A model generated the notes under the pieces. That model made no database searches. It was not told the origin of the DNA and saw nothing but the letters and a program-made list of their open reading frames with translations. Positions 1 through 64,000 of a DNA stretch of 64,000 bases are shown here, piece after piece. How positions within the stretch are numbered: position 1 is the first letter of the stretch; the number at the start of each line of letters is the position of its first letter. The stretch is from NCBI GenBank assembly GCA_022563855.1, contig JADFMN010000007.1, positions 1-64,000 of the forward strand, read 5' to 3'. Source of the stretch: Armatimonadota bacterium. GTDB taxonomy: Bacteria; Armatimonadota; Fimbriimonadia; Fimbriimonadales; Fimbriimonadaceae. The translations under genes and the position numbers were made by a program.

Positions 1-467
1 CCCTCGCTGACCTTCAGGTACGCGCTCCAAGGACGCCCGGTGCGCGCGCGGGTCGTGACGTCGGCCCACCGGTGCTGCGGCGGCTGGACGTCCAACACCG
101 GGCCGTCATGCCCGAACACCGCAGACGCAATCTCCGCGAACCGCGCCATCTGCCCGACCCCGACGTACGAGTCCGCCCCCGGCGCGAGACGCTGAAGCTC
201 AGCGCCGAGCCGCTGGGAGAGGCACCCCGCGACGATCACCTTGCCGTCGCCCTTCTCCGCGACCGCCTTCCTAATCGCCTCGATCGACTCGCGCTTGGCC
301 GATTCCAGGAACCCGCAGGTGTTGATCACCGTGATCTCGGCCTCAGCCGATCCATCCACGGAGTACCCCTTCTCGCGCAAGACGCCCGCGATCTCTTCGC
401 TGTCGACCTCGTTCTTGGCGCAGCCAAGCGTGACGATCCGGACGTTCTTGGGCTTGTCGGCGGGCAT
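1..467 (-). CDS. rimO: Ribosomal protein S12 methylthiotransferase RimO, 5' part only
   Basis: RimO is a radical-SAM enzyme that methylthiolates the conserved aspartate of ribosomal protein S12. About 155 N-terminal residues are visible and cover the UPF0004/MTTase domain. The cysteines that bind the auxiliary Fe-S cluster are seen in TLGCAKNEVDSE (C16), NTCGF (C51) and VAGCLSQR (C82). The reading frame leaves the window at AYLKVSEG, just before the CxxxCxxC radical-SAM motif expected next. The ATG at 467 starts MPADKPKNVRIVTLGC, the usual distance from the first cysteine. The paralogue MiaB is less likely, because GCAKNEVDSE and AYLKVSEG are RimO-like. The gene is divergent from the HEAT-repeat gene that starts at 540. 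Confidence 0.9.
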   Translation of the reverse strand, partial: MPADKPKNVRIVTLGCAKNEVDSEEIAGVLREKGYSVDGSAEAEITVINTCGFLESAKRESIEAIRKAVAEKGDGKVIVAGCLSQRLGAELQRLAPGADSYVGVGQMARFAEIASAVFGHDGPVLDVQPPQHRWADVTTRARTGRPWSAYLKVSE

Positions 468-504
468 GGCTGCATGAATTATGGCAGTGATCGCACAACG
501 CTCC

Positions 505-532
505 TTGAACCATCAGAGGCGGTTGGTACACT
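505..532 (+). promoter_or_regulatory. Promoter of HEAT-repeat gene, leaderless type
   Basis: TTGAAC at 505-510, a 16-nt spacer, then TACACT at 527-532, with the ATG only 7 nt after the -10 box (540). The transcript would begin at or next to the start codon. No Shine-Dalgarno sequence precedes the ATG. Confidence 0.6.
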
Positions 533-539
533 TATAGGC

Positions 540-2414
540 ATGAAACCTAGAGGCATCGCGTTCAGAGCCGGCTACATAGCTTCAACCTTGCTGTTGGCGG
601 GTATCGCAGTTGCCGATGAGTGGCGGTCGCCCACGAAAGAGCACCGGTCAGAAAGCCGGTTGTACGTCCTAAAGGTCAACAACGGCGCCAAGACCCTCAC
701 GCTTAAGCAGGACACAGGCAACGGCTTTGCCGTGAAGTGGAGCATCAAGTACCCGCAGAAACAGGCACCTGTTGTCGCATACATAACTGAAAATGGGCGG
801 TACGTTGTCCTTCGCGACGTCTGGCACGGCGTCGGCTACGGTAAGTCGCTCGTCTTCATCGGGCCGGCCGGCAAGGTCCTGGAAACGTACGAGATCAAGG
901 ACTTTCTTGATCAAGAGGAGATTTTATACGCCCCTCATACCGTCAGCAGTTTGTGGTGGTCGATGGGGGGAACGTTTTTCTTTGACGACGCTCAGCGCAA
1001 GTTCCAGCTCATAACCGTTCGCGGGACGATCGTCTCGTTCGATCTGCAGTCCGGCGCTCAGGACGTCATGACCGTAGCGTTGAGAGGGGCCATTCAGAAT
1101 GGGGTTCTGCCCGAAGCCCGCAGACTCCTCGCCAGCGACTCGCTAGAGTCGATTCAGAAGGGAATAGAACAGATCGCACGGCTGAAGGACCGGGAGTCTG
1201 TGCCAAGGCTCAAGGAACTGATGTACGATCCGGCCGACTTCGGCAAGGAGCGTGAACCGGGCCAGCCAGTTATGGCGTTCGATATGCAGCGTTCCGCAGG
1301 CAGCGCACTGTCGGTCATCCTAGGCGCAGACGCAGCTCCGGTCTTCGAGGTGAAAATCGCGAACGCCAACAGCCGAGCACAGTCGACGTGGATCGACCTC
1401 TTGGAAGAGATCGGAGCGGCCGGTGATAGCCGATCAGTCCTGGAAGTCGCTGAGGATGAGGGTAGCGGCAACAGAATTCAGGCCATCAAGGCGATTCTCG
1501 AAAACGGAGGCAACGCCGCGCTCCGAACCCATCCGGAATGGCTTTCCCATGTCGACGAAGATGTTAGATTCCGTGCTGTCAAGCTACTGCCTGTGTTCGG
1601 GGACTCGCGAGACTACGATCACCTGATGCAAGCCCTCGACGACGAGGATACGTCTGTCTCGATCTGGGCTCTTCGCGGGATCATCAATCTGGACCCGCCG
1701 GACTTAGTCGATGTTCTCAGTGAGATCGCTGAAGCAGAGAGCCATAACTGGTACGAGCTCGCTGTCATCGAACTGGCCAAGCACGGTGATTCAAAACACC
1801 AGGCTAGACTCGTCGAATGGATGAGTGCTTTAACAGGGGACAGAGAGGGGCGCAGTGGCCTCCCCTTCGGCCTCTTTGACGTAGAACTGATTTCTAAGGC
1901 CCTCGCTGAGAGTCAGCCACCAGGGGCTGCGGAAGCGCTCACGAAAGCCTCCTCGATCGAAGAACCGCTGATCAAGATTCCTGCCTTGGGCGGCCTCGCT
2001 GCGATGGGGGACGACGACGCACTGATCGAGCTGCGCCAACTCACAAGAGAAGGCAAAGCCCTTGACAGACGGCGCGCCATCAAGTGGATTGGGTACTGCA
2101 AAGACACTGGCTTTATCCCGGAGCTGACAGCCATGCTCGATGACAGGGAGCCTTGGATACGAGATGCCGCAAGAGCTGCGCTCGTCGAGCTCGGCGTGGC
2201 CGTCCCTAACCCTCCCAAGACCGCAACTATGTCACTCGCGGGCACCGAGAAGATCGCGCTCAATGCCAGCGAACCGACTGCATTGGAATCCGTGGCTAAC
2301 TCTGGCGACGGCGCTGAACAGCCGGTCACGGCGATTCTCGCAGCGCTCGGCGTGCTCGCCGTCGGCGCGGCCGTTCTGTTGGTCCGACGCCGCTATCTTC
2401 GCTACCGGGCGTGA
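540..2414 (+). CDS. Secreted, membrane-anchored HEAT-repeat protein
   Basis: 624 residues. A signal-like segment (GYIASTLLLAGIAVA, residues ~10-25) precedes an extracytoplasmic body. The first ~180 residues are beta-rich and not recognised. Residues ~190-560 contain repeated helical pairs of HEAT/armadillo type, for example ESVPRLKELMYDPADF, VRFRAVKLLPVFGDSRDYDHLMQAL and WIRDAARAALVELG. A C-terminal hydrophobic helix (ILAALGVLAVGAAVLLV) followed by RRRYLRYR resembles a cell-surface anchor. An open frame extends upstream to 72, but that part is antisense to rimO. ATG 540 is chosen because it starts the signal peptide and sits 7 nt behind a good -10 box. The function is unknown; a scaffolding role is only suggested by the repeats. 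Confidence 0.75.
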   Translation: MKPRGIAFRAGYIASTLLLAGIAVADEWRSPTKEHRSESRLYVLKVNNGAKTLTLKQDTGNGFAVKWSIKYPQKQAPVVAYITENGRYVVLRDVWHGVGYGKSLVFIGPAGKVLETYEIKDFLDQEEILYAPHTVSSLWWSMGGTFFFDDAQRKFQLITVRGTIVSFDLQSGAQDVMTVALRGAIQNGVLPEARRLLASDSLESIQKGIEQIARLKDRESVPRLKELMYDPADFGKEREPGQPVMAFDMQRSAGSALSVILGADAAPVFEVKIANANSRAQSTWIDLLEEIGAAGDSRSVLEVAEDEGSGNRIQAIKAILENGGNAALRTHPEWLSHVDEDVRFRAVKLLPVFGDSRDYDHLMQALDDEDTSVSIWALRGIINLDPPDLVDVLSEIAEAESHNWYELAVIELAKHGDSKHQARLVEWMSALTGDREGRSGLPFGLFDVELISKALAESQPPGAAEALTKASSIEEPLIKIPALGGLAAMGDDDALIELRQLTREGKALDRRRAIKWIGYCKDTGFIPELTAMLDDREPWIRDAARAALVELGVAVPNPPKTATMSLAGTEKIALNASEPTALESVANSGDGAEQPVTAILAALGVLAVGAAVLLVRRRYLRYRA

Positions 2415-2518
2415 CTGCGCGGACGCTTTCCGGGCTTGTCTGAAGGCATCGGCAGGTTCAAATTATGGCAGAGAGCGTCACTTGACCCAGAACAAGCTAT
2501 TATCTAACGTTTATCACC

Positions 2519-2524
2519 TATAAT
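2519..2524 (+). promoter_or_regulatory. -10 box TATAAT, leaderless start of first wHTH gene
   Basis: A perfect TATAAT lies 8 nt before ATG 2533 and there is no ribosome-binding site. A TTGACC at 2482 is too far upstream (31 nt) to be its -35 element. The second module copy has CATAAT before its ATG in the same setting. Confidence 0.6.
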
Positions 2525-2532
2525 ATAGTCAT

Positions 2533-2868
2533 ATGGAACGTTTATTCGGGACAGGATCGCAGACGAAGGTGCTGGTCATGCTCGGGTTGCTCGAAAGCAG
2601 CTACCGGAGCGAACTGTCGCGCCTGACGGGCGTGTCGCCCACGGCAGTCTCCAGCCTGCTCGACCGGCTCGAGGAGGACGGAGTCATCGTTGCGGTGACC
2701 CAGGGGCGCAACAGGCTGGTTTCGATCAACCCGCGGTACAAGGCGCGCGCAGAGCTAGTCGCTCTGCTCAAGAAGTTAGGCATGCGAAGCCCGGAGATTC
2801 TCGAGGCCGCATCGCGCGCGCGCCGCAGACCGCGACGCAAGGGTAAGAAACTGTGGACGACGGACTAA
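2533..2868 (+). CDS. Winged-helix transcriptional regulator, first module copy
   Basis: A 111-residue protein made almost entirely of a winged helix-turn-helix: RSELSRLTGVSPTAVSSLLDRLEEDGVIVAVTQGRNRLVSINPRY (residues ~18-65), followed by a short helix and a basic tail RRRPRRKGKK. It is a clear paralogue of the protein at 3063-3407, sharing the LFGT start, the Q(T)K/QTA..MxGLL motif, a wing ending in INPRY/LNPRF and the RRRPRRxGK tail. Its last 16 nt overlap the remnant of a nucleotidyltransferase gene. By analogy with AbiEi-type antitoxins it may repress its own two-gene unit; this is inferred. Confidence 0.75.
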   Translation: MERLFGTGSQTKVLVMLGLLESSYRSELSRLTGVSPTAVSSLLDRLEEDGVIVAVTQGRNRLVSINPRYKARAELVALLKKLGMRSPEILEAASRARRRPRRKGKKLWTTD

Positions 2869-3023
2869 GTGTGACGAGCAAAGACACCCTGACGGACGTG
2901 GCGTGCAAGGCCTGCTCGGCCCTCGCAGCCGTCGGCATCGAAGCCGTACTCTGCGGCGGTTCCGCCGCCAGAGTCGGCACAAGGGATTTCAACCCACTTT
3001 GCTTGCTATTTACAAGCATATGA
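2853..3023 (+). pseudogene. Truncated nucleotidyltransferase-like gene, first module copy
   Basis: Starting from GTG 2853, which overlaps the upstream wHTH gene by 16 nt, 56 codons are open. They read like the beginning of the intact paralogue at 3408: TDVACKACSALAAVGIEAVLCGGSAARV aligns with RELAFIVCTALDRAGATAVLTGGGAATV. The frame then runs into GTRDFNPL and stops at TGA 3021, where the intact protein has the SRDLDF acidic motif. The rest of the domain (~125 residues) is missing. It is most simply a decayed copy caused by an internal deletion. Confidence 0.65.
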
Positions 3024-3046
3024 TTGTGTTATTGCATCGTATGTGG

Positions 3047-3052
3047 CATAAT
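3047..3052 (+). promoter_or_regulatory. -10 box CATAAT of second wHTH/nucleotidyltransferase module
   Basis: CATAAT stands 10 nt before ATG 3063 with no Shine-Dalgarno sequence. The surrounding arrangement (xATAATAx...ATATGGA) resembles that of the first copy at 2519-2536, so the promoter appears to have been duplicated with the module. Confidence 0.5.
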
Positions 3053-3062
3053 ACCAATCAAT

Positions 3063-3407
3063 ATGGAGCAGATCCCTAGAAACAGGCAGAGCTTGTTTGG
3101 AACTCGGATCCAGACGGCGATTCTAATGATCATCGGGCTCTTAGGGGAGTCGTATCCTCGGGAGCTAACGCGACTGGCGGAGGCCAACATCAGCACGGTG
3201 TCAAGACACCTCGACAAGCTCGAGGCGCAAGGCATCACGGTGAGTCGGTACATCGGCAAAGAGAGGCGCGTCTCGCTCAATCCGAGGTTCGTGGCATTCA
3301 AGGAGCTGAAGGTCCTCATCCAACGGCTGTCGCTGGCAGAGCCCGAAATCATGAACGCCGTCAACTCGGTCAGGAGGCGGCCCAGGAGACGAGGCAAGGA
3401 GGTCTAG
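3063..3407 (+). CDS. Winged-helix transcriptional regulator, second module copy
   Basis: 114 residues. The wHTH spans residues ~25-75 (RELTRLAEANISTVSRHLDKLEAQGITVSRYIGKERRVSLNPRF) and the tail is basic (RRRPRRRGKEV). The frame is open from 3024, but ATG 3063 matches the start of its paralogue at 2533 and the -10 box position. The stop codon directly abuts the ATG of the nucleotidyltransferase at 3408, whose strong ribosome-binding site (AAGGAGG) lies inside the last codons here, so the two genes are co-transcribed and probably translationally linked. It is likely the regulator of that pair. Confidence 0.75.
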   Translation: MEQIPRNRQSLFGTRIQTAILMIIGLLGESYPRELTRLAEANISTVSRHLDKLEAQGITVSRYIGKERRVSLNPRFVAFKELKVLIQRLSLAEPEIMNAVNSVRRRPRRRGKEV

Positions 3408-3953
3408 ATGGGCATTTGCCCAACGACGTCTCTGCGCGAACTAGCGTTCATCGTATGCACGGCACTTGATCGAGCGGGCGCCACGGCCGTCCTGACTGGA
3501 GGTGGCGCTGCAACCGTTTACTCAGCGGAGGCTTATAGATCTCGCGATCTGGATTTCGTGCTTTCCTTTGGCGGCACGAGACCTGCGGAGCCGTTGACCG
3601 AACTTGGATTCACGCTAGACGGCTCAACGTACATACACCCAAATTCGCCGTTCACCCTCGATTTCCCTCCGGGACCACTCACAATTGGATCGGACGTAGT
3701 GACCGAATGGGACACCCTCGACGAAGACAACCGCATCCTGCACATCATCAAGCCGACTGATTCCGTTCTCGACAGGTTCGTAGCGTACGTGCACTGGAAC
3801 GAGTTGGCAAGCTTAGAAATCGCCGCGAAAGTCGCTCTTGGAATTGGAGACAGGCTCGACTGGCAGCGGATCGAGCGATGGTGCGATGCAGAAGGCGCGA
3901 GCGACCTGATCGAAGATCTCAAGAGCTTGGTGACCCGACTGCGCAGACGCTAG
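3408..3953 (+). CDS. Nucleotidyltransferase-fold protein (DUF6036/AbiEii-like)
   Basis: 181 residues. GGGAA at 31-35 followed by SRDLDF (D47, D49) matches the GG(S/G)xA...DxD signature of the minimal nucleotidyltransferase/DUF6036-type fold. Later elements include DVVTEWDTL and a helical C-terminus (SLEIAAKVALG..LDWQRIERW). It follows a wHTH gene with no gap and a strong AAGGAGG site. AbiE systems pair an AbiEi wHTH antitoxin with an AbiEii nucleotidyltransferase toxin, and this gene pair resembles a reduced version. Family membership comes from motifs only; toxin activity is inference. Confidence 0.65.
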   Translation: MGICPTTSLRELAFIVCTALDRAGATAVLTGGGAATVYSAEAYRSRDLDFVLSFGGTRPAEPLTELGFTLDGSTYIHPNSPFTLDFPPGPLTIGSDVVTEWDTLDEDNRILHIIKPTDSVLDRFVAYVHWNELASLEIAAKVALGIGDRLDWQRIERWCDAEGASDLIEDLKSLVTRLRRR

Positions 3954-4225
3954 TCCACATGGCGCTCGACGACGATCGTGAACTCCTTGGCTAGCCCCAC
4001 GATCGCCGCTATGGCGATGAAGAACGGTGCCAGTGCTAGCCCGATCAGACCGACCGTCAACGAAAAGTTAAGCAGCTCCCGGCCGTCCTTCGCGCGTACG
4101 ATGATCCGCCGGACGTTGCCCTCGCGCACGAGTTTCTTCAGCTCGTCGACCAGGTTGTCCGAGGACACCTTGAACTCCTCGGTCTTGACCTTCTTCTTGG
4201 ATGTCGTCTTCTTGGCGTCGGCCAT
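3950..4225 (-). CDS. DUF4342 family small membrane protein
   Basis: 91 residues. A lysine-rich N-terminus is followed by the DUF4342 pattern EEFKVSSDNLVDELKKLVREGNVRRIIVRAKDGRELLNFSLTVGLIGLALAPFFIAIAAIVGLAKEFTIVVER. A UBA-like helical part (residues ~17-36) leads to a beta element and one or two membrane-spanning stretches (residues ~55-82). The function of the family is unknown. The gene converges on the nucleotidyltransferase gene with a 4-nt overlap. Upstream, TAGTAG stands 8 nt before the ATG, a weaker example of the leaderless layout seen elsewhere in the window. Confidence 0.85.
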   Translation of the reverse strand: MADAKKTTSKKKVKTEEFKVSSDNLVDELKKLVREGNVRRIIVRAKDGRELLNFSLTVGLIGLALAPFFIAIAAIVGLAKEFTIVVERHVD

Positions 4226-4311
4226 TGTAATCGCTACTACGCCGTTGACGCAGGCCAGGTTGAGCGCTAGAGCAATAGCCTAGGCCGCGTTAGGCGCTCA
4301 GCAAGGCGAAT

Positions 4312-5274
4312 CTACCGATTCTGACGCGGATTGAGGCTGTGAATCTGAAGCGCGTTGGAAGCGTCAGTCGTTAGGATGTGGCGGCCGTCGCTGGTGAAGG
4401 CAACTAGCGAGTCGACGTACGCCTGGCCTGAAATGGTGGCCAGAGGCTGCAGTGTCTTGACGTCCCACAGAACGACGTGACCGTCGCTCGCGCTGCTTGC
4501 GCCGATCTTGCCGTTCGGCGCGATCGCGACGTTCAAAACCCAGTCGCTGTGCGCCTTGATAGCGCCTATTTTTGCTCGCTTCTTGATGTCCCACACGACG
4601 ACGCGGCCATCACGGCAAGCTGTAAAGCAGAGAGTGCCAGCCTTGTTAATTGCGATCTCGTTTGCGCCTTCCCCGCCCCCGACCCGCAGGGTCGCCGCCA
4701 GGGTGAACCCTTTCGGCGCGTACAGGCGCATTCCTTCGAGCAGCGTGCCAGTCACGAGCCCGCCGGACGGGAGATACGCGATCCCGAAGAAGTTGGCTCC
4801 AACTCCCTTGATCGTGTTGGTCGGATGGCCGCCCGACGTGTTCCAGATCTTGATAACGTCGTCCTTGCCCACGCTGGCGAAGGTCTTTCCGTTTGGCGCG
4901 AAAGCGAACGCTTGAATCCCGCGCGTATGACCGCGATCACGCGAAAACTCGCGGATTTTCTTGCCGGTCTTCACGTCCCACAGCCAGATTCGGGCGGACT
5001 CGTCGCCAGTCAAGAGGAACTTGCCATCGCGGCTGAACGCGAGCGCGTACGGAGTCCGCGGATGCCCGTCCAAGGTGTGGATCGACGTCAGCTTGACGGC
5101 GTCCATGATCCGAACTCGATTGTCTTCGGAAGCGACGGCGAACACGGCGCCTTTAGGGCTCGCGGCTATCGCCGTGGTTCGAATGTGGGCGAAGGTCTTG
5201 ACGCGCGTGACGGTGATGGCGGTCGGCGCGGAAGGGTTGACGATTGCTGCTAATACGATCGCTGTGGTGAGCAT
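4312..5274 (-). CDS. Secreted WD40-repeat protein
   Basis: 320 residues with a short N-terminal hydrophobic segment (LTTAIVLAAIVNPSAPTAITV) that may be a signal peptide, followed by about seven WD40 blades. Typical repeats are AFSRDGKFLLTGDESARIWLWDVKTGKKI, AFAPNGKTFASVGKDDVIKIWNTSGG, CFTACRDGRVVVWDIKKRAKI and SSASDGHVVLWDVKTLQPL. The protein would form a beta-propeller used for protein binding; no enzymatic domain is attached. AGGAG lies ~12 nt before the ATG. A modest inverted repeat (GGCTGA/TCAGCC at 5315-5339) lies upstream of this gene, beyond the end of the lipoprotein gene that follows it. Confidence 0.85.
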   Translation of the reverse strand: MLTTAIVLAAIVNPSAPTAITVTRVKTFAHIRTTAIAASPKGAVFAVASEDNRVRIMDAVKLTSIHTLDGHPRTPYALAFSRDGKFLLTGDESARIWLWDVKTGKKIREFSRDRGHTRGIQAFAFAPNGKTFASVGKDDVIKIWNTSGGHPTNTIKGVGANFFGIAYLPSGGLVTGTLLEGMRLYAPKGFTLAATLRVGGGEGANEIAINKAGTLCFTACRDGRVVVWDIKKRAKIGAIKAHSDWVLNVAIAPNGKIGASSASDGHVVLWDVKTLQPLATISGQAYVDSLVAFTSDGRHILTTDASNALQIHSLNPRQNR

Positions 5275-5341
5275 CCTACTCGTTTGGCTCCTGTGTGCCC
5301 GGACGTATGAAACGGGCTGACGTTTTCAAGTTTTCAGCCAA

Positions 5342-6295
5342 TTACTTCTGAAATGGCGGAATCGTGAAGTCCTTGTCGGTGAAAGTACCGCCGAAATTCC
5401 ACTTTGCCCTCCAGCGCATCGTCAGCCCCGTATCTTCCGGCCCCACGCTCACATGGATGGTCAGCGGCAGAAACGTTTCGCCGTGTATGATCACTTCGAT
5501 CTCCGTCAGCGGCTCCCCAGAGCGCGTCGCCTCGATGCGGAAGAACGGCACTTCCCGGCCGTTCTGCTCTAATAATGCCTTGGTAACGACGACCTCGTAG
5601 CCAGCGACCTTGTTCTCCCATGCCTTCAGCAACGGGGCCCAGTGATCCTTGTTGTCTGAAAAGTGCTGAAACATCCGCCGAGGAAACTGCTCGGGCCAAG
5701 ACAGGACTTCGGACTCGGATAGGCGCGGTGACCTGTTCGACGAACGGAACGTCGGCAGATCCGACCACACTCCGTCCTCAAGTCGAGCGCGGGTCGTCCC
5801 GTTACTGACGATCCAGTTCCGAGCTGTCATCCTCGGCATGTGGTAGTGGATGCTGAACGTTTGGGAGTCTTGGATCTTGACGTCCGACGTGCCGTTCAAC
5901 GTGCCTCCACCTGGACGTTTGTCGGCGATGTCCGTAGCGGCCTCCCCCCAAGCCATGGTCAAGTTTCTCATCGCCTCGTCGATCTTGGCGCCCAGCTCGC
6001 TCGGTGAAATTTCGTCGTCCTGCCAGCCGGTCTCGTCGCTTAAGTCTAAGGAGCCATTCTTGGGCGCAACCTCACTTGGCCCTCCGTCCTGAGCGAGACC
6101 TGCACCAGCCATAGCAGGGTTCGGTCGACCCGGCCTTTCGCCAAGAACCGCCCCTTCGCCGCTTGTGCTTGCCGTAAACGGCGGCGGGTCGGGTTCGCGG
6201 TTGCAACTCGCGCCCAACAGGGCGATAGAGGCGACCAGGGCAAGCAACAAGCTCGTTTTCATCCTTTCTGTAGACGGGTTCAGCCGAAGATTCAT
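5342..6295 (-). CDS. Predicted lipoprotein of unknown function
   Basis: 317 residues if translation starts at ATG 6295, which has AGGA 9-10 nt upstream. An internal ATG at 6262 would give 306 residues. The lipoprotein signal SLLLALVASIALLGASC has its lipobox at LGASC. The mature part begins with a linker rich in P, G and E, and its C-terminal half (RNWIVSNGTTRARLEDGVWSD...YEVVVTKALLEQNGREVPFFRIEATRSGEPLTEIEVI) looks like the LolA/LppX-type beta-sheet of outer-membrane lipid carriers; this resemblance is weak. It lies 29 nt behind the MlaE-type permease on the same strand, consistent with a shared lipid-transport role. Confidence 0.6.
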   Translation of the reverse strand: MNLRLNPSTERMKTSLLLALVASIALLGASCNREPDPPPFTASTSGEGAVLGERPGRPNPAMAGAGLAQDGGPSEVAPKNGSLDLSDETGWQDDEISPSELGAKIDEAMRNLTMAWGEAATDIADKRPGGGTLNGTSDVKIQDSQTFSIHYHMPRMTARNWIVSNGTTRARLEDGVWSDLPTFRSSNRSPRLSESEVLSWPEQFPRRMFQHFSDNKDHWAPLLKAWENKVAGYEVVVTKALLEQNGREVPFFRIEATRSGEPLTEIEVIIHGETFLPLTIHVSVGPEDTGLTMRWRAKWNFGGTFTDKDFTIPPFQK

Positions 6296-6324
6296 TGGTC
6301 AGTTTCCTGTAATTGGCGCTGCCG

Positions 6325-7128
6325 CTACCGGAACAGCAGCGCGGTCATGATGTAGTTTACGACGTAAATCAGCACCATTGTAATCACGACGGTGCGAGTT
6401 GTGGCCTCGCCGACGCCGACGGCGCCCTTCGAGGTCCTCAGGCCTTGCTGGCACGCTACCAACGCAACGATGAGCCCAAATATTACCGTCTTCCACATGC
6501 CGTTCACGAAATCGGCGGGTTCGACCCACTGGCGTAGGGACTGCACGAACGTACCCGATGCTACGCCGCTGAGCTTCACGGAGACCAGATACCCGCCGTA
6601 AACCCCCGTGTAGATGCCGACCATGCACAGGATCGGCAGCATCGTGACGGCCGCCAGAACTCGCGGCAGGACAAGGTAGCTGACCGGCGGCACGTTGAGC
6701 GATCTGAGCGCGTCGATCTGCTCCGTCACGGCCATCGATCCGATCTGAGCCGCCATAGCCGAGCCGCACCGCGCAGCAACCATGATCCCGACAAGAACCG
6801 GGGCGATCTCCCGCGTCAGCGCCAGACCGATCGTCGCACCGGCCAGCTCAGACGCGCCGAACCCGACCAAGAAGTCTGCGCTGTAGAGCGCCAGGACCGC
6901 ACCCGATGAGAATGTCGTCAACGCAACGATCGGAACGGAAGACACGCCGATGAAAGCCATCTGGTTCAACATCTCGCGCCACTCGAACGGACGGCTGAAC
7001 AGTCGGCGGCACGTTTCGACGAAAAGGATGGAGGTCTCGCCGACGAACGTCAAGGACTCCATCACCGAGCTAGCGACCCAGTCGAACGGGTTGGGCAACC
7101 TTGGCTGAGCTGGCTGCGGCGACGCCAT
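6325..7128 (-). CDS. mlaE: MlaE/YrbE-type ABC transporter permease
   Basis: 267 residues, the standard MlaE length. The hallmark segment LTREIAPVLVGIMVAARCGSAMAAQIGSMAVTEQIDALRSLNVPPVSYLVLPR is complete (residues ~108-163), with about five membrane segments and the N-terminal amphipathic interface helix. In the Mla system the permease works with an ATPase (MlaF) and an MCE-domain lipid-binding protein (MlaD). Neither is next to this gene, so they would have to be encoded elsewhere. The start codon lies 7 nt behind a -10 box (TAATAT), indicating a leaderless transcript. Confidence 0.9.
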   Translation of the reverse strand: MASPQPAQPRLPNPFDWVASSVMESLTFVGETSILFVETCRRLFSRPFEWREMLNQMAFIGVSSVPIVALTTFSSGAVLALYSADFLVGFGASELAGATIGLALTREIAPVLVGIMVAARCGSAMAAQIGSMAVTEQIDALRSLNVPPVSYLVLPRVLAAVTMLPILCMVGIYTGVYGGYLVSVKLSGVASGTFVQSLRQWVEPADFVNGMWKTVIFGLIVALVACQQGLRTSKGAVGVGEATTRTVVITMVLIYVVNYIMTALLFR

Positions 7129-7170
7129 CAGGCCGATATTACCAGCCGCTCCGCGCTATACTTCCTTGAC
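7129..7170. promoter_or_regulatory. Compact divergent promoter, both sides leaderless
   Basis: Only 42 nt separate the start codons of mlaE (minus) and the small membrane protein (plus). TAATAT (minus strand, 7136-7141) is 7 nt from the ATG at 7128, and TATACT (plus strand, 7157-7162) is 8 nt from the GTG at 7171. The two -10 boxes are 15 bp apart, so RNA polymerase cannot occupy both at once. Confidence 0.6.
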
Positions 7171-7323
7171 GTGCCACGCGCCGTTCGTGACCGACGAACA
7201 CAGTTCCCTTGGTGGCCCCTCATACTGCTTTTGGTGACTGTGTACCTGTTCTGGATACTGCCGCATCAGCTCGGCGATAGACCAGTGGACGTGCGCTTTG
7301 ATCAGGGCGGAACAGACGAATGA
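7171..7323 (+). CDS. Small single-span membrane protein
   Basis: A 50-residue ORF from GTG 7171: a basic N-terminus (PRAVRDRRTQ), one hydrophobic helix (WWPLILLLVTVYLFWILP, residues ~14-31) and a short polar tail. Its TGA overlaps the ATG of the YchF-like gene (ATGA at 7320-7323), the classical sign of translational coupling. A -10 box TATACT lies 8 nt upstream. Reality is supported by the promoter, the overlap and the clean topology. The function is unknown. Confidence 0.65.
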   Translation: MPRAVRDRRTQFPWWPLILLLVTVYLFWILPHQLGDRPVDVRFDQGGTDE

Positions 7324-8378
7324 AAGTCGGGGTTATCGGGTTCTCTCTATCAGGCAAATCGACCCTGTACCGGGCTGCGGCCCGCGGTCAGGCGAAGGGC
7401 GACGTCACGGCGGTGCCGGTTCCCGATCCTCGCTTTGATCAGATCGTCGCACAGGTGCAACCGAAGAAGGCGACCCCGGCCTCGATCATCTTGCACGACG
7501 ACGTACCGGCGATCGAAGCAGGCTCCCGCAAAATGCTTTCGCAGAGGTTTCTGGATCAGGCGCGCAACGTCGACGTGCTGCTGCACGTCGTCCGCGCGTT
7601 CGATTCTCTCGTTGCGCCGTACCACGACAGCGTAGACCCCATACGCGACATGGAAACGGTCGACGTGGAGCTCGTGCTGAGCGACCTGGCTATCATGGAA
7701 ACGCGGCTGGAGCGGCTGAACAAGATGCAGCAAAGCAGGCAGCCGGGATCGCCCGAGTACACCGAGCAGGCACTGTTCAGCCGATTGAAGCCCGCGCTGG
7801 AGAACGGCACGCCGCTCCGCGACCAAGAGCTGAGCGAAGAAGAGGCCAAGACTTGCCGCAACTACCAGTTTCTGAGCGCCAAAGAGATCGTGGTCGCGTT
7901 CAATATCGATGAGGACAGCACCGTAGACGGTCGCGCCGATCTGAACGACAGGGTTGTCGAACTGCGAGAGAAAGGCACGCAGGCGTTCCAGGTCTGTGCG
8001 ACGATCGAAGAGGAGATCGCACAGCTTGCGCCAGAGGATCAGCCAGAGTTTCTTGAGAGCCTGGGCTTGAGCGAACCCGCCAGCGCCAAAGTCGTCCGCG
8101 CGATCTACGACGCGCTCGGGCTGATTACGTTCTTTACGATCGGCGACCACGAGACCAGGGCGTGGCCGCTGCACGAAGGGTCGAGCGCAGTAAAGGCCGC
8201 ACACACCATCCATTCGGACATCGCCAGAGGCTTCATTCGGGCCGAGGTCGTCCACTTCGATCAGTACGTCGAGGCGGGTTCGGTGGACGCCGCGAACAAG
8301 TCCGGCAGGATGAAGCTCGAAGGGAAGGAGTACGTCGTTCAGGACGGCGACCTGCTGCGCATTCGGAATAAGACGTAG
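7320..8378 (+). CDS. ychF: YchF/Obg-type P-loop NTPase with TGS domain
   Basis: 352 residues. The P-loop is GFSLSGKST (residues 7-15). A coiled-coil-like insertion (AIMETRLERLNKMQQ) and a C-terminal TGS domain (FFTIGDHETRAWPLHEGSSAVKAAHTIHSDIARGFIRAEVVHFDQYV...KEYVVQDGDLLRIR) are in YchF order. YchF proteins prefer ATP because the NKxD specificity motif is altered; here it reads NIDE (in VVAFNIDED). The P-loop and G-domain diverge from textbook YchF (GxPNVGKST), so this may be a lineage-specific paralogue. YchF binds ribosomes and regulates stress and translation responses in other bacteria. Confidence 0.8.
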   Translation: MKVGVIGFSLSGKSTLYRAAARGQAKGDVTAVPVPDPRFDQIVAQVQPKKATPASIILHDDVPAIEAGSRKMLSQRFLDQARNVDVLLHVVRAFDSLVAPYHDSVDPIRDMETVDVELVLSDLAIMETRLERLNKMQQSRQPGSPEYTEQALFSRLKPALENGTPLRDQELSEEEAKTCRNYQFLSAKEIVVAFNIDEDSTVDGRADLNDRVVELREKGTQAFQVCATIEEEIAQLAPEDQPEFLESLGLSEPASAKVVRAIYDALGLITFFTIGDHETRAWPLHEGSSAVKAAHTIHSDIARGFIRAEVVHFDQYVEAGSVDAANKSGRMKLEGKEYVVQDGDLLRIRNKT

Positions 8379-8386
8379 CTGTTCGG

Positions 8387-8392
8387 TATAAC
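8387..8392 (+). promoter_or_regulatory. -10 box TATAAC of galT, leaderless
   Basis: TATAAC ends 7 nt before ATG 8400 in the short gap after the YchF-like gene, so galT probably has its own leaderless promoter. Confidence 0.55.
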
Positions 8393-8399
8393 CTGGGCG

Positions 8400-9377
8400 A
8401 TGTCGGAACTGCGGTACCACCCGTTCCTCGATCAGTGGGTCATCACGGCGACCCACCGGCAGGACCGCACGTACAACCCGCCGGACGACTACTGCCCGCT
8501 CTGCCCTACCGAACCTGGCGGCTTCCCCACTGAGATTCCTCAAGAGGACTACGACATTGCGGTGTTCGAGAACAAGTTCCCGTCGCTGAAGCCCGAGCCT
8601 GACGCGCCTGCGATCGAGGGGACGATCCTCACGCCCGTCATTCCCGGCGGCGGGGCGTGCGAAGTGGTGTGCTACTCCTCACGCCACGACGCGACGTTCG
8701 CCACGCTCCCGCCCGGACAGATCAGGAAGCTAACGCGCGTCTGGAAACACCGGTACGAAGAGCTGTGCGAGCGGGACGAAGTCCAGTACGTGTTCATCTT
8801 CGAGAACAAGGGGACCGAGATCGGCGTCACCCTGAGCCACCCGCATGGGCAGATTTACGCGTACCCGTTCATCCCGCCGGTCATCAGGATCGAGCTTGAG
8901 CGAGAGAAGCTGCACTACCATGAGAAAGGGCGGCCGCTGATGCAGGACTGGCTCGCGCAGGAGAGGGAGGACGGGCTGCGGATCGTCTGTGAGAACGAGC
9001 GGTTCGTGTGCGTCGTGCCGTTTTTCGCGCGGTATCCGTTCGAAACGTACGTGACGACTAACGAGCACGTCCGGAGCCTCGCGGAGATGGACAACGATAC
9101 GCTGGACGATCTCGCTTCGATCCTGCAAGAAGTGACGAGGCGGTTCGACGCCCTGTTCGGGTTCTCAATGCCGTACATCATGGCGATGCACCAAGAGCCC
9201 GCAGTTCGGGGGTACGAGTTCAACTGGTTCCACGTCGAGTTCTATCCGCCTTATCGCACCGCCGAGAAGCTGAAGTATCTGGCTGGGAGCGAGGCCGGGG
9301 CCGGGGCGTTCATCAACGACACGCTGCCGGAAGAGTCGGCAGCGCTGTTGCGGGACGTTCGGGTTGGTTCGGGTTAG
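8400..9377 (+). CDS. galT: Galactose-1-phosphate uridylyltransferase
   Basis: 325 residues, HIT-superfamily enzyme of the Leloir pathway exchanging UMP between UDP-glucose and galactose-1-phosphate. The active-site motif is SHPHGQIYAYPFIPP, in which the middle histidine region carries the uridylyl intermediate. An N-terminal CPLCP and later histidines fit the zinc/iron site, and RYHPFLDQWVITATHRQDR is the usual start. The last residues (DVRVGSG) and the stop codon lie inside a decamer repeat array, so the C-terminus may have been altered by repeat growth. No other galactose genes adjoin it. Confidence 0.93.
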   Translation: MSELRYHPFLDQWVITATHRQDRTYNPPDDYCPLCPTEPGGFPTEIPQEDYDIAVFENKFPSLKPEPDAPAIEGTILTPVIPGGGACEVVCYSSRHDATFATLPPGQIRKLTRVWKHRYEELCERDEVQYVFIFENKGTEIGVTLSHPHGQIYAYPFIPPVIRIELEREKLHYHEKGRPLMQDWLAQEREDGLRIVCENERFVCVVPFFARYPFETYVTTNEHVRSLAEMDNDTLDDLASILQEVTRRFDALFGFSMPYIMAMHQEPAVRGYEFNWFHVEFYPPYRTAEKLKYLAGSEAGAGAFINDTLPEESAALLRDVRVGSG

Positions 9378-9463
9378 TTCGGGCTTGTTCGGGTTAGTTC
9401 GGGCTTGTTCGGGCTTGTTCGGGCTTGTTCGGGTTAGTTCGGGTTGGTTCGGGTTGGTTCGGA
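9351..9463 (+). repeat. Decamer tandem repeat, unit GTTCGGGTTR
   Basis: About eleven near-perfect 10-bp units (gggttggttc, gggttagttc, gggcttgttc variants) begin in the last codons of galT, supply its stop codon and continue into the spacer. The same decamer family, on the opposite strand, occurs at 57901-57942. The spacer 9378-9732 holds this array, a short stretch without recognisable content (9464-9595) and a REPIN element; I see no gene in it. Confidence 0.85.
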
Positions 9464-9595
9464 GTTGTATGGGAGTGCGCGGTCCTTCGTCAGGCTCAGG
9501 AGACCGCGCTTTGCGTTCGCGCGGCTTGACGCGCGCTCGATTTGATCCGGATTGGTTCGAATGCAGCCACGGATGCGGGAGGCCTGGTCCGAAAT

Positions 9596-9689
9596 GTAGC
9601 CGCATGCTTCAGCTTGCGCGCTACGCCACTGACTTCCAGCTGCAAACACTCGCCAATACGTCCGGACGAAACCTAAAGGATGCGACTAC
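9596..9689. mobile_element. REPIN-like element (paired inverted REP sequences)
   Basis: A 94-bp element. The left arm GTAGCCGCATGCTTCAGC and the right arm CCTAAAGGATGCGACTAC are imperfect inverted copies of one another. The element at 39205-39298, immediately before a RAYT transposase gene, has exactly the same length and nearly the same arms. It is therefore a non-autonomous REP doublet probably spread by that transposase. Confidence 0.75.
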
Positions 9690-9732
9690 AGAACGCTCAG
9701 GCGTTCGACCGTTCGAGTCACTTGACTGGTGA

Positions 9733-10422
9733 CTAATCCCAATCGCCGCGCAACAGCTGGAAAACGCGGTGGCCTTCGTCGCCGCGAGTCATCATGCCGG
9801 CCTCGAGCTTCACATCGCTGAGCGTCTCACCGGCGTCTGCGCCGGTTGCCTCCACAGCTCCTTCTATCAGTGCCTCGCACTTCGAGATCGCGTCATCGAC
9901 TGAGACGCCTGTCCAGGTCTCGGAACCTATCTTCTCCTGCAAGTACTTGCCGGCTGCTGAAGACCCTGCCAAGTAACAGCTCTCGCGCTTCTTGTCGAAG
10001 TCGCCGTCGTAGTTAATGGCGTGGTATCGGTCGTCGGCGGGCGAGGGACCGACCTGCATGAACATGGAAAGCGCTATCACCGGCGGACTGGAGAAGTCTG
10101 CGAACGCCCTCTTGACCGGCTCGCTCACAGCGGTCACGACGCGCTGGATCGTCACGTCGTCTTCACTGCGCTGGAAACCCTGCTGGTGAGTGAAGTCGAT
10201 CGCCGCGACGCGGATCGACTCGATGTCTGACTGCTGGCCCAGCGCGGCGAACATCAGCCGGTCGTACACCTCGAAGATCTTGCGCGACTGGCGACAGTAC
10301 GTGACGGCGAGAACCCCCACATCGAGCGAGATCGCAACAACTGGAATACCGGTCGATAGACGCGATTCCACGTACTCGGCGCGATGCCCGATGCCCTCTT
10401 GCCAATCGTACGGCGTCAGCAT
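9733..10422 (-). CDS. Bacterial 20S proteasome alpha-type subunit homologue
   Basis: 229 residues. The pattern follows actinobacterial PrcA: an N-terminal helix (PYDWQEGIGHRAEYVESRLSTG), strand VVAISLDVGVLAVT, KIFEVYDRLMFAALGQQSDIESIRVAAIDFTHQQGFQRSEDDVTIQRVV (residues ~47-95), then a second sheet (PPVIALSMFMQVG...YHAINYDGDFDKKRESCYLAGSSAAGKYLQEKI). There is no N-terminal catalytic threonine, as expected for the structural alpha ring. No beta subunit, Mpa/ARC ATPase, Pup/UBact or PafA lies within the window, whereas these genes usually cluster. TATAAC ends 9 nt before the ATG. An Anbu-type or other Ntn-hydrolase relative is the alternative. Confidence 0.75.
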   Translation of the reverse strand: MLTPYDWQEGIGHRAEYVESRLSTGIPVVAISLDVGVLAVTYCRQSRKIFEVYDRLMFAALGQQSDIESIRVAAIDFTHQQGFQRSEDDVTIQRVVTAVSEPVKRAFADFSSPPVIALSMFMQVGPSPADDRYHAINYDGDFDKKRESCYLAGSSAAGKYLQEKIGSETWTGVSVDDAISKCEALIEGAVEATGADAGETLSDVKLEAGMMTRGDEGHRVFQLLRGDWD

Positions 10423-10432
10423 ACGCCTGCTG

Positions 10433-11029
10433 TTATACTCCAGACTCGTCGTCGATGAGAGTCCAGCGATCCGTCTGCTTGACGGAAGTCTTCCCCTTCA
10501 ACAGAGACTCGACCGCGACCCCTTCCAACTCGTGGACGATCGCCTTCTTGTCCCAAACGGTGAAGTAGCCGTAGCCTCCTCTCGCCAGGCTCATCGGCAA
10601 CGCGACCTTATACTTCCGGCTTAGGTCCAGCGGAGATCCGCCCACCTTAATAGAAACGACTCGCTTTGCAGGGTCCAGCTCTCGCTTGAACCGAACCTCG
10701 ACGCCGGACAAGTACAGGAACGCGTCGTTCGCCGAGGGGTACAGCGAAATCGACCGGTCGAGCGCGGCCTTGATCTGCTTTCCGCTGAGCTCTGACACGA
10801 CGAGGATATCGCCCGGGATGTCCACCATTCGGCTGAGGTCAGATCCGCTGAAATCGTCGCGGATGATGCCGGCTGGCCAAAACGCTATGTCCGCGCCTGC
10901 GGCGTCGCGCATGATGTCAGCCGCAGACTGCGCCGCAACGTACGAGCGATCAGCCGACCGTTGCGGTGAAGCAAGAGTCAGCGTGAGCGCGCCGCAAAGG
11001 GCAAAAGTCCAAATTCGGGGTGTCAGCAA
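10433..11029 (-). CDS. Exported 5'-nucleotidase C-terminal domain protein
   Basis: 198 residues from a TTG start (no ATG or GTG is available). A signal peptide (WTFALCGALTLTLASPQ) precedes a single 5_nucleotid_C domain: AADIMRDAAGADIAFWPAGIIRDDFSGSDLSRMVDIPGDILVVSELSGKQIKAALDRSISLYP...FLYLSGVEVRFKREL. In UshA-type enzymes this domain binds the nucleotide base, while the N-terminal calcineurin-like domain holds the metals. That catalytic half is absent here, so the protein alone should not be a nucleotidase. It is co-directional with the proteasome-like gene 10 nt downstream. Confidence 0.75.
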   Translation of the reverse strand: MLTPRIWTFALCGALTLTLASPQRSADRSYVAAQSAADIMRDAAGADIAFWPAGIIRDDFSGSDLSRMVDIPGDILVVSELSGKQIKAALDRSISLYPSANDAFLYLSGVEVRFKRELDPAKRVVSIKVGGSPLDLSRKYKVALPMSLARGGYGYFTVWDKKAIVHELEGVAVESLLKGKTSVKQTDRWTLIDDESGV

Positions 11030-11130
11030 ATCTGTGGTCCAATAACTACGACAGGTAGCGGGCTAGGTTCGTTACTACAATATATTGATGTTTCTACACT
11101 TTCTGGCGTCCGCTGGGGCTTCCGACAGAC

Positions 11131-11559
11131 CTAAAAGTCCGTTTCAACGCCCATCGAGCGGGCTGTGCCGGCGATCACCTTGAGCGCCGCCTCTTCGTCG
11201 TTGGCGTTCAAATCAGGCATTTTGATCTTGACGATCTCCAGCGCCTTCTCCCTTGTCAACTTGACTTCAATGATTTCCGTTCCAGGATTGCTGGACGCCT
11301 TAGCAATCCCCAGGACCTTCTTGATCATGTCCGTCGTCAGCGGCTCCTTGACCACGAACGAGTACGAGCGGTCCTCATAGACGTTGATCGAGACCGGGAC
11401 CGTGTAGCCCATCTGCTTGGCGGTCATCTCGTTGAACTTCTTCAGGAACTCCATCATGTTGATGCCGGCCTGACCGAGTGCCGGCCCAACCGGGGGCGCC
11501 GGCGTCCCCTTGCCTGCTGGTATGTTCAGCCTGACTACAGATGCGACCTTTTTTGCCAT
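11131..11559 (-). CDS. rplK: 50S ribosomal protein L11
   Basis: 142 residues, full length. KVASVVRLNIPAGKGTPAPPVGPALGQAGINMMEFLKKFN is the conserved N-terminal domain, and the C-terminal rRNA-binding domain ends GTARSMGVETDF. The ATG at 11559 (MAKKVAS) is the canonical start, preceded by AGGG. L11 forms the GTPase-associated centre with 23S rRNA. It normally sits before rplA and after nusG; here it stands alone between a nucleotidase-domain gene and a divergent E2 gene. Confidence 0.97.
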   Translation of the reverse strand: MAKKVASVVRLNIPAGKGTPAPPVGPALGQAGINMMEFLKKFNEMTAKQMGYTVPVSINVYEDRSYSFVVKEPLTTDMIKKVLGIAKASSNPGTEIIEVKLTREKALEIVKIKMPDLNANDEEAALKVIAGTARSMGVETDF

Positions 11560-11767
11560 CGAAAACCCTGCCTGCGCCCTGTGCAATCAACCGAACGAAA
11601 AGGCCGATCTCCGAGCCGGAACTGAGGCTCAAGCGACGTGCAATTATACCTTTGCGAACAGGCGACGGGCGAGCATAGGGCTGTCGGTCCCAAAGACGAA
11701 GGTTGGTCGCTCGCCGTTCGACCGCCTGTATGCCAAAATGACCCACGGCAACCAGCCGGGAAAACCT

Positions 11768-12928
11768 ATGGCCGAAGTATCTATCAAGATTCCACAGATT
11801 GGCGAAGGCTTGCAGGAAGCGCGCCTCGTCGCAACCCTCAAGCAGCCTGGGGACAAGGTGAAGCGGGACGAGCCGATCTACCAGATGGAGACGGACAAGG
11901 CGGTCATGGACGTCGAATCTCCGTATGAAGGCACCCTGGTCAAGTGGGTCGCCTCCGTCGACGAGATCTTGGCGATCGGCGCCGACGTCGCGATCATCGA
12001 GACTTCGGACAAGGTACAGGAAGAGGCAAGCGACCCTGACCGGCCCGCAGAATCCGCTCGGGTAGCCGCCACCACAACTTCCGCTACAGCCGGAGGCTCG
12101 CGGCGACGCGACATGCCGCCGCGCACTCGGGCCTATGCGAAGGAGAAGGGGCTGTCAGACCAGGATCTGGCGAAAATCCCCGAAACCGGCAAGAAGATCA
12201 TGCCGGAAGACGTGGACGCCTTTCTTGCAGGCGCAGGGGGCGAAGGGTACTCCGAGCAGCAGATGAGTGCTGCTCAGCGCCTGTTGAGCTCCAGGCTGGT
12301 GCGCGGATCGCAGCTCGCGGTCCCCGGAACCGAAACCATCGTCAGCGACTGGTCGCACATCGAGAAATTGCGGGCGGAGATCAAGGAGAGCGGCGACGAG
12401 TTCTCCCCGTCGTCGTTTACGATGTTCGCGTTCGCCGTCGCTCAGGTGATGGGCAAGCATCCTTATTTCCGGTCTACGATCGTCGGCGACTCTACGATCC
12501 GCACCTACGACCACGCCAATCTCGGCATTGCGGTGGCGCTGGAGGGCGATCAGCTGGTGATCGCGAAGATCGAAGATGCGGACACGCTTGGCTGGCGCGA
12601 CTTTGCAGACCGAATGCGCGAGCGGATCGACCACGCGCGCGCCGGCAACGACCAGGCGGACGCATCCATACCGCTCACGATCACGAACATGCAGAGCTTT
12701 GGGCTGCGCGACGCGGTCGCCGTAGTCGTCCCGCCTAGCGTCGCGACGCTGTTCCTGGGCGAGGCGTACAACGGCCTGGATCAAACCGTCAGCAAGCTGA
12801 AGCTGCAGCGATGCGCCAATATCGGATTGACGTTCGACCACCGCCTCATCAACGGGGTCGGCGCCGCACAACTGCTGACAGACGTCCGGTCCAACGTTGA
12901 GAACATCCGAGACCTTTTGGGCGGCTGA
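11768..12928 (+). CDS. Dihydrolipoamide acyltransferase, E2 of a 2-oxoacid dehydrogenase
   Basis: 386 residues. The lipoyl domain (residues 1-78) carries the lipoate lysine in METDKAVM (K44), a peripheral-subunit-binding domain (PPRTRAYAKEKGLSDQDLAKIPETGKKIMPEDVDAFL) follows, and then the catalytic domain. The usual HRxxDG active-site motif near the C-terminus reads FDHRLINGVGAA, with Asn where the catalytic Asp is normal. Start ATG 11768 gives the standard MAEVSIKIPQIGEG; an upstream in-frame ATG at 11738 is possible. The company of a biotin carrier and HMG-CoA lyase suggests branched-chain oxoacid dehydrogenase rather than pyruvate dehydrogenase, but no E1 gene is adjacent. Confidence 0.85.
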   Translation: MAEVSIKIPQIGEGLQEARLVATLKQPGDKVKRDEPIYQMETDKAVMDVESPYEGTLVKWVASVDEILAIGADVAIIETSDKVQEEASDPDRPAESARVAATTTSATAGGSRRRDMPPRTRAYAKEKGLSDQDLAKIPETGKKIMPEDVDAFLAGAGGEGYSEQQMSAAQRLLSSRLVRGSQLAVPGTETIVSDWSHIEKLRAEIKESGDEFSPSSFTMFAFAVAQVMGKHPYFRSTIVGDSTIRTYDHANLGIAVALEGDQLVIAKIEDADTLGWRDFADRMRERIDHARAGNDQADASIPLTITNMQSFGLRDAVAVVVPPSVATLFLGEAYNGLDQTVSKLKLQRCANIGLTFDHRLINGVGAAQLLTDVRSNVENIRDLLGG

Positions 12929-12930
12929 AG

Positions 12931-13641
12931 ATGAAGCCCGTCATCGGTATCACCGCGGCCCACGAGCTTGAAAAGGGTCCCAACAACGACGGCGACGGTC
13001 GCGTGTTCACCAATCGGCTTTACTGCGAATGCATCGCCGCAGCCGGAGCGGTGCCAATCATCATCCCTCATCAGGCCGCGATCGAGGACGTGATCCCGCT
13101 GATAGACGGCCTGCTGATCCCTGGCGGCGACGATATCGACGCCGCGCACTTCGGCGAGGCAAACCACTCGAAGGTCAACTTGGCCGAACCGGCCCGATAC
13201 CCGTTCGAAGCCAGCTTGCTCAAGAGCATGCCGGAGGAGGCGCCGATCCTGGGCATCTGCTACGGAGCGCAGGCGGTCAACATCTTCTTCGGCGGGAACC
13301 TCGTCCAACACATCCCCGACGTAACCGGCAACGATTCGCACAGCGCGGGAACGGTGCAGAGTTACCGGATAGAGCCCGACAGCCGCTTGTGCGATATCGT
13401 CGGCAAATCGACCGCCGAGGGCAAAACGTACCACCATCAGTCGAACGACCGACCTGGCGACGGGCTCCGGGCCGTGGCTTGGAGCGACGACGGAGTAGTG
13501 GAGGCGATCGAGGGACTTCAGCGGTGGATTCTCGGCGTCCAGTGGCACCCTGAGCGCACGCCGGAGAGCGAGGATACGCAACGGATTTTCTCCGAGTTTG
13601 CCAGGCAGGCTCGACAGTACGGAGCGTCCAGGCGAGCATGA
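12931..13641 (+). CDS. Gamma-glutamyl-gamma-aminobutyrate hydrolase-like peptidase C26
   Basis: 236 residues, class I glutamine-amidotransferase fold. LLIPGGDDIDAAHFGE, the nucleophile elbow LGICYGAQAVNIFFGG, HHQSNDRPGDGLRAVAWSDDGVVEAIE and GVQWHPE (His-Glu of the triad) match the PuuD/C26 family, which cleaves gamma-glutamyl amide bonds. It starts 2 nt after the E2 stop codon and overlaps the biotin carrier gene by 4 nt (ATGA), so the three genes form an operon. The real substrate is not evident from sequence. Confidence 0.85.
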   Translation: MKPVIGITAAHELEKGPNNDGDGRVFTNRLYCECIAAAGAVPIIIPHQAAIEDVIPLIDGLLIPGGDDIDAAHFGEANHSKVNLAEPARYPFEASLLKSMPEEAPILGICYGAQAVNIFFGGNLVQHIPDVTGNDSHSAGTVQSYRIEPDSRLCDIVGKSTAEGKTYHHQSNDRPGDGLRAVAWSDDGVVEAIEGLQRWILGVQWHPERTPESEDTQRIFSEFARQARQYGASRRA

Positions 13642-14069
13642 GACTCTTGGTCAACGGCACGCCGCACGATCTCGTTGTCAGAGACGACGTCCGCGTGTCG
13701 CGCGAAGGGGACCGGCTGATAGTCGAGTCACCGGAGGGCACATCGACCGCGTTGGCTATTCGATCCGGCGACCGAACATACATCTCGTATCGCGGGAGGC
13801 AGTTCGTCGTCGGCAAGGCGCAGCGGACGAGGAGCCGCGCGGTTGGACCAGGTGACGGCGAGATACGAGCTTCGATGCCCGGACTGGTCGTGCAGGTGCT
13901 GTTAGAGTCGGGCGCAGAGGTGGCGATGGGCGACCGGATTCTGGTCATCGAAGCGATGAAGACGCAGCTGCCCATCGTCGCTCCCTTGACCGGCGTCGTC
14001 GAATCGGTGCGCGTGAAAGTCGGTCAGCAGGTGACTGAGGAACAGGTTCTCGCGATCATCGTCGAATAG
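13638..14069 (+). CDS. Biotin carboxyl carrier protein of an acyl-CoA carboxylase
   Basis: 143 residues. The C-terminal half is a biotinyl domain: MPGLVVQVLLESGAEVAMGDRILVIEAMKTQLPIVAPLTGVVESVRVKVGQQVTEEQVLAIIVE, with the biotin-accepting lysine at about K108 in EAMKT (EAMKM is commoner). The N-terminal ~75 residues are a beta-rich region like the one preceding biotinyl domains in methylcrotonyl/propionyl-CoA carboxylases. It shares an operon with E2 and C26 and is followed by HMG-CoA lyase, so a role in methylcrotonyl-CoA carboxylase is a reasonable inference. Its 3' end has been duplicated downstream (see 14984-15073). Confidence 0.8.
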   Translation: MRLLVNGTPHDLVVRDDVRVSREGDRLIVESPEGTSTALAIRSGDRTYISYRGRQFVVGKAQRTRSRAVGPGDGEIRASMPGLVVQVLLESGAEVAMGDRILVIEAMKTQLPIVAPLTGVVESVRVKVGQQVTEEQVLAIIVE

Positions 14070-14279
14070 GCGGACAATCAGATAGAACAGCTAGCCGGTT
14101 GGCACTTGTGATACCGCCGGTGAAGGCACGAAATACTGCCAAATTGAACACCCGTAATATTACCGGCTTGAACCTGAGAACCGCTCATCTGCTCCCAAGA
14201 ATGATCCAGAATGCGTTGGTCGCGCTTGACTACGAAAGACAGTTCCATCGGTCGGACAATCAACATTGGATGTCACCGA

Positions 14280-14897
14280 ATGACAGGCAGTAAAGAAGTG
14301 AGAAAATATACTCTTACCGCTGTAATTGGAGTCAGCGCTTTGATGGGCGTTACTTCGGCCAGCGCGGCCATCACGTTTGAGTTCGATACAGTAATCGCAG
14401 GAGACCCACAAGGGGGTCCTGTGTTTGCGACTCTGCTGATCGAGGACAGCGGAGTTGACACCGTTTCGCTCACGCTCAGCCACACCGCAGATCCAAACGA
14501 GGCAGGCGGCCAGTCGATCAAGACACTGCTCTTGAACGTCGAACCTTTCGTTGCGGGCACAGTGACATCAGGCAGCTCGAAGTTCGTGGGCTACAGCTTT
14601 AGCGAGAACGGCAAGACAGATTCAGGTGCGATGTTCGATCTGCGGATCAATTTCGACACTGCATTGAGCAATCGTTTCTTGGCTGGTGACACCGTTGCCA
14701 TGACTGCCACAGGCGCAGGCTTAACGGAGAACAGCTTCAATGCCTTTTCTGAAGAAGTTCCATACCTAGCCATGATCCATTTCATCTCGATCCCACCGGA
14801 TCAGGATTCAGGAAAGGTCGTCGCGGTCCCTGAGCCAGCGAGCCTTTTCGCGCTAGGGCTCGGGGCAGTTGTGCTGCTTCGCCGCCGCAAGAAGTAG
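14280..14897 (+). CDS. PEP-CTERM surface protein, copy 1
   Basis: 205 residues. A signal peptide (VRKYTLTAVIGVSALMGVTSASA) precedes a beta-rich extracellular body with no named domain. The C-terminus VPEPASLFALGLGAVVLLRRRKK is a textbook PEP-CTERM sorting tag: PEP motif, membrane helix, basic end. Such proteins are exported and processed by exosortase, usually in exopolysaccharide-producing bacteria; no exosortase gene is in this window. An alternative GTG start at 14298 would give a more typical signal-peptide length. It is a tandem paralogue of 15259-15876. Confidence 0.85.
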   Translation: MTGSKEVRKYTLTAVIGVSALMGVTSASAAITFEFDTVIAGDPQGGPVFATLLIEDSGVDTVSLTLSHTADPNEAGGQSIKTLLLNVEPFVAGTVTSGSSKFVGYSFSENGKTDSGAMFDLRINFDTALSNRFLAGDTVAMTATGAGLTENSFNAFSEEVPYLAMIHFISIPPDQDSGKVVAVPEPASLFALGLGAVVLLRRRKK

Positions 14898-14983
14898 TGA
14901 CGACAACTGTCCGATCGGAGGAGCGTCAGGCTGTTTTGCCTGACGCTCGGCAATTCTACACATCGACCTGCAAGAATCGAATC

Positions 14984-15073
14984 GTGCCAAGGATCGTCGA
15001 GGTCGGTTCATTGCGCGTAGAAGTCGGTCAGCAGGTGGCCGAGGAACAGATTCTTGCAACCATCGTCGAATAG
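14984..15073 (+). pseudogene. Chimeric 29-codon ORF at the duplication junction
   Basis: GTG 14984 starts VPRIVEVG, a copy of the first residues of HMG-CoA lyase (VPRIIEVG at 15967). After SLRVE it continues in the same frame into VGQQVAEEQILATIVE and a stop, a copy of the biotin-carrier C-terminus (VGQQVTEEQVLAIIVE). This marks the breakpoint of the tandem duplication. The product is unlikely to be functional. Confidence 0.75.
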
Positions 15074-15258
15074 GCGGACGATCAGATAGGATAACTAGCC
15101 GATTGGCACTAGCGATACTGCTGGCAAATGCCCGTAATACTGCGAGATTGAACCTGAGACCGGGCCATCGGCTCCCGTCGTGATACAATGTCCGGTGATC
15201 GCGATTGACTGCGATAGACAGTTCAGCCGGTCGGACAATCTACATTGGGTCTCACCCA

Positions 15259-15876
15259 ATGACAGCGAGGAAAGAAGTGAAGAAATATCTTTTTTCCGCT
15301 CTGGTTGGAGTGAGCGCTATATTTGGCGTTACATCGGCCAGCGCGGCCATCACGTTTGAGTTTAATACAGTAATAGCAGGAGCCCCGCAAGGGGGCCCGG
15401 TATTCGCCACTCTGCTGATCGAGGACAGCGGTGTTGACACCGTTTCGCTCACGCTCAGCCACACCGCAGATCCAGGCCAGGCAGGCGGGCAGTCGATCAA
15501 GACTTTGCTCTTGAACGTCGATCCTTTCGTCTCAGGCACAGTGACCTCTGGCAGCTCGAAATTCAAGAGCTACAGCTTCAGCGAGAACGGCAAGAACGAT
15601 TCTGGTGCGATGTTCGATTTGAGGATCGACTTCGACACCGCAATGAACAACCGTTTCTTGGCGGGCGACTCGGTTGCGATGACTGCCACCGGTACGGGCC
15701 TGACGGAGGATAGCTTCAATGCTTTCTCTGCTGGAGTTCCTTACCTAGGCATGATCCATTTCATCTCGGTCCCACCGGATCAGAATTCGGCAAAGGTCGT
15801 CGCGGTTCCTGAGCCGGCGAGCCTTTTCGCGCTAGGGCTCGGAGCAGTTGTGCTGCTACGCCGCCGCAAAAAGTAG
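15259..15876 (+). CDS. PEP-CTERM surface protein, copy 2
   Basis: 205 residues, same length as copy 1 and very similar throughout (ITFEFNTVIAGAPQGGPVFATLLIEDSGVDTVSLTLSHTAD is nearly identical). It has the same signal peptide type and the identical sorting tag VPEPASLFALGLGAVVLLRRRKK. Differences are concentrated in the N-terminal signal region and in exposed polar segments, suggesting both copies stayed under selection. The -10-like TACATT is at 15240-15245. It directly precedes the HMG-CoA lyase gene. Confidence 0.85.
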   Translation: MTARKEVKKYLFSALVGVSAIFGVTSASAAITFEFNTVIAGAPQGGPVFATLLIEDSGVDTVSLTLSHTADPGQAGGQSIKTLLLNVDPFVSGTVTSGSSKFKSYSFSENGKNDSGAMFDLRIDFDTAMNNRFLAGDSVAMTATGTGLTEDSFNAFSAGVPYLGMIHFISVPPDQNSAKVVAVPEPASLFALGLGAVVLLRRRKK

Positions 15877-15966
15877 CATCGGCCTTGTCCGATCGGAGGA
15901 GCGGAGTCTCATGCAAGAAAGCCTGAGGCTCCGCAATCCTGCTTTTCGACCTGCCAGAATCGAAAC

Positions 15967-16860
15967 GTGCCAAGGATCATCGAGGTCGGCCCCAGAGACG
16001 GACTGCAGAACGAGTCGCAGCCTGTCTCTACCGAGCTGAAGCTCGCGTTCATCAAGTCCCTCGCCAGCGCTGGGCTTGCCGAGATAGAAGCGACGAGCTT
16101 CGTTTCACCCCGCTGGGTACCCCAACTCGCCGACGCGGGCGATCTCTGGCCGCAGCTTCCCGATGGGCCGCTTTACTCTGCTCTTGTCCCAAACGCTCGC
16201 GGACTAGAAAGGGCGGTCGAATGCGGCGTGCGGCGCATTGCGATTTTCACCGCGGCAAGCGACGCATTCACCGAAAAGAACATCAACATGAGCGTTGACG
16301 AATCGCTCGCTGTTTTCGCGGATGTGATCAGCCAGTTTCGTGAATCGGTTTCTGACGGCTGGGTGCGCGGATACGTGAGCACAGCGTTCGAATGCCCATA
16401 TGCAGGGCGCATCGAGCCAGCCCAAACGGCCAGAGTGTGCGAGAGCCTGCTCGAAATCGGAGTGAACGAAGTCAGCATCGGCGACACGATCGGCGTCGCA
16501 GGCCCGAGCGAAGTCAAGCAGTTGGCAAAGTACCTCGCGGGGTCGGTGCCGCTCGACAAGACGGCGTGGCACTTTCACGACACGCGCGGGACGGCGATCG
16601 CCAACGTAGTCGCGGCACTCGACCTGGGTTACACGGCGTTCGACTCTAGCGCAGGCGGCCTGGGGGGCTGCCCATATGCGCCCGGCGCGGGCGGCAACTT
16701 GGCTACGGAAGACTTGGTCTATCTGCTTGAGCGCACCGGAGTGAACACCGGCGTTGACATGAACAAACTCGCGCGCGCTAGCCTTGATATCCTGGAGGCT
16801 CTTGGCCGCCCTGCATCTGCGAAGGCTCAGTTGGCGGCGCTGGCCCCGCCGGTTGAGTAG
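15967..16860 (+). CDS. mvaB: Hydroxymethylglutaryl-CoA lyase
   Basis: 297 residues. It cleaves HMG-CoA to acetyl-CoA and acetoacetate, the last step of leucine degradation. The TIM-barrel motifs are EVGPRDGLQNE (N-terminal Arg/Asp), EATSFVSPRWVPQLAD, HFHDTRGTAIANV (metal ligands) and GGLGGCPYAPGAGGN with the catalytic cysteine. The start is GTG, 6 nt after CAGAAT, and is confirmed by the duplicated copy of the same start at 14984. The 3' end overlaps the convergent membrane-protein gene by 83 bp. Confidence 0.93.
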   Translation: MPRIIEVGPRDGLQNESQPVSTELKLAFIKSLASAGLAEIEATSFVSPRWVPQLADAGDLWPQLPDGPLYSALVPNARGLERAVECGVRRIAIFTAASDAFTEKNINMSVDESLAVFADVISQFRESVSDGWVRGYVSTAFECPYAGRIEPAQTARVCESLLEIGVNEVSIGDTIGVAGPSEVKQLAKYLAGSVPLDKTAWHFHDTRGTAIANVVAALDLGYTAFDSSAGGLGGCPYAPGAGGNLATEDLVYLLERTGVNTGVDMNKLARASLDILEALGRPASAKAQLAALAPPVE

Positions 16861-17728
16861 CTGCGCGGTAGACGCCGTACGAAGCGAGAGATACCGCGAG
16901 TACCGCCACGCCGATAGAGGCCAAGACCTCCTGCCTCTCCATCTTGAACTCCTTCCGATTGACCAAGAGCACGACCAGACCGATCGGCACCAATGCCGGA
17001 AGCATACTGAGAGAAAATGGCCCGATGGCCGTCTCTGGCCCCAGATAGATGACGATCAGCAAGTAAGCCAGCAGAACGGGAATCAGCCATTGCACCGTCC
17101 TCTTCGCGCGCATTCCGTATCGGAACATCAAGGCGAAGAACGTCGCCGAGAAAAGCAGATCGGCTGGCCCGATGTATGCAAGGTTCTGAACCGTACCGGT
17201 AGCGGCCCCATCGACGTTCGCGCTGGGCACGGCCATGAGGAGCCGGCGCACGAGCTCTGGATTCTCGCGGAGGAAGCTGAACATCGGCGCCGACGGATTG
17301 AACACCAGGTAGATGTCGAAGCCGGCTAGAAAAATAGCGACAGGCACCATCATGTTCTTGTCCTTGATCCCGAGCGAGAGCAGTGCGCCTAGGCCCAGGC
17401 ACCAGACCAGTATTCCAGCCTGAGCGATGGCAGAGACGGCGACGATCGCAAGCCCCGAATCGGGAAGCGAACTCACGGTGATCTCGCCTCCTGCGTGTGC
17501 CAGCGCCCCCACCAAGAGGAGCCCGATCGCCAGCCCCGGCTTCCACTCGTGCGACGCTGCGCGATACAGCCCGTAGATGGCAAGCCCCAAGAACAGAACG
17601 GTGTTCAGAAGGGAAAGCGCGGGCGCGACGCCGACTGGCACTGCGATATACGCAAGCGCAATACGAAGCAGGAAAAGAACAGCGACAACTGCAAAAAAGT
17701 GAGCGAGCCCTGAACGGTTAGCGGACAT
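16778..17728 (-). CDS. Multi-spanning membrane protein of unknown function
   Basis: 316 residues from ATG 17728 (MSANRSG), with about eight or nine hydrophobic helices (for example FFAVVAVLFLLRIALAYIAV, LSLLNTVLFLGLAIYGLY, WLIPVLLAYLLIVIYLG) and a proline/glutamine-rich cytoplasmic tail (PAGPAPPTEPSQMQGGQEPPG). I do not recognise a family. Its start overlaps the end of the glycosyltransferase gene by 11 nt, so both are in one transcript. Its last 83 bp are antisense to the HMG-CoA lyase gene, which is unusual but both frames look genuine. Confidence 0.7.
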   Translation of the reverse strand: MSANRSGLAHFFAVVAVLFLLRIALAYIAVPVGVAPALSLLNTVLFLGLAIYGLYRAASHEWKPGLAIGLLLVGALAHAGGEITVSSLPDSGLAIVAVSAIAQAGILVWCLGLGALLSLGIKDKNMMVPVAIFLAGFDIYLVFNPSAPMFSFLRENPELVRRLLMAVPSANVDGAATGTVQNLAYIGPADLLFSATFFALMFRYGMRAKRTVQWLIPVLLAYLLIVIYLGPETAIGPFSLSMLPALVPIGLVVLLVNRKEFKMERQEVLASIGVAVLAVSLASYGVYRAATQPAGPAPPTEPSQMQGGQEPPGYQG

Positions 17729-18902
17729 ACGCTTCGTCCTGGTGCACTGGATGCGTACCAAGCGCGGTCGAATACACTTCCAACACGCGATCCGCCATCG
17801 CCGGCATCCCGAACTGTCGGCTGATGCGGCGGGCCCCCTCGCTCAACCGCATGTAAAGACCGTCGTTCGACAGCAGTTCCGCCAGCTTTGCCGCAATCGC
17901 GCCCGACTCGTTTCGGAGCAGATACCCGTTGACGCCTGACTCGACCGCCGAGCCCGCCCCGCCACCGCGAACGACCAACGCCGGCAGTCCGTAGGTCATC
18001 GCCTCTGCAATGACCAGACCCTGCGTCTCCGTCATCGACGCGAACGCAAAGACGTCAGACGCCGCGTAGTACGTGTCAACTTCGTGCCGAGCTACGAATC
18101 CCACGAACTTGACTCGGTCTCCGATCCCAAGCTCCCGGGCCATCCGACTGAACTCCTGCCTCGCGGGGCCGTCTCCCACCAGCCAAAACTGTAGGCGTGG
18201 GTCGTCCTTGAAGGAGGACACCATGGCCTGAAGAAGCGTGCCTAAGTTCTTCTCGTGAGCGATCCGCCCAACGTAGAGCACGATTCTGTGCTCCGCGGGG
18301 ATCGAGAGCTTCTGCCTCGCCTCAGACCTGTCGATCATCCTCGGCGTCGGGATGCCGGTTGCGATGACGGTGATCGGTCGCTTGACCGAGTGTCGCACCA
18401 GCCACCGCCTCGACGCGTCGGACGGAGTGATGACCTGTTGGACTCGATTGTAATAGTAGTTCGTGTGCTTCGCGATACGGTATCGCACGTACCGCCTCGG
18501 GGCGAACGGAAAATAGTACGCATACTTGTCGTAGTGCGTGTGGTACGTCGCGACGACGGGGATGCCGTGCGACTCCGCCCACCGAAGCCCGACGAAGCCG
18601 ACCGTGAACGGCGTGTGACAGTGGATCACGTCGAAGTTTTCACGGCGGAAGTCGCGCAGCCACGGATAGAACGGCGGTACGGCGAGCGGATAATCCTTGC
18701 TCCACGGCGTGCGGATCGAAATAAACCTGTGGGTGTTCGGGTCGATGTCGACGTGGCCGGGATACCTCGCGGTAAAAACGTGGACCGAGTGTCCGCGCCC
18801 GCGCAGCTGGCCGACGAGCGCATCGATGCTGACGGACACTCCGTTGAGGATCGGAAGCGCGCTGTCAGAGAACAGCGCTATGCTGAGCGGTCGGCCTGAC
18901 AA
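17718..18902 (-). CDS. GT4-family glycosyltransferase
   Basis: 394 residues. The N-terminal Rossmann domain has the glycine-rich start IALFSDSALPILNGVSVSIDALVGQLRGRGHSVHVFTARYPGH. The C-terminal domain has ILYVGRIAHEKNLGTLLQAM and the E-x7-E region (FASMTETQGLVIAEAMTYGLPALVV) typical of retaining GT4 enzymes. The overall order resembles diacylglycerol glucosyltransferases and phosphatidylinositol mannosyltransferases, so a membrane glycolipid is a plausible product. It lies 3 nt after a MerR-like gene and overlaps the following membrane-protein gene. Confidence 0.88.
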   Translation of the reverse strand: MSGRPLSIALFSDSALPILNGVSVSIDALVGQLRGRGHSVHVFTARYPGHVDIDPNTHRFISIRTPWSKDYPLAVPPFYPWLRDFRRENFDVIHCHTPFTVGFVGLRWAESHGIPVVATYHTHYDKYAYYFPFAPRRYVRYRIAKHTNYYYNRVQQVITPSDASRRWLVRHSVKRPITVIATGIPTPRMIDRSEARQKLSIPAEHRIVLYVGRIAHEKNLGTLLQAMVSSFKDDPRLQFWLVGDGPARQEFSRMARELGIGDRVKFVGFVARHEVDTYYAASDVFAFASMTETQGLVIAEAMTYGLPALVVRGGGAGSAVESGVNGYLLRNESGAIAAKLAELLSNDGLYMRLSEGARRISRQFGMPAMADRVLEVYSTALGTHPVHQDEAYVR

Positions 18903-18905
18903 CAG

Positions 18906-19427
18906 CTAGCTCTCCGGCAATCTGCCGTGCTCCTGGACGTGTTTGGCGACCGATGAAAGGCGGAAGCGGCGCTGCCCGCCTTTCGTCCGATGATGCTCCA
19001 GCCAACCGCGATTCGTGTACCGCCTGACGGTGGCAGGGCACACGCCGAGCAGCCGGCTCACTTGCTCCAGCGATAACTCTGGATCGACCAGCTTTCGGAT
19101 CAGCTCCTGCCTGGTTTCCCCGAACTCTCTGCTGTAGTAGTGAGACGTGACCTCGTCGTCGAAGAACTTGGCGAGAAACTCCAGGTTTTTCGGCAGGTTG
19201 GCCATCATTTCCGCCAGTTCCGGATCGATCGCGGCGACCTGATTCCCCTGTTTCGCGCTCTGCATCCGAGGCCTCGGCGCACTGAGCTTCGTCCGGCGGA
19301 ACCGCCCTTTGGGCTTTTCACCCTTGCTGCGGGCGACTTTACCGTTCTTTACATCCTTAGTCGACGATCTGTCTAAGAACGAGCCCTCAATATAGTCCAA
19401 TGGGTCAACGCTTTTTGTCTTCGCCAT
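18906..19427 (-). CDS. MerR/HTH_17-type DNA-binding protein
   Basis: 173 residues. The C-terminal ~55 residues form a MerR-like winged helix (LSLEQVSRLLGVCPATVRRYTNRGWLEHHRTKGGQRRFRLSSVAKHV). The N-terminal ~80 residues are basic, low-complexity and probably disordered (KGEKPKGRFRRTKLSAPRPRMQSAKQ). The middle (MMANLPKNLEFLAKFFDDEVTSHYYSREFGETRQELIRKL) is helical. ATG 19427 has GGAG at the right distance; TATGAT further up may be its -10 box. No ligand-binding domain is present, as in BldC-like or excisionase-like regulators. It may control the glycosyltransferase operon. Confidence 0.75.
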   Translation of the reverse strand: MAKTKSVDPLDYIEGSFLDRSSTKDVKNGKVARSKGEKPKGRFRRTKLSAPRPRMQSAKQGNQVAAIDPELAEMMANLPKNLEFLAKFFDDEVTSHYYSREFGETRQELIRKLVDPELSLEQVSRLLGVCPATVRRYTNRGWLEHHRTKGGQRRFRLSSVAKHVQEHGRLPES

Positions 19428-19486
19428 GAGTCTCCGCCACGACAATCATAACACTTGCAACGCAAGAAACACACCGCAAGTCCGAT

Positions 19487-20494
19487 TTATTTGATCAGCA
19501 TGCAGTCGCCGAAGCTCAAGAACCGGTATTTCCCGACGACCGCTTGCTCGTACGACGACATAACCTCTTTCCTGCCGGCAATCGCGGAGATCATCATGAG
19601 CATGGATGTCCGGGGCATGTGAAAGTTGGTCAGCATCGCATCGACGATCAGGAAGTTGTATCCCGGCGAAATGAAGATCTTGGTCACGGTCTCCCCCGGC
19701 GCAATCGTCTTGGGCGCCGTCGCAAAAGCCTCCAACGTTCTCGTCGTCGTCGTGCCTACCGCGACCACTCTTCCTGCGCACTCCGATACTGCGCGTGCAG
19801 TCCGCTCAGAGACCGAACACCGTTCACCGTGCATTTGGTGATCCGCGACTTTCTCAGCGGTCACCGGGCGAAACGTGTCGACGCTAACGTCGAGCGTGAC
19901 TGTCGCGGTCGCAACTCCTTTTTCACGCAGCGCGCTCAGCAGTTCGTTCGTGAAGTGCAGACCGGCAGTCGGAGCGGCGGCGCTCCCATCATGCACGCCG
20001 TAAACCGTCTGGTACCGCTCGGGGTCTTGGAGCGCGGTGTGGACGTACGGCGGCAGCGGCATCAGTCCGACCTCGCGCATCCTCTGTTCGGCTCGCGGCC
20101 CATCGATGTGCAAGAGCTTCTTCCCGCCCCCGAGGTCTTCGACGATTCGTCCAACCAGTCCGCCGTCGAACGGAACCTCGGCGCCGGGCTTCAGTTTCTT
20201 GCCCGGTCGCATGAGCGCAACGTACCGACCGTCGCCGCGACTAGAGAGAATGAGCGCTTCTACGCTGCCCCCCGTCGGCCGACGACCCAGCAGTCGCACC
20301 GCTGAAACTCTGGTGTCGTTCACGACCAGCAGATCACCCGGCTCCAGCAGATCGACGATGTCCCGGAAGTGACGGTGCTGAACAGCGCCGGAGGTTTTGT
20401 CGAGCACGAGCATCCGCGATGCGGCCCGATCGTCCAACGGGGTCTGGGCGATCAGCTCTTCGGGGAGGTCGTAGTCGAAGTCGCTCAGCTTCAA
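19487..20494 (-). CDS. queA: S-adenosylmethionine:tRNA ribosyltransferase-isomerase
   Basis: 335 residues, full length. QueA transfers the ribosyl part of SAM to preQ1-tRNA in queuosine synthesis. Recognisable segments are DFDYDLPEELIAQTPLDDRAASRMLVL (N-terminus), LLEPGDLLVVNDTRVSAVRLLGRR, GSAAAPTAGLHFTNELLSALREKGV and MLTNFHMPRTSMLMMISAIAGR. It starts inside the end of the upstream HAD hydrolase gene (4-nt ATGA overlap), so the pair is translationally coupled. Confidence 0.96.
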   Translation of the reverse strand: MKLSDFDYDLPEELIAQTPLDDRAASRMLVLDKTSGAVQHRHFRDIVDLLEPGDLLVVNDTRVSAVRLLGRRPTGGSVEALILSSRGDGRYVALMRPGKKLKPGAEVPFDGGLVGRIVEDLGGGKKLLHIDGPRAEQRMREVGLMPLPPYVHTALQDPERYQTVYGVHDGSAAAPTAGLHFTNELLSALREKGVATATVTLDVSVDTFRPVTAEKVADHQMHGERCSVSERTARAVSECAGRVVAVGTTTTRTLEAFATAPKTIAPGETVTKIFISPGYNFLIVDAMLTNFHMPRTSMLMMISAIAGRKEVMSSYEQAVVGKYRFLSFGDCMLIK

Positions 20495-21195
20495 CTACCG
20501 AGCACCTCCTGGAGCTGGGACAAGCTTGTGATGACGGAATCAGATCGCTCGTCTCTCTCGCGATCGATGAGAAATCCGCGCATCCCTACGTTCCGTGCGG
20601 CCTGCAAATCGTCGATCGGGTTATCTCCAACGTGCGCCGCATCACCGGGGTCGACGCCGAGCTTTTCGAGCGCTATGTGGAACAGGGCGGGATCGGGCTT
20701 TTCCACCCCCTCCTCGAGCGATGCGATCACTACCTCGAAGTAGTCGGACAGGCCGAACGAGCGCAGCGCCCGGTGCAGCGAATTGTCCCAGTTGCTGATA
20801 ACAGCCAGCCTGAAACCGCTCTCCGTTAGTCGATCAAGACACGGGACGACGTCGTCGTAAACGGAGAAGACTTCGGAAGAATCGCCGAACAAAAGGTTGT
20901 TCGCCTCGGTGATAACGTCGTCCGCGCGGTCCGCGGGCATGCCCGCTTCGAGCAGCCAGTCGGCGGTCAGCTCGCGCCAAAACCCGGCAAGAACCGCCTC
21001 GTCGCGCTTTAGATTCAGCTCCTTGAACTCCGGCCAGCGCGAACCCAGCTTGCGATCGTATATCTCGCCGGCGACCTGGCGGTCGAACTCGAGGCCCGCC
21101 AGCTCTGCACTGCGGACGGCCAATCGTGTTGGCTGCCAGTCCACTTTCATCAGGGTCTGGGCACAGTCGAACGTGACGACCTTGGGCGCCGTCAT
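20491..21195 (-). CDS. HAD-superfamily hydrolase
   Basis: 234 residues. The HAD motifs are VVTFDCAQTLMKVD (motif I; the second Asp of the DxD pair is replaced by Ala, with Cys next to the first), ISNWDNS (motif II Ser), the Lys in EEGVEKPDPALF (motif III) and HVGDNPIDDLQAARNVGM (motif IV acidic pair). The DxDxT motif reads DCAQT, so the general acid/base Asp is missing and phosphatase activity is uncertain. Related REG-2-like/HAD_2 hydrolases act on small phosphates. Confidence 0.8.
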   Translation of the reverse strand: MTAPKVVTFDCAQTLMKVDWQPTRLAVRSAELAGLEFDRQVAGEIYDRKLGSRWPEFKELNLKRDEAVLAGFWRELTADWLLEAGMPADRADDVITEANNLLFGDSSEVFSVYDDVVPCLDRLTESGFRLAVISNWDNSLHRALRSFGLSDYFEVVIASLEEGVEKPDPALFHIALEKLGVDPGDAAHVGDNPIDDLQAARNVGMRGFLIDRERDERSDSVITSLSQLQEVLGS

Positions 21196-21342
21196 CGTAG
21201 CGCCGCATCCAAAACTAGCTTCCGCATCCCGATCCGTCCCTAACTCGGTATCTTACTGCGCTCCCGCCGAGTCTGAGCCGAACGCAGCGCTCAAGGGTCC
21301 CGCAATATCCAGATCGCAGTAACAGCATAAGCTCTGAGGCGA

Positions 21343-21348
21343 TACACT
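21343..21348 (+). promoter_or_regulatory. -10 box TACACT, leaderless
   Basis: TACACT ends 7 nt before ATG 21356. The same hexamer at the same spacing precedes the genes starting at 540 and 39114. Confidence 0.55.
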
Positions 21349-21355
21349 ATTGATC

Positions 21356-22060
21356 ATGAGAAGGTACGCAACGGTGGTCCTGGTTGTTCTCGCGGTCCTG
21401 GCTTCAGCAGCCCCGCAACGAACGTTCACCCTTATTCGAACTCTAACGTTGCTGGAAGTATCGGTCTACGACTTGAAGGTATCGATCTCCGCAGAGGACC
21501 TCGGGCAACCAATCACTTTCAACGCGAAGCTGCACGAGCAGGTTACAGACATCAAGGAGGACGGATCGTACGTGATCGCGTCGAGCCAAACTGATCAGCA
21601 CCTGTTCGTCGGTGGGGTGGAGCAGACTGGAGTTCAGGACGAGCCGCCCGTACTGACGATATTCACGCGTTCAGGTCTGCCGATCAACGTGGCAGGTGAG
21701 TCAGCGACACCAAGTACGCTCCGGCTTGCGATCATCAACGCGATCATCGCGCCGCCGAAACCGGTGAGCGTCGGCTCCGGGTGGGCGATCGAGGTCGAAG
21801 CAAACAAGGAGACGGGGGCCGTTAGCGCCGAAATTCGGTACAGGGTGACAGGCATCGAGAAGATCGGCGACAGAGAGGTGCTCGTCGTCACGGTCAAAGG
21901 CAAAGAGCTAACCGGCGATGACCCAGCCAGCAGCGACGGCACAGCGTGGATCGACACCAGCACGTTTCAAATCGTCAAGGCGGTCTCGACGCTTAAGAAC
22001 GCGCCAATCGGCTACTTGTTGGTCGATGCGAAAGTCGAGTTTTCGCTGACCGAGGAGTGA
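21356..22060 (+). CDS. Secreted protein of unknown function
   Basis: 234 residues with a cleavable signal peptide (YATVVLVVLAVLASAAPQ) and a beta-rich mature part that includes VGSGWAIEVEANKETGAVSAEIRYRVTGIEKIGDREVLVVTVKGKEL and AWIDTSTFQIVKAVSTLKNAPI. This resembles the general layout of DUF6263-type exported proteins with a duplicated sheet, but I cannot assign it. ATG 21356 is chosen over TTG 21350 because of its distance to the -10 box. It ends 3 nt from the convergent tdk gene. Confidence 0.65.
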   Translation: MRRYATVVLVVLAVLASAAPQRTFTLIRTLTLLEVSVYDLKVSISAEDLGQPITFNAKLHEQVTDIKEDGSYVIASSQTDQHLFVGGVEQTGVQDEPPVLTIFTRSGLPINVAGESATPSTLRLAIINAIIAPPKPVSVGSGWAIEVEANKETGAVSAEIRYRVTGIEKIGDREVLVVTVKGKELTGDDPASSDGTAWIDTSTFQIVKAVSTLKNAPIGYLLVDAKVEFSLTEE

Positions 22061-22063
22061 CGC

Positions 22064-22663
22064 TCAGGCTTCTGACGCCTTGAACCGCCGCTTGCGAACT
22101 CCGCGAAGCTGGAAGCAGTTTCGGCACCTCGCCTCATACGCCTCGGTCGCGCCAATGAGGATCACCGGATCGTCCTTGTGGGCGGGCTTGCCGTCGATCG
22201 TGCGGTAGGTGTGGCTGGCGGTCGCGCCGCACTTCATGCAGATCGCCCGCAGCTTCACGACCTCGTCTGCGATCGCGAGGAGCGTCGGCATCGGTCCGAA
22301 CGGCCGTCGGCGGAAGTCTTGGTCAAGCCCAGCTAGAATGACTTCGCGACCGCTGTCTGCGAGCTCGCACACGAGATCGGCGAGCGAATCGTCGAAGAAC
22401 TGCGCCTCCTCTACACAGATGACGTCGGTGTCTTGCTTGATCGCATCGCGCAACTGCTGTACCGTTGCCACCGGCTGCGCCTCGTGATTGACGCCCATGT
22501 GGGTCACGACCATTTCTTCGTCGTACCGGCTGTCTATCTGAGGCTTGAACACCTGCACCTTCTTTTGTGCGTACAGCGCGCGGCGGGCGCGGCGGATCAG
22601 CTCCTCCGACTTCCCGGCGTACATGCTGCCGCACACGACCACGATCGAACCTGGCTGTTTCAT
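22064..22663 (-). CDS. tdk: Thymidine kinase
   Basis: 199 residues, type II thymidine kinase of the pyrimidine salvage pathway. The P-loop is GSMYAGKSEELIRR (residues ~12-25). DVICVEEAQFFDD is the Walker B/catalytic Glu region and GLDQDFRRRPFGPMPTLLAIAD is the conserved lasso support. The zinc-binding cysteines are CMKCGATASHTYR and ARCRNCFQLR. Its ATG overlaps the stop of the zinc-ribbon gene upstream, so the two are co-expressed. Confidence 0.95.
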   Translation of the reverse strand: MKQPGSIVVVCGSMYAGKSEELIRRARRALYAQKKVQVFKPQIDSRYDEEMVVTHMGVNHEAQPVATVQQLRDAIKQDTDVICVEEAQFFDDSLADLVCELADSGREVILAGLDQDFRRRPFGPMPTLLAIADEVVKLRAICMKCGATASHTYRTIDGKPAHKDDPVILIGATEAYEARCRNCFQLRGVRKRRFKASEA

Positions 22664-22965
22664 TCGTTATCCCGCTCGAACATCTCGCTCATCTCGCTCG
22701 ATATGTCATCGTCCATCGCTCGCCCGACCTCCGCCACGGCATCTCCGACGGCTTGGCCGTCGTCAGGGTCAGTCCGCTCCAGGGCGTCGGCTGCGCTCTC
22801 CACGCGCTGAGTCTCGTCCTTGCCGGTACGAAAGCCGCTGACGAGCTTCTCCAGATCAAGAGACCCGCAAGCGGTGCACGCCGGGGGTTGCGAATCTGCG
22901 ACGACTCCCGACAGCTCCGAGAACTTCTGCCCGCACGACTTGCAACGGTATTCGTACAGCGGCAT
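22660..22965 (-). CDS. FmdB-type zinc-ribbon protein
   Basis: 101 residues. MPLYEYRCKSCGQKFSE...PPACTACGSLDLEKLVSGF is the FmdB/CxxC_CxxC_SSSS ribbon with two CxxC knuckles. The acidic C-terminus ends DDISSEMSEMFERDNE. ATG 22965 begins the canonical MPLYEYRC; TATGCT 9 nt upstream may be the -10 box of a leaderless message. The family is annotated as putative regulatory proteins without a known mechanism. Confidence 0.88.
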   Translation of the reverse strand: MPLYEYRCKSCGQKFSELSGVVADSQPPACTACGSLDLEKLVSGFRTGKDETQRVESAADALERTDPDDGQAVGDAVAEVGRAMDDDISSEMSEMFERDNE

Positions 22966-23006
22966 CGCGTTCAGAGCATACCGTCGCAACCCGGATATTT
23001 CTAACA

Positions 23007-23036
23007 GCGAGGGCCGCCCGGACGGGCGGCCCTCGC
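23007..23036. terminator. Perfect 14-bp stem hairpin
   Basis: GCGAGGGCCGCCCG, a 2-nt centre, then its exact complement. It lies between the end of the lipoprotein gene (minus, 23058) and the zinc-ribbon gene start. It is positioned as the terminator of the former, although no strong T-run follows. Confidence 0.6.
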
Positions 23037-23057
23037 AAGTGCGGTTACGCGACCGTA

Positions 23058-24752
23058 CTAATCTTCTAGTCTGATCTTGTCGGCAGTGAGAACTCCCTCG
23101 AGGTACGTTCCCTCGGCATCGACCACCGCTCCGGTCGTCAACGCCGCGAAAAACGCTGCCTTCGTGATCGTATCGCCGTTCAGCGCTCGGTAGACGGTGC
23201 TCCCCGTCGCCTGGATGACAACTTCTGCGCCGAACGTGCCTTCGAAGCCGAACCACTCAGTGAGGTCGATCGTGACGGTTCCGAGCGCTTCGTTCCACGC
23301 GGTTGCGTACCCCTCGGCATCATCGTGGTTGTCTCCGCTGCCATCGGCTGACCTGAGCTTGACGCGGTCGGCCATGATCGTCCCGTCTAAGAACTCGCCG
23401 TGCACTTTCACAATTCCGCCGTTTTCGACCTCGGCGAAGAACTGCGTGGAGGTCCAATCTTCGCCGTCCGGTCCCTCGAAAGTGGTGAACCCGTCGGTCG
23501 TCACGTTGATCCCCGATCCCTGAGAGCTGGAGAAGCCGGACCACTCCTGGAGCGCCAGCACGAACGTGCCCAGGTCGGTGTCGATGTTGCTCGCCGTGCC
23601 TCGGGCCTCTGCCTCGTGCTCGCCGCCGCCCTGGAAGTGCAGCTTCATCTTCGTGGCCGTTATCGTGTTGGATGGCTCGTCATAGGTGCCCTCGACCTCG
23701 ACTTCGAGCGGCCCACCGTTGAGCAGCGCGACCATCTCGCCAAGCGTCATCGAGATGCCTGACTTGGTGGAGAAGCGAGTGGACTGGCTGATCTCCACGT
23801 GCACGATCCCTTCTGTCGGGACAAACCCTTCTGCTTCTCGGATCAGCACGTCGAACGCGAGGTTCGCCTCGACGAAGTCCTGTGTCGTGCCCTCGACTTC
23901 AAAGTCGTCGTCGTCGCCCAGATCGCCGTCCTCGATCTTGATCGAAATCGCGAGAATCCGCTCGTTGACCGGGCTGAACGTGCCGGTCACTTCAACCCGC
24001 TGGCCGTTCGCCAGAGTCGGGCTGGCCGATCCGTCCTCGTTGTACACGACGGTGTCGGTATCGGTCACGACGCTGAAGGATCCGCCCTCGGGTCGGTTCA
24101 GCGTAAACGTCAGGCTCGACGCCGTGCCGCTCAGGCCGACGACCGTGCCGTGGTAGTCGTCCTCCTCGTGACGCGACTGGTCGTCGAGGCCAGTTGTCGA
24201 TCCCTCGGTCAAGACGGGCGTGACGACGGTGAGGTTCTTCGTCCACTGAGACAGGTCGAAGTCGATCACGATAGTCTCGTCGACCGGAAAGGCAAACGGC
24301 CCACCGAACATGAACGAGATGCGCGTTTGATCCGCACCAAAATCGAACGCCGGATCGAAAGTGCACGCCTCTCCGGACGTCAAACCTGTCGGTACGAGCG
24401 TGAGGTCCCTGCCGAGCGTGACCCGCATTGCGATGTACTCATCCGCTGCGAGCGGGCCGGTGCCTACGTAGAGGAAGCGAGCTGCGCCGTCGCTCAGGTT
24501 GGCAAGATCGACCACTACTCCGTCAGCGCTGGTGAAAACGGAGGTGTTCCCACCGGCTCCGTCGGTTATCTCAACTTGGTAAACGGTCACCCAAACTTGA
24601 TCAAAGTCGTCGCTGAAATCGTCGGTTAAGAATACGTTCAGCCCGGCAGCGCCGAGCGATCCACCACCCCCGCCACACCCTGCGAGAACGAAGACGATGG
24701 ACAAGATCGCCGTCAAAGCGGCGAAGATTCGGAAGCGACTTAAGCGTTGCAT
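23058..24752 (-). CDS. Lipoprotein with DUF4382-like and DUF5666-like repeats
   Basis: 564 residues. The lipoprotein signal ends VLAGC, followed by a glycine stretch. Residues ~35-200 resemble DUF4382 (GLNVFLTDDFSDDFDQVWVTVYQVEITDG...VVDLANLSDGAARFLYVGTGPLAADEYIAMRVTLG). The rest contains about four repeats of the DUF5666 type, for example GTASSLTFTLNRPEGGSFSVVTDTDTVVYNEDG and GTFSPVNERILAISIKIEDGD. Such proteins are predicted cell-surface or periplasmic binding proteins of unknown ligand. SD AGGA is placed 9 nt before the ATG. Confidence 0.8.
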   Translation of the reverse strand: MQRLSRFRIFAALTAILSIVFVLAGCGGGGGSLGAAGLNVFLTDDFSDDFDQVWVTVYQVEITDGAGGNTSVFTSADGVVVDLANLSDGAARFLYVGTGPLAADEYIAMRVTLGRDLTLVPTGLTSGEACTFDPAFDFGADQTRISFMFGGPFAFPVDETIVIDFDLSQWTKNLTVVTPVLTEGSTTGLDDQSRHEEDDYHGTVVGLSGTASSLTFTLNRPEGGSFSVVTDTDTVVYNEDGSASPTLANGQRVEVTGTFSPVNERILAISIKIEDGDLGDDDDFEVEGTTQDFVEANLAFDVLIREAEGFVPTEGIVHVEISQSTRFSTKSGISMTLGEMVALLNGGPLEVEVEGTYDEPSNTITATKMKLHFQGGGEHEAEARGTASNIDTDLGTFVLALQEWSGFSSSQGSGINVTTDGFTTFEGPDGEDWTSTQFFAEVENGGIVKVHGEFLDGTIMADRVKLRSADGSGDNHDDAEGYATAWNEALGTVTIDLTEWFGFEGTFGAEVVIQATGSTVYRALNGDTITKAAFFAALTTGAVVDAEGTYLEGVLTADKIRLED

Positions 24753-25087
24753 CGGTGTTTCCTGACTGATCCACTTGGGTTGCTGTTAACCGTAGCTATC
24801 AGTATGTGAATTGGTTCGTGCTACCAGTATGACGTTTGTCATAGTGAGGGGAGCAGCAGACATTCTCCCTTTCGGAGCCCACGTCTTCAATCTGTGAGCG
24901 CGATTGCCTTCTAACGTTGATCTCGGTGTGCTCACAGGGATTCTCTACCGGCACCGGCCAATGAACACGCCCGTGCCAGTGCCGGCAAAACCGGTAAACT
25001 CGTCGTTGTTCCAGGTCAGAGGGCGGATTGAGAGCCTGACCTTACGTTCCCCGCCCACTTTTCCGACCTGATAGGCGGTTTCACGGT
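24753..25087. other. 335-bp intergenic region with operator-like palindrome
   Basis: No gene is visible. It contains the palindrome at 24828-24843, a G+C-rich inverted repeat (CCGGCACCGG with CCAGTGCCGG, ~24953-24987) and a GGTCAG/CTGACC pair near 25015-25044. It must contain the divergent promoters for the lipoprotein and rng genes, but I cannot place a convincing -35/-10 pair. Confidence 0.5.
24828..24843. promoter_or_regulatory. Palindrome TATGAC-N4-GTCATA
   Basis: A perfect 6+6 bp inverted repeat with a 4-nt centre, located 75 bp upstream of the lipoprotein start. The size fits the site of a dimeric regulator. No regulator can be named. Confidence 0.35.
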
Positions 25088-26860
25088 TTGAAAAAGAAAA
25101 GTACCGCGCGGACGACTAGATCAAGGAAAAAAGTCGTCAGCGTCCCGAAAAGCATAGAGATCATCGTCAACTGTTCCAGTCGGGAGACTCGCATCGCTGT
25201 ATTAGAAGACAAGCAGCTGATGGAGTACCGAGTCGAGCGTGAGGAGCGCGTAGTGGGCAGTATTTTCAAGGGAATCGTCCAGAACGTGCTGCCAGGCATG
25301 GATGCGGCGTTCGTCGATATCGGGCTTGAGCGGAACGCGTTCCTGTACGTAGCCGACATCATTCCGGACGACTCAGGCGACTCCAGCCCAGCAAGCGTCA
25401 GGCGCAGCGAACTGAGACGACGAAAGATCAAAGAGCTCATCCGGCCCGGCCAGGAGCTCATGGTTCAAGTCACCAAAGGTCCGCGTGGGACGAAAGGCGC
25501 TCGCGTGACGACGAGAATCTCGCTGCCCGGGCGGTACGTCGTCATCATGCCAGAGGGCAACCACCTCGGCGTTAGCCGCAAGCTGGAGGATCGGAAGGAG
25601 CGCGAACGGCTTCGAGCGATCGGTGAGAAGCTGATTCCTGAGGGTTTTGGGCTCGTCTTGAGAACCGAGTGCGAGGGGAAGACCCAAACCGAGCTCAAGG
25701 CAGATATTCAGTTCCTCAAGCAGCTCTGGGGGCAGGTCATGGAGGCGGCAAAGCACCAGCGGGCGCCAGCCGTCGTCCACAGGGACCAGACGCTGCTGTA
25801 CCGGACGATCCGCGACGTGTTCAGCGATCAGATCACCCGCTTGGTGATCGACGACCCGGAGGAGTACGAAAAGGTGAGCCTCGTCGCTTCGATGGTGGCG
25901 CCCAAGCTGAGGGAAAAGATTCATCTCTACGACAAGGATGAGCCGATATACGACCACTACAAGATCGAACAGGAGCTTGACCAGCTCTTGGAGCACAAGG
26001 TTTTCCTGAAGAACGGCGGCTCGCTGGTAATTGACGAAACTGAGGCGCTGACCGCGATCGACATCAACACCGGAAAGCAGGTCGGCACGAAGTCGCTGAG
26101 CGATACCATCCTGAAAACGAACATGGAGGCCGCCGTAGAGGTCTGCAGACAGCTGCGGCTGCGGGACATGGGCGGCATCATCGTGATCGACTTCATAGAC
26201 ATGGAGGACGCGGCCCACAGGAAGCAGCTGCAAGATCACTTTTCGGCCATCTTGGCCAGGGATCGAGCGCGCACGAGGGTTGGCCGGATCTCTTCGCTCG
26301 GACTGATCGAGATCACGCGCAAGAGAACTGGCGAAAGCGTGACCGAGGCGATTACCAGCCTATGCCCGATGTGTGAAGGGAGAGGCCGGATTCCGAGCGG
26401 CGACACGGTCACGCTCTGGATCGAACGGGAGATGAGACGCATGCTCCACGAAACGGGCAGCGCGTTCTTCATCGAATGTCACCCGGACGTCGTTGAGTGC
26501 CTCATCGGAGCTGACGGCGAGAGCATCGAGCATCTGGAGCACGAGCTGCGCCGTGGGCTATACATTCGTGCCAGCTTCGATTTTGGCTATGAGGAATTTG
26601 AGATAGAGTCAGGCAATATCGAGGATATGGATCGCGAGCACATGGGGTTCCGGCGTGCCCAAGTCGTCGAGTGCAACATCCGCGGCTCCGCAGACGAGAG
26701 CCTCGACAAAGCGATCGGCTGGACTGATGACGGCTATTACGTCGAGTTGGACTCCGCATCAGAACACATCGGCCAAAGAATGAAAGTCGTGCTGCAAGAC
26801 ACCAAGCGCGCGTTTGCCGTCGGCGACGTCATCGTGCCCGGGATCGCGAGGTCGAGATAA
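25088..26860 (+). CDS. rng: Ribonuclease G/E
   Basis: 590 residues. A basic N-terminus precedes IEIIVNCSSRETRIAVLEDKQLMEYRVEREE, an S1 domain (GSIFKGIVQNVLPGMDAAFVDIGLERNAFLYVADI), the DNase I-like catalytic domain with metal-binding Asp in ALTAIDINTGK and IVIDFIDM, and the Zn-link CPMCEGRG. RNase E/G cleaves single-stranded RNA near 5' ends and matures rRNA. The start is TTG 25088, since no ATG or GTG is available in frame. It lacks a long RNase E-type C-terminal scaffold, so RNase G is the better name. Confidence 0.93.
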   Translation: MKKKSTARTTRSRKKVVSVPKSIEIIVNCSSRETRIAVLEDKQLMEYRVEREERVVGSIFKGIVQNVLPGMDAAFVDIGLERNAFLYVADIIPDDSGDSSPASVRRSELRRRKIKELIRPGQELMVQVTKGPRGTKGARVTTRISLPGRYVVIMPEGNHLGVSRKLEDRKERERLRAIGEKLIPEGFGLVLRTECEGKTQTELKADIQFLKQLWGQVMEAAKHQRAPAVVHRDQTLLYRTIRDVFSDQITRLVIDDPEEYEKVSLVASMVAPKLREKIHLYDKDEPIYDHYKIEQELDQLLEHKVFLKNGGSLVIDETEALTAIDINTGKQVGTKSLSDTILKTNMEAAVEVCRQLRLRDMGGIIVIDFIDMEDAAHRKQLQDHFSAILARDRARTRVGRISSLGLIEITRKRTGESVTEAITSLCPMCEGRGRIPSGDTVTLWIEREMRRMLHETGSAFFIECHPDVVECLIGADGESIEHLEHELRRGLYIRASFDFGYEEFEIESGNIEDMDREHMGFRRAQVVECNIRGSADESLDKAIGWTDDGYYVELDSASEHIGQRMKVVLQDTKRAFAVGDVIVPGIARSR

Positions 26861-26890
26861 TCGTTCTAGCGAATCTGCGGCCAATGACTT

Positions 26891-26896
26891 CATAAT
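26891..26896 (+). promoter_or_regulatory. -10 box CATAAT, leaderless
   Basis: CATAAT ends 8 nt before ATG 26905, in the 44-nt gap after rng. Confidence 0.5.
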
Positions 26897-26904
26897 AATC
26901 TCTG

Positions 26905-27513
26905 ATGGCGAACGTTGTCGAACTCTGGAACGAGGTCTTGCCCGAGATTCGTGATGGTGTCACAGGCGTTGGCGTCTGGACTGCGCTAAACGGTTGCAAG
27001 CCAATAGTGCTGGAGGACGGAACACTGGTGCTAGGGCTGGGTCACGACGACAGCGACCTTATAGGCCACCTGCGCCTGCCTCGCACCCGACAGGTGATCG
27101 AGACCGTCGTCGGGCGCGAGCTGAAGGCCAAGGTGACCCTGAGGGTCATCAGCGGTGTTGGCCAAGAAGACTGGGAGAACGAAAAGCGCGGCGACGTCGA
27201 GCGAGAGAAGCTACAGGCATCGACGCACAAAAGAGTCACCGCCGAGGCGGTTGCAAGGAAAAGTTGGGACGGCCTGTACGAACTGTTGGGCAAGAGGTTC
27301 AACGAGATGTCGAACCGCACTCTGCCACAAACTCGGGCGCGGTATTTCCTCGATGCCGTAGAAATCCTCGCGGACGCGCTGATCGAAACGCCGGTCGCGG
27401 ACGAATTGGAAGAACGAAGCTTCGCCCGGTGCATCGAGCGCGTGTCCCAATACAGCGACCTGCCGAGCACGCTGGTAGCCATGAGGGTGCTCGAAAAGGC
27501 CTTCGAACAGTGA
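26905..27513 (+). CDS. Protein with possible DnaA domain I-like N-terminus
   Basis: 202 residues. The first ~90 (VELWNEVLPEIRDGVTGVGVWTALNGCKPIVLEDGTLVLGLGHDDSDLIGHLRLPRTRQVIETVVGRELKAKVTLRVI) follow the order of DnaA domain I: LWNEVL helix, a W in the second helix, an LxLxxxxD strand turn, then xxxIETVxGRELK. The remainder is helical (WDGLYELLGKRFNEMSNR..RARYFLDAVEILADALI). DnaA domain I mediates oligomerisation and DnaB contact; a shared fold here is inference. The stop overlaps the GTG of the MBL hydrolase. Confidence 0.5.
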   Translation: MANVVELWNEVLPEIRDGVTGVGVWTALNGCKPIVLEDGTLVLGLGHDDSDLIGHLRLPRTRQVIETVVGRELKAKVTLRVISGVGQEDWENEKRGDVEREKLQASTHKRVTAEAVARKSWDGLYELLGKRFNEMSNRTLPQTRARYFLDAVEILADALIETPVADELEERSFARCIERVSQYSDLPSTLVAMRVLEKAFEQ

Positions 27514-28274
27514 CGCCGTACGTCGTCGTGCTCGGCTCAGGCACCAGCAATGGCGTCCCAATGCCTGGCAAAACGTACCCGGAGGCGTTTCTTGCCAACC
27601 CCAAGAACCATCGGACGCGACCATCGATCGCCCTGCGAACGGACAGTGGCAACGTTCTCGTTGACTGTGGCCCCGATTTTAGGATGCAGGTCTTGCGAGA
27701 GGGGATTCGGTCCCTCGATGCTTGCCTGATCACCCATTCCCACGCAGACCACATCATGGGGATGGACGACCTCCGACCGTTCGGCATTATCAGCGGTCGC
27801 CCGATCCCGATCTACGCCGCCCCGAGGTACCAACAGGACATCCGGCGAGTCTTCGGATACGCTTTCCAAATACCCGAACCGGAGATCGACCTGCCACGGT
27901 TCACGCTCCACGATGTGCCCGACTGCCTCGAAGTCGTCGACTTGACGATTCGGTCGGTCTGGGTCGAGCACGGCGACTTGCCAGTTCTCGGCATCCGCGT
28001 GAACGACTTCGCGTACGTCACCGACGTCAGCCATATCCCTGACGAATCGATGTCAAAGCTCTCGAATCTTGAGTGCCTGATTCTGGACGCCGTAAGGTAC
28101 CGGCCGCACCCGAATCACTTCCACTACGACCGGGCGATCGAGGTCGCCGAGGAGATTGGGGCCGCCAAAACCTACTTCACACACCTCAGCGACGACTACG
28201 ATCACGACGAGGTGAACGGGCAGCTTCCGAACGGCGTCGAACTCGCGTACGACGGTCTTAAGATACTGCTCTAG
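27510..28274 (+). CDS. MBL-fold metal-dependent hydrolase (PhnP-like)
   Basis: 254 residues. GSGTSNGVPMPG at the start and ITHSHADHIMGMDDLRPF (HxHxDH metal motif) are typical of the PhnP/RNase Z-like branch. Further ligands are in YVTDVSHIP (Asp) and FTHLSDDYDHDE. PhnP relatives are cyclic phosphodiesterases. The start GTG 27510 overlaps the previous stop by 3 nt, so translation is coupled; no other start gives the conserved glycine-rich beginning. Confidence 0.88.
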   Translation: MTPYVVVLGSGTSNGVPMPGKTYPEAFLANPKNHRTRPSIALRTDSGNVLVDCGPDFRMQVLREGIRSLDACLITHSHADHIMGMDDLRPFGIISGRPIPIYAAPRYQQDIRRVFGYAFQIPEPEIDLPRFTLHDVPDCLEVVDLTIRSVWVEHGDLPVLGIRVNDFAYVTDVSHIPDESMSKLSNLECLILDAVRYRPHPNHFHYDRAIEVAEEIGAAKTYFTHLSDDYDHDEVNGQLPNGVELAYDGLKILL

Positions 28275-28392
28275 GTTTTCAAGGAGAGGAATCTGAGAAA
28301 ACTCTTCAGGTTTGGCCTCAAGAACTCCGTGGTTTTTACCAGAATGTCTATTGGAGGGCTTATCCGCAAGCCCGTCCGCTAGGTTGATAAAG

Positions 28393-28662
28393 ATGCCGCA
28401 ACTCGTCGCAGGTCTCCTGGCTCTCACGGCTCTGGCAGCGAGCATTCTAACGCAAACAGACGCCGTAACGACGCTGGTGCGGGGAGCGGGAGCGTACGTG
28501 ACGGGCATGGTGCTCGCAACGATCTGGACGTTCGTCGTTGCACCGCCGCGCGCAAGCGATGAAACTGACGAGGATTCAGATGACGATTTCGCAGATGACG
28601 AGGATGACGAGGTAGAGTCTGACGACGCCGAGGATGAAGATTCCCTGGCTGACGCGGCTTAA
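28393..28662 (+). CDS. Small acidic-tailed membrane protein upstream of fliA
   Basis: 89 residues. Two hydrophobic stretches (LVAGLLALTALAASILTQ and VTGMVLATIWTFVVAPP) form a membrane hairpin. The last ~35 residues are almost only Asp, Glu, Ser and Ala (DETDEDSDDDFADDEDDEVESDD...). The frame is open from 28312, but ATG 28393 starts just before the first helix. It is 12 nt upstream of fliA. No family is recognised; position suggests a flagellar or sigma-related role. The gap before it (28275-28392) contains a small hairpin GGGCTT/AAGCCC at 28356-28373. Confidence 0.6.
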   Translation: MPQLVAGLLALTALAASILTQTDAVTTLVRGAGAYVTGMVLATIWTFVVAPPRASDETDEDSDDDFADDEDDEVESDDAEDEDSLADAA

Positions 28663-28674
28663 CCGGAGCGAGAA

Positions 28675-29457
28675 ATGCCACTGACACAAGATCAGCTTCA
28701 GAGATCGTGGGTTGAGTTCAAGGTCTACAAAGACCCTCAGGCCCGCGTCTCACTGATCAACCACTACTCCTACCTCGTCAAGATCACGGCTGGCAGGCTC
28801 GTAACGACCTTCCCCGGCGGGCTCGACCGGGAAGACTTGATCGGCAACGGCGTCATCGGACTTATCAAGAGCGTGGACCAGTACGATCCGACTCGCGACG
28901 TGAAGTTCGAGACTTACGCAATCGCGCTCATTCGCGGCGCCATCCTCGAAATGCTGCGAGACCAGGACTGGGTTCCACGATCAATTCGCGAAAAGATGAA
29001 GGCTGTGACCAAGGCCCAGCGAAAGCTCGAGCCTGGGTTGGGTCGCGAACCTACCGCAAGAGAGATCTCTGAGGAGATCGGTATGGTCGAGCACGACGTC
29101 AGCAACATCTTGGTGCGCATGGGGCGCACCAACGTGTACAGCCTGGACGACGTGGTGGGAGGCACCGGAGGAGGCGACGAGAGCATTCGGTTCGTCGACA
29201 TGATCGTCGATTCGGCTGCCGACACTGAGGAGCAGTCCGAAGGCCGCGAGCTGCGGCGAATCCTGGCTGCCGGAGTCGATCGCCTACCCGACCGCGAGCG
29301 ATTGGTCGTCGGCCTGTACTACTTCGAGGGACTGACCTTCAAAGAGATCGGCAAGGTGCTCGGAGTCAGCGAGAGTCGCGTCTACCAACTGCACACCCAG
29401 GCGATGGGGAGGCTGAGGAGCTTCATGCAGGAGCAAGGATCCGCGAACGTCAGGTGA
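28675..29457 (+). CDS. fliA: FliA/WhiG-type sigma-28 factor
   Basis: 260 residues. Region 2 reads HYSYLVKITAGRLVTTFPGGLDREDLIGNGVIGLIKSVDQYDPTRDVKFETYAIALIRGAILEMLRDQDWVPRSIREK. Region 3 includes REISEEIGMVEHDVSNIL, and region 4 is LPDRERLVVGLYYFEGLTFKEIGKVLGVSESRVYQLHTQAMGRLR. The RGAILEMLRDQDWVPRS and TFKEIGKVLGVSESRVYQLH signatures are specific for FliA. GGAG stands 8 nt before the ATG. It would direct late flagellar genes such as motAB (46 kb); its likely anti-sigma factor FlgM is encoded at 48.3 kb. Confidence 0.93.
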   Translation: MPLTQDQLQRSWVEFKVYKDPQARVSLINHYSYLVKITAGRLVTTFPGGLDREDLIGNGVIGLIKSVDQYDPTRDVKFETYAIALIRGAILEMLRDQDWVPRSIREKMKAVTKAQRKLEPGLGREPTAREISEEIGMVEHDVSNILVRMGRTNVYSLDDVVGGTGGGDESIRFVDMIVDSAADTEEQSEGRELRRILAAGVDRLPDRERLVVGLYYFEGLTFKEIGKVLGVSESRVYQLHTQAMGRLRSFMQEQGSANVR

Positions 29458-29466
29458 GGATGAGGC

Positions 29467-29712
29467 ATGGCCGAATTCGACGGAGTTGGCAGGATCTTCC
29501 GGAAGGGACCAGACGTTCGCCCGGACAAGCACAAATCTGTTTCTCGGACTGACCGAGAGAAGCGGCGAAAGGAGGAGGGCAAAACCAAGGATGAACCGCA
29601 CGACACCGTCGAATTGCACGCCGATGACGATGCGCCCGAGGATGAGGCGGCAGAGTCCGCTTCACATCAAGACCAACCTGAGGCGGAAGAGGGATTCGAC
29701 ATTTCCGCCTAG
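29467..29712 (+). CDS. Small charged protein following fliA
   Basis: 81 residues, no hydrophobic segment. The first half is basic (RIFRKGPDVRPDKHKSVSRTDREKRRKEEGK) and the second very acidic (DTVELHADDDAPEDEAAESASHQDQPEAEEGFDIS). It starts 9 nt after the fliA stop with GAGGATGAGG in front, so it belongs to the same transcript. Likely disordered; no family is recognised. Confidence 0.55.
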   Translation: MAEFDGVGRIFRKGPDVRPDKHKSVSRTDREKRRKEEGKTKDEPHDTVELHADDDAPEDEAAESASHQDQPEAEEGFDISA

Positions 29713-29814
29713 CCAATCGGCACGGAATTTGCACCTTCGCCTACCGCGCCAGTTGAACCTAGCCGAACGCGCCTCTGGTAGCATGGTCGCACAAAAACCG
29801 ATTCTGGACAGCCT

Positions 29815-30918
29815 ATGAAACGCTCTATGAAACGCTCATTTTTTCTAACGCTCGCCGTTTTAGCGCTCGCCTCGATCATCGTGGCCTTGGTTTTCGTCGG
29901 ATGCGGGGGTGGATCACCGAAAATCGCGACGGTACAAGGCGCTGCTATCAGCCAAGAGGCGTTCCTTCAGCACATGAAGACAAAGGCGATGGTCCGCGTC
30001 GTGCTGAGCAACGGCCAGGTTGTGGAGCTTCCGATTGCCGATACAATGGCGTTCCAAACGATCCAGGATCTGATCACGCAGCAGATCCTGCTCCAATTGG
30101 CGGAGGACGCAGGCCTGCTGCCAGACGAGGATGAAGTCGAGGCCGAGATCGAGTTCAGAAAGCGGCTCAATCCGAACTTTGTCGATAGCCTGCGATCTAG
30201 GGGCTATACGCAGTCCCAAATCAGGAGGGAAGTTTCCGTCGATCTTGCCCGAGAGCGACTTCTCACCAGGGGAATCGTAGTCACAATAGACGAGATTGAA
30301 ACCTTGATCAAGGAGCGGCCCGAGCAGTTTATGGATCCGGCGACGATCGATATGTACTACATACTCGTGACGTCGGAAGCAGGCAAACAGAACGTCGATG
30401 CCGCTCTCGCCAGCGCACGAAAGTTCAAGGACGTTGCGGCGAAACTCAGCGAAGCCCCGAACGCGGCCAGGACCCAGGGCAGATTCCCCGAGCGGCGACT
30501 GGATCAGCTTAGTCCCGCCGTCCGTGAACTAGTAGAGGCCACTCCCGTCAACGGCATAACCGAATGGTTGCAAATCGACCAGAATTGGGTGATGTTCCTG
30601 ATCGAAGGCCGGACCGCCGCTGCGCCGATCGACATGACTGACGACCGCAAGGAGTATGCGCGAAGGCAGATCGCGCTCGGACGCGGAAGGTTGGCGAACG
30701 ATCTCACCGCTGAAGTCGGAAAGCGGCTCAAGGACGCAGAAGTCGAGATTTCGGCAGACGAGGAGTCGATCAAGTCCTCGTTTGCTAGATTCCAGGAACA
30801 GTTGCAGGCTGGAGACACGGCCGGAATTAACGTCGGCACTTCGCCCACCGAGGACTCGGTAGACAGCTCTGAGTCAAGCGACTCAGACGATGGCGACGAG
30901 TCCAGCGACGGCGGCTAG
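29815..30918 (+). CDS. SurA/PrsA-like peptidyl-prolyl isomerase lipoprotein
   Basis: 367 residues. The lipoprotein signal ends VFVGC. SurA_N-like helices follow (ATVQGAAISQEAFLQHMKTK...TMAFQTIQDLITQQILLQLAEDAGLLPDEDEVEAEIEFRKRLNPNF), then a parvulin-like section (TIDMYYILVTSEAGKQNVDAALASARKFKDVAAKLSEAPNAARTQGRFPERRLDQLSPAVRELVEATPVNGITEWLQIDQNWVMFLIEGR). The C-terminus is an acidic Ser/Asp tail. Such foldases help exported proteins fold. A second in-frame ATG lies four codons on. Confidence 0.8.
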   Translation: MKRSMKRSFFLTLAVLALASIIVALVFVGCGGGSPKIATVQGAAISQEAFLQHMKTKAMVRVVLSNGQVVELPIADTMAFQTIQDLITQQILLQLAEDAGLLPDEDEVEAEIEFRKRLNPNFVDSLRSRGYTQSQIRREVSVDLARERLLTRGIVVTIDEIETLIKERPEQFMDPATIDMYYILVTSEAGKQNVDAALASARKFKDVAAKLSEAPNAARTQGRFPERRLDQLSPAVRELVEATPVNGITEWLQIDQNWVMFLIEGRTAAAPIDMTDDRKEYARRQIALGRGRLANDLTAEVGKRLKDAEVEISADEESIKSSFARFQEQLQAGDTAGINVGTSPTEDSVDSSESSDSDDGDESSDGG

Positions 30919-31262
30919 CCAGCAGCGTCTGCTGCGTCGCTCTTGCCGTTAGCTTGGATGAGCCCTGACAGCTCCTGGACGAGCCGCTCACATTCAGAGC
31001 GCGAAAACTCCTTTGTATTGATGAACTCTTCGAGGTCGTCTGCAAGACTGGCAAAGTCGGGCGACTGCCACGCGCCGAGCGGCTTTTTCTTCGAGTCTAG
31101 CTTGACCAAGGATAGGCGGTAGCCAACTCGCTTGGACAGTCCGTCGTCCCAGCGCAGGCCGATCTCCACCAAGTCGGGAATCGACGTATATACGCCTACA
31201 ACCTCTGATCGCCCCTGTCCGTCAATCTGCTCCGTAACCCAATACAACTTTCGAAACTTCAT
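30915..31262 (-). CDS. Hypothetical protein
   Basis: 115 residues from ATG 31262, preceded by a good GAGG site. The body is an alpha/beta mix (MKFRKLYWVTEQIDGQGRSEVVGVYTSIPDLVEIGLRWDDGLSKRVGYRLSLVKLDSKKKPLGAWQSPDFASLADDLEEFINTKEFSRSECERLVQEL). No family is recognised and there are no membrane segments. The gene is convergent with the PPIase gene (4-nt overlap). An open frame continues upstream to 31319, but without a ribosome-binding site. Confidence 0.6.
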   Translation of the reverse strand: MKFRKLYWVTEQIDGQGRSEVVGVYTSIPDLVEIGLRWDDGLSKRVGYRLSLVKLDSKKKPLGAWQSPDFASLADDLEEFINTKEFSRSECERLVQELSGLIQANGKSDAADAAG

Positions 31263-31368
31263 TGTTCCTCTCGTGCACCCATGCAACCCACAGGTCGAAA
31301 CCAGGCGGAATGGTACCACGGTCTAGCCGCGCCGTTAGGACCATGCGGGCCAGCTCCTCGCCTGGCCG

Positions 31369-32016
31369 CTACAACCCCTGGATCGCCCCGTCGACTATCC
31401 TGACGACGCGATCAGCTCTGTCGAGCATCGCAGGATCGTGCGTGACGGCGATCAGCGTGCCCTCCCCCCGGTGATCGACCAGGAGGTCCATCACCTGGCT
31501 GCCAGTCTCGCTGTCGAGGAATGCGGTCGGCTCATCGGCGAAGATCACCCTCGGCGACCCGAGAAGCGCCCTGGCGACGCACACTCGCTGCCGCTCGCCA
31601 CCGCTCAGCTCATGCGGAAGGCGCTTCATCTTGTCCTCGAGCCCAAGCTGGGCCAAGAGCCGCACACCCTCGTCTACGTCGAACTCGTCGGGACTGGCGA
31701 GCAGCACGTTCTCCAGCGAAGTCATGTAACCGATCAGATACGGCTGCTGGAACACAAAGCCGAAGGTCTTCAAACGCAACGCATCCCGCTCGCGCGTCGA
31801 TAGCTCCGACATCGACTTCCCTTCGTACAAGACTGACCCGGAGGTCGGTACCTTTAAGCCGCTCATGAGGTAAAGCATGGACGACTTGCCCGATCCCGAT
31901 GGCCCAAGGATTCCCAAGAACTCCCCTGGCACGACGTCGAAGGATAGCTCGCGGCACGCGTAAACCTCCCGCTCCTGATCGACGTACACGAGCGACGCGT
32001 TGGACAGCTGAATCAC
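31369..32016 (-). CDS. ABC transporter ATP-binding protein, LolD/MacB type
   Basis: 215 residues. Walker A GPSGSGKSS, Q-loop FVFQQPYLIGYMTSLENVLL, signature LSGGERQRVCVARAL and Walker B VIFADEPTAFLDSETGS are all intact. It overlaps the FtsX-type permease gene by 4 nt. Such pairs act as mechanotransmission ABC systems (lipoprotein release, peptide export or macrolide efflux) rather than as classical importers. No periplasmic adaptor gene adjoins it. Confidence 0.92.
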   Translation of the reverse strand: MIQLSNASLVYVDQEREVYACRELSFDVVPGEFLGILGPSGSGKSSMLYLMSGLKVPTSGSVLYEGKSMSELSTRERDALRLKTFGFVFQQPYLIGYMTSLENVLLASPDEFDVDEGVRLLAQLGLEDKMKRLPHELSGGERQRVCVARALLGSPRVIFADEPTAFLDSETGSQVMDLLVDHRGEGTLIAVTHDPAMLDRADRVVRIVDGAIQGL

Positions 32017-33143
32017 GCGAGCCTCCGCTCGACCACGGCGACCGGGTCAAACCGTCGAAACCGCACGTACAGATCGATCACGGCGACGACGAAGATCATC
32101 AGCGGGACCGGTAGCGTGTTCAGGTACGGCCCGACGACGAAAACCTCGATCGCGTACGCCTTGGGGTCGAATATCTGCACCTTCAACCCGTACAGCAGGC
32201 CCATCGCCATCGCCAACCCGACCAGCCAGCTACCGCTCAACACGATCGTCGTCTCCGCCAGGACGCGACGCAACAGCCTTGCTTTGGAAAACCCGATCGC
32301 CTGCAGCAGTCCGAACTCCTGTACGCGCTGTGCTTGATACATGTTTATCAGCATGCCCATCATCGTCGTGATCACGACTACGAGGCTCACGACGACGATG
32401 TTCAGGATCAGGTAAAGGGTGCTGAACGACTCTTGCGTCTCTCGCTCTAGCTCCAAGAACGAGTAGATCCGTGCGGAACTGCCTTTGAACTCGTCCAGCG
32501 CCCACTGATCCAGCTCGCTCTGGCGGTGAGGATCCTTCGCAAAGACGAGCAGCGCATCGACTGGCGGAAAGTGGTGGTCTCGCAGGTACTCCACGGACGT
32601 CACCATTATCCAGTCCTCGGTGTCGATGATCCCAACGACTTCGACTTCGTTCGGCGAGTACGAATCCGGTTGAGCCGGCCCCATCAGCGCGTCCCCTAGC
32701 TCCAGGCCCAGGTTCTTTGCCACGGGGCGGCTGATGGTCGCCTCAGCTTCGCCAGCCATCGGGTAGCGACCTGACAGCGTCGCGCCCCCAAGCCTCTGCC
32801 CGTAGAACTCCAAGTCGTCCTGCTCTAAGCCGAGGACCACGAACGGCCATCCCCCGACGATGCTGTTGATCGACGAGGAGGCGAGGCGGCACGTCATGAT
32901 CCGATCTATCTCCACCGGCGACCCTGCCGTAATCCGATCGCGAATTGCGCCGACCTGGGACTGATCGCCGCGCGGTGTAACGCCCAGATAATGCTTCGAG
33001 TAGCTGTAAACAGTCGAAACGGAGAGCGGAATTGAGTTCATGACGGCCACCATGCCGGCAATCAGCATGACGGCGAGCGTGATTACGCCCAAGAGCGGGA
33101 GTGTCTTGCCCGGATTGCGGAGCAGATACGTCAACGGCGACAT
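32013..33143 (-). CDS. FtsX/MacB-type ABC permease
   Basis: 376 residues. One N-terminal membrane helix (LPLLGVITLAVMLIAGMVAVMNSIP), a periplasmic domain of ~220 residues, then three C-terminal helices (LYLILNIVVVSLVVVITTMMGMLINMYQAQRVQEFGLLQAIGFSKARLLRRVLAETTIVLSGSWLVGLAMAMGLLYGL...). The IGFSKARLLRRVLAE segment is the coupling helix of FtsX_dom. With the ATPase at 31369 it forms a complete two-gene MacB-like system. Confidence 0.88.
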   Translation of the reverse strand: MSPLTYLLRNPGKTLPLLGVITLAVMLIAGMVAVMNSIPLSVSTVYSYSKHYLGVTPRGDQSQVGAIRDRITAGSPVEIDRIMTCRLASSSINSIVGGWPFVVLGLEQDDLEFYGQRLGGATLSGRYPMAGEAEATISRPVAKNLGLELGDALMGPAQPDSYSPNEVEVVGIIDTEDWIMVTSVEYLRDHHFPPVDALLVFAKDPHRQSELDQWALDEFKGSSARIYSFLELERETQESFSTLYLILNIVVVSLVVVITTMMGMLINMYQAQRVQEFGLLQAIGFSKARLLRRVLAETTIVLSGSWLVGLAMAMGLLYGLKVQIFDPKAYAIEVFVVGPYLNTLPVPLMIFVVAVIDLYVRFRRFDPVAVVERRLA

Positions 33144-33189
33144 GGGCCGCGAGAACGGCCGTCGCAGCTGTCCGGGGGGAGGAGTTCGC

Positions 33190-34461
33190 TTAATTCCTCC
33201 GGTACCTCAAAAACGTCTCGTCTCCAACCGTTTTGCTCGTCACCAGCCGGAACCGCAGCATGTCGCCAGCCGACAGCGGAGTTCCGTCTGCAATCGTTGG
33301 CACTCGCCTGCCGAGCTTCACTTTCGGAGCCACGGTCAAGAATAGCTCATCGACACAGTCACATGAGAACAGCTGGGCGTTCAGCTCGCTTCCGCCCTCG
33401 ACGAGCAGCGTCACGATGCCAAGCTCGACTCTCAAGAACTTCAGCAGGTCAGCGATGTCGACTTGATCACCTGGAAACTGCTCCGTCCTGGCGCTCTGAC
33501 CTAGGCGAGCCGCTCCTGAAGCGGTCGTTGCGACGATCGCGCGATCTGGCGCGTCGGTGAAGAACCTGCCGTCCACGGGAATTTGTCCGCTGCCCGTTAC
33601 GACGATACGCCACAGATGCTCGGCGTACCACAGTCCCGGCGTCGCTCTCAGCGAGCCGGCGCCGATGAGGACTGCATCGACAGCGCCCTCAATTTGCCGC
33701 ATGGTCGCGTGATCGGTTTCGGAGCCGAGGTCCGCGACCGGCTCGTCGCGCTCTCCGGTGACGGACTTGCCGTCCAGCGTGGAGACCATGTTCATGACGA
33801 CGTAAGGTCGCCCTTCAGGCGGCGCGCCCCACTGTAGACACGCGTAAACCCCGACCTGCGAATCCAGCGACAGCTCCCGCCGAATCGCCTGCTCGATGCA
33901 GGCATAAGGCTGTTCGGCGAGTCGCTCGTCGCCGACGAAGAACGTCGGAACGTAGTACACGCCCGACTCGTACGCTGGCTGATCGAACTCGATGATTCTC
34001 TCTGCGAACTCGCGCCGCTCGATCGACCTCTTCATGGCCTGCACGTCAGGCACGAGATCGGCGGCAAGCTTGGCAAGGACGTCGGGCGATTCGATACTCA
34101 GGCCCAGCTCCCAATGCGCCTCGTAAATCCGCTCGACGAGATCGTCCTGTACTCCGTGCAGCTTCGCAAATTCAACGGCTTCATGCGCGTTGTGCGTTGA
34201 TGTCGGCTTCGGTCGTTCGATCGACGGCGGAGGGAGTCCGTCTACGGTATAGGCAAGCTCAAGCCGAGTCGGGATCGACGGTCTCCGAGGGTCGCGCTCG
34301 ATATGGCGCATTGGAGGAGGGGTGAGCGACGGAGGCCAAAGGTCGTACGCCCTCCACTCGATGGCGACGCCGAAGTCGCAGACCAGGCGACGTGCCTGCT
34401 GCTGGCCTATCCAGCACCATGGGCATGTGAAATCGTGCGCGACCGGCACCACGAGGCTCAT
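33190..34461 (-). CDS. Fusion: FrnE-like DsbA oxidoreductase + RibD C-terminal reductase
   Basis: 423 residues in two unrelated parts. Residues 1-~205 are a DsbA/FrnE thioredoxin fold with the active site DFTCPWCWIGQQQARRL and the terminal GVYYVPTFFVGDERLAEQPYACIEQAI (cis-Pro VPTF). Residues ~215-423 are a RibD_C/dihydrofolate-reductase-like domain: PYVVMNMVSTLDGKSVTGERDEPVADLGSETDHATMRQIEGAVDAVLIGAGSLRAT and LLVEGGSELNAQLFSCDCVDELFLTVAPKVKLG. There is no stop or frame change between them. CACAAT lies 6 nt before the ATG. I do not know this combination. Confidence 0.8.
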   Translation of the reverse strand: MSLVVPVAHDFTCPWCWIGQQQARRLVCDFGVAIEWRAYDLWPPSLTPPPMRHIERDPRRPSIPTRLELAYTVDGLPPPSIERPKPTSTHNAHEAVEFAKLHGVQDDLVERIYEAHWELGLSIESPDVLAKLAADLVPDVQAMKRSIERREFAERIIEFDQPAYESGVYYVPTFFVGDERLAEQPYACIEQAIRRELSLDSQVGVYACLQWGAPPEGRPYVVMNMVSTLDGKSVTGERDEPVADLGSETDHATMRQIEGAVDAVLIGAGSLRATPGLWYAEHLWRIVVTGSGQIPVDGRFFTDAPDRAIVATTASGAARLGQSARTEQFPGDQVDIADLLKFLRVELGIVTLLVEGGSELNAQLFSCDCVDELFLTVAPKVKLGRRVPTIADGTPLSAGDMLRFRLVTSKTVGDETFLRYRRN

Positions 34462-34467
34462 GGGTTG

Positions 34468-34473
34468 ATTGTG
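34468..34473 (-). promoter_or_regulatory. -10 box CACAAT, leaderless
   Basis: On the minus strand CACAAT ends 6 nt before the ATG at 34461. No Shine-Dalgarno sequence is present. Confidence 0.4.
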
Positions 34474-34517
34474 CCGCAGAACGGAGAAATCGCGTAATCG
34501 CTGGTGGGCCTGTGGCG

Positions 34518-35807
34518 CTAGGCGGCGCGTCCTGGTTGTTCAGGGCCTGGCTTTTCGCCGGAGGACCGCCCCGCCGCTTTCGCTAGAAGGTCCGCGACCG
34601 ACGAGCCGTCATCAGGCACGGTTGCGTACCCGATCGAAGCGATAATCGCTCGATTCGGCGCGACCCTTCCAGCGAGCCACTGGCCAAACTTTCGCCCCAG
34701 TCGTTCGCTGACGATCTCGACGCTCGCTCCGGTAGCTGGCAGGATGACGCCAAATCCCACGTCCCCGACACGGCAAACGATGTCCATATTCCGGACCACG
34801 TCCTTGAGCAGGTTCGCCGCATCGGTCAGAAAGTCTCGAACCGACTGGTCGCCGTAGAACGAGGCTAGCGATTCAAGCCCATCAAATTTGACTATCACGA
34901 CTGACAGCGTCTCATTCGATCCCGCGATTCGGTGAATCTCCTCTGTCAGACGACCCAAGAAATACCTTTCGTTGTAAACGCCGCTGTCCAGGTCCAGCAC
35001 GTCGCCGCTGAGCTGCACTTCGCCCCGTTGGAGGATCCGGTCCAGTTCGTCCTCCGATGTGAGTATTCTGCGCAGCTTCGCGAGCGACTGCCTCAATATG
35101 TGGGAAACGTAATTGCAAGAAATCCCCAACAGATTTGCGATCTCAGTTTGTGACAGTGCATCGAAGTGGAAAAGGACGAGCACTTGGCGCTCGAGGTCCC
35201 GCAACTGCTGCATCGCCGTGTCCAAGACCACGCGTTCTTCGACCGAAAGCTGATCCGGCTCGAACACGGCAGCGTCGAGCTTGTCGACGTCGCTCTCACC
35301 GTCTTCGTCGTCGCCCATCGACATGTCGAGAGATCCGACGCGCAGCAGCTCTTGCGTTGCGATCACTTCTCGGACGGCAGACTCGCTGACGCCGATGGTC
35401 TCCGCAATCTCCCGCTCGCTGGGCGGCTCTCCGCTGACCGCGTGGAGCATCGTTGCGGCCTTGTGGACCTTGTGGCGAAGCTCTTGCAGCCAGGCAGGCT
35501 GACGGATCGTCTGCGACCGGTCGCGCAGGTAGTGCTTGATCTCTCCGGCTACCAGGTGCGTCGCGTACGTGTTGAAGCGCACCCCAGCCGAAGGATCGAA
35601 CTTGCTCAAGGCGTTCAGGAGCCCGATATAGCCGACCTGGACGAGATCGTCTTCGTGCTCTAGTCCCTTGAATCGCCTTGCGATCCGCTCGACCATCGGT
35701 GAGTATTGAACGATGATCAAGTCCTTGAGGTCGTCCCTGGGATTGTCCAGGAACTGCACCACAAGCTGTTCTCCGTCGTCTTTTTGTCGCGGTATTCCTT
35801 CAGACAT
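34518..35807 (-). CDS. Sigma-70 family factor fused to a degenerate GGDEF domain
   Basis: 429 residues. Residues ~20-255 are a complete SigB/SigF/FliA-type sigma factor: region 2 (YSPMVERIARRFKGLEHEDDLVQVGYIGLLNALSKFDPSAGVRFNTYATHLVAGEIKHYLRDRSQTIRQPAWLQEL), region 3 (SEREIAETIGVSESAVREVI) and region 4 (LRDLERQVLVLFHFDALSQTEIANLLGISCNYVSHILRQSLAKLR). Residues ~275-415 fit a GGDEF domain (DLDSGVYNERYFLGRLTEEIHR...SVVIVKFDGLESLASFYGDQSVRDFLTDAANLLKDVVRNMDIVCRVGDVGFGVILPA). The active-site GGDEF is replaced by GDVGF (residues ~348-352), so diguanylate cyclase activity is unlikely and a sensory or binding role is inferred. pilC is the next gene upstream on the same strand. Confidence 0.85.
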   Translation of the reverse strand: MSEGIPRQKDDGEQLVVQFLDNPRDDLKDLIIVQYSPMVERIARRFKGLEHEDDLVQVGYIGLLNALSKFDPSAGVRFNTYATHLVAGEIKHYLRDRSQTIRQPAWLQELRHKVHKAATMLHAVSGEPPSEREIAETIGVSESAVREVIATQELLRVGSLDMSMGDDEDGESDVDKLDAAVFEPDQLSVEERVVLDTAMQQLRDLERQVLVLFHFDALSQTEIANLLGISCNYVSHILRQSLAKLRRILTSEDELDRILQRGEVQLSGDVLDLDSGVYNERYFLGRLTEEIHRIAGSNETLSVVIVKFDGLESLASFYGDQSVRDFLTDAANLLKDVVRNMDIVCRVGDVGFGVILPATGASVEIVSERLGRKFGQWLAGRVAPNRAIIASIGYATVPDDGSSVADLLAKAAGRSSGEKPGPEQPGRAA

Positions 35808-35925
35808 GCTACTGTTTACTACCGTTCAAAACGTATCGCCGCAGACGCCTTCGTTCAGCGGCGCCTGCCTGGCGGCAACGCATCCTCCCCATCGTCGCGC
35901 CGCTCCTGCACGTTGAGCTATCGCT

Positions 35926-37131
35926 CTAGTTCACGCTGTTGACGAGCTTGAAGATCGGAGTCATAACCGAGATCGCGATGAATCCGACGACGCCGCCCAG
36001 GAAGATGATGAGCATCGGCTCGATCATCGAGGTCAGGCCCTTGACCGTCGCATCAACCTCGGAGTCGTAGAAATCGCCGACCTTGACCAGCATCTCCGCC
36101 AATCGGCCGGTCTCTTCTCCGACGTCGATCATGTGCGTCACCATCACCGGGAACAGACCAGTCGCGGCGAGCGGGTCGGACAGCTTCTGGCCCTCTCGGA
36201 TCGCGTCGCGCGTCTGCTCGATCGCCTCATGCAAGACGAGGTTGCCGAGGGTCTCGCCAGTGATCTCCAGTCCGCGCATCATCGGTACTCCCGAGTTGAG
36301 CAAAGTTCCAAAGGTTCGACAGAACCGGGCAATGCTCATCTTGAGCGTCAGCTCACCGACGATCGGCATTTTCAGCTTGAAGTAATCGATCTGGTACCGA
36401 CCGCGAGCCGTTTTTCCGTACACCTTGGTTCCTATCACGATGCCTCCTGCGGCGAGGAGGATGACCCACCAGAACTTCGCCATGAAGTCGCCGAACGAGA
36501 ACAGCGCAGCCGTTACCGCCGGCATCTCCACTTTCATTCCGTCGAAGATCGCCTTGAACTTCGGCAGAACGAAGCTGAACAGAACCATCAGCATGATGGC
36601 CGAGAAAATGATGACGAGCACGGGGTACATCATCGCGCCCTTGATCTTGGCCCGCACATCTGCCTCGTACTCAAGGAAGCCGGACAGCCGATCGAGAATG
36701 ACGTCCAGTAGGCCGCCGAGCTCTGCAGCCCGAACCATGTTGACGTAGAGCTTGTTGAACACCCCGGGGTGCTTTACCATGGAGTCGCTGAGCGTCATGC
36801 CACCCTTAACGTCGCTCGTCACGGATTCGAGAGCGGGCTTTAACGCTTGATCTTTCGTCTGAGAAGACAGGATCTCAAGGCACCGCAGAATCGGAATTCC
36901 GGCGTCGATCATCGTTGCAAACTGGCGAGAGAACACGACAAGCGCCTTCGCCTTCATCTTCTTCTTGCCGAACGAGACAGGCCCTTTCCTCTTCTTGGTC
37001 ATGCGCACATCGACGATCCGCATGGACTGCTCTCGCAGTTTATTGAGAACCAAGGCCTCGTTGTCAGCTTCCATGACGGATTTGACCGTCTTCCCGTTTG
37101 CATCTATGGCTGTGTACGCAAAGTGTGGCAT
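35926..37131 (-). CDS. pilC: Type IV pilus / type II secretion inner-membrane protein PilC (GspF family)
   Basis: 401 residues, full length. Two T2SSF domains: FSRQFATMIDAGIPILRCLEILSSQTKDQALKPALESVTSDVKGGMTLSDSM and FCRTFGTLLNSGVPMMRGLEITGETLGNLVLHEAIEQTRDAIREGQKLSDPL, each followed by membrane helices. PilC is the platform protein for pilus assembly, turned by the PilB/PilT ATPases, which are not in the window. AAGGG before the ATG gives a normal ribosome-binding site. The 118-nt gap to the sigma-GGDEF gene (35808-35925) holds nothing I can name. Confidence 0.93.
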   Translation of the reverse strand: MPHFAYTAIDANGKTVKSVMEADNEALVLNKLREQSMRIVDVRMTKKRKGPVSFGKKKMKAKALVVFSRQFATMIDAGIPILRCLEILSSQTKDQALKPALESVTSDVKGGMTLSDSMVKHPGVFNKLYVNMVRAAELGGLLDVILDRLSGFLEYEADVRAKIKGAMMYPVLVIIFSAIMLMVLFSFVLPKFKAIFDGMKVEMPAVTAALFSFGDFMAKFWWVILLAAGGIVIGTKVYGKTARGRYQIDYFKLKMPIVGELTLKMSIARFCRTFGTLLNSGVPMMRGLEITGETLGNLVLHEAIEQTRDAIREGQKLSDPLAATGLFPVMVTHMIDVGEETGRLAEMLVKVGDFYDSEVDATVKGLTSMIEPMLIIFLGGVVGFIAISVMTPIFKLVNSVN

Positions 37132-37281
37132 AGGCCCTTCTTTCCCTGATCATAGGAGCGATCTCCTGCAACCAACACCTGAATTATCGGATGAAGGAAG
37201 GGGCTTTCTGTAGCTTAAAACCAACCGAACCGGGCGAGACCCGAAATCCCGTAATTGTACTGATTCGCCGGCAAGCTGCCT

Positions 37282-39114
37282 CTACCGCTCTAACTCGTCA
37301 AAAACCTGCTGTAGATTCTCAGCGTTGTTCGTAGCCTTGCGCAGCTGTTTGGCGATCGCCTTGGCCTCATCTCCGCGACCTATCCGCTTGGCCGCCTGCG
37401 CGTAGTTGACGGCGACTAGCAAGGAGTTCGGCATGTTCACCCTCGCCATCTGCAACAGCTGAAACGCCTCTTCCTCGCGGTTCTGCGCCGCGAGCGCGGT
37501 CGCCAGCTCGCCGTAGCCCGGCTCACAGGCGGGGTATAGATCGAGCAGTCGCCGGGCTGACCGCTCTGCTTCTTCAGCGTTGTTGAGGTTGTTGTGGATG
37601 GTGGCCAGAATCGCCCAGAGCTTCCAGTAATCGGCGAGCCAGCTCTTGAGCGCGTTTACGTCCTTCAGCGCCCCCTCGAAGTCGCCAGATTCAGTTTTTT
37701 CTGCGGCGAGGCGAACGATCTCGGCTCGCTCCCCCTGCTCAATTTCGATCAGCCACGCGGTTGTTTGAGCCTTCGTGTTCAAATCCGGATTGGCCGCAAG
37801 GATGCTCTTGAGGACTTCGGGGACTTCGAACTCCCTGTCAGCTGCCTTTAGCGTCTGCGCGTATTCGGCTAGCAGCGGAACGTCTGTCGGGGCTGCGTCG
37901 ATGCAATCCTCATACAGGTCCATGGCTCGGTCAAGCTCTTTGCGCTGAGCCAGGACCGGCGCGTAGTACCGCTTCAGGGTTGCCACGTCCTCCAAGTCGT
38001 TCAGGCCTTCTTCAAACTCCTTGATCGCTTTACCTTCCTCCTTGGCTGCGAGCAGGGAGAGCGCGTACTTCGCGCGAAAGTGAGGGTTCTGTGCGTTCTC
38101 GTCGACAAGCTCCTTCCAAAGCGCAGGTACTTCATGCTCTCGGCCCGTCTGCGCCAGCACCTTCGCCAGCCAGTCCATGCTCGGCTTGTCCTCGCCCTCC
38201 ATCTTGATCGCCTTCTTCAGATTCCTCTCTGCGTTTGCAGGCATGCCAAGGGCAAGCTGAGCCTGCGCGAGGGTCGAGAGAATCGTCGGCTCTTCCGGGC
38301 TCTTTTGGTGCGCCGTCTCAAAAGCGTGGACTGCCTCCTCGTGGTCCCCCATGGAGCCGTGCAGGTTTCCGAGCATGAACCAGGCTCGCCCGTCGTCCGG
38401 CTCCAGTTCGATCACACTCTTGAGAGCGCCTTCGATATTCGTGGGATCGCCGACGCGGTACATCGTGCAGAGCTTGCACAGCTCCACGAGCGTCAAGTAC
38501 GGCCCCTCCCAGTCGCGATCAGCCTTCACGGAGCTCAACAACAGCTCGAACGCAGGCCCTGGGTCGAACTCGTCTACGACGAGCCCCTGAGATCGCTCCA
38601 CGTACTGGGCTGCGTCGTAGCCGATCAAGAAAGACCTGAAAGCCCCCGCGTCGTTCGTGCCGAACAAGGATTCGTTCTCCTTCAAGCCGTCCGCAAGCTG
38701 CTTGCCCACTTGCGCATGCATGTCCTCGAACGCTTCGCGGAGGGAAGCGGTCATCCCGCCAGGGAGATACCGGTACTCCTTTGTGCTGGTCGGCTGCTCT
38801 GCCCCTTTTTCAAACCAGCGCATGGTGATGGTTCCCGCCCCGTCTTTCTCGGCCAGCAACCCGTCGATGATCTGATCCGCTCCGGACTGTTCGAACAGCG
38901 ACGCGATAACGTCGAGTTCGTTCAGCGACTCCGACGGATTCACGTGGGCGAACCTCGGCATGCCGCTCACCTCGATGCGCGCCAGATAGTTCACCGGATT
39001 GAAGTTCAAACCGGTGCTGCGCCTCGCAGCGTCGCCCAAGAACGCGGAGAGCTGCCTGGCAAGCGCCGGCTCAGTACCCTCTGTCGCGTTGAACGGTAAC
39101 ACGGCGATGTTCAT
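37282..39114 (-). CDS. TPR-repeat protein with TolB/FlgO-like N-terminus
   Basis: 610 residues from ATG 39114. The N-terminal part (MNIAVLPFNATEGTEPALARQLSAFLGDAARR...ADQIIDGLLAEKDGAGTITMRWFEKG) resembles the periplasmic sugar/peptide-like TolB-N fold found before TPRs. Residues ~250-600 are TPR units (GRAWFMLGNLHGSMGDHEEAVHAFETAHQKSPEEPTILSTLAQAQLALGMPANAERNLKKAIK and others). There is no signal peptide with this start. An open frame extends to 39258 through repeat DNA, but TACACT 7 nt before ATG 39114 supports the shorter form. Probably a scaffold protein. Confidence 0.75.
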   Translation of the reverse strand: MNIAVLPFNATEGTEPALARQLSAFLGDAARRSTGLNFNPVNYLARIEVSGMPRFAHVNPSESLNELDVIASLFEQSGADQIIDGLLAEKDGAGTITMRWFEKGAEQPTSTKEYRYLPGGMTASLREAFEDMHAQVGKQLADGLKENESLFGTNDAGAFRSFLIGYDAAQYVERSQGLVVDEFDPGPAFELLLSSVKADRDWEGPYLTLVELCKLCTMYRVGDPTNIEGALKSVIELEPDDGRAWFMLGNLHGSMGDHEEAVHAFETAHQKSPEEPTILSTLAQAQLALGMPANAERNLKKAIKMEGEDKPSMDWLAKVLAQTGREHEVPALWKELVDENAQNPHFRAKYALSLLAAKEEGKAIKEFEEGLNDLEDVATLKRYYAPVLAQRKELDRAMDLYEDCIDAAPTDVPLLAEYAQTLKAADREFEVPEVLKSILAANPDLNTKAQTTAWLIEIEQGERAEIVRLAAEKTESGDFEGALKDVNALKSWLADYWKLWAILATIHNNLNNAEEAERSARRLLDLYPACEPGYGELATALAAQNREEEAFQLLQMARVNMPNSLLVAVNYAQAAKRIGRGDEAKAIAKQLRKATNNAENLQQVFDELER

Positions 39115-39121
39115 CGGTCCA

Positions 39122-39127
39122 AGTGTA
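39122..39127 (-). promoter_or_regulatory. -10 box TACACT of TPR gene, leaderless
   Basis: On the minus strand TACACT ends 7 nt before the ATG at 39114. It is the third occurrence of exactly this hexamer and spacing in the window (540, 21356, 39114). Confidence 0.6.
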
Positions 39128-39204
39128 CCGGCTGAACCGGACGCGATCTGACGGATGCGGTTACAGAATCCCGCGACGAATCGCCGCAGCCGCGCGGTCG
39201 GAAT

Positions 39205-39298
39205 GTAGCCGCATGCTTCAGCTTGCGCGGTCTGCCGCCGACTTCCATTTGAAGGCACGGACCGATACGCCCGGACGCAACCTAAAGGATGCGGCTAC
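39205..39298. mobile_element. REPIN-like element adjoining the RAYT gene
   Basis: A 94-bp element with a left arm GTAGCCGCATGCTTCAGC and a right arm CCTAAAGGATGCGGCTAC in inverted orientation. It has the same length and arms as 9596-9689. A half-REP (GGATGCGGTTACAG) lies just upstream near 39150. Confidence 0.8.
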
Positions 39299-39324
39299 GT
39301 TTTGCGGCTACAATTATCGGAGAC

Positions 39325-39798
39325 GTGAGACCGAGGGAGAAGCGCCACCGATTAGAACCCGAAGCGTACAAAGGAAATGCAACCGTTTCCTTTACCGCAT
39401 GCATCAAGGACCACCGTCGCCCATTCGTTTGCCACAAGCGAACAGCACAGCACGTCGAGTTCTTGGCAAAGGCTGTGGCCACAGAAAACTGCGGCGTCCT
39501 TATCTACTGCTTCATGCCCGACCATTTGCATGCGATAATCACTGGCCGGACAGCTGAATCCGACGTCAAGAAAGCATTCGAGAGGTTTAAGCAGGTGTCT
39601 GCGTTCAATCTTAGGAAAGAAGGGCTTGCCTGGCAGAAAGACTTTCACGACCGCGTCGTTCGCAAGAGCGAGGATCTCGACGCAATCGCAAGCTACGTTA
39701 GTGAGAATCCGATCAGGGCCGGTCTGGCGGACTCACCGTTTGAGTACCACGGTATCGGATCAATCGGATACGACCTGAAAGAAGTGCTGATCGGATGA
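39325..39798 (+). CDS. REP-associated tyrosine transposase (RAYT, TnpA_REP family)
   Basis: 157 residues from GTG 39325. The Y1/HUH signature is YCFMPDHLHAIITG (HxH metal ligands), and the catalytic tyrosine lies in the C-terminal helix IASYVSENPIRAGLADSP, which is the RAYT form of the motif. VSFTACIKDHRRPFV is the usual N-terminal strand. RAYTs cut and join single-stranded REP DNA. An ATG at 39289 lies inside the REPIN and is a less likely start; TACAAT (39309-39314) precedes GTG 39325 by 10 nt. REP copies flank the gene on both sides. Confidence 0.88.
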   Translation: MRPREKRHRLEPEAYKGNATVSFTACIKDHRRPFVCHKRTAQHVEFLAKAVATENCGVLIYCFMPDHLHAIITGRTAESDVKKAFERFKQVSAFNLRKEGLAWQKDFHDRVVRKSEDLDAIASYVSENPIRAGLADSPFEYHGIGSIGYDLKEVLIG

Positions 39799-39805
39799 AT
39801 AGCAC

Positions 39806-39955
39806 GGGCTAATGCGTCCGGACGCAACCTAAAGGATGCGGCTACAGGGGTTGCACACGGCCCGATGCGTCCGGACGCAACCTAAAGGATGCGGCTACAG
39901 GGGTTGCACACGGCCCGATACGTCCGGACGCGGCCACGGACGTTGCAGGCTGCGG
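39806..39955 (+). repeat. 53-bp REP-containing tandem repeat, ~2.8 units
   Basis: Two nearly identical 53-bp units begin at 39806 and 39859, each holding the right REP arm (CCTAAAGGATGCGGCTAC) followed by AGGGGTTGCACACGGC. A third, diverged unit starts at 39912 and ends at the tail of the tdh-like gene. They lie directly downstream of the RAYT gene. Confidence 0.85.
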
Positions 39956-39958
39956 CGG

Positions 39959-40990
39959 TCAATCCTCGAACGACAGCACGATCTTGCCGGCCTCGCCGCG
40001 CTTGAGGAGCCGCATCGCCTGCTCGATTTCGGTGAAGTGCATTTCGTGCGTGATGATCGGGCGCAAGTCCATCTTGCCGTCTTTGAGCAGTTCGTGCATC
40101 TGTTCCCAAGTTCGCCAAAGATGACGTCCGGTCACTCCGCGCAAGCTCAGTCCCTTGAGGATCACCTTGTTCATGTCCACAAATCTCAACCGGTCTGCGT
40201 ATAGCCCCAAGAGGCTGATACGACCGCCGGAGCGGGTGGATTCGATGGCTAGGTCGAGCTGCGACGGGTGGCCGGACATCTCCATCGTGACGTCGACCCC
40301 GCCCGGCTCCAACCCTGCCAAGATAGAGTGCACGTCCTCCTTTTGCGGGTTCAAGATCATGTCCGCGCCGAGCCTGCGCGCCAGGTCGACGCGGTAGTCG
40401 CTGACCTCCGTCGCGTACACTTTTCGGGCTCCCAACACCTTGCAGATGACGAGTGAAAACAGCCCGATCGGACCCATGCCGGTGATGAGCACGCTCTGGC
40501 CTTCCACCGGACCGTCCATGACGGTGTGCACTGCGTTCCCGATTGCGTCCTGCATGCTTGCCACTTCTCTCGGAAGGTCGAGCGGGGACTGTCTGGCGTT
40601 CTCGGCCGGGATGACGGCGTACGGCGCAAACCCGCCGTCGACGTCCACGCCGAGGATGACGGTGTTCTCGCACAGGTGTCGCAGATCGAGACGGCACAGT
40701 CGGCAGCGACCGCAAGTGATGTGCGACTCTGAAGCCACAACGTCGCCGACCTTGCGGTCAGTCACTCCCTCTCCGACTTCGACGATCGTGCCGCAGAACT
40801 CGTGGCCGATGATGCGGGGAGGCTTGATCCTGCCGCTGGCCCAAGCGTCCCAGTTGTAGATGTGAAGATCGGTGCCGCACACCGAGCCGCGCTCGACGCT
40901 AACCTTCACGTGCCCCGGGCGGATCGAGGGCTCATCGACATCGACAACGTCGATTCCGACCCCTTCCCTGGCCTTGACGATCGCCTTCAC
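39959..40990 (-). CDS. tdh: L-threonine 3-dehydrogenase-like zinc alcohol dehydrogenase
   Basis: 343 residues from GTG 40990 (VKAIVKAREG), the usual Tdh length. Catalytic zinc ligands are in VERGSVCGTDLHIYNWDAWASG and IIGHEFCGTIVEVGEG. The structural zinc loop is CGRCRLCRLDLRHLC, and the NAD-binding domain starts GMGPIGLFSLVICKVLGARKVYATEV. VCGTDLHIYNWDxWA is the Tdh form of the motif. The enzyme would oxidise threonine to 2-amino-3-ketobutyrate. No kbl gene adjoins it. A longer frame reaches 41116, but the promoter and homology support the GTG. Confidence 0.88.
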   Translation of the reverse strand: MKAIVKAREGVGIDVVDVDEPSIRPGHVKVSVERGSVCGTDLHIYNWDAWASGRIKPPRIIGHEFCGTIVEVGEGVTDRKVGDVVASESHITCGRCRLCRLDLRHLCENTVILGVDVDGGFAPYAVIPAENARQSPLDLPREVASMQDAIGNAVHTVMDGPVEGQSVLITGMGPIGLFSLVICKVLGARKVYATEVSDYRVDLARRLGADMILNPQKEDVHSILAGLEPGGVDVTMEMSGHPSQLDLAIESTRSGGRISLLGLYADRLRFVDMNKVILKGLSLRGVTGRHLWRTWEQMHELLKDGKMDLRPIITHEMHFTEIEQAMRLLKRGEAGKIVLSFED

Positions 40991-40997
40991 GGCGCAA

Positions 40998-41003
40998 ATG
41001 GTA
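40998..41003 (-). promoter_or_regulatory. -10 box TACCAT of tdh-like gene, leaderless
   Basis: On the minus strand TACCAT ends 7 nt before GTG 40990. It helps choose this start over the longer open frame. Confidence 0.45.
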
Positions 41004-41103
41004 CCACTACGATTCTGGACTCGGCGGGACGATTGTGCGGAGCCCAAACACACCATGCTAAACTGTTCAGTCGCGACATTCACCGTGTCGCAGAGGTTCA
41101 AAT

Positions 41104-42231
41104 TTGGGCAGCGCATACACTCCTGGTCTAACCGTCAGCAGCGACACGGTCGTCCAAAGAACGCGGCGATTGCCGATCAAAGGTGAGGTTATTGTCAAAG
41201 TGGGCGACACCGTCGGCCCCAACGACGTGATCGCGAGGGCGATGCTGCCAGGTCACCTGCAGACCATTCGACTGTCGGAGCTGCTTGGGGTCGGAGTGCA
41301 AGAGGCTCCCGAGTTCCTCGTCGTCAGCCTGGGGGACACGATCGAAGCGGGGCAGCTCATCGCCGAGACGAAAGGTTTTATCCGCGGATGGTTCAAGCAG
41401 TCGGTGCATTCGGCATACTCCGGCAAAGTCGAATCGATCTCGGAGGTCACCGGGCACGTGCTGGTACGGCAGCCCTCCATTCCCGTTGAGATCACCGGCT
41501 ACATCCGCGGTACGGTCGTCGAGGTCACCGAAGGCGAGGGAGCGGTGATCGAAACGCGGTGTGCGATGATCCAGGGGATCTTCGGCGTCGGCGGGGAGCG
41601 CAACGGCACGATCCGAGTCGCGGTCGATGCGCCGGACGCCGTGCTCGACGCGAGCAGAATCAAAGATAGTGACGCTGGGGCGATTCTCGTGGGGGGCGCC
41701 AACGTCACGGCAGACGCCTTGAGCCGCGCCACTGAGGCGGGCGTCGTCGGCATCGTCGTGGGCGCCGTGCGCGACGTGGATTTGATCGAATTCCTCGGTT
41801 ACGATATCGGCGTCGCCATTACCGGCCAAGAGGACATCAGCGTGACGTTGATGGTCACCGAGGGGTTCGGCGAACTGCAAATGGCAGCCCGCACGTTCAA
41901 GCTCTTCAAATCGATGGAGGGCAAGAACGCCAGCATCAACGGCGCAACTCAGATTCGCGCGGGCGTGATCAGACCGGAAGTCATCGTGTCTATCGCGGGC
42001 CGTGCGGAGGCTGTAGCTGCGGATCAGGAGTCGCACACATTGACGGTCGGAACGCCGATCCGCATCATTCGCGAGCCGTACTTTGGCGTGCTGGCAACCG
42101 TCACGGATCTGCCGGCTCAGCTCCAGACGATCGATTCCGGCGCCAGAGTCCGCGTCCTGAGGGCGAGCATCGACAGCGGCGAAGAGGTGACCGTCCCTCG
42201 TGCGAACGTCGAGATCATCTCTTCGTCCTGA
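41104..42231 (+). CDS. Conserved protein with KOW-like C-terminus
   Basis: 375 residues. The start is TTG 41104 with AGAGG 7 nt upstream; no ATG is available. The N-terminal third is rich in beta turns of a barrel-sandwich/lipoyl-like kind (RRLPIKGEVIVKVGDTVGPNDVIARAML and PEFLVVSLGDTIEAGQLIAETKGFIRG). The middle has a Rossmann-like section (SDAGAILVGGANVTADALSRATEAGVVGIVVGAVRDVDLIEFLGYDIGVAITGQEDISVTLMVTEGFGE). The end (IRIIREPYFGVLATVTDLPAQLQTIDSGARVRVLRASI) is a KOW-like motif. No enzyme family is assigned. TAAACT at 41059-41064 may be the -10 box. Confidence 0.65.
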   Translation: MGSAYTPGLTVSSDTVVQRTRRLPIKGEVIVKVGDTVGPNDVIARAMLPGHLQTIRLSELLGVGVQEAPEFLVVSLGDTIEAGQLIAETKGFIRGWFKQSVHSAYSGKVESISEVTGHVLVRQPSIPVEITGYIRGTVVEVTEGEGAVIETRCAMIQGIFGVGGERNGTIRVAVDAPDAVLDASRIKDSDAGAILVGGANVTADALSRATEAGVVGIVVGAVRDVDLIEFLGYDIGVAITGQEDISVTLMVTEGFGELQMAARTFKLFKSMEGKNASINGATQIRAGVIRPEVIVSIAGRAEAVAADQESHTLTVGTPIRIIREPYFGVLATVTDLPAQLQTIDSGARVRVLRASIDSGEEVTVPRANVEIISSS

Positions 42232-42333
42232 CGCTGTATTTGAACAGGCTGCATAGCGATTCTTATACAGATCGTGCTCGACTTCGGTTCCTGGAGTAGT
42301 CGATCACCCCGCCGGACGAACAGGTCGAGGCGG

Positions 42334-42642
42334 TCAGTCGGTGCTGTGCGCCTCAGGCGATCCGACGACGCCTTGCTGCTCGCGCCGCCGTCGGCGCAGA
42401 AGCAGAGCCTCGCGAGCCAGGTCGAGATGGTACAGCGTGGTAGCGTTCTCCTCGCACGCGAGGTCGCGGCCTTGGAAGTCGAGCAGCTTGTCCACCAGCA
42501 CGTCGATCACCTCCTCGATCCGGCATCCGTTGATGCCTACTTGCTGAGGGTGACCGTGCTGAAACGTGATTTCGATGTATTTGCGGCTGACCCTAGCCTC
42601 GCTGCCGTCGATGTGACGGAACTTCTCCATGTTTTCGCCCAT
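42334..42642 (-). CDS. Acb2/Tad1-hairpin-like small protein
   Basis: 102 residues from ATG 42642 (GAGG upstream). The core TFQHGHPQQVGINGCRIEEVIDVLVDKLLDFQGRDLACEENATTLYHLDLAREALLLRRRRREQQGVVG follows the pattern NG...ED.L.V...RL..FQ..xxACxENxxAL...xxAxxxLxxRxxxRxxRGVxG of the Acb2_Tad1_hairpin family, small phage-linked helical proteins. Acb2 and Tad1 bind cyclic (oligo)nucleotides and inhibit CBASS or Thoeris defence. The first ~30 residues (MGENMEKFRHIDGSEARVSRKYIEI) are extra. Assignment is by eye. No phage genes surround it. Confidence 0.55.
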   Translation of the reverse strand: MGENMEKFRHIDGSEARVSRKYIEITFQHGHPQQVGINGCRIEEVIDVLVDKLLDFQGRDLACEENATTLYHLDLAREALLLRRRRREQQGVVGSPEAHSTD

Positions 42643-42821
42643 ATGCACCACCTCGACCGACTGACGGTCAGGGAAGCAGAATACCCGCCTACACGAGGGC
42701 GTCCGGCGACTTGTCCACACGGCTCGGCTTTAACCGCCGGCTACACCTGCAGCATCAGCGTGAGGATCTCGAACGGCTTGCATGCGAATACGAACCGCCG
42801 CTGAGTTTACTCAACGGGCGG

Positions 42822-42827
42822 TACAAT
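42822..42827 (+). promoter_or_regulatory. -10 box TACAAT of DprA-like gene
   Basis: TACAAT ends 9 nt before ATG 42837, with AGGTGG between. It supports this start over the longer frame that begins at 42711. Confidence 0.45.
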
Positions 42828-42836
42828 CACAGGTGG

Positions 42837-43772
42837 ATGAGGAAGGGCGAGACGCTGGCGATCGAATCGGCTGTTTGTGCGCTGTACTTGCGCGGCTCGC
42901 CGATCGGCGGTCGCGCCCCACGGCGCGCCTGGCCGCGCGTCGTTGCAAGGCTCTGCTCAGCGGAGCCCACCTTGGACCAGCTTGGCACGTGCCTGCTCAT
43001 CGCTGGCTTATATGACGAAGCTTCTCTTCTCGGCGACCCCGGCGCGATCGAATGGGGGCTGCAACAGGTCGAGAGCGACAGGACGGTGACCGTTGTTTCG
43101 CCGACTTACCCCTCTCGCTGGTTGCAGGCACTCGGTTCGGCGGCTCCGCCGGCTCTGTGGCGCTTTGGCACACTCCCGCTTGCGCCCGCGGTCGGCGTTG
43201 CTGGCGGCCGTCAACTCAGCGCTCGTGAACTGCGCGCTGCAGCCGGGATCGGCGCTGCGCTGATGGCGCTCGGTCGGACTCTTGTTTCTGGCGGCGCTTC
43301 GGGCGCGGATCGCGCCGCAGCGGCGGGGGCGATCGCCTGCGGCACCGAGCCCCGCGTCATCGAGATCCTGCCATGCGGGGTCGATATGTGTTCGCTGCTC
43401 GAGGGCGCGTGCTCGCTGAGCGCGTCTGCGCCCGACGCGGAGTTCTCGACCGGCCAGGCGATGGAGCGCAACGCGCTGATCTACGCTTACGGCACGCACA
43501 CGGTCGTGATCCGCCCGCGCTACCGCGTTGGCGGGACTTGGCACGGTGCGACCGACGCGCTGCGTCGCGACCTGAGCGTAGTCGGCGTATGGGGTCGCGG
43601 GGCCGACGCGGCCTCCGAGGCGCTGACGGCGCTGGGCGCGGTCCGTGTGCCTCGCGTTCGGGATCTGGCGGGGTTCCTGGCGACGAGTCCGCCGCAGCTG
43701 CAGCCGTGGCTGTTCGGGGCTGGCGTCGTGCGCGAGCGGTCAGCGAGCCCCGGCTGGCTGCTCCACGCGTAG
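42837..43772 (+). CDS. DprA/Smf-like SLOG-fold protein
   Basis: 311 residues. A helical N-terminal part (ESAVCALYLRGSPIGG...EPTLDQLGTCLLIAGLYDEASLLGD) is followed by YPSRWLQALGSAAPPALWRFGTLPLAPAVGVAGGRQLSARELRAAAGIGAALMALGRTLVSGGASGADRAAAAGAIACG and FSTGQAMERNALIYAYGTHTVVIRPRYRVGGTWHGATDALRR, the order of a DprA Rossmann-like domain. The nucleotide/DNA loop reads SGGASGAD instead of DprA's SGxAxGID. DprA loads RecA on incoming DNA during transformation. This looks like a divergent paralogue. The C-terminal winged helix of classic DprA is missing or very short. Confidence 0.7.
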   Translation: MRKGETLAIESAVCALYLRGSPIGGRAPRRAWPRVVARLCSAEPTLDQLGTCLLIAGLYDEASLLGDPGAIEWGLQQVESDRTVTVVSPTYPSRWLQALGSAAPPALWRFGTLPLAPAVGVAGGRQLSARELRAAAGIGAALMALGRTLVSGGASGADRAAAAGAIACGTEPRVIEILPCGVDMCSLLEGACSLSASAPDAEFSTGQAMERNALIYAYGTHTVVIRPRYRVGGTWHGATDALRRDLSVVGVWGRGADAASEALTALGAVRVPRVRDLAGFLATSPPQLQPWLFGAGVVRERSASPGWLLHA

Positions 43773-44225
43773 AGCGTGGGTGATCGCGACGGCCAGCGCG
43801 TCTGCGACGTCGTCCGGCTTCGGCGGTTCGTCGAGGCTCAAGATCCTGGTGACCATGTAGCCCACCTGACGCTTGTCCGCGGCGCCGTTGCCGACCACGC
43901 TCTGCTTCACGACCGGCGGCGGGTACTCGACGCACGGCAGCCCTCTCTCTGCGGCCGCCAGCATCAGCACGCCCAGCGCCTTTGCCACGTCGAACGCCGT
44001 CGTCTGATTCTTCGCGAAGAACAGCCGCTCGGTCGCCACGCAGTCCGGCTTGATTCGGTCGATCAGCTCTAGCGCTCGCTCATGAACCATCAGCAGCCGC
44101 TCCCCGATTTCTATTCTCGGAGTTTGGATCAGTCCGTATTCGAGAGCCACGAGCCGCGAACCGGACTTCTGCACTGCGCCGAACCCGATGCGCTCCAGGC
44201 CCGGGTCGAAGCCGAGGACGATCAC
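43740..44225 (-). CDS. ruvC: Holliday junction endonuclease RuvC
   Basis: 161 residues. VIVLGFDPGLERIGFGAV (first catalytic Asp), CVATERLFFAKNQTTAFDVAKALGVLMLAA (Glu), ADKRQVGYMVTRIL and KPDDVADALAVAITHA (final Asp pair) give the complete DEDD set. The start GTG 44225 overlaps the mutL stop (GTGA), so the genes are coupled. The last 33 bp overlap the convergent DprA-like gene. No ruvA or ruvB is adjacent. Confidence 0.94.
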   Translation of the reverse strand: MIVLGFDPGLERIGFGAVQKSGSRLVALEYGLIQTPRIEIGERLLMVHERALELIDRIKPDCVATERLFFAKNQTTAFDVAKALGVLMLAAAERGLPCVEYPPPVVKQSVVGNGAADKRQVGYMVTRILSLDEPPKPDDVADALAVAITHALRVEQPAGAR

Positions 44226-45991
44226 CTCTTGAACCTCCGCCTGATGTCGCTCTTGGGCATGACGATCGTGATCGGCCTGCCGTGCGGGCACAGGTACGGG
44301 TTTTCCGTCTCAGCCAGATCCCGCAGCAGCCGCTCCATCTCTGGGATCCCCAGCTTGTCGCCAGCCTTGACGGCCATCTTGCACGCGCAGAGGATGTACA
44401 CCTCGTCTCTGGTCGGCACGAGGCAGCCTTGACCGCCTCCATCGACCAACTCGTCAACGAGGTCGCGCAGCACCTGCATCGGGTTCCTGTTGCGAACGAC
44501 GGCCGGCACCGTCCGCACCAGAAACGTGTCGCTACCGAAGCGGTCCAGCTCGAATCCAACCGCCTTCAACTCGTCGAGCTTCTCCTCCAGCAACTCGGCG
44601 GAGCGCTTGTCGACCTGCAGCGTCTCAGGCGTCAGCAGCGGCTGGACCTCGATCGCAGCCGAGCCTCGAACCCGCCGTAGCATTTCGTAAAGAACGCGCT
44701 CGTGGGCGACGTGCTGATCGACGATGAGCAGCGCGTCGTCGTTCTCCGCGATGATGAACGTATCCGCTATCTGTGCCAGCACTCGCAGCCCGCGGAGCAT
44801 GTCCGGCATCGTGCGGCTCTCGATTTCCAGGCTCGGCTCCCTGGCTGCGCCGAGCCTCTCGACGCCGAACCCTGTGGGCAGAGTGGCAACACCCGCCTGT
44901 CCAGGCTGCAAGGGCGAGTCGCCTGGATTTACACCGCGCAACTCGACGAGCGCCAAGTTGGCGGCTGCCAGCCCTTCCGCGTTCGGCACCATGCCGACCG
45001 CCAGCAGCCCCTCTCGCACGCTGCGCCGCACGGCGTCGAAGATCGCTCCGCTCTGGTGGAACCTCACCTCGCTCTTGGTCGGCGAGACGTTCACGTCCAC
45101 CTGTGCCGGGTCGACGCGGATGTCCAAGATCGCTACCGGGTACCGCCTCTCGGGCGTGAGCGATCGGAAAGCCTGGTCGAGCGCGGCGATAATCGTTCGG
45201 GACCGTACTGGCCGTCCGTTGACGAAAATCCATTGGAAATTGCGATTCGGCTTTGTAAAGTGCGGCGGGCTGACGAACCCCCGCACCCGCGCTGTGCCGT
45301 TGAACGTATCCAGGGGCGCGAGCGCCTTGGCGACGTCTCTGCCCCAAACCTCGGCCAGCGCCGTGAGCGGATCGCCGCTGCCGGTCGTCTCGACGACCTC
45401 GATGCTGCCGTGCGACAGCCGGAACGCGACGTCAGGCCGTGCGACAGCGTACTTGGAGACGACCTCTACGCACGCCGCCAGCTCGGTCGCGTCAGTTCGC
45501 AGGAACTTGAGCCGCGCGGGGGTGTTGAAGAACAGATCCTCGACTCGAACGGTGGTGCCGCGCGACCCCGGTTCTCGGGTGGGTTCGCGCACCTCGCCCG
45601 CTTCAACCTCCACCACGCTCCGAACGCCGTCATCCTCCGCGCTGGAGATCGACATCACGGAGACGGAGGCGATCGACGGCAGCGCCTCTCCTCGGAACCC
45701 CAGCGTTGCGGCCTGGGCCAGATCGGCGGCGGTTCGGATCTTCGAGGTCGCGTGACGCTGTATCGCCAGCTGAATCTCGGCCAGGTCCATGCCAGCCCCG
45801 TCGTCAGCAACTTCGATGAGCCGCCTGCCGCTCTGATCCAACCTGATCGCGACCCGTGACGCACCTGCATCGAGCGCGTTCTCAACCAGCTCCTTGACGA
45901 CGGACGCCGGGCGCTCGACCACCTCGCCAGCGGCGATCTGATTCACCGTGTGCGAGTCTAAGAGCCGTATCTTCTGAGCTTGAGTCTGCAT
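44222..45991 (-). CDS. mutL: DNA mismatch repair protein MutL
   Basis: 589 residues. The GHKL ATPase half is IRLLDSHTVNQIAAGEVVERPASVVKELVENALDAGASRV, DDGAGM, RHATSKI and GFRGEALPSIASVSVM. The C-terminal half has DQHVAHERVLYE, which matches the DQHA(X)2E(X)4E endonuclease motif with Val for Ala, plus the CPHGRP motif, so this MutL should nick DNA as in methyl-independent mismatch repair. ATG 45991 begins the canonical start; upstream codons lack support. No mutS is in the window. Confidence 0.95.
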   Translation of the reverse strand: MQTQAQKIRLLDSHTVNQIAAGEVVERPASVVKELVENALDAGASRVAIRLDQSGRRLIEVADDGAGMDLAEIQLAIQRHATSKIRTAADLAQAATLGFRGEALPSIASVSVMSISSAEDDGVRSVVEVEAGEVREPTREPGSRGTTVRVEDLFFNTPARLKFLRTDATELAACVEVVSKYAVARPDVAFRLSHGSIEVVETTGSGDPLTALAEVWGRDVAKALAPLDTFNGTARVRGFVSPPHFTKPNRNFQWIFVNGRPVRSRTIIAALDQAFRSLTPERRYPVAILDIRVDPAQVDVNVSPTKSEVRFHQSGAIFDAVRRSVREGLLAVGMVPNAEGLAAANLALVELRGVNPGDSPLQPGQAGVATLPTGFGVERLGAAREPSLEIESRTMPDMLRGLRVLAQIADTFIIAENDDALLIVDQHVAHERVLYEMLRRVRGSAAIEVQPLLTPETLQVDKRSAELLEEKLDELKAVGFELDRFGSDTFLVRTVPAVVRNRNPMQVLRDLVDELVDGGGQGCLVPTRDEVYILCACKMAVKAGDKLGIPEMERLLRDLAETENPYLCPHGRPITIVMPKSDIRRRFKR

Positions 45992-46081
45992 GGGTAAGCA
46001 ATTGGAGTGCGGAAGCCGACAATCTCTACTATAAGGACGCAACTCCCCAACGATGTGGAGTTGTGCCCGACATTACGAGCG

Positions 46082-46939
46082 ATGTACACGTTTATAGGGA
46101 TCATCGCAGGTTCGATCTGCGTCATCCTCGGCTTCATTATGGCCGACGGAGAAGTGATGATTTTGGTGCAGCCTGCGGAGTACCTCATCATCTTCGGCAG
46201 CACGCTCGGCATATTCCTCTCCTCGAACGGCATGAAGGTCATGCAGCAGACGATGCAGCAGATGAAGGGGCTGCTCAAGCCGGAGCTGACCAAGCAGCAC
46301 TACCTCGATGTGCTGAAGATGATGTACGAGCTGTTCTCGATTGCGCGCAAGGAAGGGCTCTTAGGTCTCGAGTCGCACGTCGAGCATCCAGAGGAAAGCG
46401 AGATATTCAAGAACTATCCGACGTTCCTGGCCAACCACCACGCCGTTTGCTTTTTCACCGACACGATGAAGGTCATCCTCACGGGCGCGGTCGGGCCGCA
46501 CGACCTTTCTGAGATGATGGAGGTCGATCTGGAGACGACGAACGAAGAGGAGGTGCAGCCGGGCGAGTCTGTTCAGAACGTTGCGGACGCGTTGCCGGCT
46601 ATTGGCATAGTCGCCGCGGTCCTCGGCATCATCATCACGATGGGGAAGATCGGAGGATCTGCGTCCGCGATCGGCCACGCAGTGGCGGCCGCTCTAGTTG
46701 GTACGTTTCTAGGCGTGTTCTTGGCGTACGTCGTTGCAGGCCCGCTGGGAAGGGCGCTGCTCCAGCGAGTCCGGCTCAACGGCCAGTACATGAAGTGCCT
46801 AAGCCACGCGCTGTTCAGCTTCGCCAGGGGGGAGTCTCCGATCACGTGCATCGAGTTCGCGCGGCGTAACATCGACCCGAGCGTCCGGCCAGGGTTCACC
46901 GAGTTGGAGCAAACGGTCAAGGGCAAGAAGCCCGCCTAG
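46082..46939 (+). CDS. motA: Flagellar motor stator protein MotA
   Basis: 285 residues. Four membrane helices: MYTFIGIIAGSICVILGFIMADG, PAEYLIIFGSTLGIFLSSNG, and the pair VADALPAIGIVAAVLGIIITMGKIGG and AAALVGTFLGVFLAYVVAGPLG. The last two carry the conserved P and the proton-channel region. ATG 46082 begins the first helix; an open frame from 46007 has no ribosome-binding site. A hairpin GCAACTCC/GGAGTTGT (46039-46064) lies in the leader, downstream of a TATAAG at about 46030. MotA pairs with MotB to drive flagellar rotation. Confidence 0.93.
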   Translation: MYTFIGIIAGSICVILGFIMADGEVMILVQPAEYLIIFGSTLGIFLSSNGMKVMQQTMQQMKGLLKPELTKQHYLDVLKMMYELFSIARKEGLLGLESHVEHPEESEIFKNYPTFLANHHAVCFFTDTMKVILTGAVGPHDLSEMMEVDLETTNEEEVQPGESVQNVADALPAIGIVAAVLGIIITMGKIGGSASAIGHAVAAALVGTFLGVFLAYVVAGPLGRALLQRVRLNGQYMKCLSHALFSFARGESPITCIEFARRNIDPSVRPGFTELEQTVKGKKPA

Positions 46940-46953
46940 ATTAGGAGTTTTTC

Positions 46954-47823
46954 ATGCCAGAAGGCGTACCCATCATCATCAAGAGGAAGAAGGCGACCAA
47001 GCACCCCCACCACGGCGGAGCGTGGAAGGTCGCGTACGCCGACTTCATCACGGCGATGATGGCGTTCTTCATGGTGATGTGGATCATCGGCATGGACGAC
47101 GACGATCGAATGACCATCCAGTCGTACTTCAAGGACCCGGTCGGATTCAGCAAGCAAGCTCCCAAAACCCCGTTCACGGTTGCGCCGGGTACCACGATGC
47201 CTGGAGGCCGTTTTAGCCCAGACTCCGGCCAGTCTATGATCGATCGGGACATGGAGTCGATGGAAGACGTGCGCAAGCAGCTGGAGAAGGAGTTCGAGGA
47301 CGATCCTGAGCTGCGCGGGATGCTGGCCGATCACGCCGTAGAGATCAACGTGACTCCGGACGGGCTCGTTCTGGAGTTCATCGAGAACGAGATGAACGGC
47401 GAAGTGTTCTTCCTGCTTGGCAAAGAAGTTGTGCGTCCGCAGGCAAAGAAGGTGATGCTCAAGATCGCGCCGATTCTCGCCAATTCGGGCCGGCCGCTGA
47501 TCATCGATGGCCATACGGACGCGCGACCGTTCCCAGGCACGGGGTACGACAACTTCGACCTAAGCCTCGACCGGGCGAACGCCGTTCGAACAGTTCTGCG
47601 GTCGGGCGGAGTCGAAGCAAGCCAAGTGTCGATGATCCGCGGCTTCGCGGACACCCGGCCCCGAGTGGTGGACGATCCGTTCCACTTCAGCAACCGGCGG
47701 GTCTCGATTCTGCTGCCGTATAAGTACAGAGAGCAGACCGTGTTCAGCGGTCTTCCGAGCGAGCTGCTGCGCGAGTCGACCGAGGGCATGTTCAGGCTGC
47801 CGCTCGATCTGGCCGGCCGGTAG
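46954..47823 (+). CDS. motB: Flagellar motor stator protein MotB (OmpA domain)
   Basis: 289 residues. The plug/TM region is GGAWKVAYADFITAMMAFFMVMWIIGMDD, with the proton-carrying Asp in YADF. The C-terminal OmpA peptidoglycan-binding domain has LIIDGHTDARPFPGTGYDNFDLSLDRANAVRTVL and GFADTRPRVVDDPFHFSNRRVSILL. It follows motA by 14 nt with GGAG in between. Together with motA it forms a complete stator, consistent with the fliA and flgM genes nearby. Confidence 0.93.
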   Translation: MPEGVPIIIKRKKATKHPHHGGAWKVAYADFITAMMAFFMVMWIIGMDDDDRMTIQSYFKDPVGFSKQAPKTPFTVAPGTTMPGGRFSPDSGQSMIDRDMESMEDVRKQLEKEFEDDPELRGMLADHAVEINVTPDGLVLEFIENEMNGEVFFLLGKEVVRPQAKKVMLKIAPILANSGRPLIIDGHTDARPFPGTGYDNFDLSLDRANAVRTVLRSGGVEASQVSMIRGFADTRPRVVDDPFHFSNRRVSILLPYKYREQTVFSGLPSELLRESTEGMFRLPLDLAGR

Positions 47824-47918
47824 CGCCCGGGGGCTGTGCAGAAAGTCCCCGAACTCGCGCGACGATCTCGAAGGCCGCTTCGTCCCGTACGCTGGACGGT
47901 TGCGACCCCGTCTTTGAC

Positions 47919-48269
47919 ATGGCAGACATCTGTGGGAACCTCTGGGACTACAACCTGGCTCGAGTCGTTGTCATCGACGTCTCGGACGATTACAGGCTTG
48001 CCCGCCCACCTCTCCCCTCCGACTGTTATCCGGTGCTCACGGAGCTTCGGCTGCCCACCTACCAACTATCGTCGTGCGTCACTAGCAAGAACCTGGTGGA
48101 CGGATACCTGTACGATTGGCACCAGTCGCCTGACCTTCCCGACGGAGTCTGGTACGTTGGCGTGGTGCACAGCGGCCTTCTCCAGACCGGGCTTGGCGCC
48201 GAACTGCCCGAGCCTTGCCCGGGTGGCGGGCCTTCAGAGATCGAAAGGCGGGCTGGAGACGGTATCTAG
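47919..48269 (+). CDS. Hypothetical protein
   Basis: 116 residues (MADICGNLWDYNLARVVVIDVSDDYRLARPPLPSDCYPVLTELRLPTYQLSSCVTSKNLVDGYLYDWHQSPDLPDGVWYVGVVHSGLLQTGLGAELPEP). Codon use resembles the neighbours and the composition is protein-like, but I see no family, promoter or Shine-Dalgarno site. The 3' end overlaps flgM by 4 nt (convergent). Gap 47824-47918 contains nothing named. Confidence 0.45.
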   Translation: MADICGNLWDYNLARVVVIDVSDDYRLARPPLPSDCYPVLTELRLPTYQLSSCVTSKNLVDGYLYDWHQSPDLPDGVWYVGVVHSGLLQTGLGAELPEPCPGGGPSEIERRAGDGI

Positions 48270-48667
48270 CGAACTTGATCGGCGATCGCACGGCGGATCA
48301 TTGCGTCCGCTACGTCGTCGCCGCTCACGTCGTAGTCGCCGGACTCGATCCGGGCCTTCAACTCGGCGATCATCTCCTCGCGGTCCGGCATGTCCATGAC
48401 CTTGTGGGTGATCTCTTGGATGAGGTCTCTGTCAGTCAGCCGGATGACGGCTTCGTCGACCAGTGCGGATTCGGGGGTTACGTCGCTGGCGGACTCGGCG
48501 ACCTTCTTCAACTGCTCTCGGGATATTCTCACGACAGACCTCCTGCGGGAAACGGTGCTTGATCTGGCAACCCGGCTGTCTTGGCTCGGCAAGACCCGTG
48601 GCTTTGCGTGATCGGAGTCGCCTCCGTCGTGCCCTGTTTCTTCAAGACCTATCGTCTCACCTTGCAT
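48266..48667 (-). CDS. flgM: FlgM-like anti-sigma-28 factor
   Basis: 133 residues. The C-terminal ~85 residues VRISREQLKKVAESASDVTPESALVDEAVIRLTDRDLIQEITHKVMDMPDREEMIAELKARIESGDYDVSGDDVADAMIRRAIADQ follow the FlgM pattern, with the hallmark helix RxxxIxxLKxxIxxGxYxVxxxxIAxxMI. The N-terminal part is disordered, as in FlgM. FlgM holds FliA inactive until the hook is built; FliA is encoded 19 kb away. ATG 48667 is the only convenient start. Confidence 0.75.
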   Translation of the reverse strand: MQGETIGLEETGHDGGDSDHAKPRVLPSQDSRVARSSTVSRRRSVVRISREQLKKVAESASDVTPESALVDEAVIRLTDRDLIQEITHKVMDMPDREEMIAELKARIESGDYDVSGDDVADAMIRRAIADQVR

Positions 48668-48690
48668 AACGGCACATTGGACGAGGATCT

Positions 48691-49521
48691 TTAGGGCATC
48701 CCGAGCCTTTTCTTCGAACTCTCTGTAGAGTTAACCGGTCTTCGCAGCCCTGTGCCCGGGATCACGGTCTTGAGAATGGTGCTCTTGGCCGTGACGACCG
48801 CCTGTCTGACACCGGAGTCAGGATCGTTCGCCAAGTTGCTGAGCGGCTCCAGATACGATTCCAGAGCAATCTTTCCCAACGTCTGAACGACGATCTTGCG
48901 AACCGCTGCATCGTCCGAGTCAAGCAAGGCGAGCAGCGCCTCGTCATCTTCCGGCGGGTACATGCTGATCGTCATAGCCAGGTGCTCTGCATACGCCCCT
49001 TCGGCGCTGGGAATCGAGCCCACCAGTGCATCGCCGAACTCGTTTTCGCTCCACGCACCGATCTCATACGGACTTCTCGACCGCGCGATCCTGATGAAGT
49101 AAGCCGCCCCCTCGCGCAGTTCGGAGTCTTCATCATTGAAGATGCTCAGCGCCTCGTACCACAGGGGCATAGGATAGTGACCCATTCCTATCGACGACTT
49201 GGTCGACGTCTGGATACTCGGCATGCCTCGGAAGAAGTGCTCGTAGCTCCCGGTCGTCTGATCGCAGAGCAGTTCGGATGCGTACGCTGCGACTCCAGAA
49301 TCGTGGCTCGCCATCAGTCGTTCGAGGCCTGCCCAGCCTGTAGACCCCTGTGATTCGTACTCATACAGCTCGACCCACTCGGCAGACGTGACAGTAGTTG
49401 ATACAGCGTACGGATCGTAGTATTGCCAATCGGACAGCGACTGCATCTTCCTCGCCGCAGCGTAGAACGCGGCAAAGAACGCGACGACTACGACCGCACC
49501 GATAATCAGACCCCGCGTCAT
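48691..49521 (-). CDS. Membrane-anchored HEAT-like repeat protein
   Basis: 276 residues. The N-terminal anchor is LIIGAVVVVAFFAAFYAAA. The extracytoplasmic part has HEAT-like helices, clearest in the last third (DDEALLALLDSDDAAVRKIVVQTLGKIALESYLEPLSNLANDPDSGVRQAVVTAKSTIL). TATAAT lies 17 nt before the ATG with GAGG between, so this gene has a short conventional leader. The function is unknown. Confidence 0.65.
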   Translation of the reverse strand: MTRGLIIGAVVVVAFFAAFYAAARKMQSLSDWQYYDPYAVSTTVTSAEWVELYEYESQGSTGWAGLERLMASHDSGVAAYASELLCDQTTGSYEHFFRGMPSIQTSTKSSIGMGHYPMPLWYEALSIFNDEDSELREGAAYFIRIARSRSPYEIGAWSENEFGDALVGSIPSAEGAYAEHLAMTISMYPPEDDEALLALLDSDDAAVRKIVVQTLGKIALESYLEPLSNLANDPDSGVRQAVVTAKSTILKTVIPGTGLRRPVNSTESSKKRLGMP

Positions 49522-49571
49522 GTTCTAGCCTCACGCTCATTATAGGGCCGATTAGCGAGAACCGGCGATAA

Positions 49572-49597
49572 AGCCCCGGCAGACCGGCGCCGGGCTA
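49572..49597 (-). terminator. Hairpin at the end of the S9 peptidase gene
   Basis: AGCCCGGCGC and GCCGGGGCT on the minus strand form a stem that begins in the stop codon of the peptidase gene. The downstream T content is modest, so intrinsic termination is likely but not certain. Confidence 0.5.
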
Positions 49598-51592
49598 CCG
49601 CATATACCTCTCAAACCACGCCTGCAGGTACAGCTGCTGCAGCATCCGGTGGCTCGGGCGGCGCCAGCCGTGGTACTCCTCCGGCATCCGCACGAGCAGC
49701 GTCTCCTTCTTCAGCTTCTTCAGCGCGCGGTAGTACTCCTCGCTCTGGGTCATCGGCGTTCGCAGGTCCGCCTCGCCGGTCATCACCATCGTCGGGGTCG
49801 TGACGTTGCCGACCAGGCTCAGCGGCGAGCGCGCGTGGTACTCCATCGGATCCTCCCACGGATAGCTCTCGAACTGCCGGTACCAGCTCGCCCCGTCCGT
49901 CGTCCCGACGAACGACGCCCAGTTGATCACCGGACGCATCGAGACCGCCGCCGCAAAGCGGCCCGTGTGCCCGACGATCCACGCGGTCAGCACGCCGCCC
50001 CCGCTACCGCCGCAGACGAACATGTTGTCCTCGTCCACGACCCCCGTCGCGATCGCAGCGTCCACGCCCGCCATCAGGTCGTCGTAGTCCTTGCCGGGGT
50101 ACGAGAACTGGATGCCGTTCACGAACTCCTGGCCGTATCCGGTCGAGCCGCGCGGGTTGGTGAACAGCACCGCGTAGCCGTTCGCCGCGAAGTTCTGGAA
50201 CGTCCAACTGAACCCGACCGTGTACATCGACCACGGCCCGCCGTGGATCCACAGCACCATCGGGTACTTCTTGCCCTCCTCGTAGTTCGCGGGCCTGATC
50301 AGCCAGCCTTGCGCGCGGACGCCGTCCGGCGCTTCGAACCACAGCTCCTGCGCTTGGCCGAGAGTGACGCCTTCTAGAACGTCGGAGTTGACGTCCACGA
50401 GCATTCTCATTTCGTCGTCTTCGACGTTGAAAGTGACGAGTTGGCCGGGGGTCGTGAAGTCCGAGCGAACGGTCGCGACCTGCCCGCCCTTCGAGATCGA
50501 GAGCCCGCTCAGCCTGTGGACCCCCTCAGTCACTTGGCGCACGTCGCCCGAGATGGAGGCGAAGTGGATTTGAGTGCTGCCAGCCGCAGCCATCGTGAAG
50601 TACACGCCCGAGCTGTCATCCGCCCAAGTGACGCTCCCTGGCGAGTTCGGCAGGTCGCCCGCGAGGGTCTTCTTGCCCCTGCCGCGCCGATCCATCATGT
50701 AGAGGTGCGAGAGCGTGCTCGTGAAGTTCTCGTCGTCGTAGCCGGTGTAGGCGATCCAACGACCGTCGGGAGAAATGCGCTGCCCGCGGTCGGGGCCGTT
50801 GCGGTCGGTCAGCGGGGTGACTTCCAGGCTAGCAAGGTCGATCGCGTAGATCTCGCTGTCGCCGCGCAGGTACTCGGCCTCGGGCTTGAGGATCCCGGAT
50901 ATGTAGATCGTCTCGCCGTCGGCGGACCACTGCGGGTCGCCGTGGTTGTAGTCGCCGCTCGTGATCTTGCGCGGAGTGCCGCCCAGGATCGCGCCGATCG
51001 TGTAGACGTGCGTGAAGCCGGGCCGACGGTAGCCGCTGCCGTCGCGCTGCCAGGCGAGCCGGTCTACGATGATAGCCGGCGCCGCCCACTGCGCCCCTTT
51101 GGGCCTCTTCGGCAGCTTGACCGGCAACGGCGACTCCGTGTCCGGCACGAACGACGTGAACGCGATCCGCTTGCCGTCCGGCGACCACTTTATCGAGCTC
51201 GGCGCGCGCTCTAAGTGCGTCAGTTGCGCGACCTCGCGCGTGTCCATCCACATCACGTGAAGCTGGCTCGTGCCGTCGCGGTCGGAGATGAACGCGATCT
51301 GGGCGCCGTCCGGCGACCATACCGGGCTGGAGTCTCTCCAGTCGCCGTGCGTCAGCTCCCTCACCCTCTCTCCGTCGACGTCCACCATCCAAAGGTTGCT
51401 GCGCGAGCGGTCGGCCATCTTGTCCACGTACCCTCGCGTGAAAAGGATGAGTTCGCCGTCCGGTGAGATGTTCGGGCTTCGGATCGACTCCATCTCCATG
51501 TAGGTGTCCATCGTCAGCAGGCCGTCTTGGGCGAAGGCCGTGCCCGCCGTCAGGATCAGCACGACCGTTAAGGATCCAATAATAGTTTTCAT
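49595..51592 (-). CDS. Exported S9 (prolyl oligopeptidase/acylaminoacyl) peptidase
   Basis: 665 residues from ATG 51592 (GGAG upstream). A signal peptide (IIGSLTVVLILTAGTAFAQ) is followed by a seven-blade beta-propeller with TolB/PD40 repeats (SPNISPDGELILFTRG, SPVWSPDGAQIAFISDRDGTSQLHVM, DPQWSADGETIYIS). The alpha/beta-hydrolase domain has Ser in CGGSGGGVLTAWIVGHTGRF, Asp in TGEADLRTPMTQSEEYYRAL and His in MPEEYHGWRRPSHR. It would degrade short peptides outside the cytoplasm. The ~250-bp gap 51593-51842 contains degenerate repeats (TTCCTGACGCT-like) and the promoter of the next gene. Confidence 0.92.
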   Translation of the reverse strand: MKTIIGSLTVVLILTAGTAFAQDGLLTMDTYMEMESIRSPNISPDGELILFTRGYVDKMADRSRSNLWMVDVDGERVRELTHGDWRDSSPVWSPDGAQIAFISDRDGTSQLHVMWMDTREVAQLTHLERAPSSIKWSPDGKRIAFTSFVPDTESPLPVKLPKRPKGAQWAAPAIIVDRLAWQRDGSGYRRPGFTHVYTIGAILGGTPRKITSGDYNHGDPQWSADGETIYISGILKPEAEYLRGDSEIYAIDLASLEVTPLTDRNGPDRGQRISPDGRWIAYTGYDDENFTSTLSHLYMMDRRGRGKKTLAGDLPNSPGSVTWADDSSGVYFTMAAAGSTQIHFASISGDVRQVTEGVHRLSGLSISKGGQVATVRSDFTTPGQLVTFNVEDDEMRMLVDVNSDVLEGVTLGQAQELWFEAPDGVRAQGWLIRPANYEEGKKYPMVLWIHGGPWSMYTVGFSWTFQNFAANGYAVLFTNPRGSTGYGQEFVNGIQFSYPGKDYDDLMAGVDAAIATGVVDEDNMFVCGGSGGGVLTAWIVGHTGRFAAAVSMRPVINWASFVGTTDGASWYRQFESYPWEDPMEYHARSPLSLVGNVTTPTMVMTGEADLRTPMTQSEEYYRALKKLKKETLLVRMPEEYHGWRRPSHRMLQQLYLQAWFERYMR

Positions 51593-51842
51593 CTGTGTAC
51601 TCCGGGCTGTCGGAGGGGAGTATACGTCGCACGGGGCTGACGCTTGTTCCTGACGCTGGCTTCGCTGACTCTGGTTCCTGTCGCTCGTGCCTGACACGCG
51701 TTTCTGACGCTCGTTCCTGGTCACTCAGCGAAGCGCGAGACGGCCTACAGGCGACAGTCAGGAACGAAACCTTTTTCGTGCTCCCACCTAATCATTTGGG
51801 CCGAGGCTGGAGCTACTTCGTACACTTGGGTTAGAATGAGTC

Positions 51843-54194
51843 ATGGCTAAGAGTCGCAAGACTGGAAGAGTCAGGAGAGCAGCGACAACTTCATCGGTGA
51901 GCCGACGCACGGCCCATAAGGAGACCGCAACAAGAAAGAAGATTGATTTGATTCTTTCAAATCTCGGTTGGGAGTGTGATGAAGACAAGAAGGCGTGCAA
52001 TGTCTTCACCGAGCGACCGAAAACGACAGCGCAAAAGAAGGCTCTCAAGGGAAAAGAGCCCGATTACGTGCTGTATGAGTCCGGTACGGATCGTGCGATC
52101 GCAATCATAGAAGCAAAGCGACCAGGGGAAACTCTTGACGCCGCGATTAAGAAGGCGAGCGAGGAGTACGCTGAACCGCTCGATGTAAATATCATCTTCG
52201 CTGCAGACGGCGGCATCGTCGAGTCGTTCGACCGCCGCTCAGGATCTTCGCTCTATCTTGACGAGGAGCCGATAACTGACTTATTGCCCGAGTCGTTGCT
52301 CCTGCGCTTCGCGAACGACGGGCCGACTCTTGCGACTCCGCCAAAGAACATTCAGACGAAGCAGGAACTCATTCGCATTTTCGCACAGGCCAATGATCTG
52401 CTCCGCAAGGAGGGGCTGCGGGAAGGCCTCGAGAGGTTTAGCGAGTTCTCGAACCTCCTCTTCTTGAAACTCATCAGCGAGATCGAGGATGAGCGAGAAG
52501 CAAAGGGGGAGAAACGGAGACTAGAGAAGAAGTACTGCTGGGCTTCATTCGCGAAGAAGCCGGGCGATGAGATGCTCGATTACTTGAATGACACAGTCTT
52601 GCCGCGCTTGGTGGGCAAGTACAACCATAGTGGCGATGTCTTTCAGGATCGTCTTCAGATTGCAAGCGGCACTACCTTAGAGAATATCGTCAAGCGACTC
52701 TCAACGCTATCTCTGCTTGATGCCGCGTCTGACGTCAAGGGCGACGCGTTCGAGTATTTCCTCAAGCACTCCATCACCGTCGGCAATGACCTGGGCGAGT
52801 ACTTCACCCCGCGCCACATCGTCCGCTTGATCGTCGAACTTGTCGACCCCAAATACAAGGAGACCGTGTACGATCCATGTTGCGGCACGGGTGGCTTCCT
52901 CATTGAGGCCTTCCATCATATTGCCCAGAAGGTCAAGCACACGCCGGAGACACGCCACTTCCTTCAAAAGAAGACAATTTATGGGCGAGAGCTGACAGGA
53001 ACGGCCAGTATCGCGAAAATGAACATGATCCTAGCGGGCGACGGGCACACCAACATCGTGCAATGCGACACCCTCGAGGATCCCGTCAAGGGCGAGTATA
53101 ACGTGGTTCTCACGAATTTTCCGTTCTCGCAAAAAACAGACTTTGCTGGTCAGTATGGCCTCAAGACGGAGGATGGCAATCCCGTATTCCTCAAACACGT
53201 CATCGACGCCTGCGCGAAGGGCGGGCGTGTCGGTGTCGTCGTGCCCGAAGGACTACTGTTCGCTGACACCGCACAATACGTCCGTGTACGTCGCATACTT
53301 ACCGAGACATGCGAACTCGAAGCGGTCATTGCCCTGCATAACTTCGTCTTTCGTCCTTACACCGGACAACCGACTAGCATTCTGATTTTCAAAAAGGGAA
53401 AGTCCACTAAGTCAGTATGGTTCTACGATGTTGACGAGGATGGCTACGAAAAGACTTCGAGCAAAAATGGAAGACCGCCCATCCCCGGACCAAACCACTT
53501 GGTAGAGCTCCGTAGCATATGGAGCGAGAAGCCAGATAGTGACCGGTCTTTCTCGGTCCCGATCGAGACCATCAAGAAGTCGAATTACAAACTCTCCTAC
53601 AGTTCGTATCGGCCAAAAGAGGATCGTGCCGACTGGGTTCCTTTGGGGGGCGAGGAAGGCCTCTGTACGCTGATGTTAGGTGCGACACCTTCCACCAAGG
53701 TGAAAGCCTATTATGGTGGAGAGCATCCTTGGGCAAAGATCAAAGATATGAAGTCGCGCTACGTGATGAAAACAGAAAAGCGCATAACAGATTTAGGCAT
53801 CGAGGAATCTAGCGTGAAGAAGTTACCCACCGGTACCGTCCTTCTTAGCTTCAAACTTACGATAGGGAAAGTCGCGATCTCAGGGTGCGACTTGTACACC
53901 AATGAGGCCATTGTAGGTCTCATTCCGAAGGACAAGCGGGTTCTGCCCGAGTATTTGTATCACATCCTCCCTTCAATTGACCTACGGGCATATATGCAAC
54001 CAGCCGCAAAAGGCTTGACACTCAACAAGAGCATCCTGAAGACCATACGCATTCCGCTGCCGTCGCTGCCAGAGCAGCGTAAATTCATAAAGAAGATGAA
54101 TAACCTAGAAGCGAAAATCGTCAAGGCAAGAGAAGCTGCAAGGGACATGGAGAAAGATGCCCGAGACCTAGCCTATGGTGTTATTCAAAGATAG
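51843..54194 (+). CDS. Single-chain restriction-modification enzyme: PD-(D/E)XK + HsdM-like methylase + one TRD
   Basis: 783 residues. Residues ~30-140 are an HsdR_N-type nuclease fold (KEPDYVLYESGTDRAIAIIEAKRPGETLDAAIKKASEEYAEPL: PD...EAK). Residues ~175-560 are an HsdM-type N6-adenine methylase with helical N-domain, SAM motif YDPCCGTGGFLIEAFHH, and catalytic motif TNFPFSQ in place of NPPF. Residues ~590-783 form one HsdS target-recognition half (WVPLGGEEGLCTLMLGATPSTKVKAYYGGEHPWAKIKDMK...PLPSLPEQRKFIKKMNNLEAKIVKAREAARDMEKDA). One polypeptide thus holds R, M and S, as in type IIG enzymes. Base composition is less GC-rich than its neighbours, suggesting transfer. TAGAAT lies 5 nt before the ATG. 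Confidence 0.85.
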   Translation: MAKSRKTGRVRRAATTSSVSRRTAHKETATRKKIDLILSNLGWECDEDKKACNVFTERPKTTAQKKALKGKEPDYVLYESGTDRAIAIIEAKRPGETLDAAIKKASEEYAEPLDVNIIFAADGGIVESFDRRSGSSLYLDEEPITDLLPESLLLRFANDGPTLATPPKNIQTKQELIRIFAQANDLLRKEGLREGLERFSEFSNLLFLKLISEIEDEREAKGEKRRLEKKYCWASFAKKPGDEMLDYLNDTVLPRLVGKYNHSGDVFQDRLQIASGTTLENIVKRLSTLSLLDAASDVKGDAFEYFLKHSITVGNDLGEYFTPRHIVRLIVELVDPKYKETVYDPCCGTGGFLIEAFHHIAQKVKHTPETRHFLQKKTIYGRELTGTASIAKMNMILAGDGHTNIVQCDTLEDPVKGEYNVVLTNFPFSQKTDFAGQYGLKTEDGNPVFLKHVIDACAKGGRVGVVVPEGLLFADTAQYVRVRRILTETCELEAVIALHNFVFRPYTGQPTSILIFKKGKSTKSVWFYDVDEDGYEKTSSKNGRPPIPGPNHLVELRSIWSEKPDSDRSFSVPIETIKKSNYKLSYSSYRPKEDRADWVPLGGEEGLCTLMLGATPSTKVKAYYGGEHPWAKIKDMKSRYVMKTEKRITDLGIEESSVKKLPTGTVLLSFKLTIGKVAISGCDLYTNEAIVGLIPKDKRVLPEYLYHILPSIDLRAYMQPAAKGLTLNKSILKTIRIPLPSLPEQRKFIKKMNNLEAKIVKAREAARDMEKDARDLAYGVIQR

Positions 54195-54250
54195 CGCTCG
54201 GGTGGCTGGGACAAGAACTCTCGAAAACACTAATCTTGGGCATGGCGCCC

Positions 54251-54299
54251 CCCCCCCCTCCTGCGCTGGCACGTACAACCAGTGCAGGAGGGGCGGGAG
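54251..54299. repeat. GC-rich long hairpin after the restriction gene
   Basis: The left arm (54251-54269, ending TCCTGCGCTGG) and right arm (54279-54299, beginning CCAGTGCAGGA) are complementary over ~17 bp around a 9-nt loop. An 11-C run lies at 54248-54258. It may terminate the restriction gene. The rest of the gap 54195-54448 shows no convincing gene; a minus-strand frame starting MSDDVKAKREQSRPKLGLET at 54360 runs into the hairpin and is doubtful. Confidence 0.6.
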
Positions 54300-54448
54300 T
54301 TGTCTCCAGCCCCAGCTTTGGCCTGCTCTGCTCCCTCTTGGCCTTCACGTCGTCAGACATGGTGATCAGTTTGGGGAAGTCGCGGGGGAAGCCGTTTTCT
54401 CCTGGCCGTTCTGCGCGACCCAGTACAATACGGGCGAGCCACAGACCC

Positions 54449-55606
54449 ATGTACCGATACGTCCGACTCGGGAAGCTCCCGCGCAAGAAGCACATACAGT
54501 TCCGTCAGCCCGACGGCTCGCTCTACGCCGAGCAGATGTTCAGCACCCGAGGCTTCGACGGCCCGCTGAGCACGATGTACCACATCAACCTCCCGACGGA
54601 GTGCAAAGCGTGGGAGGACAAGGGCCCCTGCGAGCCGAACTACCTGAAGGCCGAGCCGCTGCGCCACCGCCACCTCAAGACCTCGGGGATCGAGCCGCAC
54701 GGGGACGCCGTCACGGGGCGAGTCCCGCTCATGGGCAACAGCGACGTGATCTGGAACCACGTCAACGTCGCCGAGCAGATGGAGCGGTACTACAAGAACG
54801 CCGAGATGGACGAGGTGCTGTTCATCCACGACGGCAGCGGCACGCTCGAGTCGATGTACGGCGACGTCGAGATCCGCGAGGGCGACTACCTGGTCATCCC
54901 ACGCGGCACGATCTACCGCCTGCGCTTCGACAAGCTCCCGGTGCGGATGATCTCGATCGAGAGCCACGGCCCGGTCACCGTCCCGCGCCGCTACCGCAAC
55001 GAGTACGGCCAACTGCTAGAGCACGCGCCGTTCACCGAGCGCGACTTCCGGCCGCCGCACGAGCTGAAGACCTTCGACGAGAAGGGCGACTTCGAGGTCT
55101 TGGTCAAAGCAAGACAGAGGTACACGCTCTACACCCACCCCTTCCACCCGTTCGACATCGTCGGCTGGGACGGCTACGTCTACCCGATGGCGTTCTCCAT
55201 CCACGACTTCCAGCCGATCACCGGCACGATCCATATGCCGCCGCCGACCCACCAGACGTTCCACGGACACAACTTCGTCATCTGCTCCTTCTGCCCGCGG
55301 GCGCTCGACACCCACCCCGAGGCGGTCGTCGTGCCGTACTACCACTCGAACGTTGACAGCGACGAGGTCATGTACTACGTCAACACCAAGTACAAGGCGC
55401 GCAAAGACATCGAGGAGGGCTCGATCACCGTCCACCCGCTCGGCATCCCCCACGGCCCCCAGCCCGGCATGGTCGAGAAGGCGATCGGCCAGACCCGCAC
55501 CGAGGAGCTCGTCGTCATGCTCGACACCTTCAAGCCGCTCTGGATGACCGAGGAGTCGCTCAAGATCGAGGACCCGAGCTACTGGGAGAGCTGGAAGACG
55601 CACTAG
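54449..55606 (+). CDS. hmgA: Homogentisate 1,2-dioxygenase
   Basis: 385 residues. The ring-cleavage enzyme of phenylalanine/tyrosine degradation converts homogentisate to maleylacetoacetate. The C-terminal cupin has the metal-binding histidines and Glu in HPFDIVGWDGYVYPMAFSIHDFQPITGTIHMPPPTHQTFHGHNFVICSFCPR and HPLGIPHGPQPGM. ATG 54449 starts MYRYVRLGKLPRKKHIQFRQPDGSLYAEQMFSTRGFDGPLSTMYH, matching the family; the open frame upstream crosses the hairpin and is not used. TACAAT at 54424-54429 may be its -10 box. No hppD or fumarylacetoacetase is adjacent. Confidence 0.9.
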   Translation: MYRYVRLGKLPRKKHIQFRQPDGSLYAEQMFSTRGFDGPLSTMYHINLPTECKAWEDKGPCEPNYLKAEPLRHRHLKTSGIEPHGDAVTGRVPLMGNSDVIWNHVNVAEQMERYYKNAEMDEVLFIHDGSGTLESMYGDVEIREGDYLVIPRGTIYRLRFDKLPVRMISIESHGPVTVPRRYRNEYGQLLEHAPFTERDFRPPHELKTFDEKGDFEVLVKARQRYTLYTHPFHPFDIVGWDGYVYPMAFSIHDFQPITGTIHMPPPTHQTFHGHNFVICSFCPRALDTHPEAVVVPYYHSNVDSDEVMYYVNTKYKARKDIEEGSITVHPLGIPHGPQPGMVEKAIGQTRTEELVVMLDTFKPLWMTEESLKIEDPSYWESWKTH

Positions 55607-55620
55607 GGGGGCGTCGGCCT

Positions 55621-55815
55621 GCTGCGCTGTCGCCCGCTTTGCTGTCGTCCGCTGCGCTGTCGTCTGGCTTTGCCGTCGTCCGGTCGAGTGAAAGTCAAAC
55701 CGGGTGACGATCAGGCGACCACTTGGCGACTACTTGGCGACGCACCATAAAGGCGACGCGAAGCAGACGACCACTTGGCGACGCACCGAAGAGGCGACCA
55801 CTAGGCGACGCCTCC
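55621..55815 (+). repeat. Two degenerate tandem repeat blocks after hmgA
   Basis: Block A (55621-55681) has four ~15-bp units of the type GCTGCGCTGTCGTCC / GCTTTGCTGTCGTCC. Block B (55712-55815) has repeated CCACTTGGCGAC(GCACC) and AGGCGAC units with irregular spacing. No gene is seen in 55607-55835. Confidence 0.65.
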
Positions 55816-55835
55816 AAAAGGGGCATAATCCCCCC

Positions 55836-56306
55836 ATGGACGCGAACGAGTTCCGCGACATGTCGCTGATGGCTTTCCGCCTCGACGATCCGCCCGCTGA
55901 AATCGTCAGCGATCTCGGACGCGAGGTGAACCCGGATTCAGAAGCGATGAACGGCGTCCTGTCGGAGAAGCCGTGGAGCATGGTGCCGAGCGACGCGCTG
56001 GAGCGGAACGCCAAGAACATCGCCTCGATGACGGTCCCGGCGTTCACCTACTTCCTGCCGGCGTTCATGTGCGCCGCACTCCGCCAACCGGACGGTGAGT
56101 GCGCGACGTACTCGATGTACGCGCTATGTCCGCTGGCCAGCTTCGACACGTTCTATAAGACCACATGCTTGCTGTTTACGCCCGAACAGGCGGGCGTTGT
56201 CGCGAAGTTCCTACTCGAACTGCAGCATGATCCCAGCTTTACGCTCTTCGACGAGGAGATCCAGCCGGCTCTGGAGCTGTGGCACAAGCGCTCGATGGGC
56301 GGTTAG
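55836..56306 (+). CDS. DUF6714-like protein
   Basis: 156 residues from ATG 55836, with CATAAT 6 nt upstream (55824-55829). MTVPAFTYFLPAFMCAALRQPDGE and TPEQAGVVAKFLLELQ match the small acidic DUF6714 family, in which a FYLPAYM-type motif is constant. The function is unknown. The frame is open upstream through repeat DNA, but that part is not credible coding sequence. Its end overlaps the convergent lysozyme-like gene by 4 nt. Confidence 0.65.
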   Translation: MDANEFRDMSLMAFRLDDPPAEIVSDLGREVNPDSEAMNGVLSEKPWSMVPSDALERNAKNIASMTVPAFTYFLPAFMCAALRQPDGECATYSMYALCPLASFDTFYKTTCLLFTPEQAGVVAKFLLELQHDPSFTLFDEEIQPALELWHKRSMGG

Positions 56307-57712
56307 CCGCCGCCCCGCCTGTCGCGTGGGTTGTCCCCGCGACTGAGCGTGATGTCGAGCCGTGCGGGCTGGCTGAGCGCGGACATAGCTAGGTAGTCCT
56401 CACGGTACTTCATGGCCCTGATGAGCGCCCATTCGTATTTGGCGGCGTCCTTCAGATCGGTCATGCCGGTCTGCTCGACCAAGTCGCGCAGGTACTCGCC
56501 GAGCGGATCGAGCTTGCCGGTGTTGACCTTGCGGTCCATCATCGTCGCCAAACCGGCCTCGCTCTTGAAGATGTCCTTGACCAGGCACTTCATCTCTCGG
56601 CCCCCGACCTCGACGACGATCTCGTCGTCCGCCGGATAATAGTTATCGCGGGCGGTGAGAATCTGGCAGACGTTGAACTCGTCGCTGAGCTGGCCGGCTC
56701 TTTGGAAGACGGCGATCAACCGTTTGTCGTGGATGATGCGCTGGTTGGCGTCGGGACCGTGCAACTCTGCGCCGACCGTCGGATCGGCGACTACCAGCAC
56801 GCCGTCGTCGGTCACGTCGAGGCCGAACCGGCGAAAGTTCCCCTCGAACTCTTCGGGGTACTCGGTCTTCATACGGAGCATGACCTGCCCGAGCGAGCCT
56901 GCGCCTTCGCTCAGGGCGGCGAACTGGATGAACCCGACCGAAACGAATCCGGTGTCGTATGTGTTGACCGAATCAAAGCCCCCCTCCAGGAGCGACACCG
57001 CGGCGAAAACCCGCTGCTGGTCTACGGGGATGCCCGCCCTTTGGTACAGGAGGTTGATGTAGTCGGGTCCGCGATCTGCTGCCTTGGTGCCGAAGCTGCG
57101 AACGCCCTTTTCATTGCGGAAGTAAGCATACTTGTCCGGCACGCCAACGTGGTCTTGGTACTCGATCGTTGCGTCGTCGAACCGTATGGTGTGCGCGTAT
57201 GGGATCGCGATGTGGAAGAAGTTTGGCGGCGCAGCGATGAGGCCGGCCAGGTCGGCGGGCATTTCGCCGGGGGCTGGCGCTTCGCTTCCGTCTCGTATTG
57301 GGATCGCATCGCCCGTTTCGATGGCGTTCTGTACCTCCGCCTCGATTTCAGCGAGCAAGCGGTCCCGCGCCACGCGGGCGTTCAGCCAGTTGTCCCAGCG
57401 CAATTGCTGCTCGTTCTCAGCCTCTGGAGTGATCGTCGGAATGACCTTGCCGTCGCTGCGCAGGCGGTAGAACTCGCGGATCCACAGCGAGCCTTCGGGC
57501 GTGTACTTTGCGAACCAGATGTCGGTACCGTCGACCTCGCCGAGCGGTTTGGCCTCGTAGCGTCCGGGCTGCGACCAGTACTCGACGACGGCAGCGCGCT
57601 CCTCTAGCGTGAAGCTGCTCTCCGGTGCTGGCGCGGGTGAGGGAATCGCGGGTGCGACCACCGCGAAGGCCAGTGCTGGGACGATCCGGTATCGGGACAT
57701 CGGTATCTTCAT
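56303..57712 (-). CDS. Exported protein with lysozyme-like domain
   Basis: 469 residues from ATG 57712. The signal region is YRIVPALAFAVVAPAIPSPAPAP. Residues ~55-110 (YWSQPGRYEAKPLGEVDGTDIWFAKYTPEGSLWIREFYRL) form an unrecognised domain. Residues ~210-420 resemble the lysozyme/chitosanase-like fold used by peptidoglycan hydrolases: PVDQQRVFAAVSLLEGGFDSVNTYDTGFVSVGFIQFAALSEGAGSLGQVMLRMK, where the Glu of LLEGGF would be catalytic. TAAACT ~18 nt upstream may be the -10 box. A role in cell-wall cleavage is an inference. Confidence 0.6.
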   Translation of the reverse strand: MKIPMSRYRIVPALAFAVVAPAIPSPAPAPESSFTLEERAAVVEYWSQPGRYEAKPLGEVDGTDIWFAKYTPEGSLWIREFYRLRSDGKVIPTITPEAENEQQLRWDNWLNARVARDRLLAEIEAEVQNAIETGDAIPIRDGSEAPAPGEMPADLAGLIAAPPNFFHIAIPYAHTIRFDDATIEYQDHVGVPDKYAYFRNEKGVRSFGTKAADRGPDYINLLYQRAGIPVDQQRVFAAVSLLEGGFDSVNTYDTGFVSVGFIQFAALSEGAGSLGQVMLRMKTEYPEEFEGNFRRFGLDVTDDGVLVVADPTVGAELHGPDANQRIIHDKRLIAVFQRAGQLSDEFNVCQILTARDNYYPADDEIVVEVGGREMKCLVKDIFKSEAGLATMMDRKVNTGKLDPLGEYLRDLVEQTGMTDLKDAAKYEWALIRAMKYREDYLAMSALSQPARLDITLSRGDNPRDRRGGG

Positions 57713-57833
57713 ACTCGGTCGGAAGCCCTCATAGTTTACGACGAAAGACGCTGGATTACGGTGCGAAGTGGCACCGAGTGCTGCGGACTCATGGCTGCCC
57801 CGCCCACACATCGGGACAACCATGCCACACGAT

Positions 57834-57942
57834 CGGCAGTTGACGGTTGGCAGTTGGCAGTTGGCAGCTGACGGTTTGCGGAGAGGGTCGAGGTACAGGA
57901 CAAATCCGAACCAACCCGAACAAAGCCGAACATGAACCGAAC
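57834..57942. repeat. Heptamer and decamer repeats between lysozyme-like gene and atpC
   Basis: GTTGGCA heptamers (57834-57878) are followed by a short array of the decamer CCAACCCGAA/CAAAGCCGAA (57901-57942), the reverse complement of the array at the end of galT. Nothing else is seen in 57713-57966. Confidence 0.7.
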
Positions 57943-57966
57943 GCGGCAAGCCGCCGCGATCCAAAA

Positions 57967-58374
57967 CTAGTTGTGCTTTGCGGCTTTCACTCGGTTCATG
58001 GCGCGGTCTAGCTCGGCCACGGCCTGCTGGCTGGTGACGCCGGAGACCTCTCCGCGCAAGGCTCGGCGAGCCTCTTCGAGCGCCTTCTCAGCGCGCTCAA
58101 TGTCGATATCTGTCGACCGTTCGGCCGTGTCGGCGAGGATGATCGCGCCGTCGCCGCTCATCTCGAGAAAACCTCCGCCGATCGAGACGTACTGTCTCTG
58201 GTCGCTGGCGGTGACGAACTCGACGATGCCGGTCTTGAGCGCGACGATCGAGGCCTCGTGGCCCGCGAGCACGCCCAGATAGCCGTTCTCCCCCGGCGCG
58301 ATGAAGGACACCACCATGTCTTCGAACACGGTGCGGTCTGGCGCTACGACTGACAGCTTGAACTCTTTCGCCAC
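57967..58374 (-). CDS. atpC: ATP synthase F1 epsilon subunit
   Basis: 135 residues. The beta-sandwich reads FKLSVVAPDRTVFEDMVVSFIAPGENGYLGVLAGHEASIVALKTGIVEF, and the C-terminal helical hairpin ends EEARRALRGEVSGVTSQQAVAELDRAMNRVKAAK. It follows atpD by 3 nt. Epsilon links the catalytic head to the rotor and can inhibit ATP hydrolysis. Confidence 0.95.
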   Translation of the reverse strand: MAKEFKLSVVAPDRTVFEDMVVSFIAPGENGYLGVLAGHEASIVALKTGIVEFVTASDQRQYVSIGGGFLEMSGDGAIILADTAERSTDIDIERAEKALEEARRALRGEVSGVTSQQAVAELDRAMNRVKAAKHN

Positions 58375-58377
58375 TGC

Positions 58378-59922
<1,545 letters not shown>

Positions 59923-59940
59923 TCAACCTAATTACCCGCG

Positions 59941-60693
59941 CTACTGTATAAATAGTTAGGTTTGGTCACCCGGCACGGGGTGGAGTACGACTGCGATGAA
60001 AGGATTTTTCCGATGGCTCAAGGCTCTGTTCCACAACACCATGGCCAACCTGGAAGATCCAGATGTCATGCTGGATCGGGCTCGGCGCGATATGCAAGAA
60101 GCGCTGGTGCAGAAAAGAGAGAAGGCCGTCCAGTCGATCACTCAAAAGAACCGCCTGCAACAGATGCTCGACCAGTCTGAGGCGAAAATAGCGATTGCAA
60201 CTGCTGTTATCATCTTAGTCATCGTATTCGCGTTTCTCCTTGGTGCAATAGCTTTCCGCTGACTGAACGCATATGCGGTACGACGACCTTGAGGCCTGCC
60301 AAGTTCTGGTTCACCGACACTGAAGCGTAAATTCTCTTAAACTCGGCTTCTGCTACTTGCTTTTCGCTTCCAGGGTGCTCCTTTTGGACCACAAGGCAGA
60401 GGGTCGGATCGGCCCAATCCTGGCCTAGCGGTTCCACCGTTTTGCCGGGGCTACTGTATAATGGTTGGGTTCGATCACCCGAGACGGGGTGGGGTACGAC
60501 TGCGATGAAACGATTTTTCCGATGGATCAAGGCGCTGTTCCACAAGACGATGGACAACCTGGAAGACCCTGAGGTCATGCTGGACCAGGCTCGGCGCGAC
60601 ATGCAGGAGGCGCTGGTCCAGAACCGAGAAAAGGCCGTCCAGGCCATCACCCAAAAGAACCGTCTGCAGCAGATGCTCGACCACTCCGAGGCG
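59941..60693 (+). repeat. ~245-bp direct repeat from partial pspA duplication
   Basis: 59941-60186 and 60451-60693 are similar from the promoter (CTACTGTATAAAT / CTACTGTATAATG) through the leader (…ACGGGGTGG(A/G)GTACGACTGCG) to codon ~63. The -10 boxes are at 59947-59952 and 60457-60462. The 242-bp gap between the two genes (60263-60504) shows a minus-strand open stretch (60219-60440, e.g. FKRIYASVSVNQNLAGLKVVVPHMRSV) that may be a gene remnant. Confidence 0.8.
59996..60262 (+). CDS. Truncated PspA duplicate with new membrane tail
   Basis: 88 residues. Residues 1-63 copy the PspA N-terminus (MKGFFRWLKALFHNTMANLEDPDVMLDRARRDMQEALVQKREKAVQSITQKNRLQQMLDQSEAK), including the amphipathic membrane-sensing helix. 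The rest is a hydrophobic helix absent from PspA (IAIATAVIILVIVFAFLLGAIAFR). The full coiled-coil is missing. It has its own copy of the promoter and leader. It could be a non-functional remnant or a small membrane-bound PspA partner. Confidence 0.65.
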   Translation: MKGFFRWLKALFHNTMANLEDPDVMLDRARRDMQEALVQKREKAVQSITQKNRLQQMLDQSEAKIAIATAVIILVIVFAFLLGAIAFR

Positions 60694-61260
60694 AAGTCGG
60701 TCCAGTACGAGGCGCAGGCCTCGACGGCGCTCCAGCAGGGCAACCGGGAGCTGGCGCGGCAGTTCCTGCGCGAGAAGGCCGCCAACGACACCGTGCTCGC
60801 GACGTTGAAGCAGACGCTGTCGCAGGCCGTGGAGACCGTCGAAGCGGTGAAGAGCGCGATCAAGCGGCAAGAAAGCGAGGTCCGCAAGAAGACCGCCGAG
60901 GCGCTGGCGCTCAAGGCGCAGTGGAAGCAGGCTCAGATTCAGACCTCGATCAGCAAGGCTTTAGAGGGGCTCACCTTCGAGGCCGAGTACGAGGGTTCGT
61001 TCGCGTCGGCGAAGGACCGGATTCAGGAGAAGCAGGCTGAGGCGGCTGCGCGCGGCGAGATGCTCTCTGGCAGCGTGCAGGGCAAGATGATGGACATGGA
61101 GGATCAGGCCATGGACTACGCCGCAGAAGCCGAGCTCCGCAAGCTCGAAGAGAAGCTGGGGATCGCAGGCCCCGGAGTTGAAACTCAGATACAGGATCCC
61201 GAGGTCGAAGCGGAAATCGAAACCGAACTCGAGCAGTTGGAAGACCGGCTGAACCAGTAG
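60505..61260 (+). CDS. pspA: Phage shock protein A (PspA/IM30/Vipp1 family)
   Basis: 251 residues, full length. N-terminal amphipathic helix (MKRFFRWIKALFHKTMDNLEDPEVMLDQARRDMQEALVQNREKAVQAITQKNRLQQML), then a long coiled-coil (VQYEAQASTALQQGNRELARQFLREKAANDTVLATLKQTLSQAVETVEAVKSAIKRQESEVRKK) and an acidic C-terminus. PspA binds stressed membranes and oligomerises to protect them. TATAAT at 60457-60462 is its -10 box. It overlaps no neighbour; a partial duplicate precedes it. Confidence 0.92.
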   Translation: MKRFFRWIKALFHKTMDNLEDPEVMLDQARRDMQEALVQNREKAVQAITQKNRLQQMLDHSEAKSVQYEAQASTALQQGNRELARQFLREKAANDTVLATLKQTLSQAVETVEAVKSAIKRQESEVRKKTAEALALKAQWKQAQIQTSISKALEGLTFEAEYEGSFASAKDRIQEKQAEAAARGEMLSGSVQGKMMDMEDQAMDYAAEAELRKLEEKLGIAGPGVETQIQDPEVEAEIETELEQLEDRLNQ

Positions 61261-61263
61261 CCG

Positions 61264-62493
61264 CTACGGTTGCCAGCCGGATTCCGCCAGCGACTGTATC
61301 AGTAGGAATCGCTCGTCCACGATCGAGATGCTCTCCGAAAAGACGCCGTCTACGGGCGGCGACAGCAGTGCGCCAGAGATAGGGCTTGTCACGTCAGCGC
61401 CGGTCAGCGCGAACAGCACCGCCGCCTCTTGAAAGTCCATCAGGTACGCATTTTCGGCGGCACTCGCGTAGTTCTGCACGACGGCATCGAGCATGAGCGC
61501 GCCGAGCGGGTTGTCAGAATCGGCAAGGAGCATCTTCACTGAGGCACGAAGAATACTGCTGTCCAGGTTTTCGGAACTGAGTTGAAAGACCACGTTCGGA
61601 ATGACCTGTGCCGCTCGGGCGAGCCGCCCGTCGCTCCAAGCCTCGAACGCTCTCCAGCGCGCACTCAGACCGGTTCGCAGACCCACCAGATCGTCCGAAG
61701 CCACGGTCGCCGTCTCTGCGGGATCGAACGCCGCAGCGTGGCCGCTCAGCACGTATCGGAAGAACTCCTGCGAGGCGTCGTTATCAGGCAACCCGCTGAC
61801 GTCCGGCGCCCACTCCCAAGGCTCGCGGCCGCTCATCTCTGAAATCTGCGGCAACAACTCCTCAAAAAAGTCCGCTTGAAGAACCTCGAAGAGGCGCTCG
61901 CGATGCGCGGCCGTGACCCACGAACCCCCAAGGCCGCACGACCTCAACGCATCTGCATTGCGTGCAGCGAACCGAAGGACGAGTCCTCTCGACGCTCCAG
62001 CGATCGCCAGGTCGTCCGGCGAAGTGGCGACCTCCAACCCCAGCGCAGTCTGGCGCGACAGCTCCGCAACAAGATCGCAAGCCTCTTCGTCGCTGCCTTG
62101 GTCGAGCAGAAGCCGGGCCCTGGCGAGGTTCCACCAGACGGAAGCAATGAGCTCTTCGAGCGAGCTGACCGGCACGACCGGCGTACTGTCCAACAGTTCC
62201 CAAGGCGTGGCGCCCTCGATCGAACCGAGCAGCTCCTGCCACTCGCTGTCCGAAGCCAAGCCTGCGTGCACCAACTGGCCTTGGACTTGCGAGAGTCGGC
62301 TGGAGTCGGGAGCGTCCGCCTTCAATTCGTCGATCCAAACCGTATATAGTCCTGGAGCAAGCGAAGCGTCAGTGAGCTCGATAAGGTCTACAACCGATAC
62401 TGGCCCGGTGAGCGTGGTCGGAACGAACATCTTCACGAGGAAAATGCTCAGTACGGCTACACCGAAGAACGACCACGCAACCCACTTCTTCAC
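61264..62493 (-). CDS. Membrane-anchored helical protein of unknown function
   Basis: 409 residues from GTG 62493. One N-terminal membrane helix (VAWSFFGVAVLSIFLVKMFVP), then a helical extracytoplasmic body (WWNLARARLLLDQGSDEEACDLVAELSRQTALGLEVATS, RWRAFEAWSDGRLARAAQVIPNVVFQL) with some TPR character. No family is recognised. CATAAT about 19 nt upstream could be its -10 box. It is divergent from uvrC and converges on pspA (3-nt gap). Confidence 0.6.
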   Translation of the reverse strand: MKKWVAWSFFGVAVLSIFLVKMFVPTTLTGPVSVVDLIELTDASLAPGLYTVWIDELKADAPDSSRLSQVQGQLVHAGLASDSEWQELLGSIEGATPWELLDSTPVVPVSSLEELIASVWWNLARARLLLDQGSDEEACDLVAELSRQTALGLEVATSPDDLAIAGASRGLVLRFAARNADALRSCGLGGSWVTAAHRERLFEVLQADFFEELLPQISEMSGREPWEWAPDVSGLPDNDASQEFFRYVLSGHAAAFDPAETATVASDDLVGLRTGLSARWRAFEAWSDGRLARAAQVIPNVVFQLSSENLDSSILRASVKMLLADSDNPLGALMLDAVVQNYASAAENAYLMDFQEAAVLFALTGADVTSPISGALLSPPVDGVFSESISIVDERFLLIQSLAESGWQP

Positions 62494-62550
62494 AACTCAG
62501 TCACCCACTGACATTATGTTCTGGCGCGACGTAGTAAAGTTGGGACAACG

Positions 62551-64000
62551 ATGGCCTTGCGCACGGTGAGCGAACTGGTCGAGAAGCGGCTCAAGGCCGC
62601 GCCGTCGAAGACGGGCTGCTATATTTACCGGGACGACAAGGGTGGGGTGCTCTACGTCGGCAAGGCGATCAACCTGCGAACGCGGATTCGCAGCTACTTT
62701 CGCAAGAGCACGAAGCACGGAGCGCGGATCGAGCGATTGGTGCGAAAAATCCGCGACATCGAGTGGATCGTCGTCGACAGCGAACTAGAGGCGCTGGTGC
62801 TTGAGTGCAACCTGATCAAGGAGCATCGCCCGCAGTACAACGTCCGCCTGCGCGACGACAAGAGCTACCCGTTCATCTGCATCACGAAGGAGCCGTTTCC
62901 GCGAGTGCTGTTCACGCGGAACCCGCACAAAGGGTTTGGCAAGACTTACGGTCCGTACTCGAGCGCGTACGCCGTGCGCGAGACGCTTCAACTGCTGCAC
63001 AAGGTGTTCCCGCTGATCCCGTGCGGCAAGAGCTGGAGCGGAAAGAACCAGCAGAAGCCTTGCCTGTACTTCCATCTGAACCAGTGCCTCGCGCCTTGCG
63101 CCGGCCTGGCTGATCGCGAGAGTTACAAGGCCGTGATCCAGCAGGTGACTGACTTTCTTGAGGGGCGCGAGGCTGGAGTCATCGACGACCTTGAAGCGAA
63201 GATGAACGACGCGTCCGAAAGGGAAGAGTACGAAACCGCAGCTCAGATCCGGGACAAGATCGATGCTTTGCGAGCCGTTCTCGAAAAGCAGAAGGTGCTC
63301 AGCGACGACGAGCAGGACAGGGACATCATCGCCGTAGTCAAAGACGAACGGGGCGCGGCTATCCAGATGCTCTACGTGCGGGGCGGACGGCTGATCGGCC
63401 AGCGCAGCTTCATGTTGGACGGCTCGAAGGATTCAGCGCCCACGGAGGCTGTGCAAGAGTTCGTCAAGCAGTACTACAGCAGAGTGCCGGAGGTGCCAAG
63501 AGAGATCCTGCTGCCCGTCGAGATCGCAGAGAAGCAGATCGTCGAGCAGTGGCTGCGGCAGAAACGTGGCGCCGCGGTCAAGGTGGAGGTTCCGCAAGGC
63601 GGCATAGGGCTGAGGCTGGTCGACCTGGCCGCCAAGAACGCAGAGCAGGCGCTCAAGACGTTCAGCATGGAGATCGAGCAGAAGGAGCAGTGGGCTGAAC
63701 AGGCCGCGGTCCAACTAGCCGAAGAGCTTGACCTGCCGAGCCCCCCGCAGCGCATCGAGTGCTACGACATCAGCAACATCCAAGGCAAGGCGCCCGTCGG
63801 ATCGATGGTCGTCCTAGAGGACGGAGAGGTCGCCAAGAAGGAGTACCGCCGCTTCAAGATTCGGTACCACCCGGAGGACCCGAACGACTTTGCGATGATG
63901 CACGAGGTGCTGACGCGACGGCTGAAGGCGTTCGTCGAGAAGGACGAGAAGTTCTCTTCTGCTCCGGATTTAATCGTAGTCGACGGCGGGAAAGGGCAGC
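62551..64000 (+). CDS. uvrC: Excinuclease ABC subunit C, 5' part
   Basis: 483 residues are visible; the gene leaves the window. GIY-YIG nuclease domain: SKTGCYIYRDDKGGVLYVGKAINLRTRIRSYFRK. Cysteines CLYFHLNQCLAPCAG follow. The UvrB-binding UVR motif is DLEAKMNDASEREEYETAAQIRDKIDALR, and the RNase H-like nuclease domain starts RIECYDISNIQGKAPVGSMVVLEDG and ends at VDGGKGQ in the last bases. UvrC makes both incisions in nucleotide excision repair. Confidence 0.96.
   Translation, partial: MALRTVSELVEKRLKAAPSKTGCYIYRDDKGGVLYVGKAINLRTRIRSYFRKSTKHGARIERLVRKIRDIEWIVVDSELEALVLECNLIKEHRPQYNVRLRDDKSYPFICITKEPFPRVLFTRNPHKGFGKTYGPYSSAYAVRETLQLLHKVFPLIPCGKSWSGKNQQKPCLYFHLNQCLAPCAGLADRESYKAVIQQVTDFLEGREAGVIDDLEAKMNDASEREEYETAAQIRDKIDALRAVLEKQKVLSDDEQDRDIIAVVKDERGAAIQMLYVRGGRLIGQRSFMLDGSKDSAPTEAVQEFVKQYYSRVPEVPREILLPVEIAEKQIVEQWLRQKRGAAVKVEVPQGGIGLRLVDLAAKNAEQALKTFSMEIEQKEQWAEQAAVQLAEELDLPSPPQRIECYDISNIQGKAPVGSMVVLEDGEVAKKEYRRFKIRYHPEDPNDFAMMHEVLTRRLKAFVEKDEKFSSAPDLIVVDGGKGQ

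Follow-up and report, generated by a model that had tools for sequence, protein, structure and literature searches.

The gene at positions 9733-10422 of the DNA analyzed here is very probably prcA, its product being the only alpha subunit of a 20S proteasome of the UBact (Pup-like) type, and its isolation results from an operon break-up in which prcA moved off in the bacterial family concerned. The window is the whole stretch of DNA analyzed, 64,000 nucleotides from an Armatimonadota assembly (GCA_022563855.1, contig JADFMN010000007.1, hereafter C7). The first-pass annotation, made from the window alone, had described this gene as stand-alone; isolation within the window says nothing on partners elsewhere in the genome, and with the partners located the apparent orphan is settled. 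The gene also provides a well-sampled example in which a machine of several subunits kept its parts while its operon came apart step by step.

Identity and predicted fold of the window protein

The gene and its two neighbors are as follows.

9733-10422, minus strand: prcA, proteasome alpha subunit, 229 aa (profile, PDB sequence match and predicted structure)
10433-11029, minus strand: neighbor of prcA, not proteasome, a lone 5'-nucleotidase C-terminal domain protein (PF02872, E 1e-20)
11131-11586, minus strand: not proteasome, probably the gene of ribosomal protein L11 (named from its sequence)

The reading frame of prcA is intact. The NCBIfam model TIGR03691 matched the 229 aa product with 65 bits (E 5.4e-18, profile 15-220 of 229), which is under the 139 bits of the curated cut-off; membership in the alpha family was therefore given by the E-value only. 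The beta family model TIGR03690 listed no match at E up to 10, and the HslV models did not match. The solved PDB chain of M. tuberculosis PrcA matched residues 8-224 (E 1.3e-10). PF00227, the general Pfam proteasome model, stayed short of significance (E 0.073) and did not list the gene in a search of the whole genome; overlooking the window protein, it is a poor detector here. Queries with TIGR03691, PF00227 and the PDB were run without the initiator Met, and the raw residue numbers are 1 lower than the final numbering.

With an alignment of 30 sequences as input, AlphaFold returned a model with pLDDT 94.2 and pTM 0.90, in which a predicted N-terminal H0 helix (residues 4-22) is followed by the proteasome sandwich. 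The nearest solved structure to this model was M. tuberculosis PrcA (Z 26.5, 207 residues aligned, 2.6 Å, 20% identity), and Rhodococcus PrcA gave Z 26.0. The best 22 rows of the PDB comparison were all bacterial proteasome entries (Z 25.5-26.5), with eukaryotic and archaeal proteasome chains ranking after them at Z about 22.5. Among the 30 aligned relatives 24 columns were invariant, and all 30 kept the start of H0 as well as the pocket lysine. The alpha-type reading frame proposed in the first-pass annotation was confirmed by TIGR03691, the PDB match to PrcA and the predicted fold, and the profile and model together support its assignment as PrcA, the bacterial proteasome alpha-type subunit. 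Against this identity count the TIGR03691 score under the cut-off and the identity of about 20% to M. tuberculosis PrcA.

Partner genes in the same genome

The window genome comprises 3.18 Mb in 22 contigs and is 96% complete. Across all of it TIGR03691 gave one match at E up to 1, the window gene on C7, and hence no second PrcA. Genome-wide searches with PF00227, TIGR03689, PF03136 and PF20513 put no further proteasome gene on the prcA contig, and the lack of proteasome partners around prcA that had been noted from the window was thereby borne out. Searching the rest of the genome for prcB, arc/mpa and pup/ubact, as had been proposed at the same time, recovered one PrcB, one ARC/Mpa-type ATPase and one UBact, together with two enzymes of the Pup-ligase family, so the gene does not stand alone in its genome:

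C4:151272-152762, Dop-family enzyme (PF03136)
C4:152708-152944, UBact (PF20513, E 3.4e-21), the protein ending in RSGQ
C4:152941-153684, PrcB (TIGR03690, 122 bits; also found by PF00227)
C16:12310-13968, ARC/Mpa-type ATPase (TIGR03689, 464 bits)
C1:80581-82281, second Pup-ligase-family enzyme, PafA-like (PF03136)
C1, HslV (PF00227)

The genes of the UBact system are spread over four contigs, with the Dop-family enzyme, UBact and PrcB in this order on C4, PrcA on C7, ARC on C16 and the ligase-family enzyme on C1. The closest PDB relatives of the C16 ARC were proteasome-associated ATPases (E 1.5e-102). PF03136 gave two matches in this genome (412 and 398 bits), and the C1 enzyme was named PafA-like since it is the best match of the gene that follows prcA in the operons of relatives. 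As read from its sequence, the C4 PrcB has a Thr at the expected processing point and Asp17 and Lys33 counted from Thr1, which we take to be the catalytic positions of PrcB. Since the partners are encoded elsewhere in the genome and no second PrcA was found, the window gene most likely supplies a UBact proteasome with its alpha subunit.

Judging from its homologs, PrcA would assemble as seven copies into a gated outer ring on the PrcB ring. From the mycobacterial homologs, Dop would be expected to deamidate the C-terminal Gln of UBact, after which the PafA-like ligase would attach UBact to substrates. The ARC/Mpa-type AAA ATPase may then dock on the alpha ring and pass substrates by way of the H0-helix gate to the Thr1 sites of PrcB.

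Occurrence among relatives

The order sample consisted of the window genome and 60 relatives (61 genomes, 50 of good quality). PrcA was found in 52/61, PrcB in 54/61, UBact in 54/61 and ARC, counted at E <= 1e-60, in 58/61 genomes; TIGR03691 gave one match per genome in every prcA-positive genome. Among the good-quality genomes 46/50 carry prcA. PrcA, PrcB and UBact occurred together in 50 of the 61 genomes, all three were absent in five (G029, G034, G039, G053 and G060), and six were mixed: G001, G020 and G048 were without PrcA, G022 had PrcA only, G054 had UBact only and G057 was without UBact. Four of these six are less than 90% complete. The genomes lacking PrcA (G020, G001 and G048) and the one lacking PrcB and UBact (G022) count against the UBact-proteasome reading.

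In G020 (92% complete), PrcB, UBact and ARC were found and PrcA was not, profile search included; either an assembly gap or a proteasome without an alpha ring could give this pattern. In the phylum sample, PrcA was present in 133/201 genomes, or 128/190 of those of good quality. One record titled Methanoregulaceae archaeon (L143) carries a prcA 46% identical to that of the window and is probably a mislabelled or contaminated bin.

Gene order and relocation of prcA

Comparative genomics showed that an ancestral operon ARC-Dop-UBact-PrcB-PrcA-PafA was broken up and that prcA moved away from prcB in f1, the family of the window genome (37 genomes). The two genes were adjacent in 0 of the 32 f1 genomes with both; in 8/32 they shared a contig at distances of 18-920 kb, and in 24/32 they lay on different contigs, which in draft assemblies alone give no distance. 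In the sister families f2, f3 and f5, prcA adjoins prcB in all 19 genomes with both, and in other families of the phylum prcB adjoins prcA in 19/20 stretches. The full order is present in 13 of these 20 stretches, the remaining seven including some that stop at a contig end and some without ARC or PafA inside the stretch; the six-gene order was likewise found in 4/4 Nitrospinaceae loci and in one record labelled Bipolaricaulota. The window prcA looks orphaned because f1 moved prcA away from prcB family-wide. ARC and prcA are 1.0 Mb apart in G041 and 42 kb apart in G045. Most simply, ARC would have left the operon first in this taxonomic order, and prcA would have been separated from prcB later in f1, PafA having been located in the window genome only.

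In 18 of the 32 f1 genomes with both, the distance from prcA to the 5'-nucleotidase-domain gene is at most 1.2 kb; homologs of the latter in the sister families lie away from prcA. Since 14/32 f1 genomes are without this neighbor, prcA may have moved more than once. In part of f1 the 5'-nucleotidase-domain gene has the L11 gene upstream of it; in an ORF scan of seven stretches for an empty-site comparison, the 5'-nucleotidase-domain gene was labelled in only four and L11 was beside it in none.

Several other features were observed. In f5 (e.g. G044 and G050) the opposite break occurs, with prcB-prcA united and UBact elsewhere in 5/7 genomes with UBact and PrcB. The protein of 10433-11029 (minus strand) has no catalytic domain and a signal-like N terminus, and 5'-nucleotidase-domain homologs are present in 48/50 good-quality genomes of the order sample. 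Between galT and prcA, positions 9357-9467 hold an array of about 11 copies of the 10-base unit GTTCGGGTTG. Two tandem, closely similar proteins are encoded at 14211-14897 and 15205-15876, and their C termini are presumably a PEP-CTERM-like sorting signal.

Trees and alternative explanations

The f1 sequences formed one clade with support 100/99 in the trees of PrcA (29 rows) and PrcB (28 rows) alike, and the PrcA tree grouped f1 with f5 inside the order (90/98). The agreement of the two trees indicates that prcA was relocated, neither replaced nor decaying. The f1 stem branch of the PrcA tree is long (0.68 changes per column). The PrcA/PrcB depth ratio was 1.44 in f1, 1.17 in f5 and 0.99 in f2, and by this informal measure PrcA in f1 appears somewhat faster than PrcB relative to f5 and f2. 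Horizontal replacement, in which the original prcA next to prcB disappeared and a foreign copy was acquired at another site, would fit the new gene position and the long stem, but f1 is one clade in both trees and stays with f5 inside the order, and we consider such a replacement improbable. Less probable still is a second, specialized alpha subunit in addition to an ordinary PrcA encoded at another site, a role that had been considered for the isolated gene. The window prcA does lie outside the PrcB locus, yet it is the genome's single TIGR03691 match, every positive genome of the order sample has one such match, and the orthologs adjoin prcB in the sister families.

The faster evolution of PrcA relative to PrcB in f1 could also be expected of an alpha-only, self-assembling ring without proteolysis, split from PrcB in function and position. 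This idea, likewise raised at first, has very little probability left, as PrcA, PrcB and UBact are kept together in 50/61 genomes, none of the 30 aligned relatives departs from the start of H0 or the pocket lysine, and the PrcB of this genome retains Thr1, Asp17 and Lys33; with this catalytically equipped beta subunit encoded on a different contig, there is no need to invoke a ring of alpha subunits only. As for a relic decaying after proteasome loss, local isolation speaks for it and nothing further. The gene is intact, with 24 invariant columns among 30 sequences, it is found in 46/50 good-quality genomes of the order sample, and its partners are present in the genome, so that decay can be dismissed with near certainty.

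ARC C-terminal tail and alpha-ring pocket

The activator tail GQYL of M. tuberculosis inserts into a pocket of the alpha ring, where the Tyr touches R26 and the Leu touches K52; the same source gives this tail for Mpa and for actinobacterial ARC (PMC11953334). The pocket positions were transferred from M. tuberculosis PrcA by the PDB-match alignment (R26 = T24, K52 = K48). The lysine K48 was kept in 76/76 PrcA rows. The arginine is replaced by T24 in the window PrcA, and Arg occurs there in 1/76 rows; R26 was treated as a feature of GQYL docking and not as defining for alpha subunits.

ARC tails were compared in 50 proteins (35 + 15; L084-L113, L176, L183-L186 and 15 of L212-L231), which come from many families across the phylum, from four Nitrospinaceae and from a record with the label Bipolaricaulota, and which are kin, not independent draws. 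A GxYx tail, a Tyr at -2 and the actinobacterial GQYL were each found in 0/50. Val or Ile stood at -2 in 49/50 and at both final positions in 45/50, and Arg stood at -5 in 38/50. Val and Ile together make up 14% of the residues in the first 35 ARC proteins, therefore about 2% would be expected to show such a double end by chance. The ARC of the window genome itself ends in NIVT and is among the five exceptions to the double end. A coding pattern for GQYL and stop had 0 matches across the window genome, which is a weak check. The Bpa profile PF10759 gave zero matches anywhere, controls included, so it has no bearing on the absence of Bpa.

The absence of GQYL, the Val/Ile tails and the retention of the pocket lysine but not of the arginine suggest that the ATPases of UBact systems use a gate-opening tail unlike GQYL. 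With somewhat better than even confidence, we propose that UBact proteasomes are gate-opened by an ARC tail R-[RK]-[NST]-[VI]-[IV] instead of GQYL, with its carboxylate forming a salt bridge to K48 and the Tyr-R26 contact missing on both sides together, and that the window lineage also disperses the machine gene by gene, uncoupling alpha from beta expression. From the sequences we infer that the ARC tail docks in the PrcA pocket. If true, this would be a second solution to ATPase docking on the bacterial proteasome.

Comparison with known systems

Armatimonadetes proteasome subunits have been published before, and the window gene adds to a known kind. One study reports that the subunits of armatimonadetes, nitrospirae and verrucomicrobia form one cluster (PMC5666114), and another describes Dop/PafA as sporadic in Armatimonadetes (PMC7947786). 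The usual actinobacterial order is given as dop-pup-prcB-prcA-pafA with mpa/arc upstream (PMC3511204). A literature search outside most subscription journals found neither the prcA relocation nor the ARC tail in print.

The window PrcA resembles actinobacterial PrcA (M. tuberculosis, Rhodococcus) in its predicted fold over 207 residues, in the H0 helix and in K48 standing for K52, whereas it is only about 20% identical, has T24 for R26, and its gene does not adjoin prcB. HslV, Anbu and proteasome subunits belong to one Ntn-hydrolase superfamily; the window PrcA matches no HslV model and has a predicted fold nearest to PrcA. As in the UBact proteasome of Gram-negative bacteria (NF033388, PF20513), UBact, Dop, a PafA-like ligase, PrcB, PrcA and ARC are all encoded in the window genome. 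Those systems usually occupy a single locus, which is not strictly defining, whereas the genes of the window genome lie on four contigs, with prcA detached family-wide.

Follow-up and report, generated by a model that had tools for sequence, protein, structure and literature searches.

Sigma factors are normally under the control of other proteins. In Streptomyces, c-di-GMP gates the alternative sigma factor WhiG via RsiG (PMC13232838, PMC10519070). Degenerate GGDEF domains are known as c-di-GMP receptors from PelD (PMC7288161, PMC10519070) and from PopA, where an RxxD I-site serves this function (PMC12564702). In PleD, one domain contributes R359, D362 and R390 to the inhibitory site around a c-di-GMP dimer, and the neighbouring domain adds R313 (PMC7288161); in another cyclase the neighbour's arginine comes from a different position (PMC8041772). 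Our literature search, which covered open-licence papers, found no description of a sigma factor with a GGDEF domain and no experimental work on c-di-GMP signalling in Armatimonadota. Here we consider an Armatimonadota gene in which a sigma factor and a GGDEF domain share one chain. We think it likely that its product, an alternative sigma factor, carries at its C-terminus a receptor domain for c-di-GMP that descends from a diguanylate cyclase.

A sigma factor-GGDEF fusion conserved in Armatimonadota

The gene lies in a stretch of 64,000 nucleotides, referred to here as the window. It is read on the minus strand from an ATG at 35807 to a stop at 34518-34520, and has these parts:

34518..35807, minus strand: sigma factor-GGDEF fusion gene, 429 residues; an uninterrupted open frame with Pfam sigma-70 regions 2, 3 and 4 plus GGDEF, conserved across the phylum
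35070..35714, minus strand: sigma-70 regions 2-4, residues 32-246, from Pfam and alignment conservation
34575..34985, minus strand: GGDEF domain (PF00990), residues 275-411, from Pfam (66 bits), a genome search that finds the same place, and a fold search

Pfam matches Sigma70_r2 (32-98), r3 (109-171), r4 (198-246) and GGDEF (275-411) in this order and above all cut-offs, in agreement with an earlier note, made from the DNA letters, that read the gene as a complete region 2-3-4 sigma factor in a single 429-residue frame. The same note had placed a GGDEF fold at the C-terminus and proposed a profile search of residues 260-429; that search gives GGDEF at 66.2 bits against a cut-off of 23.8. A whole-genome search finds seven GGDEF places in the source genome, among which the fusion ranks sixth by score. 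A single-sequence AlphaFold model made without an alignment is of low confidence (pLDDT 46 for the full length, 63 for the domain). It shows the GGDEF order of helices and strands, and the packing of the domains is not readable from it. With this low-confidence model as query, Foldseek ranks GGDEF structures at the top, including PleD with c-di-GMP.

By its profile matches the sigma part is an alternative factor of the sigma-70 family, with regions 2, 3 and 4 present in order. Region 2.4 (IKHYLRDRSQTIRQPAWLQEL) and helix 4.2 (QTEIANLLGISCNYVSH) are strongly conserved. Among NCBIfam models it is nearest to the SigB/SigF/SigG kind (TIGR02980), which it resembles at 176 bits while missing the curated membership cut-off of 234. 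The FliA/WhiG model (TIGR02479) gives only 118 bits against a curated cut-off of 190, below the SigB/SigF/SigG score, and a FliA/WhiG identity of the sigma part is not upheld. A separate FliA-like gene is present in the window at 28675.

The survey for the fusion covered Armatimonadota genomes. Each of the sixty family and order relatives has sigma matches, and in nearly all of them a single match covers both halves; identity is 69% within the genus, 50-66% for most of the family and 40-53% in the order. Within the class, 97 of 113 genomes carry the fusion (E < 1e-40). Of 201 genomes sampled evenly across the phylum, 156 match the protein at E < 1e-30. The match spans both domains in about 113 of the 201, as counted among the matches listed, with 33-43% identity in the other classes. 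A diverse alignment of 32 members is matched by the GGDEF model and the three sigma models in 32/32. In a FastTree phylogeny of GGDEF domains, a branch with support 99 separates the fusion domains from 45 cyclase domains, which were sampled from the window's class only.

Given that the fusion recurs in independent genomes, holds in every member of the alignment and occupies one side of the tree, it is neither a chance joining nor a frameshift, and the same recurrence rules out misassembly. This bears out the earlier reading of the frame as a fusion; the note had proposed a survey across Armatimonadota. The pattern fits a single origin with vertical descent, and shows that the fusion is ancient and maintained.

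Two other candidates were rejected. In one genus, frames of 871-884 residues looked like a triple PilC-sigma-GGDEF fusion; the upstream portion of these frames is pilC read out of frame and has no T2SSF match. An exact peptide-pattern scan of genome contigs for the fusion returned only L038, a Chloroflexi membrane protein (L038:5446-6717, chain-length-determinant-like by eye) with a degenerate GGDEF domain at its end and no sigma part.

Inhibitory and catalytic sites of the GGDEF domain

The fusion domain was aligned to PleD by phmmer (1w25 chain index plus one gives PleD numbering). R293, R339, D342 and R369 of the fusion correspond to PleD R313, R359, D362 and R390, and the sites discussed below are:

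34782..34793, minus strand: RxxD primary I-site, R339-N-M-D342 (PleD R359 and D362); RxxD in 93/95 homologues, invariant in the 32-member alignment
34929..34931, minus strand: R293 (PleD R313, the arginine from the neighbouring domain); 95/95 homologues against 11/45 intact cyclase domains
34701..34703, minus strand: R369 (PleD R390); 89/95 homologues
34752..34766, minus strand: GDVGF at residues 348-352, a degenerate catalytic motif where PleD has GGEEF, from the PleD alignment and homologue comparison

The GDVGF that had been noted in place of GGDEF aligns with GGEEF at PleD 368-372. Other catalytic positions are also changed in the window protein, with D327 replaced by K307, N335 by A315 and D344 by R324. 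As a control, these positions were counted in 95 fusion domains and in 45 intact cyclase domains from the same class; the cyclases were chosen by high profile score and are a canonical rather than a random sample. The GG[DE]EF loop is found in 45/45 cyclases and 0/95 fusions, the metal aspartate D327 in 45/45 and 14/95, and D344 in 45/45 and 29/95; N335, present in 45/45 cyclases, is not among the common residues in the fusions. The earlier description of the domain as catalytically dead is therefore well founded, as the loop, the metal aspartate and the guanine-binding residues are all lost.

The I-site shows the reverse pattern. RxxD is present in 93/95 fusion domains and 40/45 intact cyclases, R313 in 95/95 and 11/45, R390 in 89/95 and 38/45, and all four I-site residues in 87/95 and 8/45 (Fisher p 2e-18, a value that ignores shared ancestry). 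Since intact cyclases carry RxxD by itself about as often, the informative signal is the combination of RxxD with R313 and lost catalysis. Only two fusions, L099 and L102, have a broken RxxD, and they are among the most divergent. In the GGDEF half of the separately computed 32-member alignment (A1), the only invariant columns are R293, R339, D342 and P357; R369 is nearly invariant, and the domain is variable outside the I-site.

In these alignments no other feature of the domain is as conserved as the four-residue I-site. For this reason c-di-GMP, rather than GTP or another ligand, is the predicted ligand, and the simplest reading of the sequences is that a c-di-GMP pocket is why the domain was retained. 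At the sequence level the domain has what marks an I-site receptor of the PelD/PopA kind (RxxD with accessory arginines and a dead active site) and lacks what marks an active diguanylate cyclase (the GGDEF/GGEEF loop, absent in all 95, and the metal and guanine ligands). The earlier note had proposed a built-in nucleotide or protein sensor. The sensor idea stands, and is sharpened by the four retained residues to a predicted c-di-GMP receptor.

Gene neighbourhood, promoter and co-occurrence

Three further features of the window are relevant here:

35926..37131, minus strand: pilC (type IV pilus platform protein), a dedicated paralogue that precedes the fusion gene by 118 bases; T2SSF 208 bits
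37182..37213, minus strand: putative promoter of the pilC-sigma operon, CTACAG-N16-ATCCGATAATT, with a FliA-type -10 element; a conserved motif upstream of pilC
45994-46024, plus strand: FliA-type element GTAAGCAATTGGAGTGCGGAAGCCGACAATC just before motA-motB

In 71 of 105 loci, which range from the window's genus to other classes, the gene immediately before the fusion on the same strand is pilC. Deeper lineages also have a pilT-like ATPase gene and a secretin gene close by. The linked PilC forms a distinct orthologue group, scoring 480-690 bits to the window PilC in most lineages and about 350-460 bits in some deep or truncated cases; the other PilC paralogue scores about 335 bits. Given that the best PilC in the examined fusion-less genomes is the other paralogue (G062 was compared pairwise), the linked pilC and the fusion appear to have been lost as a pair. 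In one family (f17; loci L076, L078, L085, L089 and L096), pilC is on the opposite strand and divergent from the fusion gene.

The window contains, as had been reported, pilC next door, fliA at 28675 and motAB at 46-48 kb. The supposed flgM (29467-29709) has no match in Pfam. A link of the fusion to c-di-GMP and to pili or motility had also been proposed; the pilC linkage is phylum-wide, and the nearness of fliA and motAB is local. Other frames in the window were noted in passing. A DsbA-like thioredoxin domain (9-181) and a RibD C-terminal reductase domain (219-416) are joined in one frame at 33190-34461 (minus strand), a homologue of which adjoins the fusion gene in loci L109 and L112. At 39289-39798 (plus strand) there is a small transposase-like gene with a YCFMPDHLHAIITG motif, of the REP-associated tyrosine transposase type by eye, and a frame of 202 residues at 26905-27513 (plus strand), behind an RNase E/G-like gene, has no Pfam match.

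A shared element precedes pilC in 38 loci of the family (consensus GCCGACAATC). The motif CCGANAAT is present in 17 of the 33 non-redundant regions upstream in the family, compared with a mean of 0.4 and a maximum of 3 in 500 shuffles, and sits, with one exception, 46-71 bases before the pilC start. It was found on the other strand in none of the 33 regions, and not at the pilC-sigma junction. The FliA -10 consensus is GCCGATAA, which the element resembles; the -35 part is weak. The two-part pattern has six matches in the genome and none in the backward control, with sites upstream of the pilC-sigma pair, fliS and a PilZ protein gene, and the same -10 precedes motA in the window. From this sharing among pilC, motA, fliS and the PilZ gene, FliA probably transcribes the pilC-sigma pair in the window's family. 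We rejected the alternative that the fusion sigma owns the promoter; CCGAYAAT also stands before motA, fliS and the PilZ gene, which makes FliA the simpler owner, and is missing at the pilC-sigma junction.

Among 88 near-complete genomes of the class, 80 have the fusion and 8 do not. PilZ is found in 78 and FliG in 79 of the 80, and neither is found in any of the eight fusion-less genomes, which all belong to one genus. The fusion is lost together with flagella and PilZ receptors in this genus, perhaps in one or two events given that all eight losses sit there. GGDEF proteins are entirely absent from three of the eight, and type IV pilus PilC-type proteins are kept in all eight. Fimbriimonas ginsengisoli is described as non-motile (PMC4072686). 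Flagella as a universal partner of the fusion are contradicted by at least nine genomes of the phylum in which FliG is absent and a spanning fusion is present (G114, G117, G118, G122, G124, G128, G134, G143 and G145), so the association with flagella is local, and that with pili is general. The fusion sigma probably targets genes for type IV pili and surface behaviour.

Predicted mechanism and comparison with known systems

Judging from the retained I-site, it is quite probable that the GGDEF domain binds c-di-GMP. The ligand, probably an intercalated dimer, would be held by R339, D342 and R369 of one copy and R293 of a second, and would thereby bridge the GGDEF domains of two fusion chains. 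We suspect such bridging because the invariant R293 corresponds to the residue that the neighbour supplies in PleD, and we lean slightly towards dimerisation through c-di-GMP. The receptor reading also has in its favour the further GGDEF match in each of the 97 fusion-bearing genomes of the class, and the absence of PilZ and FliG from the eight near-complete genomes that lack the fusion. Bridging could mask the RNA polymerase-binding surfaces of the sigma part, such that high c-di-GMP holds sigma off and low c-di-GMP, the motile state, releases it. This last step is less certain, and as a whole we offer it tentatively, as a possibility about which some doubt is in order.

A c-di-GMP receptor of the opposite sign, in which ligand-driven dimerisation or rearrangement activates sigma at high c-di-GMP, would draw on the same I-site evidence, and pili and adhesion genes are frequently raised by c-di-GMP. 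However, a sigma factor acts as a monomer in the holoenzyme, and both the FliA-type promoter and the loss alongside flagella suit a regulator of the motile state; I-site cross-linking also immobilises the domains in PleD (PMC7288161). We regard activation at high c-di-GMP as possible, though rather unlikely.

The domain could instead be a partner-binding module that docks on active diguanylate cyclases or phosphodiesterases, in which case protein contact would control sigma and c-di-GMP would act only locally or be unbound. There is a precedent in Streptomyces, where RmdB uses its GGDEF domain to bind WhiG directly and to displace RsiG (PMC13232838). Potential partners are at hand as well, with at least two GGDEF matches (the fusion and another) in 97/97 fusion-bearing genomes of the class; two genomes of 1.5 Mb have exactly two, the fusion and one cyclase. 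By itself, however, docking leaves the invariance of the ligand-contacting arginines and aspartate unexplained, and we consider it unlikely.

A constitutive structural or autoinhibitory appendage that receives no small-molecule signal would suit a domain with a dead catalytic site and variable surroundings, but is improbable given that the I-site residues are invariant despite deep divergence (28-40% overall identity) in other classes. A sigma factor joined to a diguanylate cyclase that is active or binds GTP has the GGDEF fold in its favour and is scarcely credible with the metal aspartate, the guanine-binding residues and the loop (0/95) lost.

We return to a sigma factor that probably binds c-di-GMP itself. 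In the full form of this reading, on which we come down by a small degree on the favourable side, two sigma subunits would be bridged by a c-di-GMP dimer through a repurposed inhibitory site, in a single polypeptide ancestral to the phylum that takes the messenger to promoter choice without an anti-sigma factor; this would be the first case of a sigma factor serving as a c-di-GMP receptor itself. We know of no shorter route from c-di-GMP to a changed promoter choice than a sigma factor with its own second-messenger pocket. If true, the fusion would be a transcriptional arm of c-di-GMP signalling in Armatimonadota. From the conservation pattern comes a sharp prediction that involves four residues, and structural work could choose among the many proteins of a phylum-wide family.

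Compared with described systems, the fusion resembles PelD and PopA in its dead catalytic site and retained RxxD I-site. Their outputs are exopolysaccharide synthesis or cell-cycle proteolysis, and neither is part of a sigma factor; in the fusion, the position of R313 is also invariant, which points to bridging of two copies. The same four I-site residues are found in PleD, but PleD is an active cyclase, whereas the fusion retains the inhibitory site alone, with transcription as the output. RsiG-WhiG shares with the predicted role of the fusion an alternative sigma factor under c-di-GMP control. There, the ligand lies between sigma and a separate helical anti-sigma factor with EXXXSXXRXXXQXXXD motifs, a motif found in 0/102 fusion sequences and in none of the window's six frames; in the fusion, the predicted sensor has a GGDEF fold and shares the chain with a sigma part that is nearer to SigB/F/G. 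RmdB-WhiG likewise brings a GGDEF domain and an alternative sigma factor into contact (PMC13232838), although as two separate proteins and with the GGDEF domain part of a phosphodiesterase. By analogy, the fusion would combine in one chain what is divided among the partners of WhiG, the hold of c-di-GMP on sigma and the contact of a GGDEF domain with it.
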